A stretch of DNA of 56,233 bases from an uncultured Oscillospiraceae bacterium (GTDB lineage Bacteria > Bacillota > Clostridia > Oscillospirales > Oscillospiraceae): assembly GCA_944387055.1 (NCBI GenBank), contig CALXDL010000072.1, positions 1 to 56,233 of the forward strand. The letters run 5' to 3'. This document shows positions 1-56,233 of the stretch, in pieces. The number at the start of each line of letters is the position of its first letter. Position 1 is the first letter of the stretch. The translations under genes and the position numbers were made by a program. The notes beneath the pieces were generated by a model that was given only the letters and a program-made list of their open reading frames with translations, made no database searches and was not told the DNA's origin.

Positions 1-1
1 C

Positions 2-235
2 CATGAGCTGGCAGAGCAGTTCCGGGGCGTCGCGGCCATCGAGAAGTCCCATGAGGAGCGTTACCGCAGGCTGCTGCACAATGTGGAGGCGAAGGAAGTC
101 TTCGAAAAGAGCGGCGTGACCTTGTGGGAATGCCGCAACTGCGGACACCTGGTGATGGGGACCAAGGCCCCGGAGGTCTGCCCGGTCTGCAAGCATCCCC
201 AGGCGTTCTTTGAAGTCCGTGCGGAAAATTATTGA
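2..235 (+). CDS. Rubrerythrin, C-terminal part (5' end outside window)
   Basis: This frame is open from the window edge and ends at 235, giving the last 77 residues of a rubrerythrin. The first part (HELAEQFRGVAAIEKSHEERY) matches the end of the ferritin-like di-iron domain, with Glu and His of the last helix. The tail is a rubredoxin-like iron site with two CxxC knuckles, CRNC and CPVC. Rubrerythrins reduce hydrogen peroxide in the cytoplasm of anaerobes. It lies 24 bp upstream of desulfoferrodoxin on the same strand, so the two probably form an oxygen-defence operon. Its N-terminus cannot be judged here. Confidence 0.93.
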   Translation, partial: HELAEQFRGVAAIEKSHEERYRRLLHNVEAKEVFEKSGVTLWECRNCGHLVMGTKAPEVCPVCKHPQAFFEVRAENY

Positions 236-259
236 ACATGATCGAGGAGGTCCGTTATC

Positions 260-637
260 ATGAAGTCTAGATTCTATCTCTGCCGCCACTGCGGCAACCT
301 GATCGGCATGATCCATGACTCCGGCGCACCAGTCGTCTGCTGCGGTGAAAAGATGGAGGCGCTGGAGCCCAACACCGTGGAAGCCAGCGGCGAGAAACAC
401 CTGCCCGTGGTCACCGTGGAGGGCGCTACGGTCCGTGTGGACGTTGGCAGCGTGGACCACCCCATGCTCCCGGAGCACTTCATCCAGTGGGTCTATGTCC
501 AGACGGAAAACGGTGGCCAGCGCAAGGCGCTCAAGCCCGGCGATCCACCCAGCGTCACCTTCTGCCTGGGGGATGACAAAGCCGTCGCCGTGTATGCCTA
601 CTGCAATCTCCACGGGCTGTGGATGACAGGAGTGTAA
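260..637 (+). CDS. dfx: Desulfoferrodoxin (superoxide reductase, 2Fe type)
   Basis: The 125-residue product has the usual length of a two-domain desulfoferrodoxin. The N-terminal desulforedoxin domain has C8, C11, C27 and C28 for centre I. The superoxide reductase domain follows, with the EKH motif (K46, H47), H67, H73, C115 and H118 as expected ligands of the catalytic centre II. The enzyme reduces superoxide to hydrogen peroxide without making oxygen. The upstream rubrerythrin would remove the peroxide. GAGGAGG lies just upstream of the ATG, and a strong hairpin ends the unit at 653-682. Function is assigned by family, with all metal ligands visible. Confidence 0.96.
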   Translation: MKSRFYLCRHCGNLIGMIHDSGAPVVCCGEKMEALEPNTVEASGEKHLPVVTVEGATVRVDVGSVDHPMLPEHFIQWVYVQTENGGQRKALKPGDPPSVTFCLGDDKAVAVYAYCNLHGLWMTGV

Positions 638-652
638 GATGCTGTTTACCTT

Positions 653-687
653 GTCGCCTGCCGGAGCGATCCGGCAGGCGACTTTCG
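653..687 (+). terminator. Rho-independent terminator after dfx
   Basis: Perfect 13-bp stem (653-665 with 670-682) and a 4-base GCGA loop, followed by a short TTT. It lies 15 bp after the dfx stop. Confidence 0.8.
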
Positions 688-699
688 ACCAGCACTAAG

Positions 700-945
700 G
701 AGGCTGCGGCATCTTTTCCGTGATATCATCACGGAAGTACGGTGGCCTCTCGGATATACTAAAGCCAAACGACGGGAGGGATCTGACCGCCCTGGCAGCG
801 ACCGGACGATCCGTCCAGGAGGCCTCTGCAAAGTGAGAGGCAGCATCCGTGGGCGAAACGCATATCTATGATAGGAACGGAGCGGCAAAGGTCCCGCCGC
901 GGCTGATGTGCTGAGAGATCCATCGCCCAAAAGACGATTCTCATC
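700..945 (+). ncRNA. Candidate structured 5' leader RNA of unknown class
   Basis: The 345 bp between dfx and the next gene hold no convincing reading frame but several nested complementary segments. These are a 9-bp stem with 3-nt loop (716-724/728-736), CCTGG/CCAGG (791-795/815-819) closing CGGA/TCCG (803-806/810-813), GCCTCT/AGAGGC (822-827/836-841), and an outer GGGCGA/TCGCCC (851-856/923-928). The last encloses CGCAT/ATGTG (859-863/906-910) and GCGGC/GCCGC (882-886/896-900). The sense strand faces the DUF6132-ccdA-tlpA operon, whose first ribosome binding site follows about 40 nt later. I could not match it to a riboswitch consensus I know. Folding was done by eye only. Confidence 0.45.
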
Positions 946-982
946 CACATGGTGGAAGGACATTTGACAGGAGGTGCCTGGA

Positions 983-1195
983 ATGAGGGAACGCGTGAGG
1001 AAGTGGATACGCCCGATCCTGTTCACCTCAGGCGGCGCAGTGGCGGGCCTTGGGTACTACTTCCTGGTAGGATGCTCTGCCGGGACCTGTCCGATCACGG
1101 CCGACCCGTTCACCTCCATGGCATATATGGGGCTGATCGGCTGGCTGCTGTCTGGTATATCAGGAACGGGGGGCAAGGAAAATTGCAATATTTGA
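983..1195 (+). CDS. DUF6132 family small membrane protein
   Basis: A 70-residue protein with two hydrophobic segments, one near residues 10-30 and one near 47-60. Between them is the CSAGTCPIT motif, typical of DUF6132 proteins often found beside redox genes. The two cysteines in that loop could be metal- or thiol-active, but this is inference. ATG at 983 is chosen because CAGGAGG ends 9 nt upstream; an in-frame GTG at 974 would bury that site. It overlaps the start of ccdA, so translation is probably coupled. It is the first gene of a DUF6132-ccdA-tlpA unit. Confidence 0.75.
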   Translation: MRERVRKWIRPILFTSGGAVAGLGYYFLVGCSAGTCPITADPFTSMAYMGLIGWLLSGISGTGGKENCNI

Positions 1196-1845
1196 TTTCC
1201 TTTCTGGAAGGGATCATCACTTTCATCTCTCCCTGCCTGCTGCCGATGCTGCCGATCTACATCTCCTATTTCGCCGGCGGCGGAGAACGTAGCGTTCGAA
1301 AGACCCTCACCGGCGCTCTGGGCTTCGTGACGGGGTTCACCATCGTGTTCGTGGCGATGGGGGCCCTGGCCGGTTCGGTGGGCAGCTTCCTCCGGGAGTA
1401 TCAGACGGCTGTGAACATCGTCTCCGGACTGGTGGTGGTCTTCTTTGGCCTGAATTTCCTGGGGATATGTAAGGTGAACTTGTTCAAGGGGAGCAGCCGG
1501 TCTGTGGACACCCGCAACATGGGCTTTTTCCCGGCACTGGTATTCGGGGTCGTCTTCTCTGTGGGGTGGACGCCCTGTGTCGGGGCCTTCCTGGGTTCCG
1601 CCCTGATGCTGGCTTCCCAACAGGGGCATGTGGTGGAGGGCGTCTTGATGCTGCTATCCTACTCATTGGGCCTTGGCATCCCCTTCGTCCTCAGCGCGGT
1701 GCTGATCGACTATCTGAGATCCGCCTTCGACTGGATCAAGCGGCATTATTCCATCATCAATGCAGTCAGCGGCTGCCTGCTGGTGCTGATCGGCATCATG
1801 ATGGCCACCGGAACCTTGGGGCGGTTGCTCGCCCTGCTCAGTTGA
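1183..1845 (+). CDS. ccdA: CcdA/DsbD-family thiol-disulfide transmembrane protein
   Basis: The 220-residue product looks like a six-helix CcdA, which carries electrons from cytoplasmic thioredoxin across the membrane to an extracytoplasmic thioredoxin-like partner. Hallmarks are the paired motifs ISPCLLPMLP near residue 15 and GWTPCVGAF near residue 125, each with one redox cysteine. The frame is open further upstream, but homologues as I recall them begin at the sequence encoded by TTG 1183. A second TTG at 1192 overlaps the previous stop as TTGA and has better spacing from AAGGA, so the exact start is uncertain by three residues. The next gene, a TlpA-like thioredoxin, is the likely partner. 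Confidence 0.9.
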   Translation: MQYLISFLEGIITFISPCLLPMLPIYISYFAGGGERSVRKTLTGALGFVTGFTIVFVAMGALAGSVGSFLREYQTAVNIVSGLVVVFFGLNFLGICKVNLFKGSSRSVDTRNMGFFPALVFGVVFSVGWTPCVGAFLGSALMLASQQGHVVEGVLMLLSYSLGLGIPFVLSAVLIDYLRSAFDWIKRHYSIINAVSGCLLVLIGIMMATGTLGRLLALLS

Positions 1846-1855
1846 GGAGGCAGCT

Positions 1856-2449
1856 ATGGGCAAGAAGAAAAAAGTAGGGATCCTCATCCTGGCATTCGTC
1901 CTCCTGTTGGGTGGAGCTTATGCGCTCTACGCACAGCTTGGGCCGTCGCTGACTCCCGACCAGCTGTCCGCCCAGGAGCCGCAAGTGCCGGACCAGGAGG
2001 ATACCGGCGGAGAAGCAGCAGAAGCGGAAAAGGTCCTGGCCCCGGATTTCACGGTCTATGATGTGGATGGCAACGAGGTGCATCTGTCGGACTACGTCGG
2101 CAAGCCCGTCGTGGTGAACTTCTGGGCCAGCTGGTGCGGTCCGTGCCAGATGGAGATGCCCGATTTCCAGGAAGCGTATTCAGAGCTGGGTGAGGAGATC
2201 CACTTCCTGATGGTGAATATGACAAATGGCTCTCGGGAGACAGTGGAAAGCGCTTCGGAATTCATCGAAGAACAGGGCTATACGTTCCCGGTGTTCTATG
2301 ATACAGATATGGACGCCGCCACCACCTACGGGGCTTACGCCCTGCCCACGACCTATTTTATCGATGCGGAGGGATACGCCATCGCTTACGCCAAAGGTGC
2401 CATCGACGCGGATACCTTGCAGCGCGGCATCGATATGGTGACCGAGTGA
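1856..2449 (+). CDS. TlpA-like membrane-anchored thioredoxin
   Basis: The 197-residue product has an uncleaved signal anchor (basic MGKKKK, then hydrophobic residues 7-27), an acidic linker to about residue 58, and a TlpA/AhpC-TSA thioredoxin fold. The active site is WCGPC (C94, C97) and the cis-proline is in ALPTTY (P164). It probably works outside the membrane as a disulfide reductase fed by the adjacent CcdA. GAGGAGGC lies just upstream of the ATG, 10 bp after ccdA. The substrate is not evident; no cytochrome c genes are nearby, so general thiol repair is as likely as cytochrome maturation. Confidence 0.9.
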   Translation: MGKKKKVGILILAFVLLLGGAYALYAQLGPSLTPDQLSAQEPQVPDQEDTGGEAAEAEKVLAPDFTVYDVDGNEVHLSDYVGKPVVVNFWASWCGPCQMEMPDFQEAYSELGEEIHFLMVNMTNGSRETVESASEFIEEQGYTFPVFYDTDMDAATTYGAYALPTTYFIDAEGYAIAYAKGAIDADTLQRGIDMVTE

Positions 2450-2535
2450 CGGGCTCCCGGACACATCGGCGGGAACGCCCACGCACGGATATGGAGGATA
2501 GCAGTCGATAAGCAGACGGGAAACTGGAGACGAAA

Positions 2536-2580
2536 CTGCCCGGAGCATCTGGATCACAAGATGCTCCGGGCAGTTTTTTA
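2536..2580 (+). terminator. Rho-independent terminator after tlpA-like gene
   Basis: Perfect 15-bp stem (2536-2550 with 2559-2573), 8-base loop, followed by a run of seven T. It closes the DUF6132-ccdA-tlpA unit. The remaining stretch 2581-2767 up to the convergent regulator holds nothing I can identify. Confidence 0.92.
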
Positions 2581-2767
2581 GGGGATAGTTGAGGCCAAAA
2601 GAAACGACTTGAAAGGGGGCGTGATCTGCAGACATCTGGTAAGATGGAGGCACAGTCCACCGCGGCGCAGATGAGATGTGACTGGTCCAACAATGAACGG
2701 CATCGGTGAGACTGAGGATAAGAGCGTACCAAAAAGTCGGATACCGGTTGATACTGTCCATTCCTAC

Positions 2768-3451
2768 TCAGATGTCCTCGATATCCGCTCCATGCTCGTT
2801 CCTGTTTTTTCGTGCGATATCAAGATAGTTATAAAATGTATATCGTGATATGCCTAACAGGGAGGAAACGCGGTCGCTCGATTTTGTGATGATAAACGCA
2901 CCTTTTTCGTCCAGGTCTGATATGAACTGGATCTTTTCTTCTTTAGACAACAATTTGGGAGATTTTCCGTACTTCATCATGCACTGCTTGATGATCTGAT
3001 CGAACAGAGTATGCACATTTTGCGTAAAAAATTCATTCGTTGAAGAAAGGGGGCCATTTTTATTGGAGACACCGTTGAAATCCCGCAAGCACTTTTCGAA
3101 ATAGACAGAATCTGTGATATCCAGATTGACACAAAGAGACCCGACCACTTTTTCCTGATCATCTAAAAAATAGATGGAAGAAGAGCGGAGGATATGACCA
3201 TTGGGGGCAGAGGTGATATAGTTGAATTTATTCTGCGCAGGCAAGGCACCGCTCATGATCTTGAGCCCCATATTCGTCATGCATCCACCGACGGTCCTTC
3301 CGGTGATATGTCCATTACGGATATCCACGATGGTATGGTCATGGTCTCTTGTCATATCGTGCAAAACGATCTCGCAGCGCTCACCAAAAAGAGCTTCTAG
3401 CAGATCCATGAAATCCTTGAGCAGTTCTTTGCTTTCATCGATGCTGTTCAT
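2768..3451 (-). CDS. YheO-like PAS-domain transcriptional regulator
   Basis: The 227-residue protein has a YheO-like PAS domain in its N-terminal half (LLKDFMDLLEALFGERCEIVL then NGHITGR) and a helix-turn-helix of the DAUP/HTH_22 type at the C-terminus (SSLLGISRYTFYNYLD). Such regulators sense a small ligand and bind DNA. ATG at 3451 is chosen because AGGAG lies 6-7 nt upstream; the frame extends to a TTG at 3493 with no ribosome binding site. It is transcribed alone from a promoter whose -35 carries a perfect palindrome, suggesting autoregulation. Its neighbours, a PLP enzyme and a RidA-transporter pair with palindromic control DNA, are the likely targets. Confidence 0.85.
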   Translation of the reverse strand: MNSIDESKELLKDFMDLLEALFGERCEIVLHDMTRDHDHTIVDIRNGHITGRTVGGCMTNMGLKIMSGALPAQNKFNYITSAPNGHILRSSSIYFLDDQEKVVGSLCVNLDITDSVYFEKCLRDFNGVSNKNGPLSSTNEFFTQNVHTLFDQIIKQCMMKYGKSPKLLSKEEKIQFISDLDEKGAFIITKSSDRVSSLLGISRYTFYNYLDIARKNRNEHGADIEDI

Positions 3452-3504
3452 GTTCCAACTCCTGTCCACTTCCGCCAAGTCCAATTTTTTCAAACTTACG
3501 AATC

Positions 3505-3533
3505 AGTATAATATGACGAAATAATTTCGTCAA
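3505..3533 (-). promoter_or_regulatory. Promoter of YheO-like regulator with palindromic operator
   Basis: Minus-strand TTGACG (3528-3533), 17-bp spacer, TATACT (3505-3510). A perfect inverted repeat TGACGAAA-TAA-TTTCGTCA (3514-3532) covers the -35 and spacer, as expected for autorepression. Confidence 0.7.
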
Positions 3534-3542
3534 GTTCCATAC

Positions 3543-3575
3543 AAAAAGGGTAGCCAGTGCAAAAACACTGGCTAC
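3543..3575 (-). terminator. Terminator of the class V PLP enzyme gene
   Basis: Ten-bp stem (3550-3559 with 3566-3575) with 6-base loop. Read on the minus strand it is followed by CCTTTTTG, so it ends transcription of the gene at 3740-4900 before the regulator. Confidence 0.85.
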
Positions 3576-3739
3576 TCTCTGCTCTGACTTCCATAAGACC
3601 TTTCGCCTTTTCTTGAAGAAACGCTGCTGAGAGCGGCTGCCCAATGGATAACATGAAGAGTGAGCGCTGAGGAGACTTGCGATACAGCCTGGAACATCCT
3701 ACAGGCGTATCACGGTATTTGGCTGAAAAAGAGATACGG

Positions 3740-4900
3740 TCAAAGGCTGCTTTGCTGTGCGGTTTGAGCAAAAAATTTACATAGACGGTCGATATCAGAG
3801 CAGTCATTATAATAGTGGATCCCGATACGCAAAATGTCTGCGCTTAACATATGGGCCTGGATCCCCGCGGCTTCCAACTTTTCATTGGTCATCTCCCAAG
3901 CGGAAGGCAAATGCATACAGATCAGGCCGCAGCGCGTTTCGCGGGGATAACGTCCCAGGATCTGGATGCCGGGTATGGCCTCTAGCATTTGATATGCGTA
4001 CTCTGACAAGTCCAAAATATAGTTTTGGATATTTTCTCCCCCCAACTCCAAATAGTGGTCCACGACTTTTTGAAGAGAACGGATCCCGACGAATGCCAGA
4101 CCGCCGTCTTCAAAACGGTCTGCGCGGTCACTGAGGACATACGAATATGGATCATCGTGGTCCCGGCCCTTTGGATTGGCCCAGCCCATGGCGTTTTGCC
4201 TCAATTTTGGCAGCAGATCCTCACTGATATAGGCGAATGCGACGCCCAAGAGATTCAACATCCATTTATAGGTAGCAGCTGTCATGAAGTCGATACACAT
4301 ATCCTGCACATCCACCAGCATGGCCCCGGCAGACTGCGTAGTGTCCACCCCGAAATAGATCCCATGCTCCCGGCAGAATCCGCCGATCTCCTTTAGTTCG
4401 TGGCGATAACCAGTGTGATTATCTACATGCGCGACAACGATACACTTCGTCTTCTCGTCTGCCAGATCGAACAGGTCTTTGGGAGTGACTACACCGCCAG
4501 CATTCTTAGCATAGCGGACTTCTAGCCCGGCCTCTCTCTTGTTCAGCCACATATAGCTGATGCCCGAATAGTTCGTGTCGTATGTGATGACGTTGTCTCC
4601 CGCTTTGAGGCCGATACCGTTGGCCAAAATATTCATCAGAGAAGATGAATTGAGTCCAACAGCGAATTCATGAGGGCCCTTTGCATGGAACATTTTGGCC
4701 AATTTCGCTCGTAAGATATCCACTTCATCCCATTGCCGCAGGTACTTGTCCATGTCCATCCCATTCAGAGTGCGGTCCTGGATATATTCGGCCATCGCTT
4801 CGTAACTGTCCAAAGAAATGGCGCCCGTGGTGGGAGCATCCAAATATGCATATTTCTGTAGCACCGGAAAACGATCACGCGCCGTTTTGAACTGTTCCAT
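3740..4900 (-). CDS. PLP-dependent class V aminotransferase-family enzyme
   Basis: The 386-residue protein belongs to the class V PLP fold (cysteine desulfurase, isopenicillin-N epimerase, kynureninase relatives). Visible signatures are the cofactor Asp in GVDTTQSAG (D186, Q189), the Schiff-base lysine in TYKWM (K212) and the carboxylate-binding Arg in LRIGIHYYN (R358). There is no extended active-site Cys loop of the cysteine desulfurase kind, so C-S lyase, racemase or transaminase activity on an amino acid is more likely; the exact reaction cannot be told. ATG 4900 has AAAGGTGAG upstream; an in-frame ATG at 4918 is less well placed. It is divergent from a RidA-symporter pair and probably acts on the imported substrate. 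Confidence 0.85.
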   Translation of the reverse strand: MEQFKTARDRFPVLQKYAYLDAPTTGAISLDSYEAMAEYIQDRTLNGMDMDKYLRQWDEVDILRAKLAKMFHAKGPHEFAVGLNSSSLMNILANGIGLKAGDNVITYDTNYSGISYMWLNKREAGLEVRYAKNAGGVVTPKDLFDLADEKTKCIVVAHVDNHTGYRHELKEIGGFCREHGIYFGVDTTQSAGAMLVDVQDMCIDFMTAATYKWMLNLLGVAFAYISEDLLPKLRQNAMGWANPKGRDHDDPYSYVLSDRADRFEDGGLAFVGIRSLQKVVDHYLELGGENIQNYILDLSEYAYQMLEAIPGIQILGRYPRETRCGLICMHLPSAWEMTNEKLEAAGIQAHMLSADILRIGIHYYNDCSDIDRLCKFFAQTAQQSSL

Positions 4901-4958
4901 ATCGGACTCACCTTTCATAAAGCATTTCCCTGCTCACCATAAAGGGCTTTCTGGACCA

Positions 4959-4987
4959 AGAGTATCACACAAAAAACAAAATGTCAA
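4959..4987 (-). promoter_or_regulatory. Promoter of the class V PLP enzyme gene
   Basis: Minus-strand TTGACA (4982-4987), 17-bp spacer, weak -10 TACTCT (4959-4964). The left arm of an 11-bp inverted repeat (4974-4984) overlaps the -35. Confidence 0.55.
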
Positions 4988-5029
4988 TCAAGAAAAATAT
5001 TATTTGTTTATTAAAAAAACATTTTGTTT
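4974..5029. promoter_or_regulatory. Shared operator-like inverted repeat between divergent promoters
   Basis: AAACAAAATGT (4974-4984) and its exact reverse complement ACATTTTGTTT (5019-5029) lie 45 bp apart centre to centre. Each arm touches the -35 element of one of the two divergent promoters. The DNA between them is very AT-rich. A regulator bound to both arms could control both units; the YheO-like protein is the obvious candidate. Confidence 0.55.
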
Positions 5030-5055
5030 GACATTTGCCGAGATCATGTTATGAT
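5028..5055 (+). promoter_or_regulatory. Promoter of the RidA-symporter operon
   Basis: TTGACA (5028-5033), 16-bp spacer, TATGAT (5050-5055), close to the sigma-70 consensus. It leaves a leader of about 160 nt before the ATG at 5221, in which I see no clear structure. Confidence 0.8.
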
Positions 5056-5220
5056 GGCATTAGAAAGACCTGCTCACTTTATTCGGCAACTCTGATCGGG
5101 AAGGATCAAAAAGAAAGGAGGCCACGCTGATTTTATCGCATCCCTAGCAGTGTAGAAGACCCTTGGAGAGGGGTCTAAAAAACTACTACTCTATACATAC
5201 GAGGATGTGTTATCGATATC

Positions 5221-5682
5221 ATGGACGTCAGAAAAACATTAGAAGCTATGGGGATGACCCTGCCTCCACCAAGCCCTTGCAATGGAAGATTCGTAAAGGT
5301 GAAATACTTTGGCGATCACTTGCTATATGTATCCGGGAGCGGGTCCGAAACACCGTTTCGGGATACATATGGAAAATTGGGGAAAGACGTTTCTCTGCAA
5401 GAGGGACGAGCAGCTGCTGCAGATACGATCTTAAATATTTTGACGGCTATCGAGGAGGAGCTTGGCGATCTGGACCGGATCACTTCATTCGTGAAATTAC
5501 TGGTGTTCGTCTCGAGCGATCCAGACTTTTATGACCAGCCGCTGGTCGCTGACGGTGCCACAGAACTGCTCGTCCAAATATTCGGAAAGGAGATTGGGTG
5601 CCCTGCGCGTTCTGCGATCGGTGTGGCTGTCTTGCCCGGCAATATTTCTGTGGAGACAGAATGTATCGTTGCATTCGAATGA
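5221..5682 (+). CDS. RidA/YjgF-family protein (probable imine deaminase)
   Basis: The 153-residue protein is a full-length YjgF/YER057c family member. The diagnostic end is present: CPARSAIGVAVLPGN with the conserved Arg (R130), and VETE with Glu 15 residues later (E145), matching the Arg105/Glu120 pair of RidA. Family members hydrolyse reactive enamine/imine products released by PLP enzymes. That fits the divergent PLP enzyme next door. It is longer at the N-terminus than classical RidA, so it may have another substrate preference. It is 70 bp upstream of a DAACS symporter on the same strand. No strong Shine-Dalgarno precedes this ATG, so the start is less certain. Confidence 0.87.
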   Translation: MDVRKTLEAMGMTLPPPSPCNGRFVKVKYFGDHLLYVSGSGSETPFRDTYGKLGKDVSLQEGRAAAADTILNILTAIEEELGDLDRITSFVKLLVFVSSDPDFYDQPLVADGATELLVQIFGKEIGCPARSAIGVAVLPGNISVETECIVAFE

Positions 5683-5752
5683 TCCCTTTCGAAGCGTTGC
5701 CCCATTGTCCCTGCGTATATCCTGGTAAGTCAAAAGATATAGGAGGAGAACG

Positions 5753-6985
5753 ATGAAGGAACTGTTAAAGAAATGGAAACGGATGTCTTTGTTGACGAAG
5801 CTGCTTATCGGTATGCTTGCGGGCGTTCTCATCGGCGCGATCTTTGGAGAATCGGCGCAGAGCATCAAGCCCTTCGGTACCATTTTCCTGAACTTACTGC
5901 AAATGATTGCCCTTCCGCTCATCATCTGCAGCTTGGTCACAGGGATCGCTGGAGTCAGTGATACGAAAACGTTTGGACGCTGCGGTGTCAAGATACTGTC
6001 TTATTATTTTTTGACCACGTTATTTGCGGGAGCGATTGGACTCATCGTGGCGGCGATCATCAGACCCGGGGTCGGATTTACCCTGTCACAGAGCTACGAC
6101 GGCGCCATCGGCGAGATCCCATCCATGCTGGATGCCATTGCTGCGATGTTCCCCAGCAATATCTTTGCGTCTTTGACCAATGGGTCCTACGACCACGCAC
6201 TGGTGTTCAGCATCCTGATGGGCATCGGGATACTGTTCCTTCCGAAAGAACAAGGGGAAAAGGTCTACAAATTTTTCGAGCTTGGTCTGGCTGCGCTGGG
6301 TTCCATGCTAGATATCGTCTTACTGTATGCACCTATCGGCGTAGGTGTCCTTGTGGCAGATTGCGTTGGCCGATATGGGCTACAGTTCTTTACGTTCGCA
6401 GCGAAATTCCTGGCTGTGAATTATGTGTCTGTCGCAGCGATGGTCGTCGTCTATACGACGCTGGTTTGGATATTCGCCCGCAAGACACCGCTCTTGTTCC
6501 TGAAAAAGTCTATGCCCGCGATCTTGACAGCGATCGGTACGCAGTCTTCTGCGGCGGTGCTCCCCATCAACCTGCAGTGCGCGGAAGCGCTGGGCGCGAA
6601 AAAAAGCGTCTATGGGTTTACGATCCCACTGGGCAATCAGATCAACAAAGATGGGACCGCCATCCTGCTGACCGCGTCCTTCCTGTTTGCTGCCCAGGCA
6701 GTCGGGACCCCCATCGAGTTCGGGACGCTCGTCCAGGTGGTATTCCTTTCCCTGCTTTTGACTGCGGGTTCAAATTCTGTGGCCGGCGGAGCAGTGGTCA
6801 CGATCACGATCGTGATCAATACGTTTGGCCTGCCAATGGAGACGGTGACGATCGTGGCAGGTGCGCTGGCCCTCATCGATGGTGTCCTGACGATGTGCAA
6901 TACATTTGGCGATCTGGCCGGGACGATCATCGTTTCCGCCTCCGAAGAGCGCAGAGAGGGAAAATGTATGCAAAAAGGAGCGTGA
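5753..6985 (+). CDS. DAACS-family amino acid:cation symporter
   Basis: The 410-residue membrane protein has the glutamate/dicarboxylate symporter plan: eight helices, hairpin HP1 with TQSSAA (263-268), NKDGT in helix 7 (298-302), hairpin HP2 near 338-350, and helix 8 with D376, N383 and D387. Against GltPh, the Asp that binds the substrate amino group is kept (D376), but the Arg three residues on that binds the side-chain carboxylate is Leu (L379). This points to a neutral amino acid, not aspartate, glutamate or a C4-dicarboxylate. AGGAGGAGA precedes the ATG. It is co-transcribed with the RidA-like gene. Substrate identity is inference from one position. Confidence 0.88.
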   Translation: MKELLKKWKRMSLLTKLLIGMLAGVLIGAIFGESAQSIKPFGTIFLNLLQMIALPLIICSLVTGIAGVSDTKTFGRCGVKILSYYFLTTLFAGAIGLIVAAIIRPGVGFTLSQSYDGAIGEIPSMLDAIAAMFPSNIFASLTNGSYDHALVFSILMGIGILFLPKEQGEKVYKFFELGLAALGSMLDIVLLYAPIGVGVLVADCVGRYGLQFFTFAAKFLAVNYVSVAAMVVVYTTLVWIFARKTPLLFLKKSMPAILTAIGTQSSAAVLPINLQCAEALGAKKSVYGFTIPLGNQINKDGTAILLTASFLFAAQAVGTPIEFGTLVQVVFLSLLLTAGSNSVAGGAVVTITIVINTFGLPMETVTIVAGALALIDGVLTMCNTFGDLAGTIIVSASEERREGKCMQKGA

Positions 6986-7749
6986 GATATCCAGGAGACA
7001 GAAGCGGAAGGGGTTTTGGTGTCATTCGGCACACACAAGGAGCCACCAACAGCCCCCAATATCCTCAGACAGACGTCCCCACGGTCAGAGCTCTACACGC
7101 TCAGGCCACCCCCACGGAGCCGGAGGAGCATTTCGAGGCGCTCCGCCGCTGTTGCAGCAAGCGCGTCGCTTATCCCGCAGCCAAGATCATCGATATGTGC
7201 TTCTTTGCGTATGGGATACGACTTGAGGGCGGCGTCTATGAAGATGCGTGATGTACTGCATCATGTAGCGTGATAGCGCATGCACGCGGCAACTCCTCTT
7301 TTCCGGATGGACCCGCCACTGCGCCGAGGCGCAGCATTTCGCTGCGGAAGGTCCTGATCTGGACTGCCCCATCCAAATGAAACTGGATAGGCGCATCGGG
7401 AAGCCTCCATGCATTGCCCGATGCGCCTACTCTCGTCCCATCAGAGGAGACCTGGATCTGCCAGGCGCATACCGTTTCCAGCCGTGGTCCGTTAGGCCGA
7501 AAAGGACGATGGAGGAAAAACGACCGGCCACTGCTGATGATCTTCCTTAGAGTGCACAGACTATCCCTGCTCGCTGCTTCTTAAAAGGAGCGGGCGGGCA
7601 TGGAACGCTTTACGGGGAAGACCGCGTTGGGATCCTGCCACCGGCTTGGACGGCTCCATGCATCTGCTGTGGCGGGAGAGACGGACATCCGCCGGTCCCC
7701 AGGGATATGCGGGCAGTGACATGCTGCCCAGTCAAGGGAGGAATAGCCT
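6986..7749. other. 764-bp gap without a supported gene
   Basis: Short frames exist but none has a plausible ribosome binding site with family-like sequence. A frame ending at 7251 has a protein-like tail (near 7130-7250) and may be a remnant. The only clear structure is the inverted repeat at 7388-7429. No symporter terminator with a T run was found. Confidence 0.5.
7388..7429. repeat. Inverted repeat, 13-bp perfect arms
   Basis: TAGGCGCATCGGG (7388-7400) and its exact complement (7417-7429) enclose a 16-base loop. There is no T run on either side, so it is not a classical terminator; it could be an RNA hairpin or a protein site. Confidence 0.7.
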
Positions 7750-9816
7750 ATGGCCAACCGACTGCGCTTTGAAGGGTCACCATATCTGCTCCAACACAAG
7801 GAAGATCCGGTGGACTGGTGGCCCTGGGGGGAAGAGGCCTTCCAAGCTGCCCGGGAGGAGGACAAGCCAGTGTTCCTCAGCATCGGCTACTCGACCTGCC
7901 ACTGGTGTCACGTCATGGCCCACGAGTCCTTTGCAGATGAGACCGTGGCCGAGGCTATCGACCAGGATTTTATCCCCATCAAGGTCGACCGGGAGGAGCG
8001 CCCGGATGTGGATGCGGTCTATATGGCCGCCTGCGTCGCCATGACTGGTTCCGGCGGCTGGCCGCTCACAGTACTGCTCACGCCAGAGCAAAAACCCTTC
8101 TGGGCAGGGACCTATCTTCCGAAACAGGCGCTGTTGTCGCTGCTGCACCAAGCGGCACAGCTGTGGCGGGAGGATCGGGGCAGCCTGCTTGCCGCCGGAG
8201 AGGAGCTGACCGCCCATCTCAAAAGTCCGGAGGACACAGACGCCGGATCACCTGACCGGGGACTGGTGCGCCGGGCGGTCGACCTCTACGCGCACAGATT
8301 CAATCCCCGTTGGGGCGGCTTTGGGGATGCCCCCAAATTCCCTACGCCTCATGACTTGATCTTCCTGCTTCGGTATGCCAAACGTACCGGGGACGCCCAT
8401 GCCCGTGCCATGGCGGAGAAGACGCTGGAAGGGATGTACCGGGGCGGCCTGTTCGACCACGTGGGCGGTGGGTTTGCCCGGTACTCCACCGATGAGATGT
8501 GGCTCATTCCTCATTTTGAAAAGATGCTCTACGACAACGCCCTGCTGGCTCTGGCTTATACGGAAGCCTATCAGCTGACCCGGCGGCCTCTCTACAGGGA
8601 GATCGTCCGCCGCACACTGGACTATGTCCTTCGGGAGCTGACCGATCCCCAGGGCGGCTTTTACTGCGGACAGGATGCGGACAGCGAGGGCGTGGAGGGG
8701 AAGTACTATGTGTTCACAGCCAGTGAGCTGCGAGATCTGCTGGGACCCGAGGATGCGGAGGTGTTTTGCCGCTGGTACGGAGTGACCGGCGCAGGAAACT
8801 TCGAGGGAAAAACCGTCCTCTCGCTCATCGCTCAGGAGCAGATCGAGCAGGAGCCGGAGCGCATCCGGTGCTTACGGGAGAACGTGTATGCCTACCGTCT
8901 GCGCAGGACCCTGCTCCATAAGGACGATAAGGTGCTTGCCGCATGGAACGGCTTGATGATCGCGGCCATGGCCCGAGCGGGACTGGCGTTGGGTGAGCCG
9001 CGGTATCTGGATGCTGCCGTACGAGCAGCGGAGTTCGTAAAAAAAGACCTCACCGATGGGGATGGCCGACTGCTGGCCCGGTGGCGGGAGGGGCGAGCGG
9101 CCCATCCCGCGAAACTGGATGACCACGCGTTCTGCGCCTGGGGCCTGCTGGAGCTCTACAGCGTGACGTTCCGGCCTATGTATCTGGAAGAGGCCCAACG
9201 CTTGATGGAGCAGCTGCTGGAACGATTCTTCGATAGGGAAGACGGCGGATACTATCCCTATGCCTCAGATGGAGAGCAGCTCATCACCCGGACGAAAGAA
9301 GTCTATGACGGGGCGATGCCATCGGGCAACGCGGTGGCGGCTCTGGTCCTCTCACGTCTGGCCCGCCTCACCGGGGAGACCCGCTGGCGGACCGTTGCCG
9401 ACCTGCAGCTGAGCTATCTGGCGGGAGCTATCCGGGGATACCCGGCTGGATATGGTTTCACCATGCTGGTGTTCTTGGAAGAGCTGTGGCCGTCGGCGGA
9501 GCTGGTCTGCACCGCTCAGACAGTCCCAGAGGAACTATCTGCCTTCCTGCGGGAGGCCTCCTGGCCTGGACTGACGGTGCTGGTGAAAACACCGGATACG
9601 GCGCAAGCGCTGGACGGACTTGCCCCCTTCACACGGACCTATCCCATCCCGGAAACGGGTGTCCGATACTATCTCTGCCAAAATGGTGCCTGCGCCCGGC
9701 CAGTGGACAGCATCGCAGCGGTCAGAGGACAGTTGGAGCATGGTGGGGGAGAGGCCGGAGAGGATCCACTGATCCGCCCGGTCTCCCAGAGTTCCTGGAA
9801 CAGGGCTGGCCACTGA
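7750..9816 (+). CDS. yyaL: YyaL/SSP411-like thioredoxin-domain protein (DUF255)
   Basis: The 688-residue product matches YyaL in length and order. An N-terminal DUF255 thioredoxin-like domain ([19 protein letters not shown], then STCHWCHVM with C50 and C53) is followed by an alpha/alpha six-barrel resembling N-acylglucosamine epimerases ([38 protein letters not shown]). Members occur from bacteria to mammals and their biochemical role is unresolved; a redox-linked sugar- or metabolite-modifying role is only a guess. GGAGGAATAGCC precedes the ATG. It stands alone between long non-coding stretches and is closed by a hairpin at 9853. Confidence 0.92.
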
Positions 9817-9852
9817 CGTTCCAAGCTTTTCCTGGCTGTTCCAGCGTCTGAC

Positions 9853-9885
9853 AACTAAGCCCCCCGGCTCAGCCGGGGGCTTAGT
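9853..9885 (+). terminator. Hairpin after yyaL-like gene
   Basis: ACTAAGCCCCC-rich arm pairs with GGGGGCTTAGT over 15 bp with one bulged C and a 1-base loop. The T run is missing, so efficiency is uncertain. Confidence 0.65.
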
Positions 9886-10069
9886 CAAAGTCAGGACCAT
9901 AGAGCTCCGATAGGGCATATGGCTAACATGTACTATGGGTACTGTCATAGCGACGCCGTAAGCCTGTCCGTATCCAGGATCATCGCATCGATTTTATATC
10001 GATGGCCTTTATGATATCCGGACGGGTATCGCCGGAGCGGTCAGTGAAGAACTTGCCTCAGCCATGGCC

Positions 10070-10160
10070 TTACCAAAGGAAGCTGATAAAAAATCCGACC
10101 GCTAGAATCAGGAAAACGATCAAAAAGATATCCAATACCTTTCGGGGCTTTTAAACTCAT
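10070..10160 (-). pseudogene. Small single-helix membrane protein with a frameshift
   Basis: A perfect AGGAGG lies 7 nt before an ATG at 10160 (minus strand). Read as is, the frame runs MSLKAPKGIGYLF. One fewer A in the AAAA tract (about 10149-10152) gives MSLKPRKVLDIFLIVFLILA and then GFFISFLW ending at 10070, a typical one-helix small membrane protein of about 29 residues. The strong ribosome binding site and hydrophobic out-of-frame sequence argue for a real gene broken by a one-base insertion. A homopolymer sequencing error would give the same picture. Confidence 0.45.
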
Positions 10161-10357
10161 ATTCGTCCTCCTGTTCTATATCCTCGCGTTGAGGGATCGC
10201 TTCAACTTCTCTATCTGTCCCATTCCAGGCAAGGTGGACCACACGGCCGTTTTCATACATCAAGGCAGGAAACCATCTGACAAACTGCCACGATCATGGC
10301 CCGCAAGGCATATAAAGCCACTCGATAAGGGGCTGGGCCGATCGCTCCTCTAGGCAT
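10120..10357 (-). pseudogene. Decayed gene remnant upstream of the small membrane protein
   Basis: Two overlapping minus-strand frames look like parts of one protein split by a frameshift. The first (10357-10253) contains YRVALYALRAMIVAV. The second (ending at 10120) contains RWFPALMYENGRVVHLAW and ends EYEFKSPERYWISF. Neither frame has a good start and the junction has a stop. I do not recognise the family. The end overlaps the AGGAGG and start of the small gene at 10160, so they were probably one operon. Confidence 0.35.
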
Positions 10358-10416
10358 CGCAGAGGATGCTCGTCCATCCTATCCCTTAAGAAGATCCCAT
10401 CGTGTTACTCCCTATC

Positions 10417-10644
10417 CTATTGTGTGATCGATGCGATATCGATCTGCTCGAGCCTCCTAACTGCTATATGGCATAAAAATAATGGTAAGAGCAGCATGAC
10501 GCAAGGAACGATCGATCCCGCAAAGTTGCTGGATGAATGATGAACAAAAGTGAGCAAATATGTTGGAGATATTTTTCTAAATGAAAACATGGTGAGGATA
10601 TCTGGGACGGCCAGTACAGTGACCACTATCGTTATCACAGCCAT
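10417..10644 (-). CDS. Possible small membrane protein, doubtful
   Basis: A 75-residue frame with two hydrophobic stretches (residues 2-20 and 43-60). It lies upstream of the decayed remnant on the same strand and has lower GC than the core genes. There is no clear ribosome binding site. It may be the N-terminal piece of the same broken locus. I do not recognise it. Confidence 0.3.
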   Translation of the reverse strand: MAVITIVVTVLAVPDILTMFSFRKISPTYLLTFVHHSSSNFAGSIVPCVMLLLPLFLCHIAVRRLEQIDIASITQ

Positions 10645-10697
10645 AATATGGCTTTTATAAAAGACGGATAACGTAATGGATAGTTAACTTTTCAATG

Positions 10698-10732
10698 ATA
10701 AAAAACTGTCGGTGGATGGACGAATATTCAAG
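10698..10732 (+). repeat. 35-bp exact direct repeat, copy 1
   Basis: A 35-bp sequence starting ATAAAAAACTGTCGG and ending CGAATATTCAAG occurs here and again at 16242-16276 without a mismatch. The flanking bases differ on both sides. The two copies bracket about 5.5 kb of lower-GC accessory DNA. Confidence 0.92.
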
Positions 10733-10759
10733 CCCTGTCTGTGCGTTTTAAGGGACATC

Positions 10760-10788
10760 TTGAAGATAAGGAAGGGATGTAATATAAT
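10760..10788 (+). promoter_or_regulatory. Promoter of the accessory lipoprotein locus
   Basis: TTGAAG (10760-10765), 17-bp spacer, perfect TATAAT (10783-10788). It lies just inside repeat copy 1 and reads into the three genes from 10872. Confidence 0.75.
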
Positions 10789-10871
10789 TACTATAATTAT
10801 CAAAGTTGTAATAGCAAAATATATGCAAAAAGCAAACGGTGATTGGAGAGAACGGGAGGTGGAGTGGGCTC

Positions 10872-11402
10872 ATGCAAAGAGGAAAGGAAAAGCCCCGTAT
10901 TGACAGATGGGAGGTGATCCGCATTTTCTGTCTTTGCTTCGCTGGTCTGCTTGTCATTCTTTTTATTTGGAAGCTGGTCTTGGGTGTTTCTATTCGAAGA
11001 GAGGCTCGGATGGAAGTGCAGTGGATGGCCCAGGAAAATGCGGAGACTTTAAAAGATGAGGCAAACCTTTCGGAGGACTTCCAAATCCGGGGTAAGGTCA
11101 CTGTATTGATACACCGGGGAGATGACGGAAACATCTTGAAGAGCTATACGCTGATCCCATACAGCGGTGTCGGAGCAGCGGGGGAGCAAATGACTGGTAC
11201 GGCTATTTTCCGAGGGCGTACATATGAGATGGATTGGGGAGCAGGGAATGAGGAAGAGGATGCTCGCTCAATGTGGCAGGAGTCCGTCATGGAAGAAGTT
11301 GCTTGGCTCACCGTTCGCTTTAACTCCGGAGAAACGGAAGAGGGGTGGGAAAGGTTTGAGGTGGATGCCAAGGAACTCATGGAAGAAATGGGCAGCGCCT
11401 GA
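10872..11402 (+). CDS. Membrane-anchored protein of unknown function
   Basis: The 176-residue protein has a basic N-terminus, one transmembrane helix at about residues 17-38 and an extracytoplasmic domain of about 135 residues rich in Glu. I do not recognise the domain. ATG 10872 is chosen because GGAGGTGGAG lies 7-12 nt upstream; an upstream in-frame GTG at 10839 has no such site. It is 93 bp ahead of two CAP-domain lipoproteins on the same strand and probably shares their promoter, so all three may act at the cell surface. Confidence 0.7.
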   Translation: MQRGKEKPRIDRWEVIRIFCLCFAGLLVILFIWKLVLGVSIRREARMEVQWMAQENAETLKDEANLSEDFQIRGKVTVLIHRGDDGNILKSYTLIPYSGVGAAGEQMTGTAIFRGRTYEMDWGAGNEEEDARSMWQESVMEEVAWLTVRFNSGETEEGWERFEVDAKELMEEMGSA

Positions 11403-11495
11403 GATACTTACCACTGGGTGGGGTTTCATTTTTAGCCACAAAAGGATGACGCAGAGAAGACGGGGAAACGTTATGCTGCGAAAGGAGAGAGAAGG

Positions 11496-13385
11496 ATGAT
11501 GGGGAAAGTGCGGCGCCTGCCCGGCTTGGCAACTATCCTGTTGATGGTATGGCTGTTTTTGGGGCTGTCGGGCTGCGGGGGGAAGGAGTACCATGTGGAT
11601 GAGGGGCTTGGCCTTGGAACTTCGGAGGAGACCAGAAGAACAGATGGTATGGTGTATGCAGTGACAGATCAGAATTACGCTGTTATTTTTGAGCTCCCAA
11701 ATCGGGAGAAGGTGGATCTGTCGAGCTTTGAGGCGGATTACGAGGGGGTCTACCTGGAGAGCAGCGCATTGGATCAGGCGGGACGGCTGGCCTCCTTGTC
11801 CATTGGGCAAAAAACTGTTTACGCACCTGTTTTGGCGGAGCAGCTGGAAAGCCTGTCAGAGTTTATCTGCCCGGAAGATTCCCTTGGGAGTGACTGGGCG
11901 CTGACTTTGGAACAGGTGGAGGAAATCAACAGCAAGCGGGCGGGAGAAGGACTTCGCCGGGAAATCACCCCTTCCCTGCGCCTGTGCCAAGCGGCCAGAG
12001 CCCGCATGAGTGAACTGAGGGAGCTTTATGATATCAATACAAGGCCAGATGGGCGGAGAGGGTCCTCCATTCTGCAGGATATGGGTATCCCGTATGCCTA
12101 CCAGCTGACCTCGCAGGGCGGTGGAGAGACAGCAGAGAGATTCCAGACTTCTCTGTACGCAGCGGCATTAAAGGTCTTCTATGAGTATGAGGGCGTTACG
12201 TTTTCGCAGATAGGGCTCGCGGTCCAGAATGGAACCTTTGACGGCCAAGACCGGCGTGTATATGTCCAGATATGCGTTCTTCCGGAGGACCCGGGGAAGA
12301 CCGTTGAGGGACTGCACTATGAGGAGGTGGACGGTGAACTCCACATCACCGGCTGTGATGAGGACGCTCAGTACATCAATATTCCATATGAGATCATGGG
12401 AAGACCAGTTGTGAAAATTCGGGACGATGCCTTCCGGAATCATTCGGAACTGATCTGTGTGAACTTCCAAAGCAAAAATTATGAAGTGCCCCGGGACCTT
12501 TTTGATGGTTGTAATAACCTGAGGGTGGTTATAACGGACTACCATCCGGATGAGTTGGCTGAACTGGAACTGCCGGAGCAATGCCGGGTCCTTACACATG
12601 GCGGGCCAATGGTGGACGATCTGGAGGACCCTCTACCTCTATTTGTCTTCCTGGCCCAAGAGGGAGCGGTATACGGTTACCCTTTGAACTATCCTGTGAG
12701 CTGGATGGGATGTGTGCTGCTGGCGGTCCCGGCCGGCGTGGAGAACTTTACCGTGCCGGAATCGGTCTATGGCCGGCCTGTTGCCTATATCCATGAGACT
12801 GCTTTGGAGAAAGCGCCCGACCTGCGGCAGCTGGTGGTTCCGAATTGGTGTGCGGTCGCGCCGGAACTCCTGACCGAGCTGATGGAGTCCGAAGAGCGGG
12901 ACCTTGTATTCCAGGCGGGGTCCATGACGGATGCCGTGCGCTGGACACTTGTGCTCATGGAGCGAATCAATCAGGAGCGGGCTGAGACCGGCCTTGCTCC
13001 CGTGGCCCTGAACATGACTTTGACACAGATGGCCTATGTGCGGGCGCAGGATATGAATGAAGTGACCGAGGAGCAGCGCTCCGGACATCAACGCCCGGAT
13101 GGCAGCAGCTGGATCAGCGTCTTGGATAGCAATGATATTCCGTGGCTTGAAAGTCTGTATGGGAATACCTATCAAATCAGTGAGAGTTATCAGGGGATTC
13201 GGACGGAGACGGCCATCGAGAGCAATCTAATTTCGCAATTTGCCGAAACGTATTCCGACTATGAAATAGATGGCGTGGGGACGGCCGACCTGATTGGAAT
13301 GGGTCTCTGCTATGGAGAATATGAGGGAGAATCGGCCATCTTTGGTGTCTGTGTCTGTGGAGGCATTGCGGGAGAAGCGGACTGA
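11496..13385 (+). CDS. Lipoprotein with two CAP-like domains flanking a BspA-like segment
   Basis: The 629-residue product starts with a lipoprotein signal peptide (lipobox LSGC near residue 27). A first degenerate CAP/SCP domain follows (EEINSKRAGEGL, later NTRPDGRRGSS). The middle resembles BspA-type leucine-rich repeats (IPYEIMGRPVVKIRDDAF, later VPRDLFDGCNNLRVV). A second, better CAP domain ends the protein (RINQERAETGLAPVAL, SGHQRPDGSSW). Only this last domain keeps the His before RPDG that is usual in CAP proteins. Role unknown; surface adhesion or sterol/lipid binding are family possibilities. AAGGAG precedes the ATG. It is 24 bp upstream of a paralogue. Confidence 0.75.
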   Translation: MMGKVRRLPGLATILLMVWLFLGLSGCGGKEYHVDEGLGLGTSEETRRTDGMVYAVTDQNYAVIFELPNREKVDLSSFEADYEGVYLESSALDQAGRLASLSIGQKTVYAPVLAEQLESLSEFICPEDSLGSDWALTLEQVEEINSKRAGEGLRREITPSLRLCQAARARMSELRELYDINTRPDGRRGSSILQDMGIPYAYQLTSQGGGETAERFQTSLYAAALKVFYEYEGVTFSQIGLAVQNGTFDGQDRRVYVQICVLPEDPGKTVEGLHYEEVDGELHITGCDEDAQYINIPYEIMGRPVVKIRDDAFRNHSELICVNFQSKNYEVPRDLFDGCNNLRVVITDYHPDELAELELPEQCRVLTHGGPMVDDLEDPLPLFVFLAQEGAVYGYPLNYPVSWMGCVLLAVPAGVENFTVPESVYGRPVAYIHETALEKAPDLRQLVVPNWCAVAPELLTELMESEERDLVFQAGSMTDAVRWTLVLMERINQERAETGLAPVALNMTLTQMAYVRAQDMNEVTEEQRSGHQRPDGSSWISVLDSNDIPWLESLYGNTYQISESYQGIRTETAIESNLISQFAETYSDYEIDGVGTADLIGMGLCYGEYEGESAIFGVCVCGGIAGEAD

Positions 13386-13409
13386 AAAATTTGGATGAGG
13401 TGAGAGAAT

Positions 13410-15236
13410 ATGAAGAAGAGGGGGCGGATGCGGCAGGCTGCCTTGGCGTTCCTGATGGGTAGTGTTTTCTTGACGTTGGCAGGCTGTGGAGAAAGAGATG
13501 AGGTGCCGGGGATGGGAGTTCTCGGAAAGGCAGAAGAGACAGACGGGGGTGTCCAGTACGCCGTCACCGATCTGAATTATGCCGTGGTGACCAGAGTACC
13601 GGATGGAATGGAGGTGCTGGATCTGACGGGCTTGGAAGAAGAGTACCAAGGCATCTACCTCCGGACTGAGGCCTTGGAGGGAGTCTCCGGTCTGAAGTGC
13701 GTTACGCTGGGTCCCAGCGCTGCCTTTGACGCAGAGCTGCTGGACCGATTGCTGGGTTTGCCTGAGTTTACTTACCCGGAGGAGTGCCTGACCAGCGATT
13801 GGATCATCACGGTGGAACAGGCCCGGGAGGTGAACCGCCTGCGGGCAGAGAATGAAAGTTCCACTGTCATTACGCCCGACTTGGAGCTGACCATGGCGGC
13901 CCGGACTAGGGGGTCAGAATTATCTGAGTTGTGGTCTGACACGGAACGGCCCAACGGAAAGATGGTTCAAACGATTCTGGATGAGGCAGGGATCCCCTAT
14001 ACTTTTTGGAACAGTGCTCAGGGTCATACAGCCGACAGGGAAAAGATGGAGGAGGAGTATATTCCTGCTTTGGCGGAAGTATGGGCGGACGCGGACATTC
14101 CCTATGACCGGATCGGCTGCTCTGTTGGGGTGGATACTTATGAGGACGGCTCCCCCAAATACTTGCTGGCCAGCCTTGGAACTGCCAGCAATACAGTTGG
14201 AACAACTGACAACGGATACACCTATGAATTAAAGGGTACGGGGGAGGATCGGTATGTCTGCATTACAGATTATGCCGCTCCTGAGGAGGAGAACAATCTG
14301 AGAGTTCCAGGAATCATAGGGACTTATCCTGTTCGGGAGATAGCGGATGAGGCGTTTCAGGACAACGGTTTCTGGGGGATCCATCTCCCGGACACAGTTG
14401 CCCGGATCCCCCAGGGCCTGTTTGACGGCTGTGAGGAGTTGCGGGCCATACAGGTTGGAGCGGAGGCGGAGATCGCCCGATCCATTGAGGAGGACTATCT
14501 GGTCTTCGTGAGCGGCCAGGACACGGGGGACGGTGCGTTGAAGAACACATGGGTCTATGAGGACCTGATTTTTGGGCAGACAGACCGGGACACCTTTGTG
14601 TTGCTGGATATCTCGCCTGGTATTTCTGATGTCACGATCCCGGCCCAATATGGCGATTATCCGGTTACCCACATCCAGGACAAAGCCGCCTCGCGGTCAG
14701 AGGACATCACGATGATACATGTTCCAGAGGAATGTGGATTCAGTCGGGAGTTTTTGGAAGAGACCACCGAACGGGACATCACCCTGATGGTGACAAACTA
14801 CGAAAATTCCGTGGCCAAGGGGCTGGTATGTACATATGAGGCAGCGGACGCGATCAATGAGATGCGTGAAAATGCAGGCCTAGAGGAAATACGAGTATCC
14901 GAGGAGCTGGTCAGAGTGGCCCGTGTTCGGGCGCAGGAGCTGGAGGAGCATTTTGGCGGAACACGGCCCGATGGAACAAACGGCAATACAGCGATCGATG
15001 AGGCGGGATATCCCTATGAGATCAGCTATCAGAAACTGGGCCAGGGAAGGACGCTGGAGGCACTCCAGGAAGAGTTTTATGACGAATGGTATAAGGATTT
15101 TGCCTATATGCGGGACTACGAAGGGGAAGAATATCTGATCGACGAGTTTGGCGTGGGCGTTTACCTTGGAGAGCAGGATGGGGAGCAGAAAACATATCTG
15201 GCTTGGGTGGGCATCAAGTCGGAAGACGTAGAATAG
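13410..15236 (+). CDS. Paralogous lipoprotein with two CAP-like domains and BspA-like segment
   Basis: The 608-residue product repeats the plan of its upstream neighbour: lipobox LAGC near residue 25, the shared block YAVTDLNYAVV after the signal peptide, a first degenerate CAP domain (REVNRLRAENES, TERPNGKMVQT), a BspA-like middle (GTYPVREIADEAFQDNGF, RIPQGLFDGCEELRAI), and a second CAP domain (DAINEMRENAGLEEIRV, FGGTRPDGTNGNT). The two genes are clearly a tandem duplication that has diverged. Here the His before RPDG is missing in both CAP domains, so any shared activity may differ. Function not known. It converges on a decayed ABC gene. Confidence 0.75.
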   Translation: MKKRGRMRQAALAFLMGSVFLTLAGCGERDEVPGMGVLGKAEETDGGVQYAVTDLNYAVVTRVPDGMEVLDLTGLEEEYQGIYLRTEALEGVSGLKCVTLGPSAAFDAELLDRLLGLPEFTYPEECLTSDWIITVEQAREVNRLRAENESSTVITPDLELTMAARTRGSELSELWSDTERPNGKMVQTILDEAGIPYTFWNSAQGHTADREKMEEEYIPALAEVWADADIPYDRIGCSVGVDTYEDGSPKYLLASLGTASNTVGTTDNGYTYELKGTGEDRYVCITDYAAPEEENNLRVPGIIGTYPVREIADEAFQDNGFWGIHLPDTVARIPQGLFDGCEELRAIQVGAEAEIARSIEEDYLVFVSGQDTGDGALKNTWVYEDLIFGQTDRDTFVLLDISPGISDVTIPAQYGDYPVTHIQDKAASRSEDITMIHVPEECGFSREFLEETTERDITLMVTNYENSVAKGLVCTYEAADAINEMRENAGLEEIRVSEELVRVARVRAQELEEHFGGTRPDGTNGNTAIDEAGYPYEISYQKLGQGRTLEALQEEFYDEWYKDFAYMRDYEGEEYLIDEFGVGVYLGEQDGEQKTYLAWVGIKSEDVE

Positions 15237-15239
15237 ATA

Positions 15240-16215
15240 CTGCCCAGGATGATCTTACATCGCAAGTCGGGCCCAAAAACTCAAAATCATGGGAAACAAA
15301 GATGATGGCTTTATTTTCATCATTCAACTTGCCGATCATATTGCTCACTTCCAGCACACGGTGATAGTCCAGGCCTCTGGTAGGCTCGTCAAAGACAAGT
15401 ACATCTTTATCACAAAGAATAGCGGTTGCCACCGCAAGGCATTGTTTCTGATCTCCTGACAAGACCATCGGATGGCGGTCTTTGAAATCCAGCAGATCAA
15501 AAGACCTGAGGATTTCTTCGATCCGCTCCGGTGGACGATCCGGCTGCGCCAGTTCACATTCGTTCCATACGCCGTCTGAAAAAGCTGATGGTCCACATCC
15601 TGCATGACACAGAAGCTGGCCTTATTACGCTGTTTTGCTCTCAGTGTTTGCCCGTCCAGCCGGACCGTTCCATGCACTTCTTTCAAAAGCCCGCACAGGC
15701 AGCGCGTCAGCGTCGTTTTTCCTGCGCTGTTATGACCGACAATTCCCGACACTTCGCCCCGTTTTGCAGGAAAGCCAAGACCGCTGAATACCGGCTGCTT
15801 ATCAAAAGCACAGCAAAAAGATTTTCTACGGATAAGCCTTCCTGCGCTCCTGGCGGGTCGGCAGGAGGCAGATCCAGCACAGGATGGACAAGCCTTCTAA
15901 GCCCCATCCTGATACGCTGTTCATCCGAGAGGTTGTGAAATCCCTTCCTGAGAAATATCTGAACGATCTTCCCCTTTTGAATGAAGATCGCGCGGTCGAT
16001 CAGATCCACCAGGAAATACAGTCGGTGTTGAGCAATAACGACCGTCCGTCCTTCTTTTTTTCGATCTGGAGGATCTGTTGGCGTAAAGTATCGATCGCGC
16101 CAGCATCCAGATCTGCTGTCGGCTCATCTGTAAGGACAACACATTCTCCCTGCTGGATATCCAGATCGATATGGGAAGGCGTTCCTTGCTCTTTCCCATT
16201 CCGAAGTGCAACCAT
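15240..16215 (-). pseudogene. Decayed tandem-ATPase ECF-type ABC transporter gene
   Basis: Minus-strand fragments in three frames add up to a two-domain ABC ATPase of the energy-coupling-factor type. From the 5' end these are the start MVALRNGKEQGTPSHIDL with DIQQGECVVL, a jump directly to TDEPTADLDAGAIDTLRQQ, then DLIDRAIFIQKGKIV. The second domain follows with GHNSAGKTTLTRCLCGLL, SGDQKQCLAVATAIL, VFDEPTRGLDY and IIFVSHDFEFL. The first Walker A and signature segment are deleted, and several frameshifts and stops split the rest. The gene cannot make a working protein. Its 5' end is about 27 bp from repeat copy 2. No ECF partner genes lie nearby. Confidence 0.85.
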
Positions 16216-16241
16216 CCGTTCTCTGACGGGCGTTTTCTGCA

Positions 16242-16276
16242 ATAAAAAACTGTCGGTGGATGGACGAATATTCAAG
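16242..16276 (+). repeat. 35-bp exact direct repeat, copy 2
   Basis: Identical to 10698-10732 and in the same orientation. On the minus strand the repeat supplies the stop codon of a small frame (16272-16274), suggesting that this frame was cut here by a rearrangement. Confidence 0.92.
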
Positions 16277-16349
16277 TGACCCCTTGAAAAATGCCGGTTT
16301 TTAGCATTATGCATTTAGCGTCTGGATCCGCAAAGATACGCATTTTCAT
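16272..16349 (-). CDS. Small frame truncated at repeat copy 2
   Basis: A 25-residue minus-strand frame beginning MKMRIFADPDAKC. Its ATG overlaps the TGA of the preceding small frame (ATGA, 16346-16349), a sign of translational coupling. The stop lies inside repeat copy 2, so the natural C-terminus may be lost. Not recognised. Confidence 0.35.
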   Translation of the reverse strand: MKMRIFADPDAKCIMLKTGIFQGVT

Positions 16350-16486
16350 ACGCCGGTTCCCGCGTAGCAGTCTTTGCGGTGCGCGAGTGTCTCCAGCAGG
16401 CCGGCGGCCACTTGCAGATCGTCTGGTGCGGCAGATCCCGTCTTCTGGGTCAGGAACGCTTGACCTTTGCAGCTGCCTTGGATCAT
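16346..16486 (-). CDS. Small protein of unknown function
   Basis: A 46-residue minus-strand frame starting MIQGSCKGQAFL, with AAGGAGA 7 nt before the ATG. Upstream lies a further protein-like frame (around 16490-16610, containing KLRAAAKTLEEKTAPLDHL) without a start, so this looks like the end of an operon. It is followed by an overlapping frame that runs into the repeat. I do not recognise it; phage or mobile-element origin is possible but not shown. Confidence 0.4.
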   Translation of the reverse strand: MIQGSCKGQAFLTQKTGSAAPDDLQVAAGLLETLAHRKDCYAGTGV

Positions 16487-16780
16487 TGTGAGGTCTCCTT
16501 TCCAGCGTTGCAGGGAGGTGATCGAGCGGGGCCGTTTTTTCCTCCAAGGTCTTGGCAGCTGCCCGCAGTTTGTGGTGCGCAGGGGCGGTTTGGCGTCCGG
16601 CCCCGGCCAGCGCTTCCTAAGTGTGCGGTGCAGAGCTCCCTTTGAGTGGAGCACCGTCAAAGTTCGGGACAGTCATGGTCACCTGTCTGGACCATTCGAA
16701 CTGGATGGGCATGAAGCGGCTATCTGCTTTTTCGGAGACGGCCCGGACGTGCTGGAGTGGCCACGAGGTCAACCAATAAT

Positions 16781-16821
16781 GCCCCCGCTGAGACGATACG
16801 AGGTCTCGGAGGGGGCGTTTT
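16781..16821 (+). terminator. Terminator-like hairpin in gap before uvrA-like gene
   Basis: GCCCCC (16781-16786) pairs with GGGGGC (811-816 of the same block), with an inner GAGAC/GTCTC stem, followed by GTTTT on the plus strand. No plus-strand gene is visible upstream, so it may have lost its gene. The rest of the 16490-17054 stretch holds no supported gene. Confidence 0.5.
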
Positions 16822-16896
16822 CCCTCTGTACCTCGCCCCCGGACTTCGGACACCTGCCATCCCACAGGATATGCATCCTTCAGAAAGACACGGGAC

Positions 16897-16925
16897 TTCA
16901 CAAATGGAGCACTTTCTGGTATAAC
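16897..16925 (+). promoter_or_regulatory. Promoter of the uvrA-like gene
   Basis: TTCACA (16897-16902), 17-bp spacer, TATAAC (16920-16925), about 130 bp before the ATG at 17055. Confidence 0.6.
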
Positions 16926-17054
16926 GAAGGTGTTTCACACGCCCTGTCCCCACCGCTCTGGACTTTTTGGAAGAGCTGCGGACAGAGCGGGCGTGAAGGA
17001 TCTTGCTGGAAGACAGGCTCTGCAGCAGGCAGAAGAGGAGAGGAGCATGCAGAC

Positions 17055-19550
17055 ATGAGGGAGAGGACAGGTGCGCCGAAGGCGATACAGATCCGAGGCG
17101 CGCGTGTACATAATCTGAAGGACGTCGATGTCGATGTCCCGCTGAACGAGATCGTGGGCATCGCCGGTGTATCAGGTTCCGGCAAATCGTCTCTGGCGTT
17201 GGGCGTCCTCTACGCCGAGGGGTCCCGCCGGTACCTCGACGCGCTATCGACCTATACCCGCAGGCGCATGACGCAGGCGGCGAAGGCGGATGTGGACGAG
17301 GTGCTGTATGTCCCGGCAGCGCTGGCGCTGCACCAGCGGCCCGGTGTGCCCGGCATTCGAAGCACGTTCGGCACCGGGACAGAGCTGCTGAACAACCTCA
17401 GACTGATGTTTTCCCGGCTCGCCAGCCACCGTTGTCCGAATGGACACTATCTGCCGCCTACACTGGCTGTGGCAGCGGGGCAGGAGCTGACTTGCCCCAT
17501 CTGCGGGGAGACGTTCTCACCGCCAGGCGCCGAGGAGCTGGCGTTCAACAGCCAAGGCGCCTGCCGCACCTGCGGCGGGACCGGCATCGTCCGTACCGTC
17601 GACCGGGCGACGCTCGTCCCAGACAGTTCTTTGACCATAGAAGAGGGTGCGGTGGCGCCCTGGAACGCTCTGATGTGGTCGCTGATGGTGGATGTCTGCA
17701 GAGAGATGGGCGTGCGGACGGATGTGCCGTTCCGAGACCTGACAGATCGAGAAAAGGACATCGTCTATGATGGGCCCGCTGTGAAAAAGCATATCTTCTA
17801 TCGATCCAAGAACACCGGGCAGGCTGGAGAGCTGGACTTCACCTATTTCAACGCAGTCTATACTGTGGAGAACGCACTGGCGAAGGTCAAGGACGAAAAG
17901 GGCATGAAGCGGGTGGAGAGATTCTTGAAGGAGGCTGTGTGCCCGGATTGCGGCGGGACACGTCTATCAGAGGCGGCCAGGGGGCCGAAGCTGCGGGGGA
18001 TCGGTTTGGATGAGGCGTGTCAGATGACGCTGTCCGCGCTGAGCAGATGGGTGAGCGGCGTGCCGGATTCCCTGCCGGAAGAGATGCGCCCCATGGCTAA
18101 GAGCATCTGCGCGTCGTTCCAGACAGCGGCGGAGCGGCTGATAGAGCTGGGCCTGGGATACCTTGCTCTGGACCGTGCCGCATCCACGCTCTCCACAGGG
18201 GAGCGTCAGCGGATGCAGCTGGCCCGCGCAGTGCGCAACCGGACCACCGGTGTCCTATATGTGCTGGATGAGCCTTCCATCGGGCTCCATCCCTCCAATA
18301 TCGTGGGGCTGACCGCAGTCATGCACGACCTGGTGGCGGACGGGAATTCCGTGCTGCTGATCGATCACGATACCCAGGTCCTGGCGGAGGCGGATCAGAT
18401 TATCGAGATGGGCCCGGGGGCTGGCACGGCCGGCGGCCGTGTCGTTGCGCAAGGGACCGTGGCAGATCTCGCGGGAGACACCAGTTCTCTGATCGGCCCG
18501 TTCCTCTCCGGAGACCGGACGAGCAGGGTCCGGCAGTGTACGGAAGAGGAGAGGATGTTCGACGCCGGGAGGATCCACCTCTCCACCGCGGCCATCCATA
18601 CCGTCAAGCCTCTCACGGTGGATATCCCGAAGGGGAGACTGACCGTCGTGACAGGTGTGTCCGGCTCTGGGAAGACGACACTGATCCTAGAGAGCCTGAT
18701 CCCTGGGTTGGAGGCTGCCATCGCGGGCACGGGACTGCCGGAGCATGTCCGCTGTGTCAGCGCGGAGGGCATCAGCCGGATCAAGCTGATCGATGCTACG
18801 CCCATCGGCATCAATGTCCGCTCCACTGTGGCGACATATGCGAACGTACATGACGAGCTGCGCAAGCTCTATGCCAAGTCGCCGGATGCCAAGCGGCTTG
18901 GCATCAAGGCAGGGGACCTCTCCTACAATACCGGCAGGCTGCGTTGCCCGACCTGTGACGGGACGGGCGTCATCAGTCTCGACGTGCAGTTCCTGCCAGA
19001 CGTGGAGATATCCTGCCCGGACTGCCGCGGTTCCCGATATGCGAAGGATGCAGGAAAAGTGCGCTGCCAAGGGCGCGGAGGGAAGGCCTATTCCCTCCCG
19101 GAGCTGATGGCCATGGACATCGACACGGCATTGGACGCCTGCGCGGATATGCGGCTCGTCCGGCAGCGCCTGCAAGTGCTGCGGGACCTGGGCCTGGGCT
19201 ATCTGACTCTGGGAGAGGCGACGCCGAGCCTTTCCGGTGGAGAGGCGCAGCGCCTGAAACTGGCCAGCGAGATGGGCAGAGGACAGTCGGACACGATCTT
19301 CGTGTTCGATGAGCCGACCATCGGGCTCCATCCGCTGGATGTACAGACGCTGCTGGGCGTGTTCCAGACCCTCATCGCCAACGGCGCGACGGTCGTGGTG
19401 ATCGAACATGACCTGGATGTGATCCGGAATGCTGACTATATCATCGATATGGGCCCGGGCGGCGGTGAAGAGGGCGGCAGGATCGTAGCCACCGGGACGC
19501 CTTCTCAGATTGCGGGGAACGCGGACAGTGTCACGGGGAGGTTCCTGTAG
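17055..19550 (+). CDS. UvrA-family ABC ATPase, short paralogue
   Basis: The 831-residue protein has the tandem UvrA layout: Walker A GVSGSGKSSL (38-47), a CxxC zinc module (CPICGETF and CRTCGGTG), LSTGERQRMQLARAV with LYVLDEPSIGLHP, then the second half with GVSGSGKTTL, a CPTCDGTG/CPDCRG zinc module, SLSGGEAQRLKLASEM and FVFDEPTIGLHP. It is about 100 residues shorter than housekeeping UvrA. The loss falls in the first half where UvrB contacts map, so it is more like UvrA2/DrrC proteins linked to drug or DNA-adduct tolerance. ATG 17055 starts at the conserved beginning with a GGAG site; the frame stays open far upstream. It stands alone, with no uvrB or uvrC beside it. Confidence 0.9.
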   Translation: MRERTGAPKAIQIRGARVHNLKDVDVDVPLNEIVGIAGVSGSGKSSLALGVLYAEGSRRYLDALSTYTRRRMTQAAKADVDEVLYVPAALALHQRPGVPGIRSTFGTGTELLNNLRLMFSRLASHRCPNGHYLPPTLAVAAGQELTCPICGETFSPPGAEELAFNSQGACRTCGGTGIVRTVDRATLVPDSSLTIEEGAVAPWNALMWSLMVDVCREMGVRTDVPFRDLTDREKDIVYDGPAVKKHIFYRSKNTGQAGELDFTYFNAVYTVENALAKVKDEKGMKRVERFLKEAVCPDCGGTRLSEAARGPKLRGIGLDEACQMTLSALSRWVSGVPDSLPEEMRPMAKSICASFQTAAERLIELGLGYLALDRAASTLSTGERQRMQLARAVRNRTTGVLYVLDEPSIGLHPSNIVGLTAVMHDLVADGNSVLLIDHDTQVLAEADQIIEMGPGAGTAGGRVVAQGTVADLAGDTSSLIGPFLSGDRTSRVRQCTEEERMFDAGRIHLSTAAIHTVKPLTVDIPKGRLTVVTGVSGSGKTTLILESLIPGLEAAIAGTGLPEHVRCVSAEGISRIKLIDATPIGINVRSTVATYANVHDELRKLYAKSPDAKRLGIKAGDLSYNTGRLRCPTCDGTGVISLDVQFLPDVEISCPDCRGSRYAKDAGKVRCQGRGGKAYSLPELMAMDIDTALDACADMRLVRQRLQVLRDLGLGYLTLGEATPSLSGGEAQRLKLASEMGRGQSDTIFVFDEPTIGLHPLDVQTLLGVFQTLIANGATVVVIEHDLDVIRNADYIIDMGPGGGEEGGRIVATGTPSQIAGNADSVTGRFL

Positions 19551-19590
19551 GGAGAGAACGGCGCGGACAGGACGCGGCTTCTAAGATGGA

Positions 19591-19624
19591 ACGGGTGGCA
19601 GACACGGCCGTGTCTGCCACCCGT
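19591..19624. terminator. Perfect 34-bp palindrome, bidirectional terminator
   Basis: Two 17-bp arms (19591-19607 and 19608-19624) with no loop, followed on the plus side by TCGTTTTC. It separates the convergent uvrA-like and DUF5105 genes. Confidence 0.8.
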
Positions 19625-19648
19625 TCGTTTTCAGGGGAGCCGGTCCCT

Positions 19649-20263
19649 TCAGGGATCGACGGGGTCTTCCGAAGAGGTCGCGAAGGAGAACAGACCGCCG
19701 ACCATCGCGTCTACGACGGCGTTGTCCGAATCGATCGTCCAGGCATCATCCACCAAGGTCAGATGGATATCGACGGAGTTCGTCACGGTGTTATCGGCAT
19801 TTTCCTCCATGACCGAGGTCATCGTGTCCAGATAGATCTGCTCCAATTCCTCGTCAGTAGGCTGCTGATCTTCCGGGAGGAACGCATACTCCATGGACAC
19901 GGAGAACAGTTCGCTGATGTACTGCACCATCACCTGGGCCATGTCGATGTTGGTGAAGTCGACAGAGACGACTGCCGTCCCGGCCTCCTCATCCTCTTCC
20001 GAGCTGGTGATCGTGTACGTCAGGTTCTTGGCGATCGCTGCCATGATCTGCTGATCAGACTCGCTCGTCTCCGCATCGGCGTCGATGTCGGGACTTTCCT
20101 GGAGCTCGCCGCCCCAATAGGATGCGATCGCCGCTTGATCGGCAGACTGGAACGCCTCGATGGCCTTGCTGACGACGGTCTCAGCGGATTCCCGGCTGCT
20201 TCCGCACGCGGCGAGGGCCAGGCACAGCGCACAGGCTGTGATCAGGGACAGAGTTCTTTTCAT
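19649..20263 (-). CDS. DUF5105-like lipoprotein
   Basis: The 204-residue protein has a lipoprotein signal peptide (MKRTLSLITACALCLALAAC, lipid Cys at 20). The mature part begins with a SSRESAETVVSKAIEAFQSAD block resembling DUF5105/DUF4878 cores, with an acidic, mostly helical C-terminal region. Such proteins are common, function unknown, at the surface of Clostridia. ATG 20263 has TTAGGAGGAAG upstream; the longer frame to 20311 does not fit. It is a single-gene unit between two convergent or divergent neighbours. Confidence 0.8.
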   Translation of the reverse strand: MKRTLSLITACALCLALAACGSSRESAETVVSKAIEAFQSADQAAIASYWGGELQESPDIDADAETSESDQQIMAAIAKNLTYTITSSEEDEEAGTAVVSVDFTNIDMAQVMVQYISELFSVSMEYAFLPEDQQPTDEELEQIYLDTMTSVMEENADNTVTNSVDIHLTLVDDAWTIDSDNAVVDAMVGGLFSFATSSEDPVDP

Positions 20264-20337
20264 CGTTCTTCCTCCTAATTTTCCGTCAGGGGGCGGATCG
20301 GTATCTCCCACAGCGGTCAGATCCGGGACCTATGATA

Positions 20338-20366
20338 TTGCAATATTGGACGAGGCGGTCTATAAT
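20338..20366 (+). promoter_or_regulatory. Promoter of small membrane protein gene
   Basis: TTGCAA (20338-20343), 17-bp spacer, perfect TATAAT (20361-20366). It leaves a leader of about 235 nt before the ATG at 20610, in which I found no supported reading frame or known RNA motif. Confidence 0.7.
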
Positions 20367-20609
20367 ACATGCGGGTCACTGTACCGCCAAGACGATAGGC
20401 TCCGACTGGACGATTTGAGAGATACGCTCTTCCATGATTGTAACCCGGATCACGAGCGGAGTCAACTGCCGGAGCGAAGGGGCCGACGTCTCTGCACCGT
20501 CCATATGGAGGGGGCTCTTTATATAGACAGGGACGCGCCTCCTTGGCGGCCTTCAGACCTTCTGATGTCGTGTTCCGACTGCCTGGGGCAGTCAATATGA
20601 GAGAGGAGA

Positions 20610-20996
20610 ATGGAAATGAAAACGAAGAAGAAAAGAAGCGTACTTTTGCTGATCTCTGCGATCATAGGGGTGCTCTACATCCTGTACAGCATCTCCTACT
20701 GGAGCGGCGCCAACGCCTCGGCGGCAGGGGGGGCGGAAGCCGTGGGAGCCGGTCTGGCTACGGCGCTGGTATTCCCCCACCTGATCTGCACGGGACTGGC
20801 AGTCATCTTCAATATCCTTGGCTGGGCGATGAACCACCGGGCATTCGCGCTGGTGGGCGGGATATTGTATGCGGTCGCGATGTTCTTGTTCCCCATGTAT
20901 TTCATGTTCGTGATCGTCGAAGTGATCTTGTCCTTCGTGGGATTCGCGAAGCTCAAGAAGATCATCGCGGCCAACGAGAGCATCTCGGAGCAGTGA
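20610..20996 (+). CDS. Four-helix membrane protein of unknown function
   Basis: The 128-residue protein has a basic start (MEMKTKKKR) and about four hydrophobic helices (roughly 9-28, 41-66, 77-92, 93-115), ending in KLKKIIAANES. No catalytic motif is visible and I cannot assign a family. GAGAGGAGAATGG precedes the ATG; a second in-frame ATG at residue 3 is possible. The strong promoter and long leader suggest regulated expression. It ends at a shared bidirectional terminator. Confidence 0.7.
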   Translation: MEMKTKKKRSVLLLISAIIGVLYILYSISYWSGANASAAGGAEAVGAGLATALVFPHLICTGLAVIFNILGWAMNHRAFALVGGILYAVAMFLFPMYFMFVIVEVILSFVGFAKLKKIIAANESISEQ

Positions 20997-21040
20997 GGAC
21001 ATCCGATAGGACGCACGCGTGACGGAGCGTCTTCTTGTAT

Positions 21041-21076
21041 AGAAGGCCCCTCTCTCACAGGAGAGAGGGGCCTTCT
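21041..21076. terminator. Bidirectional terminator
   Basis: Perfect 16-bp arms (21041-21056 and 21061-21076) with a 4-base loop, between convergent genes ending at 20996 and 21103. Confidence 0.8.
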
Positions 21077-21102
21077 GTCCGGCAGATCGCTGACGATCAT
21101 CG

Positions 21103-21642
21103 TCAGTGCAGGGGCGCCGGGGCCTTCCCGGATAGGAAGAGCGTCACGCACCGCTCGATGGGCATCTGCTCCTGGTTCAGCCTTTCCGCGAACTGCTCTG
21201 CAGCTTCGCGGGCCTCAAAGGAGGGCGCGGCCACGAAATAGGCGCCGGTTTCGGCAGCGCGGCCCCAGATGCCGTACTGTGTACTGGATTCTGACCAATA
21301 TACCGCATAGGCCACCTGTGGGACAGATGGACCTGCAAACTGGCATAAAGCGGTGATCAGGTCCTTGGGAGAGGGTTTCTCATAGAGCTCGTGTCCAAGG
21401 AGCTGCTGCATCTCCGTGCGGCTCCCATATTCCCAGGCGTCCTTCGTGGCACGAGAAAGCGCCTTGCAGACCGCCCGCTCACTTTTCCCGCAGCGCCGGG
21501 CGGTATCCTGGTAGACACGGCACATCGAGAGCTCCCCGGGGAATTGGTCGCGGGCCGATAGGACGGCCCAGTGTAAGACACGATAGCAGGACTTACCGCA
21601 TCTGCCGCTGATCCGAGCGATCGCTCGTTCGATCGCATCCAT
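21103..21642 (-). CDS. Stand-alone Spo0A C-terminal domain protein
   Basis: The 179-residue protein starts directly with a Spo0A_C-type DNA-binding domain (residues about 3-105). The recognition segment VYQDTARRCGKSERAVCKA, then DAWEYGS and LLGHELYEKPSPKDLITAL, aligns with the Spo0A pattern YPSIAKKYNTTASRVERAI. There is no receiver domain, so no phospho-control. The last 70 residues are not recognised. AAGGAGG stands before ATG 21642. Upstream on the same strand (near 21692) is TTTGTCGTA, one base off a 0A-box TTTGTCGAA. It could act as a constitutive or ligand-controlled modulator of Spo0A targets; this is inference. Confidence 0.8.
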   Translation of the reverse strand: MDAIERAIARISGRCGKSCYRVLHWAVLSARDQFPGELSMCRVYQDTARRCGKSERAVCKALSRATKDAWEYGSRTEMQQLLGHELYEKPSPKDLITALCQFAGPSVPQVAYAVYWSESSTQYGIWGRAAETGAYFVAAPSFEAREAAEQFAERLNQEQMPIERCVTLFLSGKAPAPLH

Positions 21643-21869
21643 TTCCAGTCCTCCTTCCTGGTGTTCTCCTGGTCCCAGCATACGACAAATTCCAACAAAA
21701 TGTGCGGATCTGACTAAAAAAGACAGAATATGACAGATATTGAAAGGCCGGAACAGGATAGGCAAGGCATCTGCTGGACGCTGAGGGGCACCAGCCCGTT
21801 CCTGCGGGAGGCGGGACAGGGCCGGTGGGAGCGATGGGATGACGCCGCGGCCGAGAGAGGATGACCTGC

Positions 21870-21899
21870 TTGACGGTCCTGTGAGATAGGCAGTATGCT
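21870..21899 (+). promoter_or_regulatory. Promoter of the DEDDh exonuclease gene
   Basis: TTGACG (21870-21875), 18-bp spacer, TATGCT (21894-21899), 34 bp upstream of the ATG at 21933. Confidence 0.55.
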
Positions 21900-21932
21900 A
21901 GAGAGAAACGAGAGACAGAGGAGGAGAGCGAT

Positions 21933-22628
21933 ATGATTGGGAGCCTGATGAGCCGGTTCGACCGGATCGTCGTCTTCGATACAGAGACCACTGGGATCGA
22001 TCCGCGCCGGGACGAGATTATCGAACTGGGGGCCCTGTGCCTGACGGCGGAGGGAGAGACGGCGAACATGGATGTGCTGATCCAGCTGTCTCCAGGACGA
22101 TCTCTTCCGCCCTTCATCACAGGACTGACCGGCATCACAGACGCACAGCTTCGCGATGAAGGCGTCGGGAAGGAGGCCGCAGTGGCGGACTTCTGCCGGT
22201 TGCTGGACGGGGCGGAACGGCCGCTCCTGGTGGCATATAACGCCCAGTTCGACCTGAACTTCCTCTATTATTTGCTGCGCAGCCAGGGGCGGGCCGACGT
22301 CCTGGGGCCGCCCCATTTCCTGGATGCGTTGACCGTGTACCGGGACCGGCGGGACTATCCACACAAGCTCTGTGACGCCATCGCAGCCTATGACCTGGAT
22401 GGACGAGTGGTGAATAGCCACCGGGCGGTGGATGATGCCCGGGCCGCCGCCTGTCTGCTGGCAGCCATGGAGCAGGAGCGGGACGATCTGCTCTCTTATG
22501 TGGATCTCTTCGGTTATCTTCCCCGCTACGGCGTATCCGGCCGCCCGATCGCCTCTGTCACGTACCGGGCCCGATCCTATGACAGGAGCGTTCCCTTGTA
22601 CGAATTGCCAGAAACAGAAAAAGTGTGA
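21933..22628 (+). CDS. DnaQ-like DEDDh 3'-5' exonuclease
   Basis: The 231-residue protein has the DEDDh exonuclease motifs in order: ExoI VVFDTETTGIDP (D16, E18), ExoII AYNAQFDLNFL with its Asp, and ExoIII SHRAVDDARAAACL with His and Asp. Members act as proofreading subunits of DNA polymerase III or as free nucleases; as a short stand-alone protein it could be either. GGAGGAGAGCG precedes the ATG. A second Met at residue 6 is possible. About 35 bp downstream is the TetR operator palindrome, which may also act as its terminator. Confidence 0.88.
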   Translation: MIGSLMSRFDRIVVFDTETTGIDPRRDEIIELGALCLTAEGETANMDVLIQLSPGRSLPPFITGLTGITDAQLRDEGVGKEAAVADFCRLLDGAERPLLVAYNAQFDLNFLYYLLRSQGRADVLGPPHFLDALTVYRDRRDYPHKLCDAIAAYDLDGRVVNSHRAVDDARAAACLLAAMEQERDDLLSYVDLFGYLPRYGVSGRPIASVTYRARSYDRSVPLYELPETEKV

Positions 22629-22656
22629 AGGATCTGTGAATCTTTTTTAGAGGATC

Positions 22657-22704
22657 TTGAAATACGACAACTTGTCAGGTATGATACCTGACAAGTTGTC
22701 GTAT
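22657..22704 (+). promoter_or_regulatory. TetR-gene promoter inside a 43-bp palindromic operator
   Basis: TTGAAA (22657-22662), 17-bp spacer, TATGAT (22680-22685). A perfect 43-bp palindrome (22662-22704, centre G22683) covers spacer and -10. Each arm contains its own small dyad, GACAACTTGTC and GACAAGTTGTC, 21 bp apart. The layout fits autorepression by two TetR dimers on one DNA face. As RNA the same element folds into a long hairpin followed by AATTTTTCC, so it may also end upstream transcription. Confidence 0.8.
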
Positions 22705-22814
22705 AATTTTTCCAGCTGGGGATCCCGACACAAGACCACATGTGGGACGGAAGATGGCCAGAAGCTGAAGAAAACGGCGGCTGGATCTCGTTTAGAGAAA
22801 AGAGGATGGATGAG

Positions 22815-23447
22815 ATGCCGACCAGTACATTTTTGAACCTGCCCGCGGAAAAGCAGGAGCGGCTCATGGACGCAGCGACCCGGGAGTTTTCCGCGAGGCC
22901 CTATAATGAGGCCTCGCTCAACCAGATCATCCAGGACGCGGGCATCCCCCGGGGCAGCTTCTACATGTATTTCCAAGACAAAGAGGACCTGTTCCGCTAT
23001 CTGTTCCGAGGGTATATGGACCAGCTCATGATGGTCCTGGAAGAAGCACTGCTGCGGGAGAAAGGGGATATCTTCGCAGCGCTGCTGCGCCTGTTCGACT
23101 ACACCCGTGAGAAACGGAAGGACCGATCTCTTGGCGGGATGGGCGCGATGGCGGCCATCATCGGCCGGAACAGCGGGATGCAGAAGAACGTGCTGTTAGG
23201 GATGGTGGATACTGGGCGTGTCCTCGACCGGCTGCGGCAATCGGTGGACCCGGAACTCTTGGATTTGCGGCAGGAGCAGGACTTGACGCTCATCCTGGCA
23301 GTGCTGCTGTCTCTGACGGGGCCGCTGGTGTATAGCGGCATCCAGGAGGAAGAAGCCGGGACGTCCCGTGAGCGGCTGGCAAGTCTGCTGGATGTTTTGC
23401 GGCGGGGCATGGCCAAGGACAAAGGCCCCAGAGCGGAAGAACACTGA
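22815..23447 (+). CDS. TetR/AcrR-family repressor of the efflux operon
   Basis: The 210-residue protein has the TetR N-terminal helix-turn-helix (LMDAATREFSARPYNEASLN, then DAGIPRGSFYMYFQDKEDLF). The ligand-binding domain is of the kind found in AcrR-like regulators (LFRYLFRGYMDQLM onward). ATG 22815 is used because AGAGG lies 9 nt upstream; ATG 22806 abuts that site and longer frames lack one. It sits directly behind the palindromic promoter and 19 bp ahead of the membrane fusion protein gene, so it probably represses itself and the efflux genes until a drug or metabolite binds. Confidence 0.9.
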   Translation: MPTSTFLNLPAEKQERLMDAATREFSARPYNEASLNQIIQDAGIPRGSFYMYFQDKEDLFRYLFRGYMDQLMMVLEEALLREKGDIFAALLRLFDYTREKRKDRSLGGMGAMAAIIGRNSGMQKNVLLGMVDTGRVLDRLRQSVDPELLDLRQEQDLTLILAVLLSLTGPLVYSGIQEEEAGTSRERLASLLDVLRRGMAKDKGPRAEEH

Positions 23448-23466
23448 GAGCAAGGAGACGTGTGTC

Positions 23467-25092
23467 ATGAAAGAAGAACTGATGAAAGAAGAACAGGAAG
23501 CGAGCGTCCGGCCCGCTGTATCGGAGGCGCCCAAGAAGGAGCGGAAGCTGCACCTGCCCAAAAGCGGGAAGGGCCGCCGGCGGCTGAGGATGCTCCTCAT
23601 CCTGGCGGTGGTGGTGGCTGTGGCAGTGGGCTGGCTGTCCCGTATGGGCGGGAACGGTATGGCCGTCGGGAGCAGTTACATACCAGTACAGGTGATGCGG
23701 CAGGACTTGACGGTATCCGTCTCCGGCAGTGCCACTCTGGAGCCGGCGGACGCCTACAACGTGACCACGCTGATCTCTGGCACCATCCAGAGCGCCCCCT
23801 TCGAAGAAGGAGACCTGGTGTCCCAGGACACCCTCCTCTATACGCTGGACAGCAGCGGCGCACAGGACTCTGTGGCGCGGGCGGGTATCTCGGTGGAGCA
23901 GGCCCAGCTGACGTATCAGCAGGCGCTGGATGCACTGAATCCCACTGCGACCATCTCAGGTGTGCTCAACGAGGTCTATGTCCACGACGGAGACAGCGTC
24001 AATGCAGGCGACCCCCTGTGCAAGATCGTGACCAGCACAGATCTGACCATCGATTTCCTGTTCACCTATGTGTCGCCGGAGCAGTTCTACGTGGGTCAGA
24101 GCGCCACGGTGTTCATCGGGGACTTCGATGGATCCGTCCAGGGGACGGTCACGTCCGTCTCCAACGGGACCACAGTCACTTCCAACGGCAGACAGACCTG
24201 TTCTGTCCGGGTGAAAGTGGAGAACCCGGGTATCGTCTCCACGGCTTACACGGCCCGGGCCGTCATCGGCAGCTATAGCAGCTATGGGGCCGCGTCCATC
24301 ACCATGCCCGCCTCCGCGACGGTATACGCCGCCGCTTCCGGCTCGGTCAGTGGGTTCAGCAAGCTCTCCGGCAGTACGGTCACCAAAGGAGAGGTACTGT
24401 GCACCGTGGATTCAGATCCCATCCGTGACAATATCCAGACAGCCAGACTCAACTTGGAGTCTGCGCGTCTGTCCGCGTCTACAGCCGCGGACTCGTTGGA
24501 TGACTACACGATCGAAGCGCCCATCAGCGGCACCGTCATCGAGAAGACGTTCAAAGCCGGAGACAAGGTGGACGGCGCATCTTCTGGTACGCTGGCGGTC
24601 ATCTATGATCTGAGCAGCCTGAAGATGGAGATGAACGTGGATGAGCTCAATATCGGGAAGGTCCAGGTCGGGCAGGCGGTGGAAGTCACGTCTGCTGCGT
24701 TCCCGGGCCAGACGTTCACCGGGACGGTCGAGAAGGTGAGCGTCAACGGTACGACGACCAACGGCTTCACCAACTACCCCGTCACCATCACGCTCCAGGA
24801 GTATGGCGACCTGCGGCCGGGCATGAACGTATCCGCCCGTATCCTGGGCGAGACCGTGGAAGGCGCCGTCTGCGTGCCTGTGGAAGCTGTGAGCCGGGGC
24901 GATACCGTGCAGGTGGCGCTGCCTGGCGCGCTGGCTGAAGACGGTGCCACCGTGGCGGATCCGTCCAAGATCGAAGAGCGGCCTGTGAGCCTGGGCATCA
25001 ATGACGAAACGTACATCCAGATCACCTCCGGACTGGAGGAGGGCGAGACGGTCTTGATCGCTGACCAGACCGGAGCCGTGATGGGAGGCTGA
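23467..25092 (+). CDS. Membrane fusion protein (MacA/HlyD family) of an ABC efflux system
   Basis: The 541-residue protein has a cytoplasmic basic/acidic N-terminus and one transmembrane anchor at about residues 41-58. Then come two lipoyl/barrel-sandwich half motifs (VSGSATLEPADAYNV, SAPFEEGDLVSQD) with a coiled-coil hairpin between, a second lipoyl-like repeat (ITMPASATVYAAASGSV, SGTVIEKTFKAGDKV), and beta-barrel and C-terminal domains ending EGETVLIADQTG. The repeated lipoyl-like segments make it longer than typical MacA. It would link the MacB-like permease to extracellular export. AAGGAG precedes the ATG; the longer frame overlaps the TetR gene. Confidence 0.88.
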   Translation: MKEELMKEEQEASVRPAVSEAPKKERKLHLPKSGKGRRRLRMLLILAVVVAVAVGWLSRMGGNGMAVGSSYIPVQVMRQDLTVSVSGSATLEPADAYNVTTLISGTIQSAPFEEGDLVSQDTLLYTLDSSGAQDSVARAGISVEQAQLTYQQALDALNPTATISGVLNEVYVHDGDSVNAGDPLCKIVTSTDLTIDFLFTYVSPEQFYVGQSATVFIGDFDGSVQGTVTSVSNGTTVTSNGRQTCSVRVKVENPGIVSTAYTARAVIGSYSSYGAASITMPASATVYAAASGSVSGFSKLSGSTVTKGEVLCTVDSDPIRDNIQTARLNLESARLSASTAADSLDDYTIEAPISGTVIEKTFKAGDKVDGASSGTLAVIYDLSSLKMEMNVDELNIGKVQVGQAVEVTSAAFPGQTFTGTVEKVSVNGTTTNGFTNYPVTITLQEYGDLRPGMNVSARILGETVEGAVCVPVEAVSRGDTVQVALPGALAEDGATVADPSKIEERPVSLGINDETYIQITSGLEEGETVLIADQTGAVMGG

Positions 25093-25835
25093 TGACCTTG
25101 GAGCATCTCATCGAGCTGAAAGAGGTCTATAAGATATACCAGATGGGCGAGGAGTCCCTCCATGCGCTGGACGGTGTGAGCCTCACCATCGACCAGGGAG
25201 AGTTCGTGGCGATCGTGGGCTCTTCCGGCTCCGGGAAGTCCACAGCGATGAACATCATCGGCTGTCTGGATGTCCCCACCTCCGGCACCTATCACCTGGG
25301 CGGGGTGGACGTGTCCACCATGGGAGATGACCAGCAGGCGGAGATCCGCAACAAGATGCTGGGCTTCATCTTCCAGCAGTACAACCTGATCCCCAAACTG
25401 ACCGTGCAGGAGAACGTGGAGCTGCCGCTGCTGTATGCAGGCGTGGGCGCGGAAGAGCGCCATGACCGGGCGGTGGAGGCGCTGGAGCGAGTGGGCTTGG
25501 CAGACAAGCGCCGCCACCTGCCCAGCCAGCTCTCCGGCGGCCAGCAGCAGCGGGTGTCCATCGCCCGGGCCCTGGCGGGCCGCCCTTCCGTCCTCCTGGC
25601 CGACGAGCCCACCGGCGCGCTGGATTCCCGGACGGGCAGAGAGGTGCTGGGCTTCCTGCAGGAGCTCAACCGCGATGGGGACACGGTGGTCCTCATCACG
25701 CACGACAATTCCATCGCTGTGCGGGCCAAGCGCATCGTGCGCCTCCAGGACGGCAAGATCATCTACGACGGAGACGCCCGAGATCCACAGGCTGTGGTCC
25801 AGCCTGTGGAGAGCGGAGAGGAGGCGGGCGCATGA
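25092..25835 (+). CDS. ABC transporter ATP-binding protein (MacB/LolD type)
   Basis: The 247-residue ATPase has Walker [11 protein letters not shown] (residues about 43-52), Q-loop [13 protein letters not shown], signature [15 protein letters not shown], Walker [14 protein letters not shown] and the switch His in LITHDN. The QQYNLI and PTGALDS forms are typical of MacB/LolD exporters. The start overlaps the stop of the fusion protein gene (TGATG), and its end overlaps the permease gene by ATGA, so all three are translationally coupled. It powers the MacB-like permease, probably exporting a peptide, antibiotic or lipid. Confidence 0.94.
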
Positions 25836-27076
25836 GCTTCACACAGTATTTCAAGCTGGCCGTCAAATCCCTCAGGACCAGCAAGATGCGCGCTTTCCTC
25901 ACGATGCTGGGCATCATCATCGGCGTGGGCGCGGTCATCGTGATCATCTCTCTCGGCAATGGCCTCCAGCAGATGGTGGATCAGCAGGTGGAGAGCATGG
26001 GCGTCAATCTGGTCCAGACCTATATCTACGGCCGGGGCGACGGGACGACCATGCTCATGGACCCGCAGGAGATGTATGATCTGGTGGAGCAGCGCTCGGA
26101 CGTGCTCTCCGGCGTCTCGCCCTATGTCGCGACCAGCGCACAAGTCCGCAGCGGCAGTACGGTCTATGAGCGGACCACCATCTATGGCGTCAGCGAGGTC
26201 ATGTACAAACAGGAGACGCGCGCCACACTGGACGGAGAGTCCCTGGAAGAAGGGCGCTTTATCCAATACATCGATGTGGAGCGGAGCCAGAACGTGTGCG
26301 TGCTGGGAGCTTACCTTGCCCAGGATGCGTTCGGCGGAGATGCCCTGGGCCAGACGATCAGCATCGGCGGCGTGCCCTATACGGTGGTGGGCGTCCTCCG
26401 GCAGAGCGGCGACACGCTCCAGGAAGGCGGCCGGGACGACCAGATATATATCTCCTATAACAACGCGCTCAGGCTCATGGGCAGCCGGAGCGTGGACCTC
26501 TACCTCTTCACCGCCACCAGCCGGGACACCGCTGCCGCCGCCAAACAGGCAATCGACAGCTGCCTCTACGACTTTTATCAGGATGAGGACGCCTATTACA
26601 CCATGACCATGGCCGAGCAGGTCCAGATGATCAACGCCATGATGGGCGTGGCTATGCTGGTGCTGGTGGCCATCGCCGCCATCTCGCTGCTGGTGGGCGG
26701 TATCGGCATCATGAACATCATGCTGGTGTCCGTTACAGAGCGGACACGGGAGATCGGTATCCGCAAATCCTTGGGAGCCAAGCGGCGGGACATCCGCTGG
26801 CAGTTCATCATCGAAGCCGGTACCACCTCCGCCATCGGCGGTCTGCTGGGGATCCTCTTCGGCTGTTTGGTGGCGACCGTCTTGGGCGGCCTCATCGGCG
26901 GCGTCCTAGTGTCGCAGATGGGGGTGGGCAGCAATGTGACCTTCAGCGCTACGCCGACCACCTCTGCCGTAGCGGTGAGTTTTGGTGTCAGCGTGGCCAT
27001 CGGCATCCTTTTCGGATACCTGCCGGCCAACAAGGCCGCCAAGCTCAATCCCATCGACGCGCTGCGATATGACTGA
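25832..27076 (+). CDS. MacB/FtsX-like ABC permease
   Basis: The 414-residue protein has the MacB plan: one N-terminal helix (MRAFLTMLGIIIGVGAVIVI), an extracytoplasmic MacB_PCD domain of about 230 residues, and three C-terminal helices with the FtsX block (LLVGGIGIMNIMLVSVTERT, REIGIRKSLGA). It couples ATP use to substrate movement outside the membrane through the fusion protein. It ends the TetR-controlled efflux operon and is followed by a strong terminator. The substrate is not evident from sequence. Confidence 0.93.
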   Translation: MSFTQYFKLAVKSLRTSKMRAFLTMLGIIIGVGAVIVIISLGNGLQQMVDQQVESMGVNLVQTYIYGRGDGTTMLMDPQEMYDLVEQRSDVLSGVSPYVATSAQVRSGSTVYERTTIYGVSEVMYKQETRATLDGESLEEGRFIQYIDVERSQNVCVLGAYLAQDAFGGDALGQTISIGGVPYTVVGVLRQSGDTLQEGGRDDQIYISYNNALRLMGSRSVDLYLFTATSRDTAAAAKQAIDSCLYDFYQDEDAYYTMTMAEQVQMINAMMGVAMLVLVAIAAISLLVGGIGIMNIMLVSVTERTREIGIRKSLGAKRRDIRWQFIIEAGTTSAIGGLLGILFGCLVATVLGGLIGGVLVSQMGVGSNVTFSATPTTSAVAVSFGVSVAIGILFGYLPANKAAKLNPIDALRYD

Positions 27077-27097
27077 AGGATGCTGAGGATACGTCCG

Positions 27098-27133
27098 AGG
27101 CCCGCACGCTTTTGGAAGCGTGCGGGCCTCTTT
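27098..27133 (+). terminator. Terminator of the efflux operon
   Basis: Perfect 14-bp stem (27098-27111 with 27116-27129), TTGG loop, then CTTTCC. Confidence 0.82.
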
Positions 27134-27175
27134 CCGCGCATGGATCATAGAGGAGCTGAAAAAAATTTGGCAGAC

Positions 27176-27204
27176 GCAAACTTTTCGAGGGCCTCCTGCG
27201 TCTA
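27176..27204 (+). promoter_or_regulatory. ECF-type promoter of the sigma/anti-sigma pair
   Basis: GCAAAC with AAC at 27179-27181, then 17 bp and CGTCTA starting at 27199. The AAC / N16-17 / CGTC spacing is typical of extracytoplasmic-function sigma promoters, so the sigma factor encoded 33 bp downstream probably drives its own gene. Confidence 0.6.
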
Positions 27205-27236
27205 TTGGACAGAACCGAGAGAAAGGAACCTATGCC

Positions 27237-27728
27237 GTGGCACAGTGGATGGAAGAACGACTCGTTACATTTCTTGTGGAAGAGCAGGCGCGGTCTTATC
27301 GCTTGGCATACAGCTATCTGCATAACAGGGAAGAGGCTCTGGACGCGGTGCAGACCGCCGTCTGCAGAGCACTGGAGAAACAGGATAGCCTTCAGGAGCC
27401 GGACGCGATGCGTACCTGGTTTTACCGCATTTTAGTCAACACCTGCACAGACATGCTCCGCAGACGCAAGCGGGTGAGCTTCGTGCCGCCGGAGATGCTG
27501 GACGCCGGCAGCTATGAAGATCCGCTGCCAGCTGACGGTTCTCTGGCAGAGCGGGTCGACGGTCTGCCGCCCGAGATACAGACCGTGGTGAAGCTGCGGT
27601 TCTATGAGGAAATGTCTCTCAAGGAGATCAGCGCCGTCACTGGGTGGCCGCTGAGCACGGTGAAGACCCGGCTGTATACCGGATTGAAGAAATTACGGAT
27701 CGCATTAGAAAGTGAGGAAGAACGATGA
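27237..27728 (+). CDS. ECF RNA polymerase sigma factor
   Basis: The 163-residue protein has region 2 (ARSYRLAYSYLHNREEALDA, then RTWFYRILVNTCTDMLRRRK) and region 4 (LPPEIQTVVKLRFYEEMSLK, then WPLSTVKTRLYTGLKKLR) of ECF sigma factors and the usual length. GTG 27237 is chosen because AAAGGA lies 10 nt upstream; the next in-frame ATG at 27249 is too far and longer starts run into the terminator. It overlaps the anti-sigma gene by ATGA. It resembles the SigV branch, whose anti-sigma is RsiV. Confidence 0.9.
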   Translation: MAQWMEERLVTFLVEEQARSYRLAYSYLHNREEALDAVQTAVCRALEKQDSLQEPDAMRTWFYRILVNTCTDMLRRRKRVSFVPPEMLDAGSYEDPLPADGSLAERVDGLPPEIQTVVKLRFYEEMSLKEISAVTGWPLSTVKTRLYTGLKKLRIALESEEER

Positions 27729-28564
27729 ACGGATTCAAACAGGCAAAAGAGGAATTCAACTCCATCCCTGTTCCTGAGGAACTGCAAGACCGGGTCCAGA
27801 GTGGGATCCAGGAGGGGAAAGCCCGGCGCCGCAAGGCTGTGGCTGCTCGCCGCTGGAGACGCACCGCCTGCACGACAGCTGCCTGCCTTGCGCTGGTGAT
27901 CGCAGGGCTGAACCTCAACCCCACCTTCGCTGCGGCGGCAGCGGACGTGCCGGTACTGGGCGGATTGTTCCAGGTGCTCACGGTCCGCAGCTTCACGGAC
28001 CAGGACGCTGACCGCACTGTCGAAGTGGAGCAGCCCGGTGTCACCGGCGGCGATATGGCCGAGCAGGTGAGCGCTGAGATCCAGAAGCTGGTGGACGAGA
28101 AGATCGCAGAGGGCGAACAGATCGTGGCGGACTACAAGGAGGCCTTCTTCGCCACGGGCGGTACTGAGGAAGAGTGGGCGCTGCACGACAACAAGGTCAC
28201 TGTCACCTATGAGATCAAATCTCAGACGGATACGACCGTCTCCTTCGTGGTGGACAGCGCGGTCTCTATCGCGAACGCCTATCAGGAGCAGACCTATTAC
28301 AACCTGGACCTGGCCAGCGGCCGGGAGCTGACGCTGGCGGACGTGCTGGGCGAGGACTGGGTCTCGATCTGCAATGAGAGCATCCAGGCGCAGATCGCCG
28401 AGGATCCGGATCAGTACTTCGACGCCTCCATGGGCGGCTTCACCACGGTGGACGAGTCCACGCAGTTCTATCTGGATGAAGCAGGGGAGCCTGTCGTGGT
28501 GTTCGCACCTTACACCGTGGCTCCGGGCGCTATGGGGACCGTGGAGTTCACGATCAGCAAGTAA
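27725..28564 (+). CDS. RsiV-like anti-sigma factor (DUF3298)
   Basis: The 279-residue protein has a cytoplasmic N-terminal segment that would bind the sigma factor, one transmembrane helix near residues 48-63, and an extracytoplasmic region. The latter begins NPTFAAAAADVPVLGGLFQ and holds a DUF3298-like domain (YYNLDLASGRELTLADVLG, later VVVFAPYTVAPGAMG). In Bacillus RsiV this domain binds lysozyme, which triggers cleavage and frees SigV. The family match suggests a cell-envelope or lysozyme sensor here too; the ligand is not proven. It overlaps the sigma gene by 4 bp and is followed by a hairpin. Confidence 0.85.
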   Translation: MNGFKQAKEEFNSIPVPEELQDRVQSGIQEGKARRRKAVAARRWRRTACTTAACLALVIAGLNLNPTFAAAAADVPVLGGLFQVLTVRSFTDQDADRTVEVEQPGVTGGDMAEQVSAEIQKLVDEKIAEGEQIVADYKEAFFATGGTEEEWALHDNKVTVTYEIKSQTDTTVSFVVDSAVSIANAYQEQTYYNLDLASGRELTLADVLGEDWVSICNESIQAQIAEDPDQYFDASMGGFTTVDESTQFYLDEAGEPVVVFAPYTVAPGAMGTVEFTISK

Positions 28565-28578
28565 GAGAGCTGAAAGAA

Positions 28579-28615
28579 GGACCGCCCCACTGCACGTTCC
28601 GCAGTGAGGGCGGTC
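28579..28615 (+). terminator. Terminator of the sigma/anti-sigma unit
   Basis: GGACCGCCC and ACTGC pair with GCAGT and GGGCGGTCC (28579-28615), with a small internal bulge. Confidence 0.75.
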
Positions 28616-28656
28616 CCCTCTCGTCTTGTGAGAGCCTCTGATGAGGATAAATGGAG

Positions 28657-28692
28657 AAGGCCCGGGCGGCGATATCGTGCCGCCCGGGCCTT
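28657..28692 (-). terminator. Terminator of the TIGR04255 gene
   Basis: Perfect 14-bp stem (28657-28670 with 28679-28692), 8-base loop, placed just after the minus-strand stop at 28722 and followed by TCTCCATTTAT on that strand. Confidence 0.78.
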
Positions 28693-28721
28693 CCGCAGCC
28701 TTAGACGATCGGACAGGGCGC

Positions 28722-29522
28722 TTATGGATCCTCCGGATCCATCGCTGCGCGCAGTGTTTGTGTCACGGCGCCCTCGAAAATCCGTCCGGCGTGACCATGG
28801 AGCGTCTCCATAGCGCCGGCAGCCAACGTACAGGGCACGTTGCCGCCCATGGACAAGTCCATATCCAGGATGAACTTCACCTCGGGGTCCTGGGGCGCGC
28901 CCTGGATATGGCTCTTCACGCGGCCGGGGCCGGCATGGATCTTGGCCTGACAGCTGGAATCCAGCTTGAACAACAGGTCGCAGGCGCAGTTGAGGAAGTT
29001 CTCCTCGATGACATCCGGCTCCTGGAGCGGCGCGGTGTAAGCTGGGGCGATGAGGTCCGCCCATTTGCTCCCCTCCAGTCCAAGACGAGAACGGGAGAAG
29101 ATATTGACGTACCGCAGGCCCACCCGCTGGAAGAACGCGGGCTTATAGAGTTTGATGAAAGCCGCCAAAGGACGGTCCAGATGGCGGGCGAACTCCTCCC
29201 ACCCGGGATAATGGAGGGTGGAGAGGGCAATGAAATCCTTCGTCAAGTTGAGCTTCCACTGGTTGTCCGCAGAGAGAAAGTTATAATTGGTGACGGGAGG
29301 CTGCTGCTCAACTTTGGGAGAGGGGCCGCCCAGACCGGTGATCTTGGGAGGCGCAACGTCTTGCCGCCGGGCGTACTGGGGGAAGGCATCACGGATGGCC
29401 TCCTGGAGATCGGCAGGTTCCGCGTTGTTGATGGAGAGGATCGTGGGGAAACGCAGCTGACAGATGACCTCGTGGGCCGGTGCATTTCGGTAATGGGTCC
29501 TGGGGTGACCGGAAAACAGCAT
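28722..29522 (-). CDS. TIGR04255-family protein of unknown function
   Basis: The 266-residue protein fits the sporadically distributed TIGR04255 family. The N-terminus has HYRNAPAHEVICQLRFP, the middle NYNFLSADNQWKLNLTKDFI followed by ALSTLHYPGWEEF, and later QRVGLRYVNIF. The family has no known activity and occurs patchily, often in accessory DNA. AAGGAG lies 9 nt before ATG 29522. It stands alone between the sigma unit and the SleB hydrolase. Confidence 0.8.
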   Translation of the reverse strand: MLFSGHPRTHYRNAPAHEVICQLRFPTILSINNAEPADLQEAIRDAFPQYARRQDVAPPKITGLGGPSPKVEQQPPVTNYNFLSADNQWKLNLTKDFIALSTLHYPGWEEFARHLDRPLAAFIKLYKPAFFQRVGLRYVNIFSRSRLGLEGSKWADLIAPAYTAPLQEPDVIEENFLNCACDLLFKLDSSCQAKIHAGPGRVKSHIQGAPQDPEVKFILDMDLSMGGNVPCTLAAGAMETLHGHAGRIFEGAVTQTLRAAMDPEDP

Positions 29523-29600
29523 AGCGGCATGCTCCTTTGTGACAGGTTTGATGCCTTTATTGTATCCTTCCTCCAGGGAAAAGTCAATGAAGGACCGGGA

Positions 29601-30407
29601 TCACAGATAGAACCGGTGGCAGCCGATGGTGGTGTAATAAGTGCGGTTGGCGTTGATCCACGTCCCCTGGGAGAGGGCCGGTGCATAGAAATAGAGTGCC
29701 GCGCCCACAGTCTCCTCACCATCCAGGACCCGTTTGGCAGCCTCCACGGACTTGGAGGCGGGTGGCAGATAGATGGTGCCGTTGGAAACGGGCGTGAACT
29801 GGATGTCGTGCTTGCGGTCGAAGATCACAGCGGGGATGGTGCCGGGGAACTCCTCGGATGCCACGCGGTTGAGCACCACATTGCCCACTGCGATCTGCCC
29901 TTCCATCTCTTCGCCCTGGCTCTCGGCGCTGATGATGCGGCTGAGCCAGTACAGGTCCACAGCATCATGCTCCGCGTTTGCGGAGGTCACTGCGGCCCCG
30001 CCCAGATAAGGGTCCCATTCCACCGCGCCGCCGCAGGCAGTGGCTACCAGCCGCAGCGGGACATAGGTCCGGCCGCGTTCGACGAACACGGTGCCGGGAT
30101 ATGTACGGCCATTCACCGTTACGGTGTCTGTGTCAGGGTCGGCCGTCAGGCGGTATCCTTTGGCGGTGGCGACAGCTGCTTGCTGCTGGCTGTCCCAATA
30201 GATGCTCCAACCGCCGAAGGCGTCCAGCAAGTTCCGCAGGGGGACGTAGGTGACGCCGTCCTTGAGGTGATTGACCGTCCCCAGCACGGTGCCATCCACC
30301 TGGACAGGGACTAGACGGCCTGAGGCAGATGCGGCTTGGACAGGCTGCATCAGGAGGCCCAGGGAGAGGGAAGCGGCCAGGAGGCCGTATAAAAGAGTTC
30401 GTTTCAT
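29601..30407 (-). CDS. SleB-type cell wall hydrolase with copper-amine-oxidase-N domain
   Basis: The 268-residue secreted protein has a signal peptide (MKRTLLYGLLAASLSLGLLM, cleavage after about AQA). A copper amine oxidase N-terminal type wall-binding domain follows (VPLRNLLDAFGGWSIYWDSQ, then YVPLRLVATACGGAVEWDP). The C-terminal hydrolase_2/SleB domain has ISAESQGEEMEGQIAVGNVV with the probable catalytic Glu. SleB-like enzymes cut spore cortex or vegetative peptidoglycan. ATG 30407 has AAAGGAA upstream; the longer frame lacks a signal peptide start. Spore versus vegetative role cannot be told. Confidence 0.88.
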   Translation of the reverse strand: MKRTLLYGLLAASLSLGLLMQPVQAASASGRLVPVQVDGTVLGTVNHLKDGVTYVPLRNLLDAFGGWSIYWDSQQQAAVATAKGYRLTADPDTDTVTVNGRTYPGTVFVERGRTYVPLRLVATACGGAVEWDPYLGGAAVTSANAEHDAVDLYWLSRIISAESQGEEMEGQIAVGNVVLNRVASEEFPGTIPAVIFDRKHDIQFTPVSNGTIYLPPASKSVEAAKRVLDGEETVGAALYFYAPALSQGTWINANRTYYTTIGCHRFYL

Positions 30408-30571
30408 CAGGTCGGTTCCTTTCTCTTGAGGGATATACCCAAGAGCATACCGGGTCCTGAGGGACAAGACAACCCACAAAACCTGCCAGCGCAGGAATAT
30501 CTTTTACAGAGGAGGCGCAGGATGTGGAAGCCGCGGCAGAGAGTGGGACTGCGCACCACGGCACCGAGGTG

Positions 30572-30608
30572 CAAGGAAGCCGCCGCCAGATCGGCAGCGG
30601 CTTCCTTG
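30572..30608 (-). terminator. Terminator of the adenine deaminase gene
   Basis: CAAGGAAGCCGC (30572-30583) pairs with GCGGCTTCCTTG (30597-30608) across a 13-base loop, 16 bp after the minus-strand stop. Confidence 0.7.
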
Positions 30609-30623
30609 TGCGTCTGTACGATG

Positions 30624-32348
30624 TCACACGTAGTTCTGCCGGTCCACATCGAACACGCCCCGCGTGGTGATCCGCAGGGTGGGGATCACCGGGAGAGCCA
30701 TGAAGCCCAAGGTCATGAAGGGGTCGATGCCCTGATTGACGCCCAGCGCATAGGCTTTCTCCTTGGCGGCCTCCAGCTTTTCGTTCACTGTCACCAGCGG
30801 CTCATCGCTCATGATGCCGGCAATGGCCAGGGGGACCTCCGCCACGGGGGTGCCCCGATCCCAGACCACGATGCCGCCGCCCAGCTCCACCACCCGGTCG
30901 GCCGCCGCAGCGCAGGCTTCTTCACTGGTGCCGACCACGATGATGTTATGGGAGTCATGGGAGACAGAGGTGGCTACAGCACCGGACTTGAGACCATAGC
31001 CCTGGAGGAAGCCGATGCCGATGTGATGGGTGTTCTTGTGACGCTCCACCACGGCGATCTTCAGCACGTCTCTCTCCACGTCGATCCGGTCTGCATACCC
31101 GGCGTCCACGGTGGTGATCTCACCATCCACCATGCCGATGATGCCCCGAGGCCTGGACTCCGTGAAGTCCTCCGCCGTCAGATGCTCCACATGGAACGTG
31201 CTGTGGGCACGCTCCGTCAGGTATGGCCCAATGGCTGGGGCGGGGAAGTCCCGCACGATACCGTGGTCCACCATCAACACGCCCCGCTTGAACACTTTTT
31301 CGATGTTGAACGCATGGAGATCGTCAACGAGTACGAAGTCGCCCAGGTAGCCCGGTGCGATGGCGCCCCGATTGTTGAGCAGGAAATAGCGGGCGGCGTT
31401 GTGGCAAGCCACCTTCACAGCGATGATGGGATCCACGCCCAGACTGATGGCGCGTTTGACGATATAGTCGATATGGCCCTTTTCCAGGAGGTCGTTTGGG
31501 TGCTTGTCGTCCGTGCAGAACATGCACCGCTCGGCATATTTGCTGCACAGCAGCGGAGCCAGTGCCTCCAAGTTGCGGGCGGCGGTGCCCTCCCGGATCA
31601 TGATGAACTGGCCGCGTTCCAGTTTGGCGATGGCATCTTGCAGGTCGTGGCACTCATGGTCCGAATAGACGCCGGCGGCGATGTAGGCGTTGAGATCGTT
31701 GCCTTTCAAGTCCGGGGCATGGCCGTCGATCTTCTTGTGGTGGGCCTGAGCCGCCACGATTTTCTCCACTGGCTGGTCATCGCCCGCGATGATGCCGACG
31801 AAGTTCATCATCTCGGCCAATCCCAGGACGCGGGGGTGGTCGTAGAAGGAGTCGATGGCCCGATAGTCCAGCATGGCTCCAGACTCATCCAGAGGTGTGG
31901 CAGGCACGCAGGAGGGCAGCATGAACTGCACGTCCACCGGCAGGCCCTCTGTGGCCTGGAGCATGTATTCGATGCCGTCCGTACCCATGACGTTGGCGAT
32001 CTCGTGGGGGTCTGTGATGACTGTCGTGGTGCCATGGGGCAGCACCGCCTTCACGAACTCCGTTGGGCTGACCAGGGAACTTTCCAGATGGATATGAGCA
32101 TCCAGGAGACCTGGCAGCACGATCTTCCCCGTGCAGTCCTCCTCCACTGTGCCGGAGTATCGCCCCATGCCCACGATCAGCCCTTCCGCCACAGCGATGT
32201 CGGCATGGCAGAGCTCGTTGGAGAATACGTTCACATAGGTGGCGTTTTTCAGTACCAGGTCCGCCGGCTCCCGTCCGGCGGCCGCGTTGATGATACGGCG
32301 CTTTTTCAACAGCTTCCGGTTGATCTTGCCAGCATAGCTCTCAGACAT
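30624..32348 (-). CDS. ade: Adenine deaminase
   Basis: The 574-residue amidohydrolase has the length and motifs of bacterial adenine deaminase, which converts adenine to hypoxanthine and ammonia. Visible are the metal-binding HIHLESS after VLPGLLDA, TTVITDPHEIANVMG, VYSDHECHD, FCTDDKHPNDLL, the C-terminal SHDSHNIIVVG, and RITTRGVFDVDRQNYV at the end. AGGAGGAGTGATCGC precedes the ATG. I looked for a purine riboswitch in the 230-bp upstream region and found none. It is a single-gene unit. Confidence 0.96.
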   Translation of the reverse strand: MSESYAGKINRKLLKKRRIINAAAGREPADLVLKNATYVNVFSNELCHADIAVAEGLIVGMGRYSGTVEEDCTGKIVLPGLLDAHIHLESSLVSPTEFVKAVLPHGTTTVITDPHEIANVMGTDGIEYMLQATEGLPVDVQFMLPSCVPATPLDESGAMLDYRAIDSFYDHPRVLGLAEMMNFVGIIAGDDQPVEKIVAAQAHHKKIDGHAPDLKGNDLNAYIAAGVYSDHECHDLQDAIAKLERGQFIMIREGTAARNLEALAPLLCSKYAERCMFCTDDKHPNDLLEKGHIDYIVKRAISLGVDPIIAVKVACHNAARYFLLNNRGAIAPGYLGDFVLVDDLHAFNIEKVFKRGVLMVDHGIVRDFPAPAIGPYLTERAHSTFHVEHLTAEDFTESRPRGIIGMVDGEITTVDAGYADRIDVERDVLKIAVVERHKNTHHIGIGFLQGYGLKSGAVATSVSHDSHNIIVVGTSEEACAAAADRVVELGGGIVVWDRGTPVAEVPLAIAGIMSDEPLVTVNEKLEAAKEKAYALGVNQGIDPFMTLGFMALPVIPTLRITTRGVFDVDRQNYV

Positions 32349-32580
32349 GCGATCACTCCTCCTGGATAGACTTCGATCTCAAGAATACTTATATTTAACA
32401 TAAATAGAAATGATATCAGAAAGGGTTGCAGCAAGTATACGCCAAAATCGCTCGGTTGTCTATGGGGATGAGAAAATTTCTCTGGACAGCTGGACACCGG
32501 CCTGCTAGCTCCGCGGCTGGAGCGTCCCGTTATGTTTCTCCTGCGTCTTTCATAGACTGGGACGAGAGAGGAGGGACCGG

Positions 32581-32778
32581 ATGGACGCCTTCGAGTGGAG
32601 CGCCGGCGTCTATGCAGCAGCGATCGCCATGGCCAAGAGCATGTCGACGGAAGAGCTGACCCGCACGGCGCTGCTGTTCACCCAGTTGGGGACGACGCTC
32701 TCGACACTGGCGGCGCTCCAGAACTTGGATCAGAGCAGGAGCTCCCAAGAACTGGCGGACCTGTCCGGCCTGCGGTGA
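32581..32778 (+). CDS. DUF6774-like small protein
   Basis: The 65-residue, mostly helical protein (AAAIAMAKSMSTEELTRTAL, then LFTQLGTTLSTLAALQNLD) fits DUF6774, a family of short cytoplasmic proteins from Clostridia with no known role. GAGAGGAGGGACCGG precedes the ATG. It is a one-gene unit closed by the palindromic terminator shared with icd. Confidence 0.75.
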   Translation: MDAFEWSAGVYAAAIAMAKSMSTEELTRTALLFTQLGTTLSTLAALQNLDQSRSSQELADLSGLR

Positions 32779-32831
32779 GGCCTTTGCCGACGTATGCACC
32801 GGGCAGCTGCCAGAGAGCGCCTGGGAAAAAC

Positions 32832-32865
32832 ACGCGCCCGCGTATCGATCGATACGCGGGCGCGT
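32832..32865. terminator. Perfect 34-bp palindrome, bidirectional terminator
   Basis: Two 17-bp arms meeting at TCGA (centre between 32848 and 32849), between convergent genes ending at 32778 and 32870. No long T run, but A-rich on the left (AAAAAC) for the minus direction. Confidence 0.75.
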
Positions 32866-32869
32866 CCGT

Positions 32870-34087
32870 TCATGCCAACAGCGCGGCCAAGCGCTGGGCG
32901 ATGGCATCCAGGAACTCCTCGCTCGTGACACCTCTGGCCTGGAAGCCGGGCTCCACCAAGGGAAGGAGGTCACGGGTCATGATGCCGCTCATGAGCGTTC
33001 CCAGCGAAGCCTCTTCCAGGGCTCGTCCAAAATGCACCAAGTCCGCAGAGCCATCCAGCTCGCCCCGGCGCTTGAGGGCGCCGGACCAGGCGAAGATGGT
33101 GGCGATGGGGTTCGTGGACGTCTTCTCGCCCTTCAGATATTTGTAGTAGTGGCGAGTGACAGTGCCGTGGCTGGCCTCGAACTCCATGGTGCCGTCAGGG
33201 GAGACCAGTACGGAGGTCATCATGGCGAGAGAACCGAAAGCGGTGGCCACCATATCGCTCATCACATCGCCGTCATAGTTCTTCAGTGCCCAGATGAACC
33301 CGCCCTTAGAACGGATGCAGCGGGCCACGGCATCGTCGATGAGCGTGTAGAAATAGGTGAGGCCCAGTTTTTCGAATTCCGCCTGATAGGTGTTCGCATA
33401 CTCTTCCTCGAAGATCCGCTTGAACTCGCCATCATAGACCTTGGAGATGGTATCCTTGGTAGAGAACCACAGGTCCTGCTTCTGGCTGATGGCGTACTGG
33501 AAGCAACTGCGGGCGAAAGCGCGGATGCTCTTCTCTGTGTTGTGCTGGCCCTGCCACACGGCGGGACCGTCCACGGTCTGGACCGTGAGGGATCTCTCCT
33601 GGCCATCCTCGCCCCGGAAGGTCAAGGTAGCGGTGCCAGGACCTTCCGTCACCATATCCACGGCCTTGTACATGTCACCATAGGCGTGCCGGGCGATGGT
33701 GATGGGGGCCTCCCAGGTCTTGACCACCGGCTTGATGCAGGGCAGGATGATGGGAGTGCGGAAAGCTGTGCCGTCCAGATAGGCACGGATGGTGCCATTG
33801 GGGGACTTCCACATCTCCGTCAGCTCCGGATACTCCTCCATCCGTGCCCTGTTGGGGGTGATGGTGGCGCACTTGACCGCCACGCCGAGCCGTGCGGTGG
33901 CCTTAGCGGCATCGATGGTCACCTGATCGTGCGTCTCGTTCCGGTGCAACAGGCCTAGGTCATAGTATTCCGTCTTCAGGTCCACGAAGGGGAGGATCAA
34001 ACGCTCCTTGATCCAGCCCCAGAGGACGCGGGTCATCTCGTCGCCGTCCATCTCTACGATGGGCGTCATCATTTGGATCTTATCCAT
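32870..34087 (-). CDS. icd: NADP-dependent isocitrate dehydrogenase (eukaryotic-type)
   Basis: The 405-residue protein is a type II (eukaryote-like) isocitrate dehydrogenase making 2-oxoglutarate, CO2 and NADPH. Diagnostic pieces are VEMDGDEMTRVLW at the start, the substrate loop WKSPNGTIRAYLDGTAFR, the metal Asp region LKNYDGDVMSDM, and the NADP motif EASHGTVTRHYY. The HGTVTRH form indicates NADP, not NAD. AGGAGG stands before the ATG. It is 118 bp downstream of a YbhJ-type aconitase on the same strand, giving the citrate-to-2-oxoglutarate steps side by side. Confidence 0.96.
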   Translation of the reverse strand: MDKIQMMTPIVEMDGDEMTRVLWGWIKERLILPFVDLKTEYYDLGLLHRNETHDQVTIDAAKATARLGVAVKCATITPNRARMEEYPELTEMWKSPNGTIRAYLDGTAFRTPIILPCIKPVVKTWEAPITIARHAYGDMYKAVDMVTEGPGTATLTFRGEDGQERSLTVQTVDGPAVWQGQHNTEKSIRAFARSCFQYAISQKQDLWFSTKDTISKVYDGEFKRIFEEEYANTYQAEFEKLGLTYFYTLIDDAVARCIRSKGGFIWALKNYDGDVMSDMVATAFGSLAMMTSVLVSPDGTMEFEASHGTVTRHYYKYLKGEKTSTNPIATIFAWSGALKRRGELDGSADLVHFGRALEEASLGTLMSGIMTRDLLPLVEPGFQARGVTSEEFLDAIAQRLAALLA

Positions 34088-34205
34088 AGGGGGACCTCCT
34101 AAATCCGATCGTTCTCACCGCGAAGTGTATGCGGTGGTATCCTCTGTCCTGGCCGATAGGACAGACGGCCTTGCAGAGAGAGCAGGGAGACGCCAAAAGG
34201 ACGGA

Positions 34206-36449
34206 TCATCCATCGACACGCCTGGCGTAATGGTTCATGAGACAGCCATCCAGGATGATCGATCTCTCCTCCTCTGTCAGGCCGCATACGTGGAGGAGCA
34301 GGTCCTCTACGCCGCCGTCCCGACGGATCACCTTGGCAGGGATGTCCTCCAAGCCCGATGCGATGGCGGAACGAATGCCAGGCACGAACACACAGTCTCC
34401 CGGCTCATAGGGGAACGGCGTCCCCTCGTCGAGGGTGAAGGGCAGGATGCCCCAGTTGATACAGTTGGAGCGGTAGCGCTTCGTGGCGAAGGAATAGCAG
34501 ATGTTAGCGAAGCCGCCCAGGACTTTTTGACAGGAGGCCGCCTGCTCACGGGCGGAGCCGTCACCGGGCTTGTTGGCGAACACGCAGGAACCGAACTGCG
34601 TGTTTCCCATCAAGGCATTGCCGTCGCCGACCCGGTCCAGCATGGCTTTGAGCGCTTCGGGCGCCTTACCGGCCAGCCGCTGGGCCTCGATGGCCGCCAC
34701 GGCTTTGGCACGGCCTACATAGGCCGGCTCCCGGCGGGAGAGCGTGGCCTCCGCCAGCCGCAGGGGGTTGGAGCGGTAAGAAGAGGTCTCGCCGGAGGGG
34801 ATGAGCTCATCCGTGGTGGTGACGTCGTCCCGCAGCACCGCCGCCAGCTCTACCAGCAGGTTTTCTGCAAGTGGCTGCATCTTGGGCCAGTCGGTGATGT
34901 TGGGGCCCAGGCGCAGTTCCACGCTGGGGTCCGCTTTGCCGAAGCCGTAATACAGCCGTCGATCATAGACGCCCTTGTCGAAGTGATAGTCGTGATGTAC
35001 CGGCGTATAGTCGATATCCGTGGCGGCGGTGATCTTTCCGCCATTGAGAGCCGTGGCGGCGATGGACCGCGCATCCATGAGGCATACCCCGGCGAATTGT
35101 CCCTCGGCGGGTTTGGACCCCTCCCGGTTGGGGAAGTTCCGGGTGGTATGGCGCAGGGAGAGACCGTTGTTGGCCGGCACGTCCCCTGCACCGAAGCAGG
35201 GACCGCAGAAGCTGGGCTTGATGACTGCACCGCTCTCCAGCAGAGCAGACGTGGCGCCGATCCGCGTCAGCTCCAGACTTACGGGCACGCTGGTGGGATA
35301 CACGTCCAAAGAGAAGTACCCGTTGCCGCAGGAGCCGCCCTTGAGGATAGCGGCCGCCTCATCGATGTTGTCGAAGAGCCCGCCCGCACATCCGGCGATG
35401 ACGCCCTGGTCCGCCCAGACGCCGCCGTCATGGAGCTTGTCGGTGAGCTTGACGCGGGCTTTGGGATAGCGCGCCTGAGCATCCGCTTCCACTGCAGCCA
35501 GGATATCAGCGGCGTGTGCCTGGAACTCATGGATGGTATAGGCGTTAGAGGGGTGGAAAGGCAAGGCGATCATCGGCTCGACTTTGGAGAGATCGACCTC
35601 GATGTACTTGTCATACCAGGCGAACTCGTCCGGATGCAGCGGGCGATAGTCCTGGGGACGCTGATGCGCCTCATAGAAGCCCTGAGTCACAGCATCGGTC
35701 TCCCAGATCGAAGAGAGGCAGGTGGTCTCCGTGGTCATCACATCGATGCCGTTGCGGAAATCGATGGGCAGCGATGCGATGCCGGGCCCAGCGAACTCCA
35801 ACACGCAGTTGTTGACGAAGCCGGAGGCGAAGGTGGCCTTCACCAGAGCGATGGCCACATCGTGGGGGCCGACGCCCCGGCGGGGAGCACCTGTGAGATA
35901 TACCAGGACCACCTTGGGATAACGGATGTCCCAGGTGTCCTTGAGCAGCTGTTTGGCAAGCTCTGGTCCACCCTCACCCACGGCCATGGTGCCGAGCGCT
36001 CCATAACGCGTGTGGGAGTCGGAGCCCAAGATCATGGCGCCGCAGCGCGCCATCTGTTCTCTGGCGTAGGAGTGGATGACGCTCTGGTTCGCCGGGACAT
36101 AGATGCCCCCATACTTCTTGGCGGCGGAAAGGCCGAACACGTGGTCATCCTCATTGATGGTGCCCCCCACCGCACACAGACTGTTGTGGCAGTTGGTGAG
36201 GGCGTAGGGGATCGGGAACTCTTTCATCCCGGAGGCGCGGGCCTGTTGGATGATGCCCACATAGGTGATGTCGTGGGACACCATGGCATCGAAACGGATG
36301 CTCAGCGCTTCCGGATCGCCGGAACAGTTGTGTGCCTGGAGGATGTTCCAGGCCATGGTCCTCTTCCGTCCTTCGGCGGGGGAGAGAGGCGCAGACTCCT
36401 GGGGCACGCCGTCCACCAGGAATATGCCGCTGTTATGGAGCATGATCAT
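34206..36449 (-). CDS. YbhJ-type aconitase-family hydratase
   Basis: The 747-residue protein follows E. coli YbhJ closely as I recall it: FDAMVSHDITYVGIIQ, TNCHNSLCAVGGTINEDDHV, GSDSHTRYGALGTMAVGEGG, RNGIDVMTTETTCLSSIW, IRHTTRNFPNREGSK here read as LRHTTRNFPNREGSK, TTTDELIPSGETSSYRSN. The three cluster cysteines are present: C354 in IAGC, C415 and C418 in CGPC, spaced 61 and 3 as in aconitase. ATG 36449 is chosen because AGGAGG lies 6 nt upstream; longer starts do not fit. Its place directly upstream of icd suggests it serves as the citrate/isocitrate aconitase. The activity of YbhJ itself is not established to my knowledge. Confidence 0.9.
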   Translation of the reverse strand: MIMLHNSGIFLVDGVPQESAPLSPAEGRKRTMAWNILQAHNCSGDPEALSIRFDAMVSHDITYVGIIQQARASGMKEFPIPYALTNCHNSLCAVGGTINEDDHVFGLSAAKKYGGIYVPANQSVIHSYAREQMARCGAMILGSDSHTRYGALGTMAVGEGGPELAKQLLKDTWDIRYPKVVLVYLTGAPRRGVGPHDVAIALVKATFASGFVNNCVLEFAGPGIASLPIDFRNGIDVMTTETTCLSSIWETDAVTQGFYEAHQRPQDYRPLHPDEFAWYDKYIEVDLSKVEPMIALPFHPSNAYTIHEFQAHAADILAAVEADAQARYPKARVKLTDKLHDGGVWADQGVIAGCAGGLFDNIDEAAAILKGGSCGNGYFSLDVYPTSVPVSLELTRIGATSALLESGAVIKPSFCGPCFGAGDVPANNGLSLRHTTRNFPNREGSKPAEGQFAGVCLMDARSIAATALNGGKITAATDIDYTPVHHDYHFDKGVYDRRLYYGFGKADPSVELRLGPNITDWPKMQPLAENLLVELAAVLRDDVTTTDELIPSGETSSYRSNPLRLAEATLSRREPAYVGRAKAVAAIEAQRLAGKAPEALKAMLDRVGDGNALMGNTQFGSCVFANKPGDGSAREQAASCQKVLGGFANICYSFATKRYRSNCINWGILPFTLDEGTPFPYEPGDCVFVPGIRSAIASGLEDIPAKVIRRDGGVEDLLLHVCGLTEEERSIILDGCLMNHYARRVDG

Positions 36450-36589
36450 GTGGGACCTCCTGTCCATCACGGCTGAAGCCGCTGTTCGTTTGCACCATGA
36501 TACCACAATTCGGATGGGATGGAAAGAACAACTGTGTGAAAATAGATCACCGCCCCGGTGAGTCAGACGGTCTGATGGAGATCTGATGA

Positions 36590-36632
36590 TTGCTTTTTGC
36601 TGGGCGTATGGTATAGTAGTAACGATACCATA
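36590..36632 (+). promoter_or_regulatory. degV promoter with inverted repeat over the -10
   Basis: TTGCTT (36590-36595), 16-bp spacer, TATAGT (36612-36617). TATGGTAT (36607-36614) and ATACCATA (36625-36632) form an inverted repeat overlapping the -10 and start point, a likely operator. Confidence 0.55.
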
Positions 36633-36715
36633 TCAGATGGTCAGGCGTGCCAGATGAGATCGTTTGGACATGCTTGCAGGAGAAGGACACGGAGAACGAC
36701 AAGGAGAAGCTAGGA

Positions 36716-37585
36716 ATGGAGCCTAAAAAGATCGCTCTGCTGACGGATTCTTGCGCGGACTTAGCGCCTCAGGCGGCGGAAGAGAACCAGATCCACATCG
36801 TACCTCTGCGGATCCGCTGCGCTGATGGGGAATATCGGGACGGCGTGGACATCCACGCCGCCGACATCTATGCCCGGCTCCGGGCCGGGGAACTGCCTCA
36901 GACGTCCCTGCCCTCACTGGAAGATGTGGGCCGGGGCCTGGAGCAGGTGGAGGAAGCAGGATATGACGGCGTAGTGGCCGTCATGCTCTCCAGCGGACTG
37001 TCGGGGACGTATAATCTGCTGCGCCTGGTGGGGGAGGAGTACCCGCGGCTGGCCCTGCGGGTCTATGACTCCAAGAGCGGTTCCATGGGCGTGGGTATGA
37101 CGATGCTGCAGCTGGCGCAGGATCTGCGCGATGGCATGGACTGGGAGACCTTGACAGAGCGGCGGGTGCCGCAGCTCATCGCCGGGACCCACCCGTTCTT
37201 CTCGGTAGATACCTTGGAATATCTCCGGCGGGGTGGACGCATCGGCAAGATCACCGCTGTCACGGGGACGCTGCTCCAGATCAAGCCCATCATCACGTTC
37301 GCAGAGGATGGAGAGCTCCAGTCTATCGCCAAGGTCCGGGGCAGAGGACAGGTGATGGACAAGCTGGTGGAGCTGACGGTGAAGGCCTGCGGCGGCCATC
37401 GGCGATACAATCTGGCAGTGGCCAACGGCGGTGCGCCGGAGGAGATGGCGCTGCTGCGGGACAAGCTGACCGCCGCGCTGCCGGACTATGACCATATCTG
37501 GGAAGGGGAGATCGACGGGACCCTCAGCGTCTATATCGGCGACGGCGTCCTGGGCGCTGCGGTCCAAGTACTCGACTGCGGATGA
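36716..37585 (+). CDS. degV: DegV family fatty-acid-binding protein
   Basis: The 289-residue protein has the DegV plan: IALLTDSCADLAPQ at the start, LPQTSLPSLEDVGRGLEQ, SSGLSGTYNLLRL, YDSKSGSMGVGM, and FFSVDTLEYLRRGGRIGK with ITAVTGTLLQIKPII. DegV proteins bind fatty acids, and some (FakB) present them to the kinase FakA for phosphorylation. No fakA is nearby. ATG 36716 has AAGGAG 9 nt upstream; the open frame begins earlier without support. It is a single-gene unit. Confidence 0.93.
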   Translation: MEPKKIALLTDSCADLAPQAAEENQIHIVPLRIRCADGEYRDGVDIHAADIYARLRAGELPQTSLPSLEDVGRGLEQVEEAGYDGVVAVMLSSGLSGTYNLLRLVGEEYPRLALRVYDSKSGSMGVGMTMLQLAQDLRDGMDWETLTERRVPQLIAGTHPFFSVDTLEYLRRGGRIGKITAVTGTLLQIKPIITFAEDGELQSIAKVRGRGQVMDKLVELTVKACGGHRRYNLAVANGGAPEEMALLRDKLTAALPDYDHIWEGEIDGTLSVYIGDGVLGAAVQVLDCG

Positions 37586-37640
37586 GGCGGCCGGAGCCAC
37601 CAGACGTGTGGAGGCGGTACCGTCCCGACACGAGGAGCAG

Positions 37641-37687
37641 AGACGGACAGCGGAGGGCGTACGCTGCGCCTCCTCCGCTGTCCGTCC
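37641..37687 (+). terminator. Terminator of degV
   Basis: Fifteen-bp stem (37642-37656 with 37672-37686) around a GC-rich loop, about 55 bp after the stop; no T run follows. Confidence 0.65.
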
Positions 37688-37744
37688 GGCCGTTGGAGGG
37701 GCTCCGCCTGGAAAGCACCGCACGGCCCGCGTCAGTGTGCGGAC

Positions 37745-37773
37745 TTGACGCGGACGAGAGGATCCGATATTTT
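37745..37773 (+). promoter_or_regulatory. pepD promoter
   Basis: TTGACG (37745-37750), 17-bp spacer, TATTTT (37768-37773), about 130 bp before the ATG. Confidence 0.5.
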
Positions 37774-37906
37774 ATAGGACGCCGGCACATCATAGACAAG
37801 ATGCGGCACTCGATGGGCGGCTCTCCGCCCGCATCCATGCAGCCGGACGGGAGCGCCGCAGAGGGGAGGGAGACCTCTCTCCTCCAAAAGAAAGGAGCGC
37901 GAGCAC

Positions 37907-39349
37907 ATGCGTGTATTAGAAGGGATAGAGCCTCAGCGTGTATTCCATTTTTTTGAGCAGATCTGCACCATCCCCCACGGGTCCAGGAACACCCGGGCGA
38001 TCAGCGACTGGTGTGTGGCGTTCGCCAAAGAGCGGGGCCTGGAACATCATCAAGACCAAGCGGACAATGTCATCATCATCAAAGAGGCCACGCCGGGCTA
38101 TGAGCATGCGGAGTCGATCATCCTCCAGGGGCATCTGGACATGGTGTGTGAAAAGGAGGTTGGCTGCTCCAAAGATATGGACCGAGAGGGCTTGGACCTG
38201 ATGGTGGACGGTGACGTCATCCGGGCCGTGGGGACGACCTTGGGCGGCGATGACGGCATCGCGGTGGCTATGATGCTGGCTATCCTGGATGCGCAGGACT
38301 TGGCGCATCCCCGACTGGAGGCAGTGTTCACCGCGGACGAGGAGATCGGCCTGCTGGGTGCCAGCGCCATCGATGTTCGTCCGCTCCAGGGCAGGCGGAT
38401 GGTGAACCTCGATTCCGAGACGGAGGGGATCTTCACGGTCAGCTGTGCCGGCGGCAGCACGGATCGCTGCATCCTGCCGCTGGTCCGAGCCGAACATGCC
38501 GGAACGGCTTTGACCGTCACGGTCCGGGGACTGCAGGGCGGCCATTCAGGCACTGAGATCCACAAGGGGGGAGCCAATGCCAATATCCTCATGGGACGCA
38601 TCCTCCAGGCGATGGCCGCTCGCACGCAGCTGCGCATCCAGTGGGTGCGCGGCGGACTGAAGGACAATGCCATCCCGGTGGCGTCGGAGGCCCTGCTGTC
38701 TGTGGAAGACGCACCGGCGGCACGGGCGGCTGTGGAAGAGCTGGCGGCAGCGCTCCAAAACGAATACCGGGTCACAGATCCAGGACTGGAGGTATCCGTG
38801 GCAGAGGGGGGAGAGACCGCCTGCCCCATGGATGCCGCGACCACGGATAAGGTCATCTGCATGCTCACATGTCTGCCAAACGGCGTCCAGGCCATGAGCG
38901 CTGATATCCCCGGGCTGGTGCAGACGTCTGTGAACCTGGGGATCTTGTCCACAGAGGAAGAAGGACTCAGCGCCTCCTGCTGTGTCCGCAGCTCGGTGGA
39001 CTCCCAGAAGGAGATGCTCAAGGCCCGGCTGACCACGCTGATGACACAGCTTGGCGGCAGGGTGGAAGTCTCCGGTGACTATCCCGGATGGGCATATCTG
39101 CCGGAGTCTCCGCTGCGCAGGACGATGACGGACGTGTTCCAGGAACGATATGGATATGAGCCGAAGATCGAAGCCATCCACGCGGGATTGGAATGCGGCC
39201 TGTTCGCCGGGAAGATCCCCGGTCTGGACTGCGTTTCCATCGGGCCGGACCTGCTGGAGATCCATACGCCGCGAGAGGCGATGTGCATCGCCTCTGTCCA
39301 GAGGGTCTGGGCGTTCTTGTTAGAGGTCCTGGCGCGGGCAAAGGGATGA
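37907..39349 (+). CDS. pepD: Aminoacyl-histidine dipeptidase (M20C, PepD)
   Basis: The 480-residue metallopeptidase matches PepD, which splits beta-Ala-His, Xaa-His and many other dipeptides. Motifs in order: ICTIPHGSRNT at the start, zinc-binding ILQGHLDMVCEK, TTLGGDDGIAVAMML, catalytic Glu in FTADEEIGLLGA, the RGLQGGHSGTEIHKG dimer-domain loop, and AIHAGLECGLFAGK near the end. AAGGAGCGCG precedes the ATG. It is a single-gene unit with a strong terminator. Confidence 0.96.
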   Translation: MRVLEGIEPQRVFHFFEQICTIPHGSRNTRAISDWCVAFAKERGLEHHQDQADNVIIIKEATPGYEHAESIILQGHLDMVCEKEVGCSKDMDREGLDLMVDGDVIRAVGTTLGGDDGIAVAMMLAILDAQDLAHPRLEAVFTADEEIGLLGASAIDVRPLQGRRMVNLDSETEGIFTVSCAGGSTDRCILPLVRAEHAGTALTVTVRGLQGGHSGTEIHKGGANANILMGRILQAMAARTQLRIQWVRGGLKDNAIPVASEALLSVEDAPAARAAVEELAAALQNEYRVTDPGLEVSVAEGGETACPMDAATTDKVICMLTCLPNGVQAMSADIPGLVQTSVNLGILSTEEEGLSASCCVRSSVDSQKEMLKARLTTLMTQLGGRVEVSGDYPGWAYLPESPLRRTMTDVFQERYGYEPKIEAIHAGLECGLFAGKIPGLDCVSIGPDLLEIHTPREAMCIASVQRVWAFLLEVLARAKG

Positions 39350-39467
39350 ATGGGGCGATGCTCTGGGAGCGTTGGCCGTCGCGATGCGCTGCGGCCTGCC
39401 CTTGGCTCCCGGAAAACTTGACCTGGAGGACAGGAATCGAGGGCCTTTGCGGGGGCAGCCGGATATG

Positions 39468-39515
39468 ATGAGAGAGGGAGCATCCCTTTGAGATGCTCCC
39501 TCTCTCATGCTTTTT
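39468..39515 (+). terminator. Terminator of pepD
   Basis: Perfect 17-bp stem (39468-39484 with 39492-39508), 7-base loop, then GCTTTTTCC. It lies between convergent genes and may serve both. Confidence 0.9.
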
Positions 39516-39525
39516 CCATAGGAGC

Positions 39526-40488
39526 TCAGCCCATCTCGGAGAGCGCAGGATCTGCCGAGAGCAGCAGCGCGCCCACCAGGACTGCATCATCCATGAGCTG
39601 GCTGGGCAGGATCCGGATCCGCCCCACGTCCGCCACGAACGCAGCCGCCTCAGTGGCCTTCCGGAGCCGGGAGAAGAGGATATCGCCCATCTTGGCCACA
39701 CCGCCGCCGATCACGATGGTGTCCGGGAAGGCGAGCGCCAGGACATCGGCCAGCCCCAGGGAGAACGTCTGCGCGACACGGTCCAGTTCCTCACAGCAGA
39801 ACGCGTCGCCCAGCCGCACGCCGTCTGCCAGGTCTGCACAGGTGTGGGGGAGAGGCCTGGCAGCGAGATAAGAGGCGGGAGGGACATAACCGGGAGAATT
39901 GAGGCGCTTTTCGATAGACGGTCCCGCACATAGATATTCCAGACGAGTGGCGGCGCCAGGTGCGGCCGCCCGCCAGTCTGGTACCCAGGCATATCCCAGG
40001 GAACTGGCGCCGAAGCCGCCGGGCCAATACAGACCGCCGCCGATACCCGTACCGATGTTGGTATAGAAGAACCTCCGGCTGCCGCGTCCGGCACCGCGAT
40101 ACAGCTCCCCGAGGCCGCCGGTCACAGTGTCATTGCGGACCACGGTCGGGAGGCGGAACGTATCATGGAACCAGTCTCGCAGGGGGAAGTCCTCCCACCC
40201 CTCCACCTGCAGAGAACAGAGGATCCGGCCAGTGGGCGGGTCGATGGGGCCGCCGAAGCCGACGCCGATCCCGCTCAGATCCCAATCTGCCTGCAGTCCG
40301 CGGACCGTCGTCTCGATCCAGCTGCGGATGCCCTTTGCAGTCGTGCCCCCGGCCAATCTCACTTGACGGCGGGCCAGGATCTGCCCATCCGCTGTCCCCA
40401 CGGCGGCTTGCTGCTTGGTGCCGCCGATCTCGATGGCCAGATGATACGGCGGACGCTCTGCTCCGCCTGGATGTGCGTTTGCCACCAT
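39526..40488 (-). CDS. ROK-family sugar kinase homologue lacking the zinc motif
   Basis: The 320-residue protein has the ROK ATPase core: phosphate-1 loop IEIGGTK (22-25), VGFGGPIDPPTG, the putative catalytic Asp in VVRND (D120), GTGIGGG (146-152) and adenosine-loop VIGGGVAKMGD. The usual CxCGxxGCxE zinc site and the preceding ExGH are not found: the region reads ASSLGYAWVPDW and LEYLCAGPSIEK. It may therefore have unusual substrate binding or be a sensor. GGGAGGGA lies 8 nt before ATG 40488. It is divergent from the LacI regulator, 264 bp away, so it is probably part of the sugar locus. Confidence 0.87.
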   Translation of the reverse strand: MVANAHPGGAERPPYHLAIEIGGTKQQAAVGTADGQILARRQVRLAGGTTAKGIRSWIETTVRGLQADWDLSGIGVGFGGPIDPPTGRILCSLQVEGWEDFPLRDWFHDTFRLPTVVRNDTVTGGLGELYRGAGRGSRRFFYTNIGTGIGGGLYWPGGFGASSLGYAWVPDWRAAAPGAATRLEYLCAGPSIEKRLNSPGYVPPASYLAARPLPHTCADLADGVRLGDAFCCEELDRVAQTFSLGLADVLALAFPDTIVIGGGVAKMGDILFSRLRKATEAAAFVADVGRIRILPSQLMDDAVLVGALLLSADPALSEMG

Positions 40489-40689
40489 AAGCTCATTCCC
40501 TCCCTAGCGATGTTTATCCATAGGCCCACAGGCGGTATCGGACGCTGGACGATGCCATGCGGCCGCCTGCTTGTGTCATGATACCACACGGACGATGAGA
40601 AGTCACTTTCGTTTCTCTTTTTACGTAAGAAAAAGAAAAATTTGTACACTCATCCGGAAAACGCACTTGAAATCTGTATATTTTAAACA

Positions 40690-40718
40690 TTGAAATGGAT
40701 TACAAAATCTGCTATATA
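40690..40718 (+). promoter_or_regulatory. Promoter of the lacI-type gene
   Basis: TTGAAA (40690-40695), 17-bp spacer, TATATA (40713-40718). The -35 is embedded in the first operator-like repeat. Confidence 0.65.
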
Positions 40719-40748
40719 TATGAATAAAGACGAATGAAAAGGATTACA
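40691..40748 (+). promoter_or_regulatory. Two LacI/CcpA-like operator repeats
   Basis: TGAAATGGATTACA (40691-40704) and TGAAAAGGATTACA (40735-40748) differ by one base and lie 44 bp apart. Each fits the cre-like pattern TGWAANCGNTNWCA except for G in place of the central C. One overlaps the -35, the other ends 4 bp before the ATG of the LacI-type gene, consistent with autoregulation or catabolite control. Confidence 0.55.
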
Positions 40749-40752
40749 TATC

Positions 40753-41763
40753 ATGGTCACGATTGCTGATGTGGCAAAGGCGGCGGGTGTTTCCGTCGCC
40801 ACGGTGTCCCGCGTGATGAATCACAGCAGTCTGGTGGCAGAGCCCACTGCGAAGGTGGTCCGCGAGGCTATCGAGCGTCTTTCCTATGTGCCGAACCAGC
40901 AGGCGAGGAACCTGCGCCGCAATGAGAGCAAGACGGTACTGGTGCTGCTCCCCAATATCACGAACCCCTATTATGCCAACGTGTTCGACGGGATCAATGA
41001 GAGGGCCCAGGCCCTGGGATATACTTTGTTCCTGTGCAGTACTGAGAGGCAGGACCCGGAGGCGCTGCTAAAAGAGACCATCGAATATAAGCGGGCGGAC
41101 GGCGCGATCTTGATGCACATCGACCGGGACGAGCGTTGGCTACAAAAGTACAGCGACCGCTTCCCAATCGTGCAGTGCTGCGAATATGCAGCGCCCTGCG
41201 ACACGGCCCATGTCTCTGTGGACAACTATCGGGCAGGGTACGAGGCCACTTCCTATTTGGTGGGGCTGGGCAGGAGGAAGGTGGGCATCATCAGTTCCGC
41301 CAATCGGATGATGTCCACGCTGCAGCGGATGCGCGGCTATCAGGACGCCTTGTCGGATGCAGGCATCTCTCTGGAAGATCGGTACATCGCCTGTTCTGAC
41401 GAGAGCTACAGCTACATGAGTAGTCTGCAGGCGGCTAGGGAACTGCTTTCTCAGCCAGACCGGCCAGATGCGCTGTTCTGCATCAGTGATGCCATCGCTT
41501 TGGCGGCGGTAGTGGTGGCGGGCGAGCTGGGGATATCCGTCCCGGAGGAGGTCTCTGTGGTGGGCTTCGACGATGTCATCTATACACAGATGATCCATCC
41601 CTATCTGTCCACCATGATTCAGCCCTGCCTTGCGCTTGGCGAGCGCGCCATCGATATGCTCGACCAGCTCATCGCTGGCCATCCATTGGAAAATCGGAAT
41701 GTCGTCCTTCCCCATGGTTTCATCGCGAGAGAATCCACCTGTCCTCTGCGGGAGGATGCCTGA
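40753..41763 (+). CDS. LacI-family transcriptional regulator of the sugar locus
   Basis: The 336-residue protein has a LacI helix-turn-helix (VTIADVAKAAGVSVATVSRV, then RLSYVPNQQARNLRR hinge) and a periplasmic-binding-protein-like sensor domain (LPNITNPYYANVFDGI, VSVDNYRAGYEATSYL, FCISDAIALAAVV, VSVVGFDDVIYTQMIHPYLS). The ligand is presumably the imported sugar or a phosphorylated product. It is the first gene of the rightward locus and has two repeats fitting LacI-type operators in its promoter. No perfect Shine-Dalgarno stands before the ATG (AAAAGGA only). Confidence 0.93.
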   Translation: MVTIADVAKAAGVSVATVSRVMNHSSLVAEPTAKVVREAIERLSYVPNQQARNLRRNESKTVLVLLPNITNPYYANVFDGINERAQALGYTLFLCSTERQDPEALLKETIEYKRADGAILMHIDRDERWLQKYSDRFPIVQCCEYAAPCDTAHVSVDNYRAGYEATSYLVGLGRRKVGIISSANRMMSTLQRMRGYQDALSDAGISLEDRYIACSDESYSYMSSLQAARELLSQPDRPDALFCISDAIALAAVVVAGELGISVPEEVSVVGFDDVIYTQMIHPYLSTMIQPCLALGERAIDMLDQLIAGHPLENRNVVLPHGFIARESTCPLREDA

Positions 41764-41769
41764 AGCGGT

Positions 41770-41794
41770 ATTTTCCGGCCGTATGGCCGAAAAA
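41770..41794 (+). terminator. Weak hairpin between lacI and the binding-protein gene
   Basis: TTTTCCGGCC pairs with GGCCGAAAAA across GTAT with one mismatch/bulge. It is AT-flanked on both sides and could attenuate read-through or act as an operator. Confidence 0.4.
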
Positions 41795-41830
41795 TAGAGG
41801 GATCTGCATAAAATTTAGAGGAGGATTACC

Positions 41831-42931
41831 ATGAAGAAGTTTCTAGCATTGGTCACGAGTCTGGCAATGGTCCTTGCAGTCCTGACAGGGTGCGGCAGCA
41901 CCAGTGACGAGAGCACCGGCGGCGATGCTGCTGGCGAGGGCGGCGATACGGCTGCTGAGACCTATAAGGTCGGTCTGGTCATCCTGTCCGGCGACCATGG
42001 ATTCACTGGCGAGTCCGTCCGCCACGCTGAGCTGGAAGCAGAGGCACTGATGGAGGAGCATGATGATCTGGAGATCGTCGTGAAGTCCTGCGCAGAGGCT
42101 TCGGCCCAGATCACTGAGATCGAGAACCTCATCGCTGAGGGCGATATCGACGCCATCATGCTCTGGCCCACGGAGGGCGAAGCGCTCCGTTCCGCCGCCC
42201 AGACCATCGTGGACGCCGGCATCAAGCTGGTGGTCTATGACCGTCTGATCGAGGACTTCGAGGGTCTGGAAGGCCAGATGATGGGCGATAACTTCAGCAT
42301 CGGTGAAGAGATGGGCGAATACCTGAATACATACTTTGCCGATGACGATCAGGTCAATTACCTGCGCTTCGTGGGCGACAGCTCCACCGTCACCTCTCAG
42401 CGTTCCGGCGGTATGGACGAAGTGATCGACGCCAACAAGTTCAACCAGATCAACGAGACGTTCGTCACCGATTGGTCCACTGAGACTGCCCAGGAGCAGA
42501 TGGAGAACTGGCTCAACGCCCACAGCGATGAAGAGATCGAGTCCCTGGATCTGATCGTCACCCATGACGACGAGATCGTGGACGGCCTGATGAACGCGCT
42601 GGATGCCTATACCGGCAGCGCACAGCTGAACGTGAAGCTCATCACGTCCGTCGGCGGCCGCGAGGATACCATGCAGAAGTTCGAGAACACGGCGCTGGAC
42701 GTGAAGTTCGTCACCTGGTTCTTCGCTCCCTCCTTCATCCGTGAGTGCGTGGACTTCACGGCTGAGACCGCTGCCATGGGCCTGCCCTTCGAGGGCACCG
42801 CTGTGGAGAGCGACGGCATCTATCTGATCCCCTCCTTCTCTATCGGCAACGCCGGCGGCACGCATTATGACTTCGAGCAGTACAGAGCCAGCGATGAGTA
42901 TGCTGTCCGCTATTCTCTCGGTGATTTCTGA
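41831..42931 (+). CDS. Sugar ABC transporter substrate-binding lipoprotein (RbsB-like)
   Basis: The 366-residue protein has a lipoprotein signal peptide (lipobox LTGC, Cys21), a Gly/Ser/Asp-rich linker and a type I periplasmic-binding fold (KVGLVILSGDHGFTGESVRH, DAIMLWPTEGEALRSAAQ, LVVYDRLI, LIVTHDDEIVDGLMNAL). This is the class that serves RbsA/RbsC-type importers of pentoses, hexoses or cyclitols. GAGGAGGATTACC precedes the ATG. A hairpin at 42964 lies between it and the ATPase gene, which would allow more binding protein than transporter to be made. Confidence 0.93.
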   Translation: MKKFLALVTSLAMVLAVLTGCGSTSDESTGGDAAGEGGDTAAETYKVGLVILSGDHGFTGESVRHAELEAEALMEEHDDLEIVVKSCAEASAQITEIENLIAEGDIDAIMLWPTEGEALRSAAQTIVDAGIKLVVYDRLIEDFEGLEGQMMGDNFSIGEEMGEYLNTYFADDDQVNYLRFVGDSSTVTSQRSGGMDEVIDANKFNQINETFVTDWSTETAQEQMENWLNAHSDEEIESLDLIVTHDDEIVDGLMNALDAYTGSAQLNVKLITSVGGREDTMQKFENTALDVKFVTWFFAPSFIRECVDFTAETAAMGLPFEGTAVESDGIYLIPSFSIGNAGGTHYDFEQYRASDEYAVRYSLGDF

Positions 42932-42963
42932 TTCTGCGGTCGATATTTGAATCATCCATTTCG

Positions 42964-42994
42964 ACAGGGCCGGCTGAAGGTCAGCCGGCCCTGT
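42964..42994 (+). terminator. Intercistronic hairpin, partial terminator
   Basis: Perfect 14-bp stem (42964-42977 with 42981-42994), AGG loop, no T run. It lies 33 bp after the binding-protein stop and probably sets relative expression or mRNA stability. Confidence 0.65.
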
Positions 42995-43129
42995 CTGCAT
43001 CCAGCCGCCCTGTATCCGGCCGCCTCTGCCTGCGCGGCGCGCCTGGCCAGGTACCCTCCATATGCGCGCCTATCCCTCTCCGGCACAGGCGGCCCGGGAT
43101 ACGAGATGTTTAGGAAAGGAACCATTGCT

Positions 43130-44659
43130 ATGCGGTTAGAGATGAAGAACATCGTCATGGAATTCGGTCCAGTCCGTGCGGTGGACGACGTGGACCTCAC
43201 GGTGGAGCCAGGGCAGATCGTGGGACTGCTGGGCGAGAACGGCGCGGGGAAATCCACCCTGATGAACGTGCTTGCCGGCGTCTATGCCCCGGTCTCCGGT
43301 AAGATCCTGATCAACGGGAAAGAGACAGTGATGAAAGGGGTGCGGACTGCGGACCAGTGCGGCATCCGTTTCATCCATCAAGAGCTGAACCTATGCAACG
43401 ACTTGCGGGTCTATGAGAACATGTTCCTCGGCAACGAGATCTCGAAGCGAGGCGCGTTCCTGGACAAGACGGCCATGATCGAGAAGTGCCTGGAAGTGTT
43501 CCGGCGCATGAAGGTCGACATCGACCCCAATGCCATCGTCGATCATCTCTCTGCTGCGGAGAAGCAGATGGTGGAGATCGGACGAGCTTTGCTGTTCCGT
43601 TCGGAACTGATCATCATGGACGAGCCCTCCACGGCACTGGCCACGGAGGAGATTGAGAATTTGTTTGAGATCATGCGGCAGCTCAAAGGGGAGGGCGTCA
43701 GCTTCATCTACATCTCTCACAAGATGCCGGAGCTCTTTGAGATCTGCGATGTGTACTATATCCTGTGCGACGGGAGATTGGTATCGCACGGGAATTTCAA
43801 AGATATCAACGAAGAACAGGTCACGGAGATGATGATCGGACACAACCTCCGGACCGACGAGTTCGAGAACCATGTCTGTCAGGCTACGGAGGAGGTCTGC
43901 CTGTCGGTGCGGGGCGTGTCCAGCGGTGTGCTGAAGGACTTGTCCTTCGAACTGCACCGGGGCGAGATCCTGGCGGTGACGGGGCTGCAGGGGTCCGGTC
44001 GTGATACGCTGGCAGACGTATTGTTCGGGGTGGTGCCCTACACGGGGGAAGTCTACGTGGAAGGCAACCGTATGCCCAACAAAGCGCGTGATCGGTCCGT
44101 GCGCTACTTCATGAAGCACCGGGTGGGCATGGTCCCCCGCTCCCGTCCGGAACGCGGGATCCACAACGACCTGTCTGTGCAGGACAATCTGTCCATGGGA
44201 TATCTGAACGCCAAGCAGAAAAAGCCGTTCATCGACGCCAAAGAGGAGGCCCAGCGGTTCGCACGGCAGCAAAAGGCCATGGCCATCAAGGTGGGCAGCC
44301 CCAAATACCCCATCACGTCCCTGTCCGGCGGCAACCAGCAGAAGGTGATCTTGGGCAAGTGGCTGGAGACGGACGCCGACGTATTGATCCTGGACAACCC
44401 GACGCAGGGCATCGACGTGGGCACGAAGTTCGAGATCTACCACCTGATCCTCCGACTGGCGAAGGCGGGGAAGGCCATCATCATGTTCAGCGCGGAGTTC
44501 CCGGAGATCCGGAACGTGGCCGATTCCTGCATCGTCCTCTACAAAGGCATGTGCAACGCCCGGCTCGGCCGGGAGGATCTGACCGAGAAAAATATCATGT
44601 ACTATTCCACGGGAGCGAATTTGGAGGGTCTGAAAGATGGAAAAACGACTGAATGCTGA
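43130..44659 (+). CDS. Sugar ABC transporter ATPase (RbsA/MglA-like, two domains)
   Basis: The 509-residue protein has two ABC modules. The first has Walker A GENGAGKSTL (38-47), the Q-loop region FIHQELNL, LSAAEKQMVEIGRALL and IIMDEPSTAL. The second has the degenerate Walker A GLQGSGRDTL, SLSGGNQQKVILGKWLE and LILDNPTQGIDVGTK, where the catalytic Glu of Walker B is Asn, as is common for the second half of sugar importers of this class. ATG 43130 has AGGAAAGGA upstream; the longer frame runs back into the hairpin. Its end overlaps the permease gene by 23 bp. Confidence 0.94.
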   Translation: MRLEMKNIVMEFGPVRAVDDVDLTVEPGQIVGLLGENGAGKSTLMNVLAGVYAPVSGKILINGKETVMKGVRTADQCGIRFIHQELNLCNDLRVYENMFLGNEISKRGAFLDKTAMIEKCLEVFRRMKVDIDPNAIVDHLSAAEKQMVEIGRALLFRSELIIMDEPSTALATEEIENLFEIMRQLKGEGVSFIYISHKMPELFEICDVYYILCDGRLVSHGNFKDINEEQVTEMMIGHNLRTDEFENHVCQATEEVCLSVRGVSSGVLKDLSFELHRGEILAVTGLQGSGRDTLADVLFGVVPYTGEVYVEGNRMPNKARDRSVRYFMKHRVGMVPRSRPERGIHNDLSVQDNLSMGYLNAKQKKPFIDAKEEAQRFARQQKAMAIKVGSPKYPITSLSGGNQQKVILGKWLETDADVLILDNPTQGIDVGTKFEIYHLILRLAKAGKAIIMFSAEFPEIRNVADSCIVLYKGMCNARLGREDLTEKNIMYYSTGANLEGLKDGKTTEC

Positions 44660-45629
44660 CACCGCGAAAAGCCTGGGCAGGGCACTGACCCGGGAGTACA
44701 GCTTCGTGCTGTCCTTCATCCTGCTGGTCGTCATCGGCGCCTGTGTCAACAAGAACTTCTTCAGCTGGAGCAATGTCTCCAATCTGTTCGTCCAGGGCAG
44801 CATGATCGGCCTGATCGCCCTGGGCATGACCATGGTCATCGGCGCAGGCCTCATCGACATCTCCGTCGGCTCCCAGGTGGCCATCATCGGCGGCTTCGGT
44901 ATCTGGGTGCTCAACGCCACAGGCAGCATCTTCGTCATGCTGCTGTTCTGCATCGCCTTCGGCCTGGTCATCGGCGCTGTCAACGGCCTGCTGGTCACCA
45001 AGGGCGGCATGCCGGCCATGGTGGCCACCCTGGCCAGCATGAGCGCCTGCCGCGCCATCGTGAACTATTACGGAGCCGCTGGCCCCTTCACTGTGGACCG
45101 GGAGCTCTATGACCGCTTCCGCCAGCTGGCGGTGGGCGGGATCCAGATCGGCCCCGACTTCAAGATCCCCTATCTGATGATCATCTTCATCGTGGCGGTG
45201 ATCATCTTCGACATCGTCATGAAGAAGACCAAGCTGGGCAAGCACATCTTCGCCGTGGGCAGCAACGAGAAATCCGCTCGTCTCTCCGGCATCAATGTGG
45301 ACGGCGTGAAGATCATCACTTATATGGTCACAGGCGCCATGTGCGGGATCGCCAGCTTGCTCTATGCCTCTCGTATGACCGCTGTGGCGGCCGCTTCCGC
45401 CGCGATGAGCTGGGAGATGGACGCCATCGCCGCCGTCGCCATTGGCGGCACCTCCATGAGCGGCGGCCGCGGCAAGATCATGGGCACGTTCCTGGGCGTG
45501 CTGATGTTCAAGATCATCAGCAACATCCTCACTGCGGCGAACGTGTCCTCTTACCTCAATGGCGCCATCAGCGCCGCCATCATCGTCCTGGCGGTCCTGA
45601 TGCAGAACTTCCAGAACAAGCGGCGCTGA
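44637..45629 (+). CDS. Sugar ABC transporter permease (RbsC-like)
   Basis: The 330-residue membrane protein has about eight to ten helices and the RbsC signatures GLIALGMTMVIGAGLIDISV and GSQVAIIGG, GMPAMVATLASM, and the coupling region FAVGSNEKSARLSGINVDGV. It forms the channel of the importer with the two-domain ATPase and the upstream lipoprotein. The gene starts 23 bp before the end of the ATPase gene with GGAGGG upstream, so translation is coupled. Substrate is presumably a sugar; type cannot be read from the permease. Confidence 0.93.
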   Translation: MEKRLNADTAKSLGRALTREYSFVLSFILLVVIGACVNKNFFSWSNVSNLFVQGSMIGLIALGMTMVIGAGLIDISVGSQVAIIGGFGIWVLNATGSIFVMLLFCIAFGLVIGAVNGLLVTKGGMPAMVATLASMSACRAIVNYYGAAGPFTVDRELYDRFRQLAVGGIQIGPDFKIPYLMIIFIVAVIIFDIVMKKTKLGKHIFAVGSNEKSARLSGINVDGVKIITYMVTGAMCGIASLLYASRMTAVAAASAAMSWEMDAIAAVAIGGTSMSGGRGKIMGTFLGVLMFKIISNILTAANVSSYLNGAISAAIIVLAVLMQNFQNKRR

Positions 45630-45669
45630 AGCGCACCGCGCGAACGACGAAAAGGAGGAACGATCCATC

Positions 45670-46710
45670 ATGATGAAAGTTGGCATCATCGGCTGTGGCA
45701 AGATCACTGAGGTCCGCCATGCACCAGAATACAGCGAAGATCCGCGCTGTGAGATCGCAGGGTTCTATGACGTGTTCCCAGAGAAGGCGGAGGCCCTGGC
45801 GAAGCAGTACGGCGGGAAAGTGTTCTCCTCTGTGGAGGAGATGCTGGCCAGCGATGTGGACGCTGTCAGTGTGTGCGTGGCCAACCGCTTCCACGCAGAG
45901 ATCAGCATCCAGGCGCTCAAGGCCGGGAAGCATGTGCTGTGCGAAAAGCCCATGGCTACCACGGAGGAAGACTGCGAAGCCATGGTGGAGGCTGCAGAGG
46001 CGGCCGGGAAATATCTGATGATCGGGCTGAACCAGCGGCTGGCCAAGGCGCATGTCAAGGCGAAGGAGCTTTTGGACAGCGGTGAGATGGGCGAGGTACT
46101 GACGTTCGAGACCCATTTCTCCCACCCCGGTCCGGAGGGCTGGACTGGGTCCGCGAACTCCTGGTTCTTCGATAAGAAGACGGCCCAGTTCGGCGTCATG
46201 GCGGACCTGGGCGTCCACAAGACGGACCTGCTCTATTATCTCACCGGAAAGAAGATCGTGCGGACATCCGCCGTGCTGGCGACGATCGACAAACGCTATC
46301 CGGACGGCAAGCTGGTGGACGTGGATGACAACGCCATCGCCCTCTATACATTGGAGAGCGGAGCTGTCGGGACGATGCACGTGAGCTGGACCAACTATGG
46401 CGCGGAGGACAACTCCACGAAGCTCTACTGTGAGAAGGGCGTCCTGCGGCTCTATGACGACCCCCGGTATTCCCTCATCGTGGAGAAGCGGGACGGCACT
46501 GTGGTCCCCTATGAGCTCGATCAGCTCACCTCCAATAAGGAACAGACTTCCGGCGGCCGGACTTCCACCGGCATCATCTCCGCTTTCGTGGACGCCGTGG
46601 TGGACGATCATGAGCCGGTCATCAGCGGCCAGAGCGCCTTGCACGCCATGAAGGTCATCTTTGCCAACCAGCGCTCCTATGAGAGCGGCCGGGCGGAGCC
46701 TGTGGACTGA
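45670..46710 (+). CDS. Gfo/Idh/MocA-family NAD(P)-dependent oxidoreductase
   Basis: The 346-residue protein has the N-terminal Rossmann motif VGIIGCGKITEVRH (GxGxxx) and the catalytic-lysine motif CEKPMATT (E92, K93, P94). The C-terminal alpha/beta domain has the usual active-site stretch FGVMADLGVHKTDLLYYL with Asp and His. Such enzymes oxidise or epimerise sugars and inositols by hydride transfer. AGGAGG lies about 11 nt before ATG ATG; the second Met is equally possible. It sits 40 bp after the permease and 13 bp before a TIM-barrel isomerase, a pair common in inositol and rare-sugar loci. Confidence 0.92.
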   Translation: MMKVGIIGCGKITEVRHAPEYSEDPRCEIAGFYDVFPEKAEALAKQYGGKVFSSVEEMLASDVDAVSVCVANRFHAEISIQALKAGKHVLCEKPMATTEEDCEAMVEAAEAAGKYLMIGLNQRLAKAHVKAKELLDSGEMGEVLTFETHFSHPGPEGWTGSANSWFFDKKTAQFGVMADLGVHKTDLLYYLTGKKIVRTSAVLATIDKRYPDGKLVDVDDNAIALYTLESGAVGTMHVSWTNYGAEDNSTKLYCEKGVLRLYDDPRYSLIVEKRDGTVVPYELDQLTSNKEQTSGGRTSTGIISAFVDAVVDDHEPVISGQSALHAMKVIFANQRSYESGRAEPVD

Positions 46711-46723
46711 GGAGGCGGCAGAC

Positions 46724-47710
46724 ATGAGACCGATCACCATCACGACTGGACAGTATGGAGATATCCACTTCGGCGAGCTTTGCCGGATCATGGGGGACAT
46801 CGGATACGATGGACTGGAGATCGCCTGCCACACCCATTTGGATGCCCACCGCTTCGCGGCGGACAGCGCTTACCGCGATGAGATCCGTTCTACCTTGGAG
46901 CGCAACGGACTGAAGGTCTGGGCGCTGGGCGCCCATTTGGCGGGCCAGTGCGTGGGCGATCAGTGGGACCCACGACTGGACAACTTCGCGCCGTCGGACC
47001 TGTCCGGCAAGCCGGAAGAGATCCGCAAGTGGGCCGTGGATGAGATGATGGCGGTGGCCCGGGCTGCCCAGATGATGGGCGTCCACATCGTCACTGGCTT
47101 CACCGGCTCGCCCATCTGGCCCTATTGGTATTCCTTCCCCCAGACCACCCAGCAGATGATCGATGACGGGTTCGGACGTATCAAAGAGCTGTGGACGCCG
47201 ATCTTCGACGTATTCGACGAGTGCGGCGTCAAGTTCGCATTGGAGGTCCACCCCACAGAGATCGCGTTCGACTATTACAGTACCCAGAAGCTGTTGGAGA
47301 CGTTCGACCATCGCCCCACACTGGGCATCAACTTCGATCCTTCGCACCTGGTCTGGCAGGGGATGGATCCGTGTCTGTTCCTGCGGGACTTCGCGGACCG
47401 CATCTACCACGTCCACATGAAGGACGTGAAGGTGCGCCTGGATGGCCGTGCCGGGATCCTCGGCAGCCATATCGAGTTCGGAGACCTGCGGCGCGGCTGG
47501 AACTTCGTGTCCCTGGGCCACGGCGACGTGGATTTCGACGGGATCATCCGGGAGCTCAACGCCATGCACTATGAGGGCCCGCTCTCTGTGGAGTGGGAGG
47601 ACTCCGGCATGGAGCGCATGTTCGGCGCGAAAGAGGCCTATGCGTTCACCAAACGCACCGATTTCGAACCTTCCACGGTGGCGTTCGACTCTGCGCTGAA
47701 AACGGAGTGA
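46724..47710 (+). CDS. Sugar phosphate isomerase/epimerase (AP endonuclease-2-like TIM barrel)
   Basis: The 328-residue protein belongs to the xylose-isomerase-like TIM barrels (IolE/IolH/tagatose-epimerase group). Probable metal ligands are in place: E174 in FALEVHP, D205 and H208 in FDPSHL, H231 in HVHMKD, E290 in SVEWED. It likely isomerises or epimerises a ketose or keto-inositol made by the dehydrogenase next to it. GAGGAGGCGGCAGAC precedes ATG 46724; the longer frame overlaps the upstream gene by 50 bp and is less likely. Confidence 0.9.
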   Translation: MRPITITTGQYGDIHFGELCRIMGDIGYDGLEIACHTHLDAHRFAADSAYRDEIRSTLERNGLKVWALGAHLAGQCVGDQWDPRLDNFAPSDLSGKPEEIRKWAVDEMMAVARAAQMMGVHIVTGFTGSPIWPYWYSFPQTTQQMIDDGFGRIKELWTPIFDVFDECGVKFALEVHPTEIAFDYYSTQKLLETFDHRPTLGINFDPSHLVWQGMDPCLFLRDFADRIYHVHMKDVKVRLDGRAGILGSHIEFGDLRRGWNFVSLGHGDVDFDGIIRELNAMHYEGPLSVEWEDSGMERMFGAKEAYAFTKRTDFEPSTVAFDSALKTE

Positions 47711-47727
47711 CGATGGAGGAGGACGCC

Positions 47728-48570
47728 ATGAACGATGCAGTCGCACAAGTGGAGATCGTCCGCCCCTGGCATGGCTTTGCCATCCGGTATGCCCTGTTCG
47801 ACTTCGATGGGACCATCAGTCTGATCCGTGAGGGCTGGCAGGATATCATGATCCCTTATTTCACGGAGGTCCTCCAAGCGGCCGCCCCCGGCGAAGAGCC
47901 GGGGGCAGTCCGGGAGCAGGTGCGGGATTTCGTGGATACCCTCACAGGGAAACAGACCATCTTCCAGTGTATCCGCCTCAATGAAGAGGTGATGGCGCGA
48001 GGAGGCCCGGAACGGGACCCTCTGCTCTACAAGCAAGAATATCTGCGCCGGCTGGAAGAGCGCATCCACTCCCGCAAAGCAGACCTCGAGACGGGGCGGG
48101 CCCGGCCGGAGGACTATCTGGTGCCAGGCGTGCGGGCGTTCATCGATCTGCTGCAGCGGAATGGGATCCGCTGCTATCTGGCAAGCGGCACTGACGAGGT
48201 GGACGTGCTGTACGAGGCCCATCTCCTGGGATTGGATGATGTGTTCGAAGGCGGCATCCACGGCGCGCACGACGATGTGATGATCTGTTCCAAAGAGCTG
48301 GTCATCCGTGACATGCTGGAGCGGGAGCATATCCGCCCCAATGAACTGGTCTCCTTCGGGGACGGGTATGTGGAGGTGGAACTGGTGGCGGACCTGGGTG
48401 GCCTGGCCATCGGTGTGGCGACCAACGAGGCCACCCGGCAAGGTGTCAACGCCTGGAAGCGCCGCCGCCTCATCGATGCCGGCGCCAGTGCCATCATCCC
48501 TGATTTCCGCGTCGGGGAGACGATCTTTGAAGTCATCAGGAGGGATCGAGATGCCATTCCCACAGTTTGA
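47728..48570 (+). CDS. HAD-family phosphatase
   Basis: The 280-residue protein has the HAD nucleophile motif LFDFDGTI (D25, D27), motif II YLASGTD and motif IV SFGDGYVEVE, followed by GGLAIGVATNE. A helical cap of about 110 residues lies between motifs I and II, as in beta-phosphoglucomutase-like members. It probably removes a phosphate from a sugar phosphate of the pathway. ATG 47728 is preceded by GGAGGAGG; an ATG at 47713 is also in frame. The gene ends 20 bp past the start of the next one. Confidence 0.88.
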   Translation: MNDAVAQVEIVRPWHGFAIRYALFDFDGTISLIREGWQDIMIPYFTEVLQAAAPGEEPGAVREQVRDFVDTLTGKQTIFQCIRLNEEVMARGGPERDPLLYKQEYLRRLEERIHSRKADLETGRARPEDYLVPGVRAFIDLLQRNGIRCYLASGTDEVDVLYEAHLLGLDDVFEGGIHGAHDDVMICSKELVIRDMLEREHIRPNELVSFGDGYVEVELVADLGGLAIGVATNEATRQGVNAWKRRRLIDAGASAIIPDFRVGETIFEVIRRDRDAIPTV

Positions 48571-49540
48571 CCGTTCCCGGCTGCAGATATTGCCGCTGGA
48601 GGAGCGGGTCCACGATGTGGACCTCCAAGAAGTATTGCTGGACCCCGCGGCACCGGCACCGGAGTTCTCGCATCCGGCGCTGCCGGTGCTGGCGGACGCC
48701 ATGGTGGAGGCCCGCCGGACCTATGATGCGACGGTACTGATGATGTACGGTGCACATGTGATCCGCACCGGCAATGCGCGCTATATGATCGAGCTGATGA
48801 AGCGGGGCCTGGTGACCCATTTCGCCACCAACGGCGCCGGTTCTATCCACGATTTCGAGCTGGCGATGATCGGGCATACGTGCGAGAGCGTTGCAAAATA
48901 CATCAGTGAGGGACAGTTCGGCCTCTGGCGTGAGACGGGCCTCATCAACGACATCATCGTCCAGGGGGCGAAAGAGGGGATCGGCTGGGGCGAGGCCCTG
49001 GGCCGCTATATCTGGGAGAACCAGTTCCCCTATCGGGAGTCCAGCGTGCTGGCCATGGGCTATCATCTCGGGGTGCCGGTCACCGTCCATGTGGGCGTGG
49101 GCAATGACATCATCCATGAACATCCCAACTGCGACGGTGCGGCCATGGGCGCTTGCTCTTATACAGATTTCCTGATCTACGCCCAGAGCGTCACCGGCTT
49201 GGAGCACGGCGTGTTCCTGGATCTCGGCTCTGCTGTGGCCGGGCCGGAGGTCTATCTCAAGGCGCTGGCGATGGCGCGGAACGTGGCCCGACAGGAGGGA
49301 CGGGAGATCTGCCATTTCCATACAGCGGTCTTCGATCTCCAGCCCATCGACGAGAGTGACGGCTATCATGTCACACCGCCGAAGACGGATCCACGATATT
49401 ATTTCCGCCCATGGAAGACGATCTTGGCCAGGACCGTCGCAGACGGCGGCACCAGCCATTATATCCGCGGAGAGCACCGGTGCACCCTGCCGAACCTGGC
49501 CAAGCTGGCCTTCGCTGCGGATGAGAGGAGCCGGGCATGA
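48551..49540 (+). CDS. Deoxyhypusine-synthase-like protein of unknown activity
   Basis: The 329-residue protein resembles the NAD-binding deoxyhypusine synthase fold. Corresponding blocks are MMYGAHVIRTG, MKRGLVTHFATNGAGSIHD (DHS: VDVLVTTAGGVEED), LGVPVTVHVGVGNDIIHEHP and GVFLDLGSAVAGPEVYLKAL. A C-terminal PWKTI (W288, K289) may match the DHS catalytic WGKI, and TLPNLAKLAF its end. Bacteria lack eIF5A, and the gene is set inside a sugar operon, so it probably works on a metabolite. AGGAGGG precedes ATG 48551. Overlap is 20 bp with the HAD gene and 4 bp (ATGA) with the kinase gene. The assignment rests on remembered motifs, so confidence is moderate. Confidence 0.6.
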   Translation: MPFPQFDRSRLQILPLEERVHDVDLQEVLLDPAAPAPEFSHPALPVLADAMVEARRTYDATVLMMYGAHVIRTGNARYMIELMKRGLVTHFATNGAGSIHDFELAMIGHTCESVAKYISEGQFGLWRETGLINDIIVQGAKEGIGWGEALGRYIWENQFPYRESSVLAMGYHLGVPVTVHVGVGNDIIHEHPNCDGAAMGACSYTDFLIYAQSVTGLEHGVFLDLGSAVAGPEVYLKALAMARNVARQEGREICHFHTAVFDLQPIDESDGYHVTPPKTDPRYYFRPWKTILARTVADGGTSHYIRGEHRCTLPNLAKLAFAADERSRA

Positions 49541-50574
49541 GGAGCGTGGAGCGGATCGTCCAGGCCCTTTCGGGAACGGGACGGATACGGGTGGCGGTGT
49601 TCGGGGACTATACGCTGGATAAGTACCTCTATATCGACCCGGACCGGGACGAACGTTCCGTCGAGACCGGGCTCACGGCCTATCAGGTCCATGAGAAGCG
49701 GATGTATGCCGGCTCCGGCGGCACAGTCACCAACAACCTGCGGGCCCTGGGGGCGCAAGTCATCTCCATCGGGCTGATGGGCGAAGATGGAGAGGGGTTC
49801 GAACTGCAGCGGTGCTTGGATGCCGTGGGAGCGGACACCGCTTCGATGGTGCGTACGCCGGAACTGTGTACCTGCACATATACGAAGCCCATGCGCAAGC
49901 AGCCCGATGGGAGCTATCAGGAGATGGAGCGGTTGGATCTGCGCAATTTCGATCCTCCGTCCATGGCACTGCAGCGGGCATTGCTGGAGCAGCTGGAAGC
50001 GCGGCTGCCGGAGGTGGACGCGGTCATCGCGGTCGATCAGTTCTGCCAGCGGGACCTGGGCGTCATCACGGGCTTCGTCCGGGACGGCTTGAACGCATTG
50101 GCGGGCAGTCATCCGGAGAAGCTGTTCTATGTGGATTCCAGGGCGTTCTCCCGGGAGTTCCGGAACATGATCGTCAAATGCAACGACTTGGAACTGATGG
50201 CCATGGCCCCCGAGGAGGGGCCCGTAGAAGATCTGGAGGCTATCCGGCGGCAGGCCGAACAGCTGCGCCGGCAGACTGGCAACACCTTCTTCGTCACCCG
50301 CGGCAGCCGTGGGATGATGGTGTTCCAGGAGGGACAGGCCTGCTCTGTCCCGGCCGTGCATGTGACGGGGCCCATCGATATCGTGGGAGCCGGGGACGCG
50401 TCTACTGCCGGCATCGTATTGGGACTCACCTTGGGCCTGGACCCGGAGGAGGCGGCCATGCTGGGTTGCTGCGTTTCCTCCATCACCATTCAGCAGCTGG
50501 GCGTCACCGGGACTGCCAGTGTCCCTCAGGTCATCGAGCGGCTGCACATCTATGAGGAGGGAGCGAGCGTATGA
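49537..50574 (+). CDS. PfkB-family carbohydrate kinase (RfaE/HldE N-domain-like)
   Basis: The 345-residue kinase has the PfkB/ribokinase signatures: FGDYTLDKYLYIDPDRDERS and GSGGTVTNNLRALGAQVISIG early, and DIVGAGDASTAGIVLGL near the end with catalytic Asp (D287). The N-terminal block VFGDYTLDKY resembles the heptose-7-phosphate kinase RfaE/HldE more than ribokinase. Together with the GmhA-like SIS gene next to it, this suggests a heptose or similar C7 sugar, but no GmhB or adenylyltransferase domain is present. It overlaps both neighbours by ATGA. Confidence 0.88.
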   Translation: MRSVERIVQALSGTGRIRVAVFGDYTLDKYLYIDPDRDERSVETGLTAYQVHEKRMYAGSGGTVTNNLRALGAQVISIGLMGEDGEGFELQRCLDAVGADTASMVRTPELCTCTYTKPMRKQPDGSYQEMERLDLRNFDPPSMALQRALLEQLEARLPEVDAVIAVDQFCQRDLGVITGFVRDGLNALAGSHPEKLFYVDSRAFSREFRNMIVKCNDLELMAMAPEEGPVEDLEAIRRQAEQLRRQTGNTFFVTRGSRGMMVFQEGQACSVPAVHVTGPIDIVGAGDASTAGIVLGLTLGLDPEEAAMLGCCVSSITIQQLGVTGTASVPQVIERLHIYEEGASV

Positions 50575-51131
50575 GCTATGTAGGATCGCTGCGTGCGTAT
50601 CTGGAAGCGGAGGAACGGGTCCTGTCAGAGCTGGACCTGGAGGCGGTGAGCCGTCTGATGGAGATGATGGAGGAAGCTCGGAAAGGGCATAAGCGCATCT
50701 TCATGTGCGGCAACGGCGGCAGTGCCGCGACGGCCTCTCACTTCGTGTGTGACTTCTGCAAGGGCGTGAGCCTGCATCAAGCGGTCAAATATGATCTGGA
50801 GTGCCTCAGCGACAATACGCCGCTGATGTCGGCCATCGCCAACGACATCAGTTATGACGATATCTTCGTCATCCCGCTGCAGGCGAAGCTGCGGCCGGGA
50901 GACCTGGTCATCGGCATCTCCGGCAGCGGCAACTCGGAGAACGTGGTGCGGGCGGTCCGCTATGCCAAAGAGCACGGCGCCGCCACCGCGGTGCTGGTGG
51001 GCTATGACGGCGGAAAGCTGTTGGAGCTGGCCGATCACGCGGTCCATGTGAAGATCGACAATATGCAGATCGTGGAGGACGTCCATATGATCTTGGACCA
51101 TATGATGATGTATGTCCTCGCGGATCGATGA
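50571..51131 (+). CDS. SIS-domain phosphosugar isomerase (GmhA-like)
   Basis: The 186-residue protein has the single SIS domain and length of GmhA/DiaA proteins: FMCGNGGSAATASHFVCDF, SDNTPLMSAIANDISYDD, VIGISGSGNSENVVRAVRYA. GmhA converts sedoheptulose 7-phosphate to D-glycero-D-manno-heptose 7-phosphate. The conserved GNGGSAA and SGSGNS loops are complete. It is the last gene of the ATGA-coupled series HAD / DHS-like / PfkB / SIS and is followed by a hairpin. Whether it acts on a heptose or another phosphosugar is open. Confidence 0.88.
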   Translation: MSYVGSLRAYLEAEERVLSELDLEAVSRLMEMMEEARKGHKRIFMCGNGGSAATASHFVCDFCKGVSLHQAVKYDLECLSDNTPLMSAIANDISYDDIFVIPLQAKLRPGDLVIGISGSGNSENVVRAVRYAKEHGAATAVLVGYDGGKLLELADHAVHVKIDNMQIVEDVHMILDHMMMYVLADR

Positions 51132-51149
51132 CGTCTGCAGGGATACAAT

Positions 51150-51182
51150 GCGGCCCCCGGGAGCAAAGCCCCCGGGGGCCGC
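51150..51182 (+). terminator. Hairpin after the sugar operon
   Basis: GCGGCCCCCGGG (51150-51161) pairs with CCCGGGGGCCGC (51171-51182), 9-base loop, 18 bp after the stop. No T run. Confidence 0.7.
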
Positions 51183-51190
51183 GTCGGATG

Positions 51191-51245
51191 CGGCAGGGTG
51201 CGGCCCATAACGGCCGTTGTGCGCCGTCTGCTCCGCACCCTGCCG
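51191..51245. repeat. Second inverted repeat after the sugar operon
   Basis: CGGCAGGGTGCGG (51191-51203) and its exact complement (51233-51245) with a 29-base loop. It lies just after the stop of the minus-strand cysteine-rich gene, so it may be its terminator. Confidence 0.6.
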
Positions 51246-51266
51246 AACGCCTGATACCGGCACCGT

Positions 51267-51500
51267 TCAGCAACAGCAGCGGGCGTGGATCCGATGGATA
51301 CACTGCGCGGAGATCTGCGGTGGCAGGCTCATGGTCATGGCACCACTGAAGTGGATGCAGACGCACTCGCCGGGGGCGAAGCAGCAAGCCTGCTCCGACA
51401 GGACCACGACCTCTTGGCCGGTACACACGTCCCGGACCCTCATACAGCCGGGACAGACGCATGATACACGCGCGCACATGGTAGCGCCACTCGCGGTCAT
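51267..51500 (-). CDS. Cysteine-rich small protein
   Basis: The 77-residue protein has 13 cysteines: near the start MCARVSCVCPGCMRVRDVC, in the middle ACCFAPGECVCIHFSGAMTM, and a final CCC. There is no signal peptide or helix, so it is probably cytoplasmic or spore-associated. The spacing suggests metal or Fe-S binding, or a disulfide-rich coat protein. I do not recognise the family. ATG 51500 is chosen because AGGAGG lies 8 nt upstream; the frame is open for 45 more codons. It is 89 bp downstream of the yfcE-like gene on the same strand. Confidence 0.65.
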   Translation of the reverse strand: MTASGATMCARVSCVCPGCMRVRDVCTGQEVVVLSEQACCFAPGECVCIHFSGAMTMSLPPQISAQCIHRIHARCCC

Positions 51501-51589
51501 GATGAAGTCCTCCTGTTCCATGGGATACTTCATCCTATGCGCGCCCCAGCCAGACGGTGCGGCGATCGGGCGGGCCAGCGCCCGCAGCC

Positions 51590-52132
51590 CTATGCAAGAG
51601 GCTGGAAGGACCGCCCCGTCAAAAGATCGCGCCAAGTGAACGAACCGTCCTCGAGGATCATGTAGCTGTGGGGCGTGCCGTCTTTTGGCAGAGACAAAGA
51701 GCCGGGATTCAGATAACGAAAGCCGCCGCAGTCCCGGTCCACCGGGAGGTGCGTGTGGCCGCAGAGGAGGATGTCCCCCGTCCGCAGGGGCGGCGGTGCC
51801 TCTGGGCTGTGGAGGTGCCCGTGGGTGACGTAGATCGTCAGCCCATCCAGAGCCAGCAGGGCGCTGTCCGCCTGGATGGGGAACGTGAGCACCATCTGAT
51901 CCACCTCTGCATCGCAGTTGCCGCGGACACAGAAGAGCCGGTCTGCCGCCTCATTCAGCAAGGCGGTGACGGTCTTGGGATCGTAGCCCTCCGGCAAGTC
52001 GTTGCGGGGGCCGTGATAGAGCAGGTCACCCAACAGCACCAGCCGGTCACCACCCTCCCGGGCGAAAGCGTCCAGCAGCATCCGGCAGTACAGGGCGGAT
52101 CCATGGAGATCCGATGCGATCCATACTTTCAT
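51590..52132 (-). CDS. yfcE: YfcE/MJ0936-type metallophosphodiesterase
   Basis: The 180-residue protein has the calcineurin-like motifs of YfcE: KVWIASDLHGS, VLLGDLLYHGPR, CVRGNCDAEVDQM, YVTHGHLHS and LLCGHTHLPVDR, then YLNPGSLSLP. These supply all expected metal ligands. The enzyme splits phosphodiester bonds; the natural substrate of the family is unclear. ATG 52132 is chosen because AAGGAG lies 9 nt upstream; ATG 52138 is an alternative. Confidence 0.93.
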   Translation of the reverse strand: MKVWIASDLHGSALYCRMLLDAFAREGGDRLVLLGDLLYHGPRNDLPEGYDPKTVTALLNEAADRLFCVRGNCDAEVDQMVLTFPIQADSALLALDGLTIYVTHGHLHSPEAPPPLRTGDILLCGHTHLPVDRDCGGFRYLNPGSLSLPKDGTPHSYMILEDGSFTWRDLLTGRSFQPLA

Positions 52133-52279
52133 GTTCATTCTCTCCTTCCTTAGGGTCAGGGTACCGGGCAACAGCAAGATCCAGGCGGACGAGGGAACGT
52201 GCCTGGATGGACCATCCTCCCGGCTCAAAGATGATGATATGATGAGACGAAAAGACAGGAAAAAGCGGAGGTGCTTATT

Positions 52280-52816
52280 ATGACACGGTTCCAGATCCTC
52301 GTAGGGGATATCACACAGTCTGACGCGGAGGCCATCGTCAATGCGGCTGATACCGCTCTGCTAGGGGGCGGAGGAGTGGACGGTGCCATCCACCGGGCAG
52401 CAGGCCCGGAGCTGTTGGCAGCGTGCAGGGAGCTGCACGGCTGCGAGACGGGACAGGCCAAGCTGACGGCCGGATACCGGCTCAAGGCCCGTTATGTGAT
52501 CCACACGGCAGGGCCGGTCTGGCAGGGAGGCGGCCATGGAGAGGCGGCGCTGCTGGCATCTTGCTACCGCACCTGTCTGGCGCTGGCGCGGGCACATGGT
52601 ATCCGGACCGTGGATGTCCCATCCATCTCCACGGGCACTTTTGGCTATCCTCTGGCGCAGGCGGCCACAGTGGCGCTGCGGGCCATCATGGAGTATCTGG
52701 CGGAGAACGACCTGCCGGAACGGGTGCGGATGATCTGCCATACAGAGGCGGCGGCCGCTGTGTACCGTCAGACTTTCAACCTCTGGTTTGCGGAGGACAA
52801 GCAGAGCCGGATGTGA
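52280..52816 (+). CDS. Macro-domain ADP-ribose hydrolase (YmdB type)
   Basis: The 178-residue protein is a single macro domain: QILVGDITQSDAEAIVNAAD, LLGGGGVDGAIHRAAG, AGYRLKARYVIHTAGPVW, ISTGTFGYPLAQAA and the C-terminal VRMICHTEAAAAVY. Family members remove acetyl or ADP-ribosyl groups (O-acetyl-ADP-ribose deacetylase). ATG 52280 is preceded by GCGGAGG at 8 nt; a GTG three codons earlier overlaps that site. It is a single gene, with no ADP-ribosyltransferase or sirtuin partner visible in the window. Confidence 0.94.
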   Translation: MTRFQILVGDITQSDAEAIVNAADTALLGGGGVDGAIHRAAGPELLAACRELHGCETGQAKLTAGYRLKARYVIHTAGPVWQGGGHGEAALLASCYRTCLALARAHGIRTVDVPSISTGTFGYPLAQAATVALRAIMEYLAENDLPERVRMICHTEAAAAVYRQTFNLWFAEDKQSRM

Positions 52817-52850
52817 TGTCTTGCGGCGGCCGGAAAGGAGGAGGGCAGCC

Positions 52851-53981
52851 TCACTCGGATTCGATGCAGACGATCCCTTTCTCCTGCTTGGCACGATAGA
52901 GTGCCTCGTCAGCGCGGCTCAGGAGATGGGTGGGGCGCTCACCGCGGCGGTATCTCGCCACCCCAGCGCTGATGCCCGCGGCACGGAGCCCCGCTGCGGT
53001 GCTTTCCTGAGCGAAGCGTGCCTGGAGCTGACGGCAGGCGTCTTGGGCCTGGGACAGGGACAGGCCGCGGTACAGGATGCAGAACTCATCGCCTCCGAAG
53101 CGGAAGGGAGAGCCCTGGTGAGGAGCGGCTGTCAGCAGCACGCGGCCCAGCAGCTGGAGACAGCGGTCGCCCTGGACATGGCCGTATGTATCATTGAGCT
53201 TTTTGAAATCATCCAGATCCATCATGGCCAGACAGTACGGTGTCTCGCTCTCGTCCTCTTCCATGGCCTGGAAGGCATGGCGCAGTGCCTGGCGGTTCCC
53301 CACCCGGGTCAGGGCGTCGGTCAGGGATTCCTCCTGATAACGCTGCCGCTCCTGTTCCAAGACGATGCCCACGTCGTTCTTCTCTCGTTCCACCCGCAGC
53401 AGGAAAGAGCAGATCCCATAGAATACGGCGAGCAGGATCAGAGACAGGGAGAAGTCGATGGCGCTCTCGTGGGTGGCCAGAACGTGGCTGCGCGCAGCAT
53501 CCCACAAGATGAACAGATCGGAGATGATCTTCGAGGCGATGCATACGGCGCTGGTCACGCCGGTGAGCAGCTGATCACCGTAGACCACGGTCAGGACCAT
53601 GGGGATGGTGAAGATGAGGAAGATGGCCTCGAACACGGCGTGGACCGTGTAGATCACGAACGCCATCAGCGCTGTCGCCAGTGACACGGCCCAGGCCTTT
53701 TGCCGTTCTGACAGACGCCGGCTGCGCAGCAGCGGGACCGTGGCGGCACACAAGGACGCATCGCATAGCGAAGGTACCAACACATATTTGACCATATACC
53801 GCGCAGCGGGCGAGGAGAGGAGCTCAAAGTGGCGCAAGGCGAAGAACATCACCACCTCCATCACTGCGGTGACGATCGTCAGCCACAGCATCAACCGCTG
53901 CTGCAGATGCAGCCACTGGCTGTCGATGCGGCGGTATTCGTTTTGAATCTGTTCCAGGTGGTGCCGGGGATATTGGAGCAT
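52851..53981 (-). CDS. Membrane-bound diguanylate cyclase (GGDEF)
   Basis: The 376-residue protein has six predicted helices (about 31-50, 63-84, 96-114, 118-135, 142-160, 176-196) followed by a GGDEF domain. The active-site loop is intact (FRFGGDEF, GGDEF at 296-300), as is the substrate Asp stretch MDLDDFKKLNDTYGH (254-268). No RxxD inhibitory site precedes GGDEF. It should make cyclic di-GMP in response to a signal read by the membrane part, which I cannot assign to a known sensor family. No EAL or HD-GYP partner and no c-di-GMP riboswitch were seen in the window. Confidence 0.93.
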   Translation of the reverse strand: MLQYPRHHLEQIQNEYRRIDSQWLHLQQRLMLWLTIVTAVMEVVMFFALRHFELLSSPAARYMVKYVLVPSLCDASLCAATVPLLRSRRLSERQKAWAVSLATALMAFVIYTVHAVFEAIFLIFTIPMVLTVVYGDQLLTGVTSAVCIASKIISDLFILWDAARSHVLATHESAIDFSLSLILLAVFYGICSFLLRVEREKNDVGIVLEQERQRYQEESLTDALTRVGNRQALRHAFQAMEEDESETPYCLAMMDLDDFKKLNDTYGHVQGDRCLQLLGRVLLTAAPHQGSPFRFGGDEFCILYRGLSLSQAQDACRQLQARFAQESTAAGLRAAGISAGVARYRRGERPTHLLSRADEALYRAKQEKGIVCIESE

Positions 53982-54069
53982 AGGGCATGTCCCTCCAGCG
54001 CGGGAGACTGTCCGGCCGATCGTGCGGCAGGCCGCCCCGCTGTCGTCTTCATCTGATCCTGTGACGGCC

Positions 54070-55848
54070 TCATCCCTCCTGGGAATCGATCCGCTCTTTC
54101 AATTCATTGAGATAGAGCCAGCGCTCTGTCCGCTCCTCCAGTCTGGCTTCCAGCTCCGCCTGTTGGGCCTGGAGCTCCTGGAGCCGCAGATAGTCGCTGC
54201 CGCAGCGCGTCTGTTCCGCTTGGCAGGCTGCGATCTGCGCTTCCAGCTCGGCCAGCTCGCTGTCGATCGTGTCGAACTCCCGCTGCTCTTTGAAGGAGAA
54301 GCGGAGCTTGCGCTCTCTGGGACGAGGCGCACTCTCGCGCGGCTTCTCCGTCCGAGCTGGGGGCTCTTCCTCCTGCCGTTTGGCCGCATGATCGGACCAG
54401 TTGCCGGTATAGCGCAGCACCGTGCCGCCGCTGCGGACCTCGAAGATCGACGTTGCCAGCTTGTCCAGGAAGAAGCGGTCGTGAGAGACGGCGAGGATGG
54501 GACCTGGGAAAGTCTGCAGATAGTCTTCCAGGATCGAAAGGGTCGTCACGTCCAAGTCGTTGGTGGGCTCGTCCAACAAGAGGACGTTGGGGGCTGCCAT
54601 CAGCACAGAGAGCAGATACAGCCGCCGCCGCTCGCCGCCGGAGAGACGGCCGATGGGGACGGACTGGAGGTCGCTGGGGAACAAGAAGCGCTCCATCATC
54701 TCTTTGGCAGAGAACGTGCCCGCATCCGTGCGGACCTCACCGGCGATGCCATGGATGAAGTCATAGACCCGCTGACTGGGATCGAGCTCTCGTCCCTCCT
54801 GGGAGAAGTGGCCGATTTTCACGGTGGCACCGATGTCCACTGCGCCAGAGTCCGGGGACAGCTCCCCGGCGATCAGGCGCAACAGGGTGGATTTGCCAAC
54901 GCCATTGCGGCCCACGATCCCGATACGGTCATCGCGCAGGAGATGATAGGAGAAATGACGGATGATGGTCCTGCCGCCCAGAGATATGGTGACGTCCCGC
55001 AATTCGATGATCTTCCTGCCCAACCGGCTGGAAGCCGCGGCTATCTGGACGGAGGCGTCCTCCTCCGGCGCCGCCTGATCCAGCAGGGCCTCGTAGCGCT
55101 CGATCCGGTCTTTGGATTTCGTGGTGCGGGCTTTACATCCGCGCATGATCCACTCCCGCTCCACCCGCAGGATAGACTGGCGTTTGCGCTCGGTGGCTTC
55201 AGCCATCTCCAAGCGCTGGGCCTTGAGCTCCAGATATTTGGAATAATTGGCCTGATAGTGGTACAGCTTGCCGTGGTCGAGCTCTGTGATGTGGTCCACC
55301 ACCCGTTCCAGGAAATACCGGTCGTGGGTCACCATGATGAGGCCGCCCCGGAACCGCCGGAGCCACTCCTCCAGCCAAGCGACCATCTCGCTGTCCAGAT
55401 GGTTGGTGGGCTCGTCCAGGATCAGCACGTCCGCCGGATGGATCAGGGCGGCTGCAAGAGCCACTCGCTTGCGCTGGCCGCCAGAGAGCGTGCCCACTTT
55501 TTGAGCGGGGTCCGAGATGCCCAGCCGGCTCAGCATGGCTTTGGCCTCATATTCGTTCAAAGCCCGGAACTGCGGCGGATGGTGGAGGAACACCTGTTCC
55601 AGCACAGTGGCTTCCTCGTCCATGACCGGATCCTGGGGCAGGAAACTCACTTGGACATTGGGATCGCGGCTGACCGTACCTGCGTCCGGCTCCACGATCC
55701 CGGCCAAGACCTTCAAAAACGTGGATTTGCCGGTCCCGTTGATGCCGATGATGCCGACCTTGTCCCCCTCGTTCAGATATAGGTCCACGTCATCCAGGAG
55801 CTGCCGGCTGCCGAAGTCGATGGAGAGATGTTCTGCGGATAAGAGCAT
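54070..55848 (-). CDS. ABC-F family ATPase (Uup-like)
   Basis: The 592-residue soluble protein has two ABC modules without membrane segments. The first has GINGTGKSTFL (35-45), LSGGQRKRVALAAAL and ILDEPTNHLD; the second has GRNGVGKSTLL, LSGGERRRLYLLSVL and LLDEPTNDLD. Between them is the ABC-F linker (YSKYLELKAQRLE onward). A C-terminal coiled coil of about 90 residues (FKEQREFDTIDSELAELEAQ) is typical of Uup. ABC-F proteins act on the ribosome; Uup members also affect precise excision and DNA branch migration. AAGGAGGCGACCC precedes the ATG. Confidence 0.92.
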   Translation of the reverse strand: MLLSAEHLSIDFGSRQLLDDVDLYLNEGDKVGIIGINGTGKSTFLKVLAGIVEPDAGTVSRDPNVQVSFLPQDPVMDEEATVLEQVFLHHPPQFRALNEYEAKAMLSRLGISDPAQKVGTLSGGQRKRVALAAALIHPADVLILDEPTNHLDSEMVAWLEEWLRRFRGGLIMVTHDRYFLERVVDHITELDHGKLYHYQANYSKYLELKAQRLEMAEATERKRQSILRVEREWIMRGCKARTTKSKDRIERYEALLDQAAPEEDASVQIAAASSRLGRKIIELRDVTISLGGRTIIRHFSYHLLRDDRIGIVGRNGVGKSTLLRLIAGELSPDSGAVDIGATVKIGHFSQEGRELDPSQRVYDFIHGIAGEVRTDAGTFSAKEMMERFLFPSDLQSVPIGRLSGGERRRLYLLSVLMAAPNVLLLDEPTNDLDVTTLSILEDYLQTFPGPILAVSHDRFFLDKLATSIFEVRSGGTVLRYTGNWSDHAAKRQEEEPPARTEKPRESAPRPRERKLRFSFKEQREFDTIDSELAELEAQIAACQAEQTRCGSDYLRLQELQAQQAELEARLEERTERWLYLNELKERIDSQEG

Positions 55849-55903
55849 GGGTCGCCTCCTTATGATCGCTGGGATGAGGTCATCTTACCACAAAACTGCG
55901 GCT

Positions 55904-55937
55904 TTGGCTATGCAAAAACGGAAGGATATGATATCCT
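55904..55937 (+). promoter_or_regulatory. Promoter of rluD-like gene with palindrome over the -10
   Basis: TTGGCT (55904-55909), 17-bp spacer, TATGAT (55927-55932). The 15-bp palindrome AGGATAT-G-ATATCCT (55923-55937) covers the -10. Confidence 0.6.
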
Positions 55938-55964
55938 AAACGGCGAAAGGACGGATCGTCAGCT

Positions 55965-56233
55965 ATGGAGACTATCGTCAAGACCATTTTGCCTGCGGAG
56001 GAGGGGGCCACCGTCCGCCACATCCTGAAGGCGTCGCTCCATTTCTCCTCCCGGGCCATCTCCAGGCTCACCCGGGTACCAGAGGGGATCCGGGTGAACG
56101 GCCGCCATGCCCGGACGGTGGACATCCTCCGCGCGGGAGATGTGCTGGAGGTGGAGAGCGGAGACCACCGTCCGCCCCGCGTGCAGCCCATACCTGGCCC
56201 ATGGCCCCTGCCCATCGTTTGGGAGGACGGGCA
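55965..56233 (+). CDS. RluD-type pseudouridine synthase, N-terminal part (3' end outside window)
   Basis: The first 89 residues are visible and the frame runs off the window. They form an S4-like RNA-binding domain (EGATVRHILKASLHFSSRAI, then VPEGIRVNGRHARTVDILRA and GDVLEVESG), as at the N-terminus of RluA/RluD pseudouridine synthases of Clostridia. A proline-rich linker (PRVQPIPGPWPLPI) follows, leading toward the catalytic domain, which is not in the window. The ribosome binding site AAAGGA is 14 nt from the ATG, somewhat far, so the start is not certain. Confidence 0.7.
   Translation, partial: METIVKTILPAEEGATVRHILKASLHFSSRAISRLTRVPEGIRVNGRHARTVDILRAGDVLEVESGDHRPPRVQPIPGPWPLPIVWEDG

Follow-up and report, generated by a model that had tools for sequence, protein, structure and literature searches.

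A GSU2086-family protein with a predicted deoxyhypusine synthase-superfamily fold in a phosphosugar-type gene core downstream of putative glycoside-import genes in an uncultured Oscillospiraceae bacterium

The window analysed here is a stretch of 56,233 nucleotides (contig CALXDL010000072.1 of assembly GCA_944387055.1), and all of the genes that a first-pass annotation had named at positions 39526-51131 are present (Table 1). The genes from LacI through the SIS isomerase are all on the forward strand with GGAGG-like sites close upstream of most of them, and only two intergenic gaps exceed 50 bp (67 bp and about 198 bp); the ABC ATPase starts at an ATG at 43130, as the bases read directly show. 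The HAD and GSU2086 genes overlap by exactly 20 bp and ATGA overlaps join GSU2086 to PfkB and PfkB to SIS, just as the first pass had described. The run is organised as a putative single operon, in which a core of four genes (HAD, GSU2086, PfkB and SIS) is predicted to be translationally coupled downstream of importer genes. There is a single Gfo/Idh gene and a single barrel gene. The operon encodes no aldolase, nor any other enzyme able to complete a catabolic pathway; the only class II aldolase match (PF01116) is elsewhere in the genome, whose assembly is 85% complete. Having a phosphatase next to a kinase would also be unusual in a catabolic pathway. The divergent ROK gene is 8 kb away from GSU2086, and ROK homologues (kinases or regulators) lie within 3 kb of GSU2086 in nine of 80 related loci (the best 80 of 382 relatives).

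Table 1. Genes of the locus, with the matches on which each name rests; paired values are score and cut-off in bits.
Feature	Coordinates	Strand	Basis
ROK-family sugar kinase-like protein	39526..40488	-	divergent from LacI; Pfam ROK 118 bits; ROK_glcA_fam 110/260
LacI-family regulator, first gene of putative operon	40753..41763	+	Pfam LacI and Peripla_BP_3
Sugar-binding (SBP) lipoprotein, XylF/ChvE-like	41831..42931	+	Peripla_BP_4 98 bits; XylF 65/390; best PDB sequence 4joq
RbsA/XylG-like ABC ATPase	43130..44659	+	two ABC_tran stretches; xylose-type NF010069 456/699
RbsC-like permease	44637..45629	+	BPD_transp_2 130 bits
Gfo/Idh/MocA dehydrogenase, likely glycoside 3-dehydrogenase	45670..46710	+	Pfam; best PDB sequence DgpA 7xr9, 118 bits; IolG below cut-off
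TIM barrel, likely 3-keto-glycoside lyase / 2-hydroxy-3-keto-glucal hydratase (LgdB2-like)	46724..47710	+	2zds 341 bits; 8ro4 179 bits
HAD-superfamily phosphatase of core	47728..48570	+	Pfam Hydrolase 50 bits; HAD-IB 34/45; SIS fusions in relatives
GSU2086-family protein, predicted DHS-superfamily fold, core centre	48551..49540	+	NF052581 388/250; AlphaFold2 pLDDT 92.6; Foldseek AgrE/LOR-SDH/ArgZ/DHS
PfkB kinase, closest to HldE kinase domain	49537..50574	+	PfkB 91 bits; TIGR02198 127/345; best PDB sequence 4e84 (heptose 7-phosphate kinase), 46 bits
SIS-domain isomerase, GmhA-like, two canonical residues altered	50571..51131	+	TIGR00441 107/209; GmhA structures best

Comparison of the 80 loci, with genes called as simple open reading frames with codon scoring and antisense frames disregarded by eye, shows that the core genes keep company well beyond this window. 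All three partners lie within 3 kb of GSU2086 in 41 of the best 80 of 382 relatives, with PfkB in 65, HAD in 53 and SIS in 47, and the clustering exceeds chance: at 5-9 kb the corresponding counts are 0, 1 and 0 of 56 loci (any partner, 1/56), a control in which some loci have just one long flank. Judged by record titles and gene maps, the whole core is found together in members of Bacillota, Planctomycetota (L084), Bacteroidota (L061), Spirochaetota (L070), Synergistota (L101) and Armatimonadota (L096); members of Chloroflexota (L088), Abditibacteriota (L094) and Omnitrophota (L104) have three of its genes together. Fusions also occur, with 29 frames listed among the relatives that join SIS and HAD, and GSU2086-SIS fusions in two genomes (L003, which is the same as L122, and a second gene of L088). 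The gene-neighbourhood comparison that the first pass had called for therefore bears out an association across phyla, sometimes as fused genes. Eleven of the 80 loci have no core partner within 3 kb, nine of them with sufficient flank, and six loci have a purH-like gene (identified by eye) downstream of GSU2086 in place of a core partner. In five loci (L068, L072-L074 and L077, three of them near-copies) GSU2086 is beside a nucleotidyltransferase-PfkB fusion, checked by family search for L077 only, in a biosynthetic-looking neighbourhood.

High-identity homologues of the importer and 3-keto-glycoside genes (at least 45%; binding protein 39%) lie within 11 kb of the core in 12 of the 80 loci, ten of which carry three or more, and an additional case is present in genome G298 (L121); the other 68 loci have none, many of them on short contigs. 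In a tree of 83 GSU2086 rows (78 of 88 kept and five added, with nine excluded by length, L032 among them, and L004 excluded as the same genome as L121), the 13 rows labelled for importer or 3-keto genes, pooled, need eight label changes, seven of them forced by well-supported branches; the changes may reflect gain, but also loss or truncated contigs. Among 398 genomes of the phylum, GSU2086 scores over the cut-off in eight (the ones used, of 41 matching at E 0.001), the barrel is present in 16, and five have both (hypergeometric 2.8e-6, or 4.4e-5 without the window's own genome, kinship being ignored in each). Eleven of the 16 barrel genomes have no GSU2086 over the cut-off. Conversely, the barrel is found in 17 of 32 core genomes, hand-picked as they were each time for the barrel, LarC, HldD and nucleotidyltransferase counts, and is not found in the other 15, including the genome of L031, the locus with the GSU2086 protein closest to that of the window in the tree. 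Individual loci vary further: in L040 the core's neighbours include a Gfo/Idh gene and a 3-keto-disaccharide hydrolase of unrelated type (PF06439, 128 bits), in L122 they include two Gfo/Idh genes and three barrels, and in L132 the core is accompanied by ROK and importer genes and a distant Gfo/Idh homologue 2 kb upstream, with no barrel across 18 kb. The locus consists of two modules that are each also found alone, and as the barrel and GSU2086 are often apart, the two halves need not form one pathway. The single catabolic route proposed at first is borne out only so far as import genes adjoin the core in a scattered minority of loci.

The nearest named relatives of two core proteins are heptose enzymes. 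The SIS protein scores 107 bits against GmhA (TIGR00441, cut-off 209) and PfkB scores 127 bits against the HldE kinase domain (TIGR02198, cut-off 345), which is under the cut-off and yet its top NCBIfam match. The window SIS has H-x3-D and E-x7-H where the aligned GmhA structures have H-x3-E and Q-x7-H, residues that we take to have a catalytic or metal role; among a subset of loci, D and E are present in 24/24 rows compared from the larger GSU2086 clade, and E and Q in 4/4 from the smaller one. The Geobacter GSU2086 locus number falls between hldE and gmhA. Because of this position and the resemblance of SIS and PfkB to GmhA and HldE, our best guess is that the core substrate would be a heptose-like phosphosugar, and the first-pass suggestion of a heptose-like sugar is reasonable on the same kinship. 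The fitness values of the three Geobacter genes are alike (hldE -3.1, GSU2086 -3.2, gmhA -3.7; PMC5585712), and may reflect polar effects.

These same similarities raise an alternative, in which the core would serve the biosynthesis of heptose 1-phosphate (NDP-heptose), with SIS as GmhA, PfkB as HldA and HAD as GmhB, GSU2086 in an accessory role or in place of the HldD epimerase, and the sugar operon a mere neighbour. The order hldE-GSU2086-gmhA implied by the Geobacter numbering fits it, as does the run in L077 of a GmhA-like gene, a HAD that looks GmhB-like by eye (Pfam Hydrolase_like), GSU2086, an HldE-like fusion and the N-terminal half of a transketolase. No HldD scores over the cut-off in any of the 32 core genomes (126 bits is the best TIGR02197 match in the window's own genome, cut-off 275); however, it does so in only 2 of 14 controls, and therefore its absence says little. 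The HldE-type nucleotidyltransferase (TIGR02199) has no match in 21 of the 32, including the single-contig G298 and the window's own 85%-complete assembly, which argues against the alternative; that genome has four NTP_transf_3 matches, two of them over the cut-off, so it may have nucleotidyltransferases of other kinds. With the core also predicted to be translationally coupled downstream of the importer, we consider a purely biosynthetic module rather unlikely.

The other half of the operon is best compared with enzymes that open glycosides without hydrolysis. The barrel scores 179 bits over residues 24-326 against 8ro4, a 2-hydroxy-3-keto-glucal hydratase that is its nearest relative by sequence among structures with a named function; the higher-scoring 2zds (341 bits) is titled merely 'putative DNA-binding protein'. 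The E of ExHP, the D of DPSH, the H of the HxKD stretch (D in 2zds) and the E of EWE align with the metal site of 8ro4, and are presumably metal ligands. Close homology and these aligned residues together place the barrel with lyases/hydratases of the 8ro4 kind. The Gfo/Idh protein is under the levoglucosan dehydrogenase cut-off (NF052479, 115/650 bits), and DgpA is its best PDB match. The pair resembles non-hydrolytic 3-keto-glycoside (levoglucosan-type) enzymes, and a corresponding activity is likely.

That resemblance allows the core itself to be seen as reworking the 3-keto-sugar, with SIS shifting the keto group in the manner of 6-phospho-3-hexuloisomerase, PfkB phosphorylating, and GSU2086 acting as a reductase in place of LgdC. 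The lone Gfo/Idh gene, the varied 3-keto-glycoside enzymes found with the core (PF06439 included) and the fact that HxlB is likewise a SIS protein are consistent with this, but the window SIS is far closer to GmhA than to HxlB (40 bits), and the barrel is missing from 15 of the 32 core genomes and from the 18 kb around the ROK, importer and core genes of L132, where a distant Gfo/Idh homologue is nevertheless present. DgpA itself can reduce 3-oxo-glucose and so regenerate NAD (PMC11239390), and one Gfo/Idh protein can therefore suffice; we regard a core devoted to the 3-keto-sugar as improbable. The inositol or cyclitol operon that the first pass allowed, in favour of which are a Gfo/Idh gene, a xylose-isomerase-like barrel and weak IolG and IolE scores, is disfavoured, to the extent of a few chances in a hundred, by the level of those scores (IolE 58/290 bits for the barrel, IolG 156/355 for Gfo/Idh), by the barrel's kinship to 2zds and 8ro4 rather than the IolE structure 3cny (31 bits), and by PfkB scoring only 42 bits to IolC.

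The protein at the centre of the core is a member of the GSU2086 family, matching NF052581 with 388.2 bits (cut-off 250) over residues 5-318; the family is uncharacterised and its NCBIfam name gives no function. It is under the cut-offs of the Pfam DHS model (DS, PF01916, 12.5/27 bits), of TIGR00321 (13/304) and of homospermidine synthase, and phmmer finds no match to it among PDB sequences. With the AlphaFold2 model (pLDDT 92.6), the 50 best Foldseek matches are AgrE, LOR/SDH, ArgZ and DHS (E 5.8e-8 to 6.1e-6; TM by query length 0.44-0.55; identity 11-14%), and the GSU2086 profile, as opposed to the single sequence, matches ArgZ/AgrE/LOR-SDH with about 70-80 alignable residues. The protein is predicted to have a DHS-superfamily fold and is no DHS; the first-pass label holds for the fold and not for family membership. 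The E..SWGK block, which we take to be catalytic in DHS, is present in 16/16 PF01916 members compared and SWGK in 0/58 rows of the GSU2086 alignment (58 of 66 diverse sequences; mean column identity 57%), 50 of which have RPWK or RPRK instead. In a forced global profile alignment with the 16 DHS members, RPWK falls one column or less from SWGK, and a free local alignment with two of them spanned merely 69 columns; this is only a hint that the position of the catalytic lysine may be carried over. That GSU2086 is a genuine deoxyhypusine or homospermidine synthase, acting on polyamines or protein and beside sugar genes by chance, is scarcely credible despite the shared fold and faint PF01916 trace, given the missing SWGK, the sub-cut-off scores, its sugar-enzyme neighbours in most loci and its fusion to a sugar isomerase in two genomes. 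PF01916 has no match in the window's own genome at E 0.001.

A nickel-pincer cofactor for GSU2086, prompted by the NCBIfam name of TIGR00300, was also considered. It is unlikely because no more than 19 of the 32 hand-picked core genomes, some incomplete, have a match to LarC (PF01969), which is not found in the other 13, and no pairing of the two terms was found in the literature searched. In the open-access literature searched we found no function for GSU2086, which a single paper there mentions, as a table entry, nor a match for a heptose-catabolism route, and its listings gave no DHS-like protein tied to heptose, SIS or PfkB.

A plausible scenario, to which we give slightly less than an even chance (about 0.48), is that the locus combines LacI-run glycoside import and non-hydrolytic opening with a separate phosphosugar core in which GSU2086 acts in a redox-neutral manner. 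The LacI-controlled operon would import a glycoside or glycoside-like sugar; to judge from their homologues, Gfo/Idh would oxidise it at C3 and the barrel would eliminate the leaving group and hydrate the 3-keto-glucal. The separate and more widespread core, whose substrates, cofactor and order of steps we infer throughout, would act on a phosphorylated, probably seven-carbon sugar, with PfkB (or ROK) phosphorylating it, SIS interconverting aldose and ketose phosphates and HAD taking off a phosphate. DHS and ornithine cyclodeaminase use redox-neutral mechanisms with retained NAD, and by analogy our best inference is a putative NAD step on a sugar by GSU2086, most likely epimerisation or an oxidation-assisted elimination/addition on the phosphosugar.

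More tentatively, and with some doubt, GSU2086 proteins could be a sugar-acting branch of the DHS superfamily, functioning as NAD-retaining phosphosugar epimerases or lyases, and the core an undescribed mobile module for heptose-like sugars, joined in some Bacillota to importers and 3-keto-glycoside cleavage, and elsewhere to nucleotide-heptose loci. We know of no phosphorylated-sugar role in this superfamily. If true, sugar metabolism would be added to the polyamine and amino-acid chemistry known for this fold, and a pathway for heptose-like sugars may emerge.

Each part of the locus has known counterparts. As far as the available portions of their descriptions go, levoglucosan and other 3-keto-glycoside operons (LgdA-B1-B2-C, DgpA, AtOGE/AtHYD) share LacI, an ABC importer, Gfo/Idh and a hydratase-kind barrel of about 325 residues with the window, which differs in having one Gfo/Idh, one barrel and the additional HAD, GSU2086, PfkB and SIS genes. 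The Bacillus smithii levoglucosan cluster, for example, has LacI, an ABC importer, Gfo/Idh enzymes and barrels in the accessible parts of PMC7676230 and PMC10066097; a haloalkanoic acid dehalogenase gene adjoining it (PMC7676230) is the one exception to the lack of any mention of the four core genes in those portions. With ADP- and GDP-heptose synthesis (GmhA, HldE/HddA, GmhB) the core shares the logic of an isomerase, a PfkB kinase and a HAD phosphatase, GmhA and HldE being the closest named kin of its SIS and PfkB, whereas these two fall under every cut-off, the SIS residues are altered, the HldE-type nucleotidyltransferase has no match in the same genome, and the HAD protein and the GmhB-like HAD of L077 have different best Pfam matches. 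GSU2086 is like DHS, the AgrE/ArgZ ornithine cyclodeaminases and LOR/SDH in its predicted fold and a short profile-alignable stretch, and unlike them in its low identity, its want of SWGK and a sugar-phosphate rather than polyamine or amino-acid gene context. Finally, the window protein belongs by sequence to the same NF052581 family as the Geobacter member, but is coupled here to an importer, a Gfo/Idh dehydrogenase and a barrel resembling 3-keto-glucal hydratase.

The locus combines a glycoside operon of known kind with a widespread phosphosugar module, not described before, that is centred on the uncharacterised GSU2086 family. All of the genes named in the first-pass annotation are present at the positions it gave, and its overlaps are exact: 20 bp between the HAD phosphatase gene and GSU2086, the gene it called deoxyhypusine synthase (DHS)-like, and ATGA both between GSU2086 and PfkB and between PfkB and the SIS isomerase gene. 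LacI through SIS lie on the same strand, with short gaps and mostly strong ribosome-binding-like sites. Spacing is widest between the binding protein and ATPase genes, at about 198 bp, where a strong inverted repeat resembles a site of processing or attenuation; a second repeat, past SIS, resembles a terminator. Strand, spacing, ribosome-binding-like sites and the placing of the repeats make a single operon likely.

Coordinates of features in the window and in related loci
Sequence	Coordinates	Strand	Feature
Window	40753-47710		LacI, binding lipoprotein, ABC importer, Gfo/Idh, TIM barrel
Window	42963-42996		Strong G+C-rich inverted repeat (by eye)
Window	46724-47710		TIM barrel
Window	47728-51131		Core: HAD, GSU2086, PfkB, SIS
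Window	48551-49540		GSU2086
Window	51149-51184		Strong G+C-rich inverted repeat (by eye)
Window	51590-52228	-	YfcE-like phosphodiesterase, downstream (by eye)
Window	52271-52816		Macrodomain-like protein, downstream (by eye)
L077	8864-18083		SIS to transketolase halves
L122	4449-13816	-	One-strand run: three TIM barrels, two Gfo/Idh, GSU2086-SIS fusion, HAD, PfkB
L135	6036-14777		Barrel, importer, Gfo/Idh

The core is often kept together in relatives. Among the best 80 of 382 related loci, homologues of PfkB (65/80), HAD (53/80) and SIS (47/80) lie within 3 kb of GSU2086, and all three do so in 41 (36 if only the 66 loci with sufficient flank are counted); as a control, at 5-9 kb the counts are 1/56 for HAD and 0/56 for both PfkB and SIS. 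SIS and HAD are fused in 29 single ORFs, and GSU2086 is fused to SIS in L003, whose fused gene is also that of L122, and in a second gene of L088; that fusion takes two distinct pairings is evidence that the core enzymes share a pathway. The arrangement is not universal, however, as 11 of these best 80 loci (9 with enough flank) have no partner within 3 kb. In L076, L078, L081, L086, L089 and L092 a purH-like gene (by eye) follows GSU2086, and neither PfkB, HAD nor SIS directly adjoins it.

The description of GSU2086 as DHS-like is correct as to fold but not family. The Pfam DS match is marginal (E 0.087; 12.5 bits, cut-off 27), whereas NCBIfam NF052581, the GSU2086 family, scores 388 bits (cut-off 250). 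An AlphaFold2 model built from 58 family members (pLDDT 92.6) was used for a structure search, in which AgrE, LOR/SDH, ArgZ and DHS account for all 50 matches listed. Together these indicate a predicted DHS-superfamily fold in a separate family. The fold is common to both, but the SWGK block is found only in the DHS members compared: E..SWGK is present in 16/16 fetched PF01916 members (the longer SG.T..E..SWGK in 14/16), while SWGK occurs in 0/58 GSU2086 rows, 50 of which have RPWK or RPRK at that place. The invariant GSU2086 residues, many of them polar, include R19, H69, N94, H100, D101, E103, E112, W126, H180, D186, K237, R286 and H309, and would fit a substrate that carries charge, for instance a sugar phosphate.

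The GSU2086 tree (83 rows) splits in two: five rows form a small clade on a long branch, and the window falls in the large clade. The SIS proteins divide likewise, with the GmhA residues H-x3-E and Q retained in 4/4 small-clade rows compared and replaced by D and E in 24/24 from the large clade, which suggests joint change of the isomerase and GSU2086. The Bacteroidales loci L060 and L061 each have two adjacent GSU2086 genes, paralogues on separate branches, whose products may form a hetero-oligomer.

Several observations point to heptose phosphates as core substrates. The nearest named kin of PfkB and SIS are HldE kinase and GmhA, though PfkB and SIS score under every cut-off. A table in PMC5585712 gives similar fitness effects for Geobacter sulfurreducens hldE (GSU2085), GSU2086 and gmhA (GSU2087). 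The Lachnospiraceae locus L077, possibly an unusual nucleotide-heptose locus, has in sequence a GmhA-like SIS, a GmhB-like HAD (by eye), GSU2086, an HldE-like nucleotidyltransferase-PfkB fusion in inverted HldE order, two further genes, and then the transketolase halves (N-half by search, C-half by eye). The window is a poor match for plain ADP-heptose synthesis, since importer and core are coupled and an HldE-type nucleotidyltransferase is unmatched in 21 of 32 core genomes, including the window's own (85% complete), although that genome has other nucleotidyltransferases. On these grounds a heptose-like sugar that is salvaged or broken down is tentatively favoured. DHS and ornithine cyclodeaminase catalyse redox-neutral, NAD-assisted steps, and by analogy GSU2086 would perform such a step on this sugar. 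A requirement for the nickel-pincer cofactor is unlikely, as LarC was found in only 19/32 core genomes.

Import and 3-keto genes, upstream of the core in the window, adjoin it in a scattered minority of loci. Of the best 80 of 382 loci, 12 have high-identity genes of these kinds no more than 11 kb from the core (three or more in 10), as does the single-contig genome G298, with varying order and strand. L040 has a PF06439 3-keto-disaccharide hydrolase and Gfo/Idh beside the core, and L122 two Gfo/Idh and three barrels. On the 83-row tree a label for such import or 3-keto neighbours must change 8 times, where shuffles give 12.3, and well-supported branches force 7 of the changes; it is therefore clustered, yet reflects more than one event. 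The changes may be gains or losses alike, and short contigs may hide neighbours. Among 398 genomes of the phylum, GSU2086 is over cut-off in 8, the barrel in 16 and both in 5 (p 2.8e-6; 4.4e-5 when the window's own genome is left out; no correction for kinship); three of the five, including the window's, have them within 10 kb and two on different contigs. Counting against the coupling, the barrel was not found in 15/32 picked core genomes, among them the genome of L031, the window's closest relative in the tree, and GSU2086 is not over cut-off in 11 of the 16 barrel genomes. In six of these 11 whose region was examined, a Gfo/Idh homologue (6/6) and an importer (5/6) accompany the barrel. In L135, from a genome without GSU2086 over cut-off, xylose-isomerase-like and FGGY-like (xylulokinase-like) genes (by eye) join the same barrel kind, which suggests xyloside cleavage by a 3-keto route.

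The first-pass finding is real. It turns out stronger than first read in that the core is conserved and fused, and weaker in that inositol is not supported: the barrel, at 58 bits against the IolE cut-off of 290, is not IolE by score, and its nearest PDB kin are of other kinds. One is 2zds (341 bits), which bears only the title 'putative DNA-binding protein'. The other is 8ro4 (179 bits), a 2-hydroxy-3-keto-glucal hydratase, and the barrel aligns with it at the customary metal-site residues. The Gfo/Idh is nearest to DgpA and scores 115 bits with the LgdA model (cut-off 650), so levoglucosan is no more than a possible substrate. A passage of PMC11239390 describes C3 oxidation of glycosides by DgpA, with NAD regenerated by 3-oxo-glucose. 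PMC7676230 reports a Bacillus smithii levoglucosan cluster of LacI, ABC importer, Gfo/Idh enzymes and barrels, with LgdB2 bifunctional; an excerpt of PMC10066097 places LgdB2 in a cluster of about 325-residue proteins. Part of PMC10628242 describes a similar mode of working in Agrobacterium, and extracts of PMC13273386 give, and of PMC12101588 touch on, the same four-step logic. From the barrel and Gfo/Idh kin and the likeness to these systems, the upstream half is read as a non-hydrolytic glycoside-cleaving module, and the window shares with the B. smithii cluster the same set of LacI, ABC importer, Gfo/Idh and barrel kinds.
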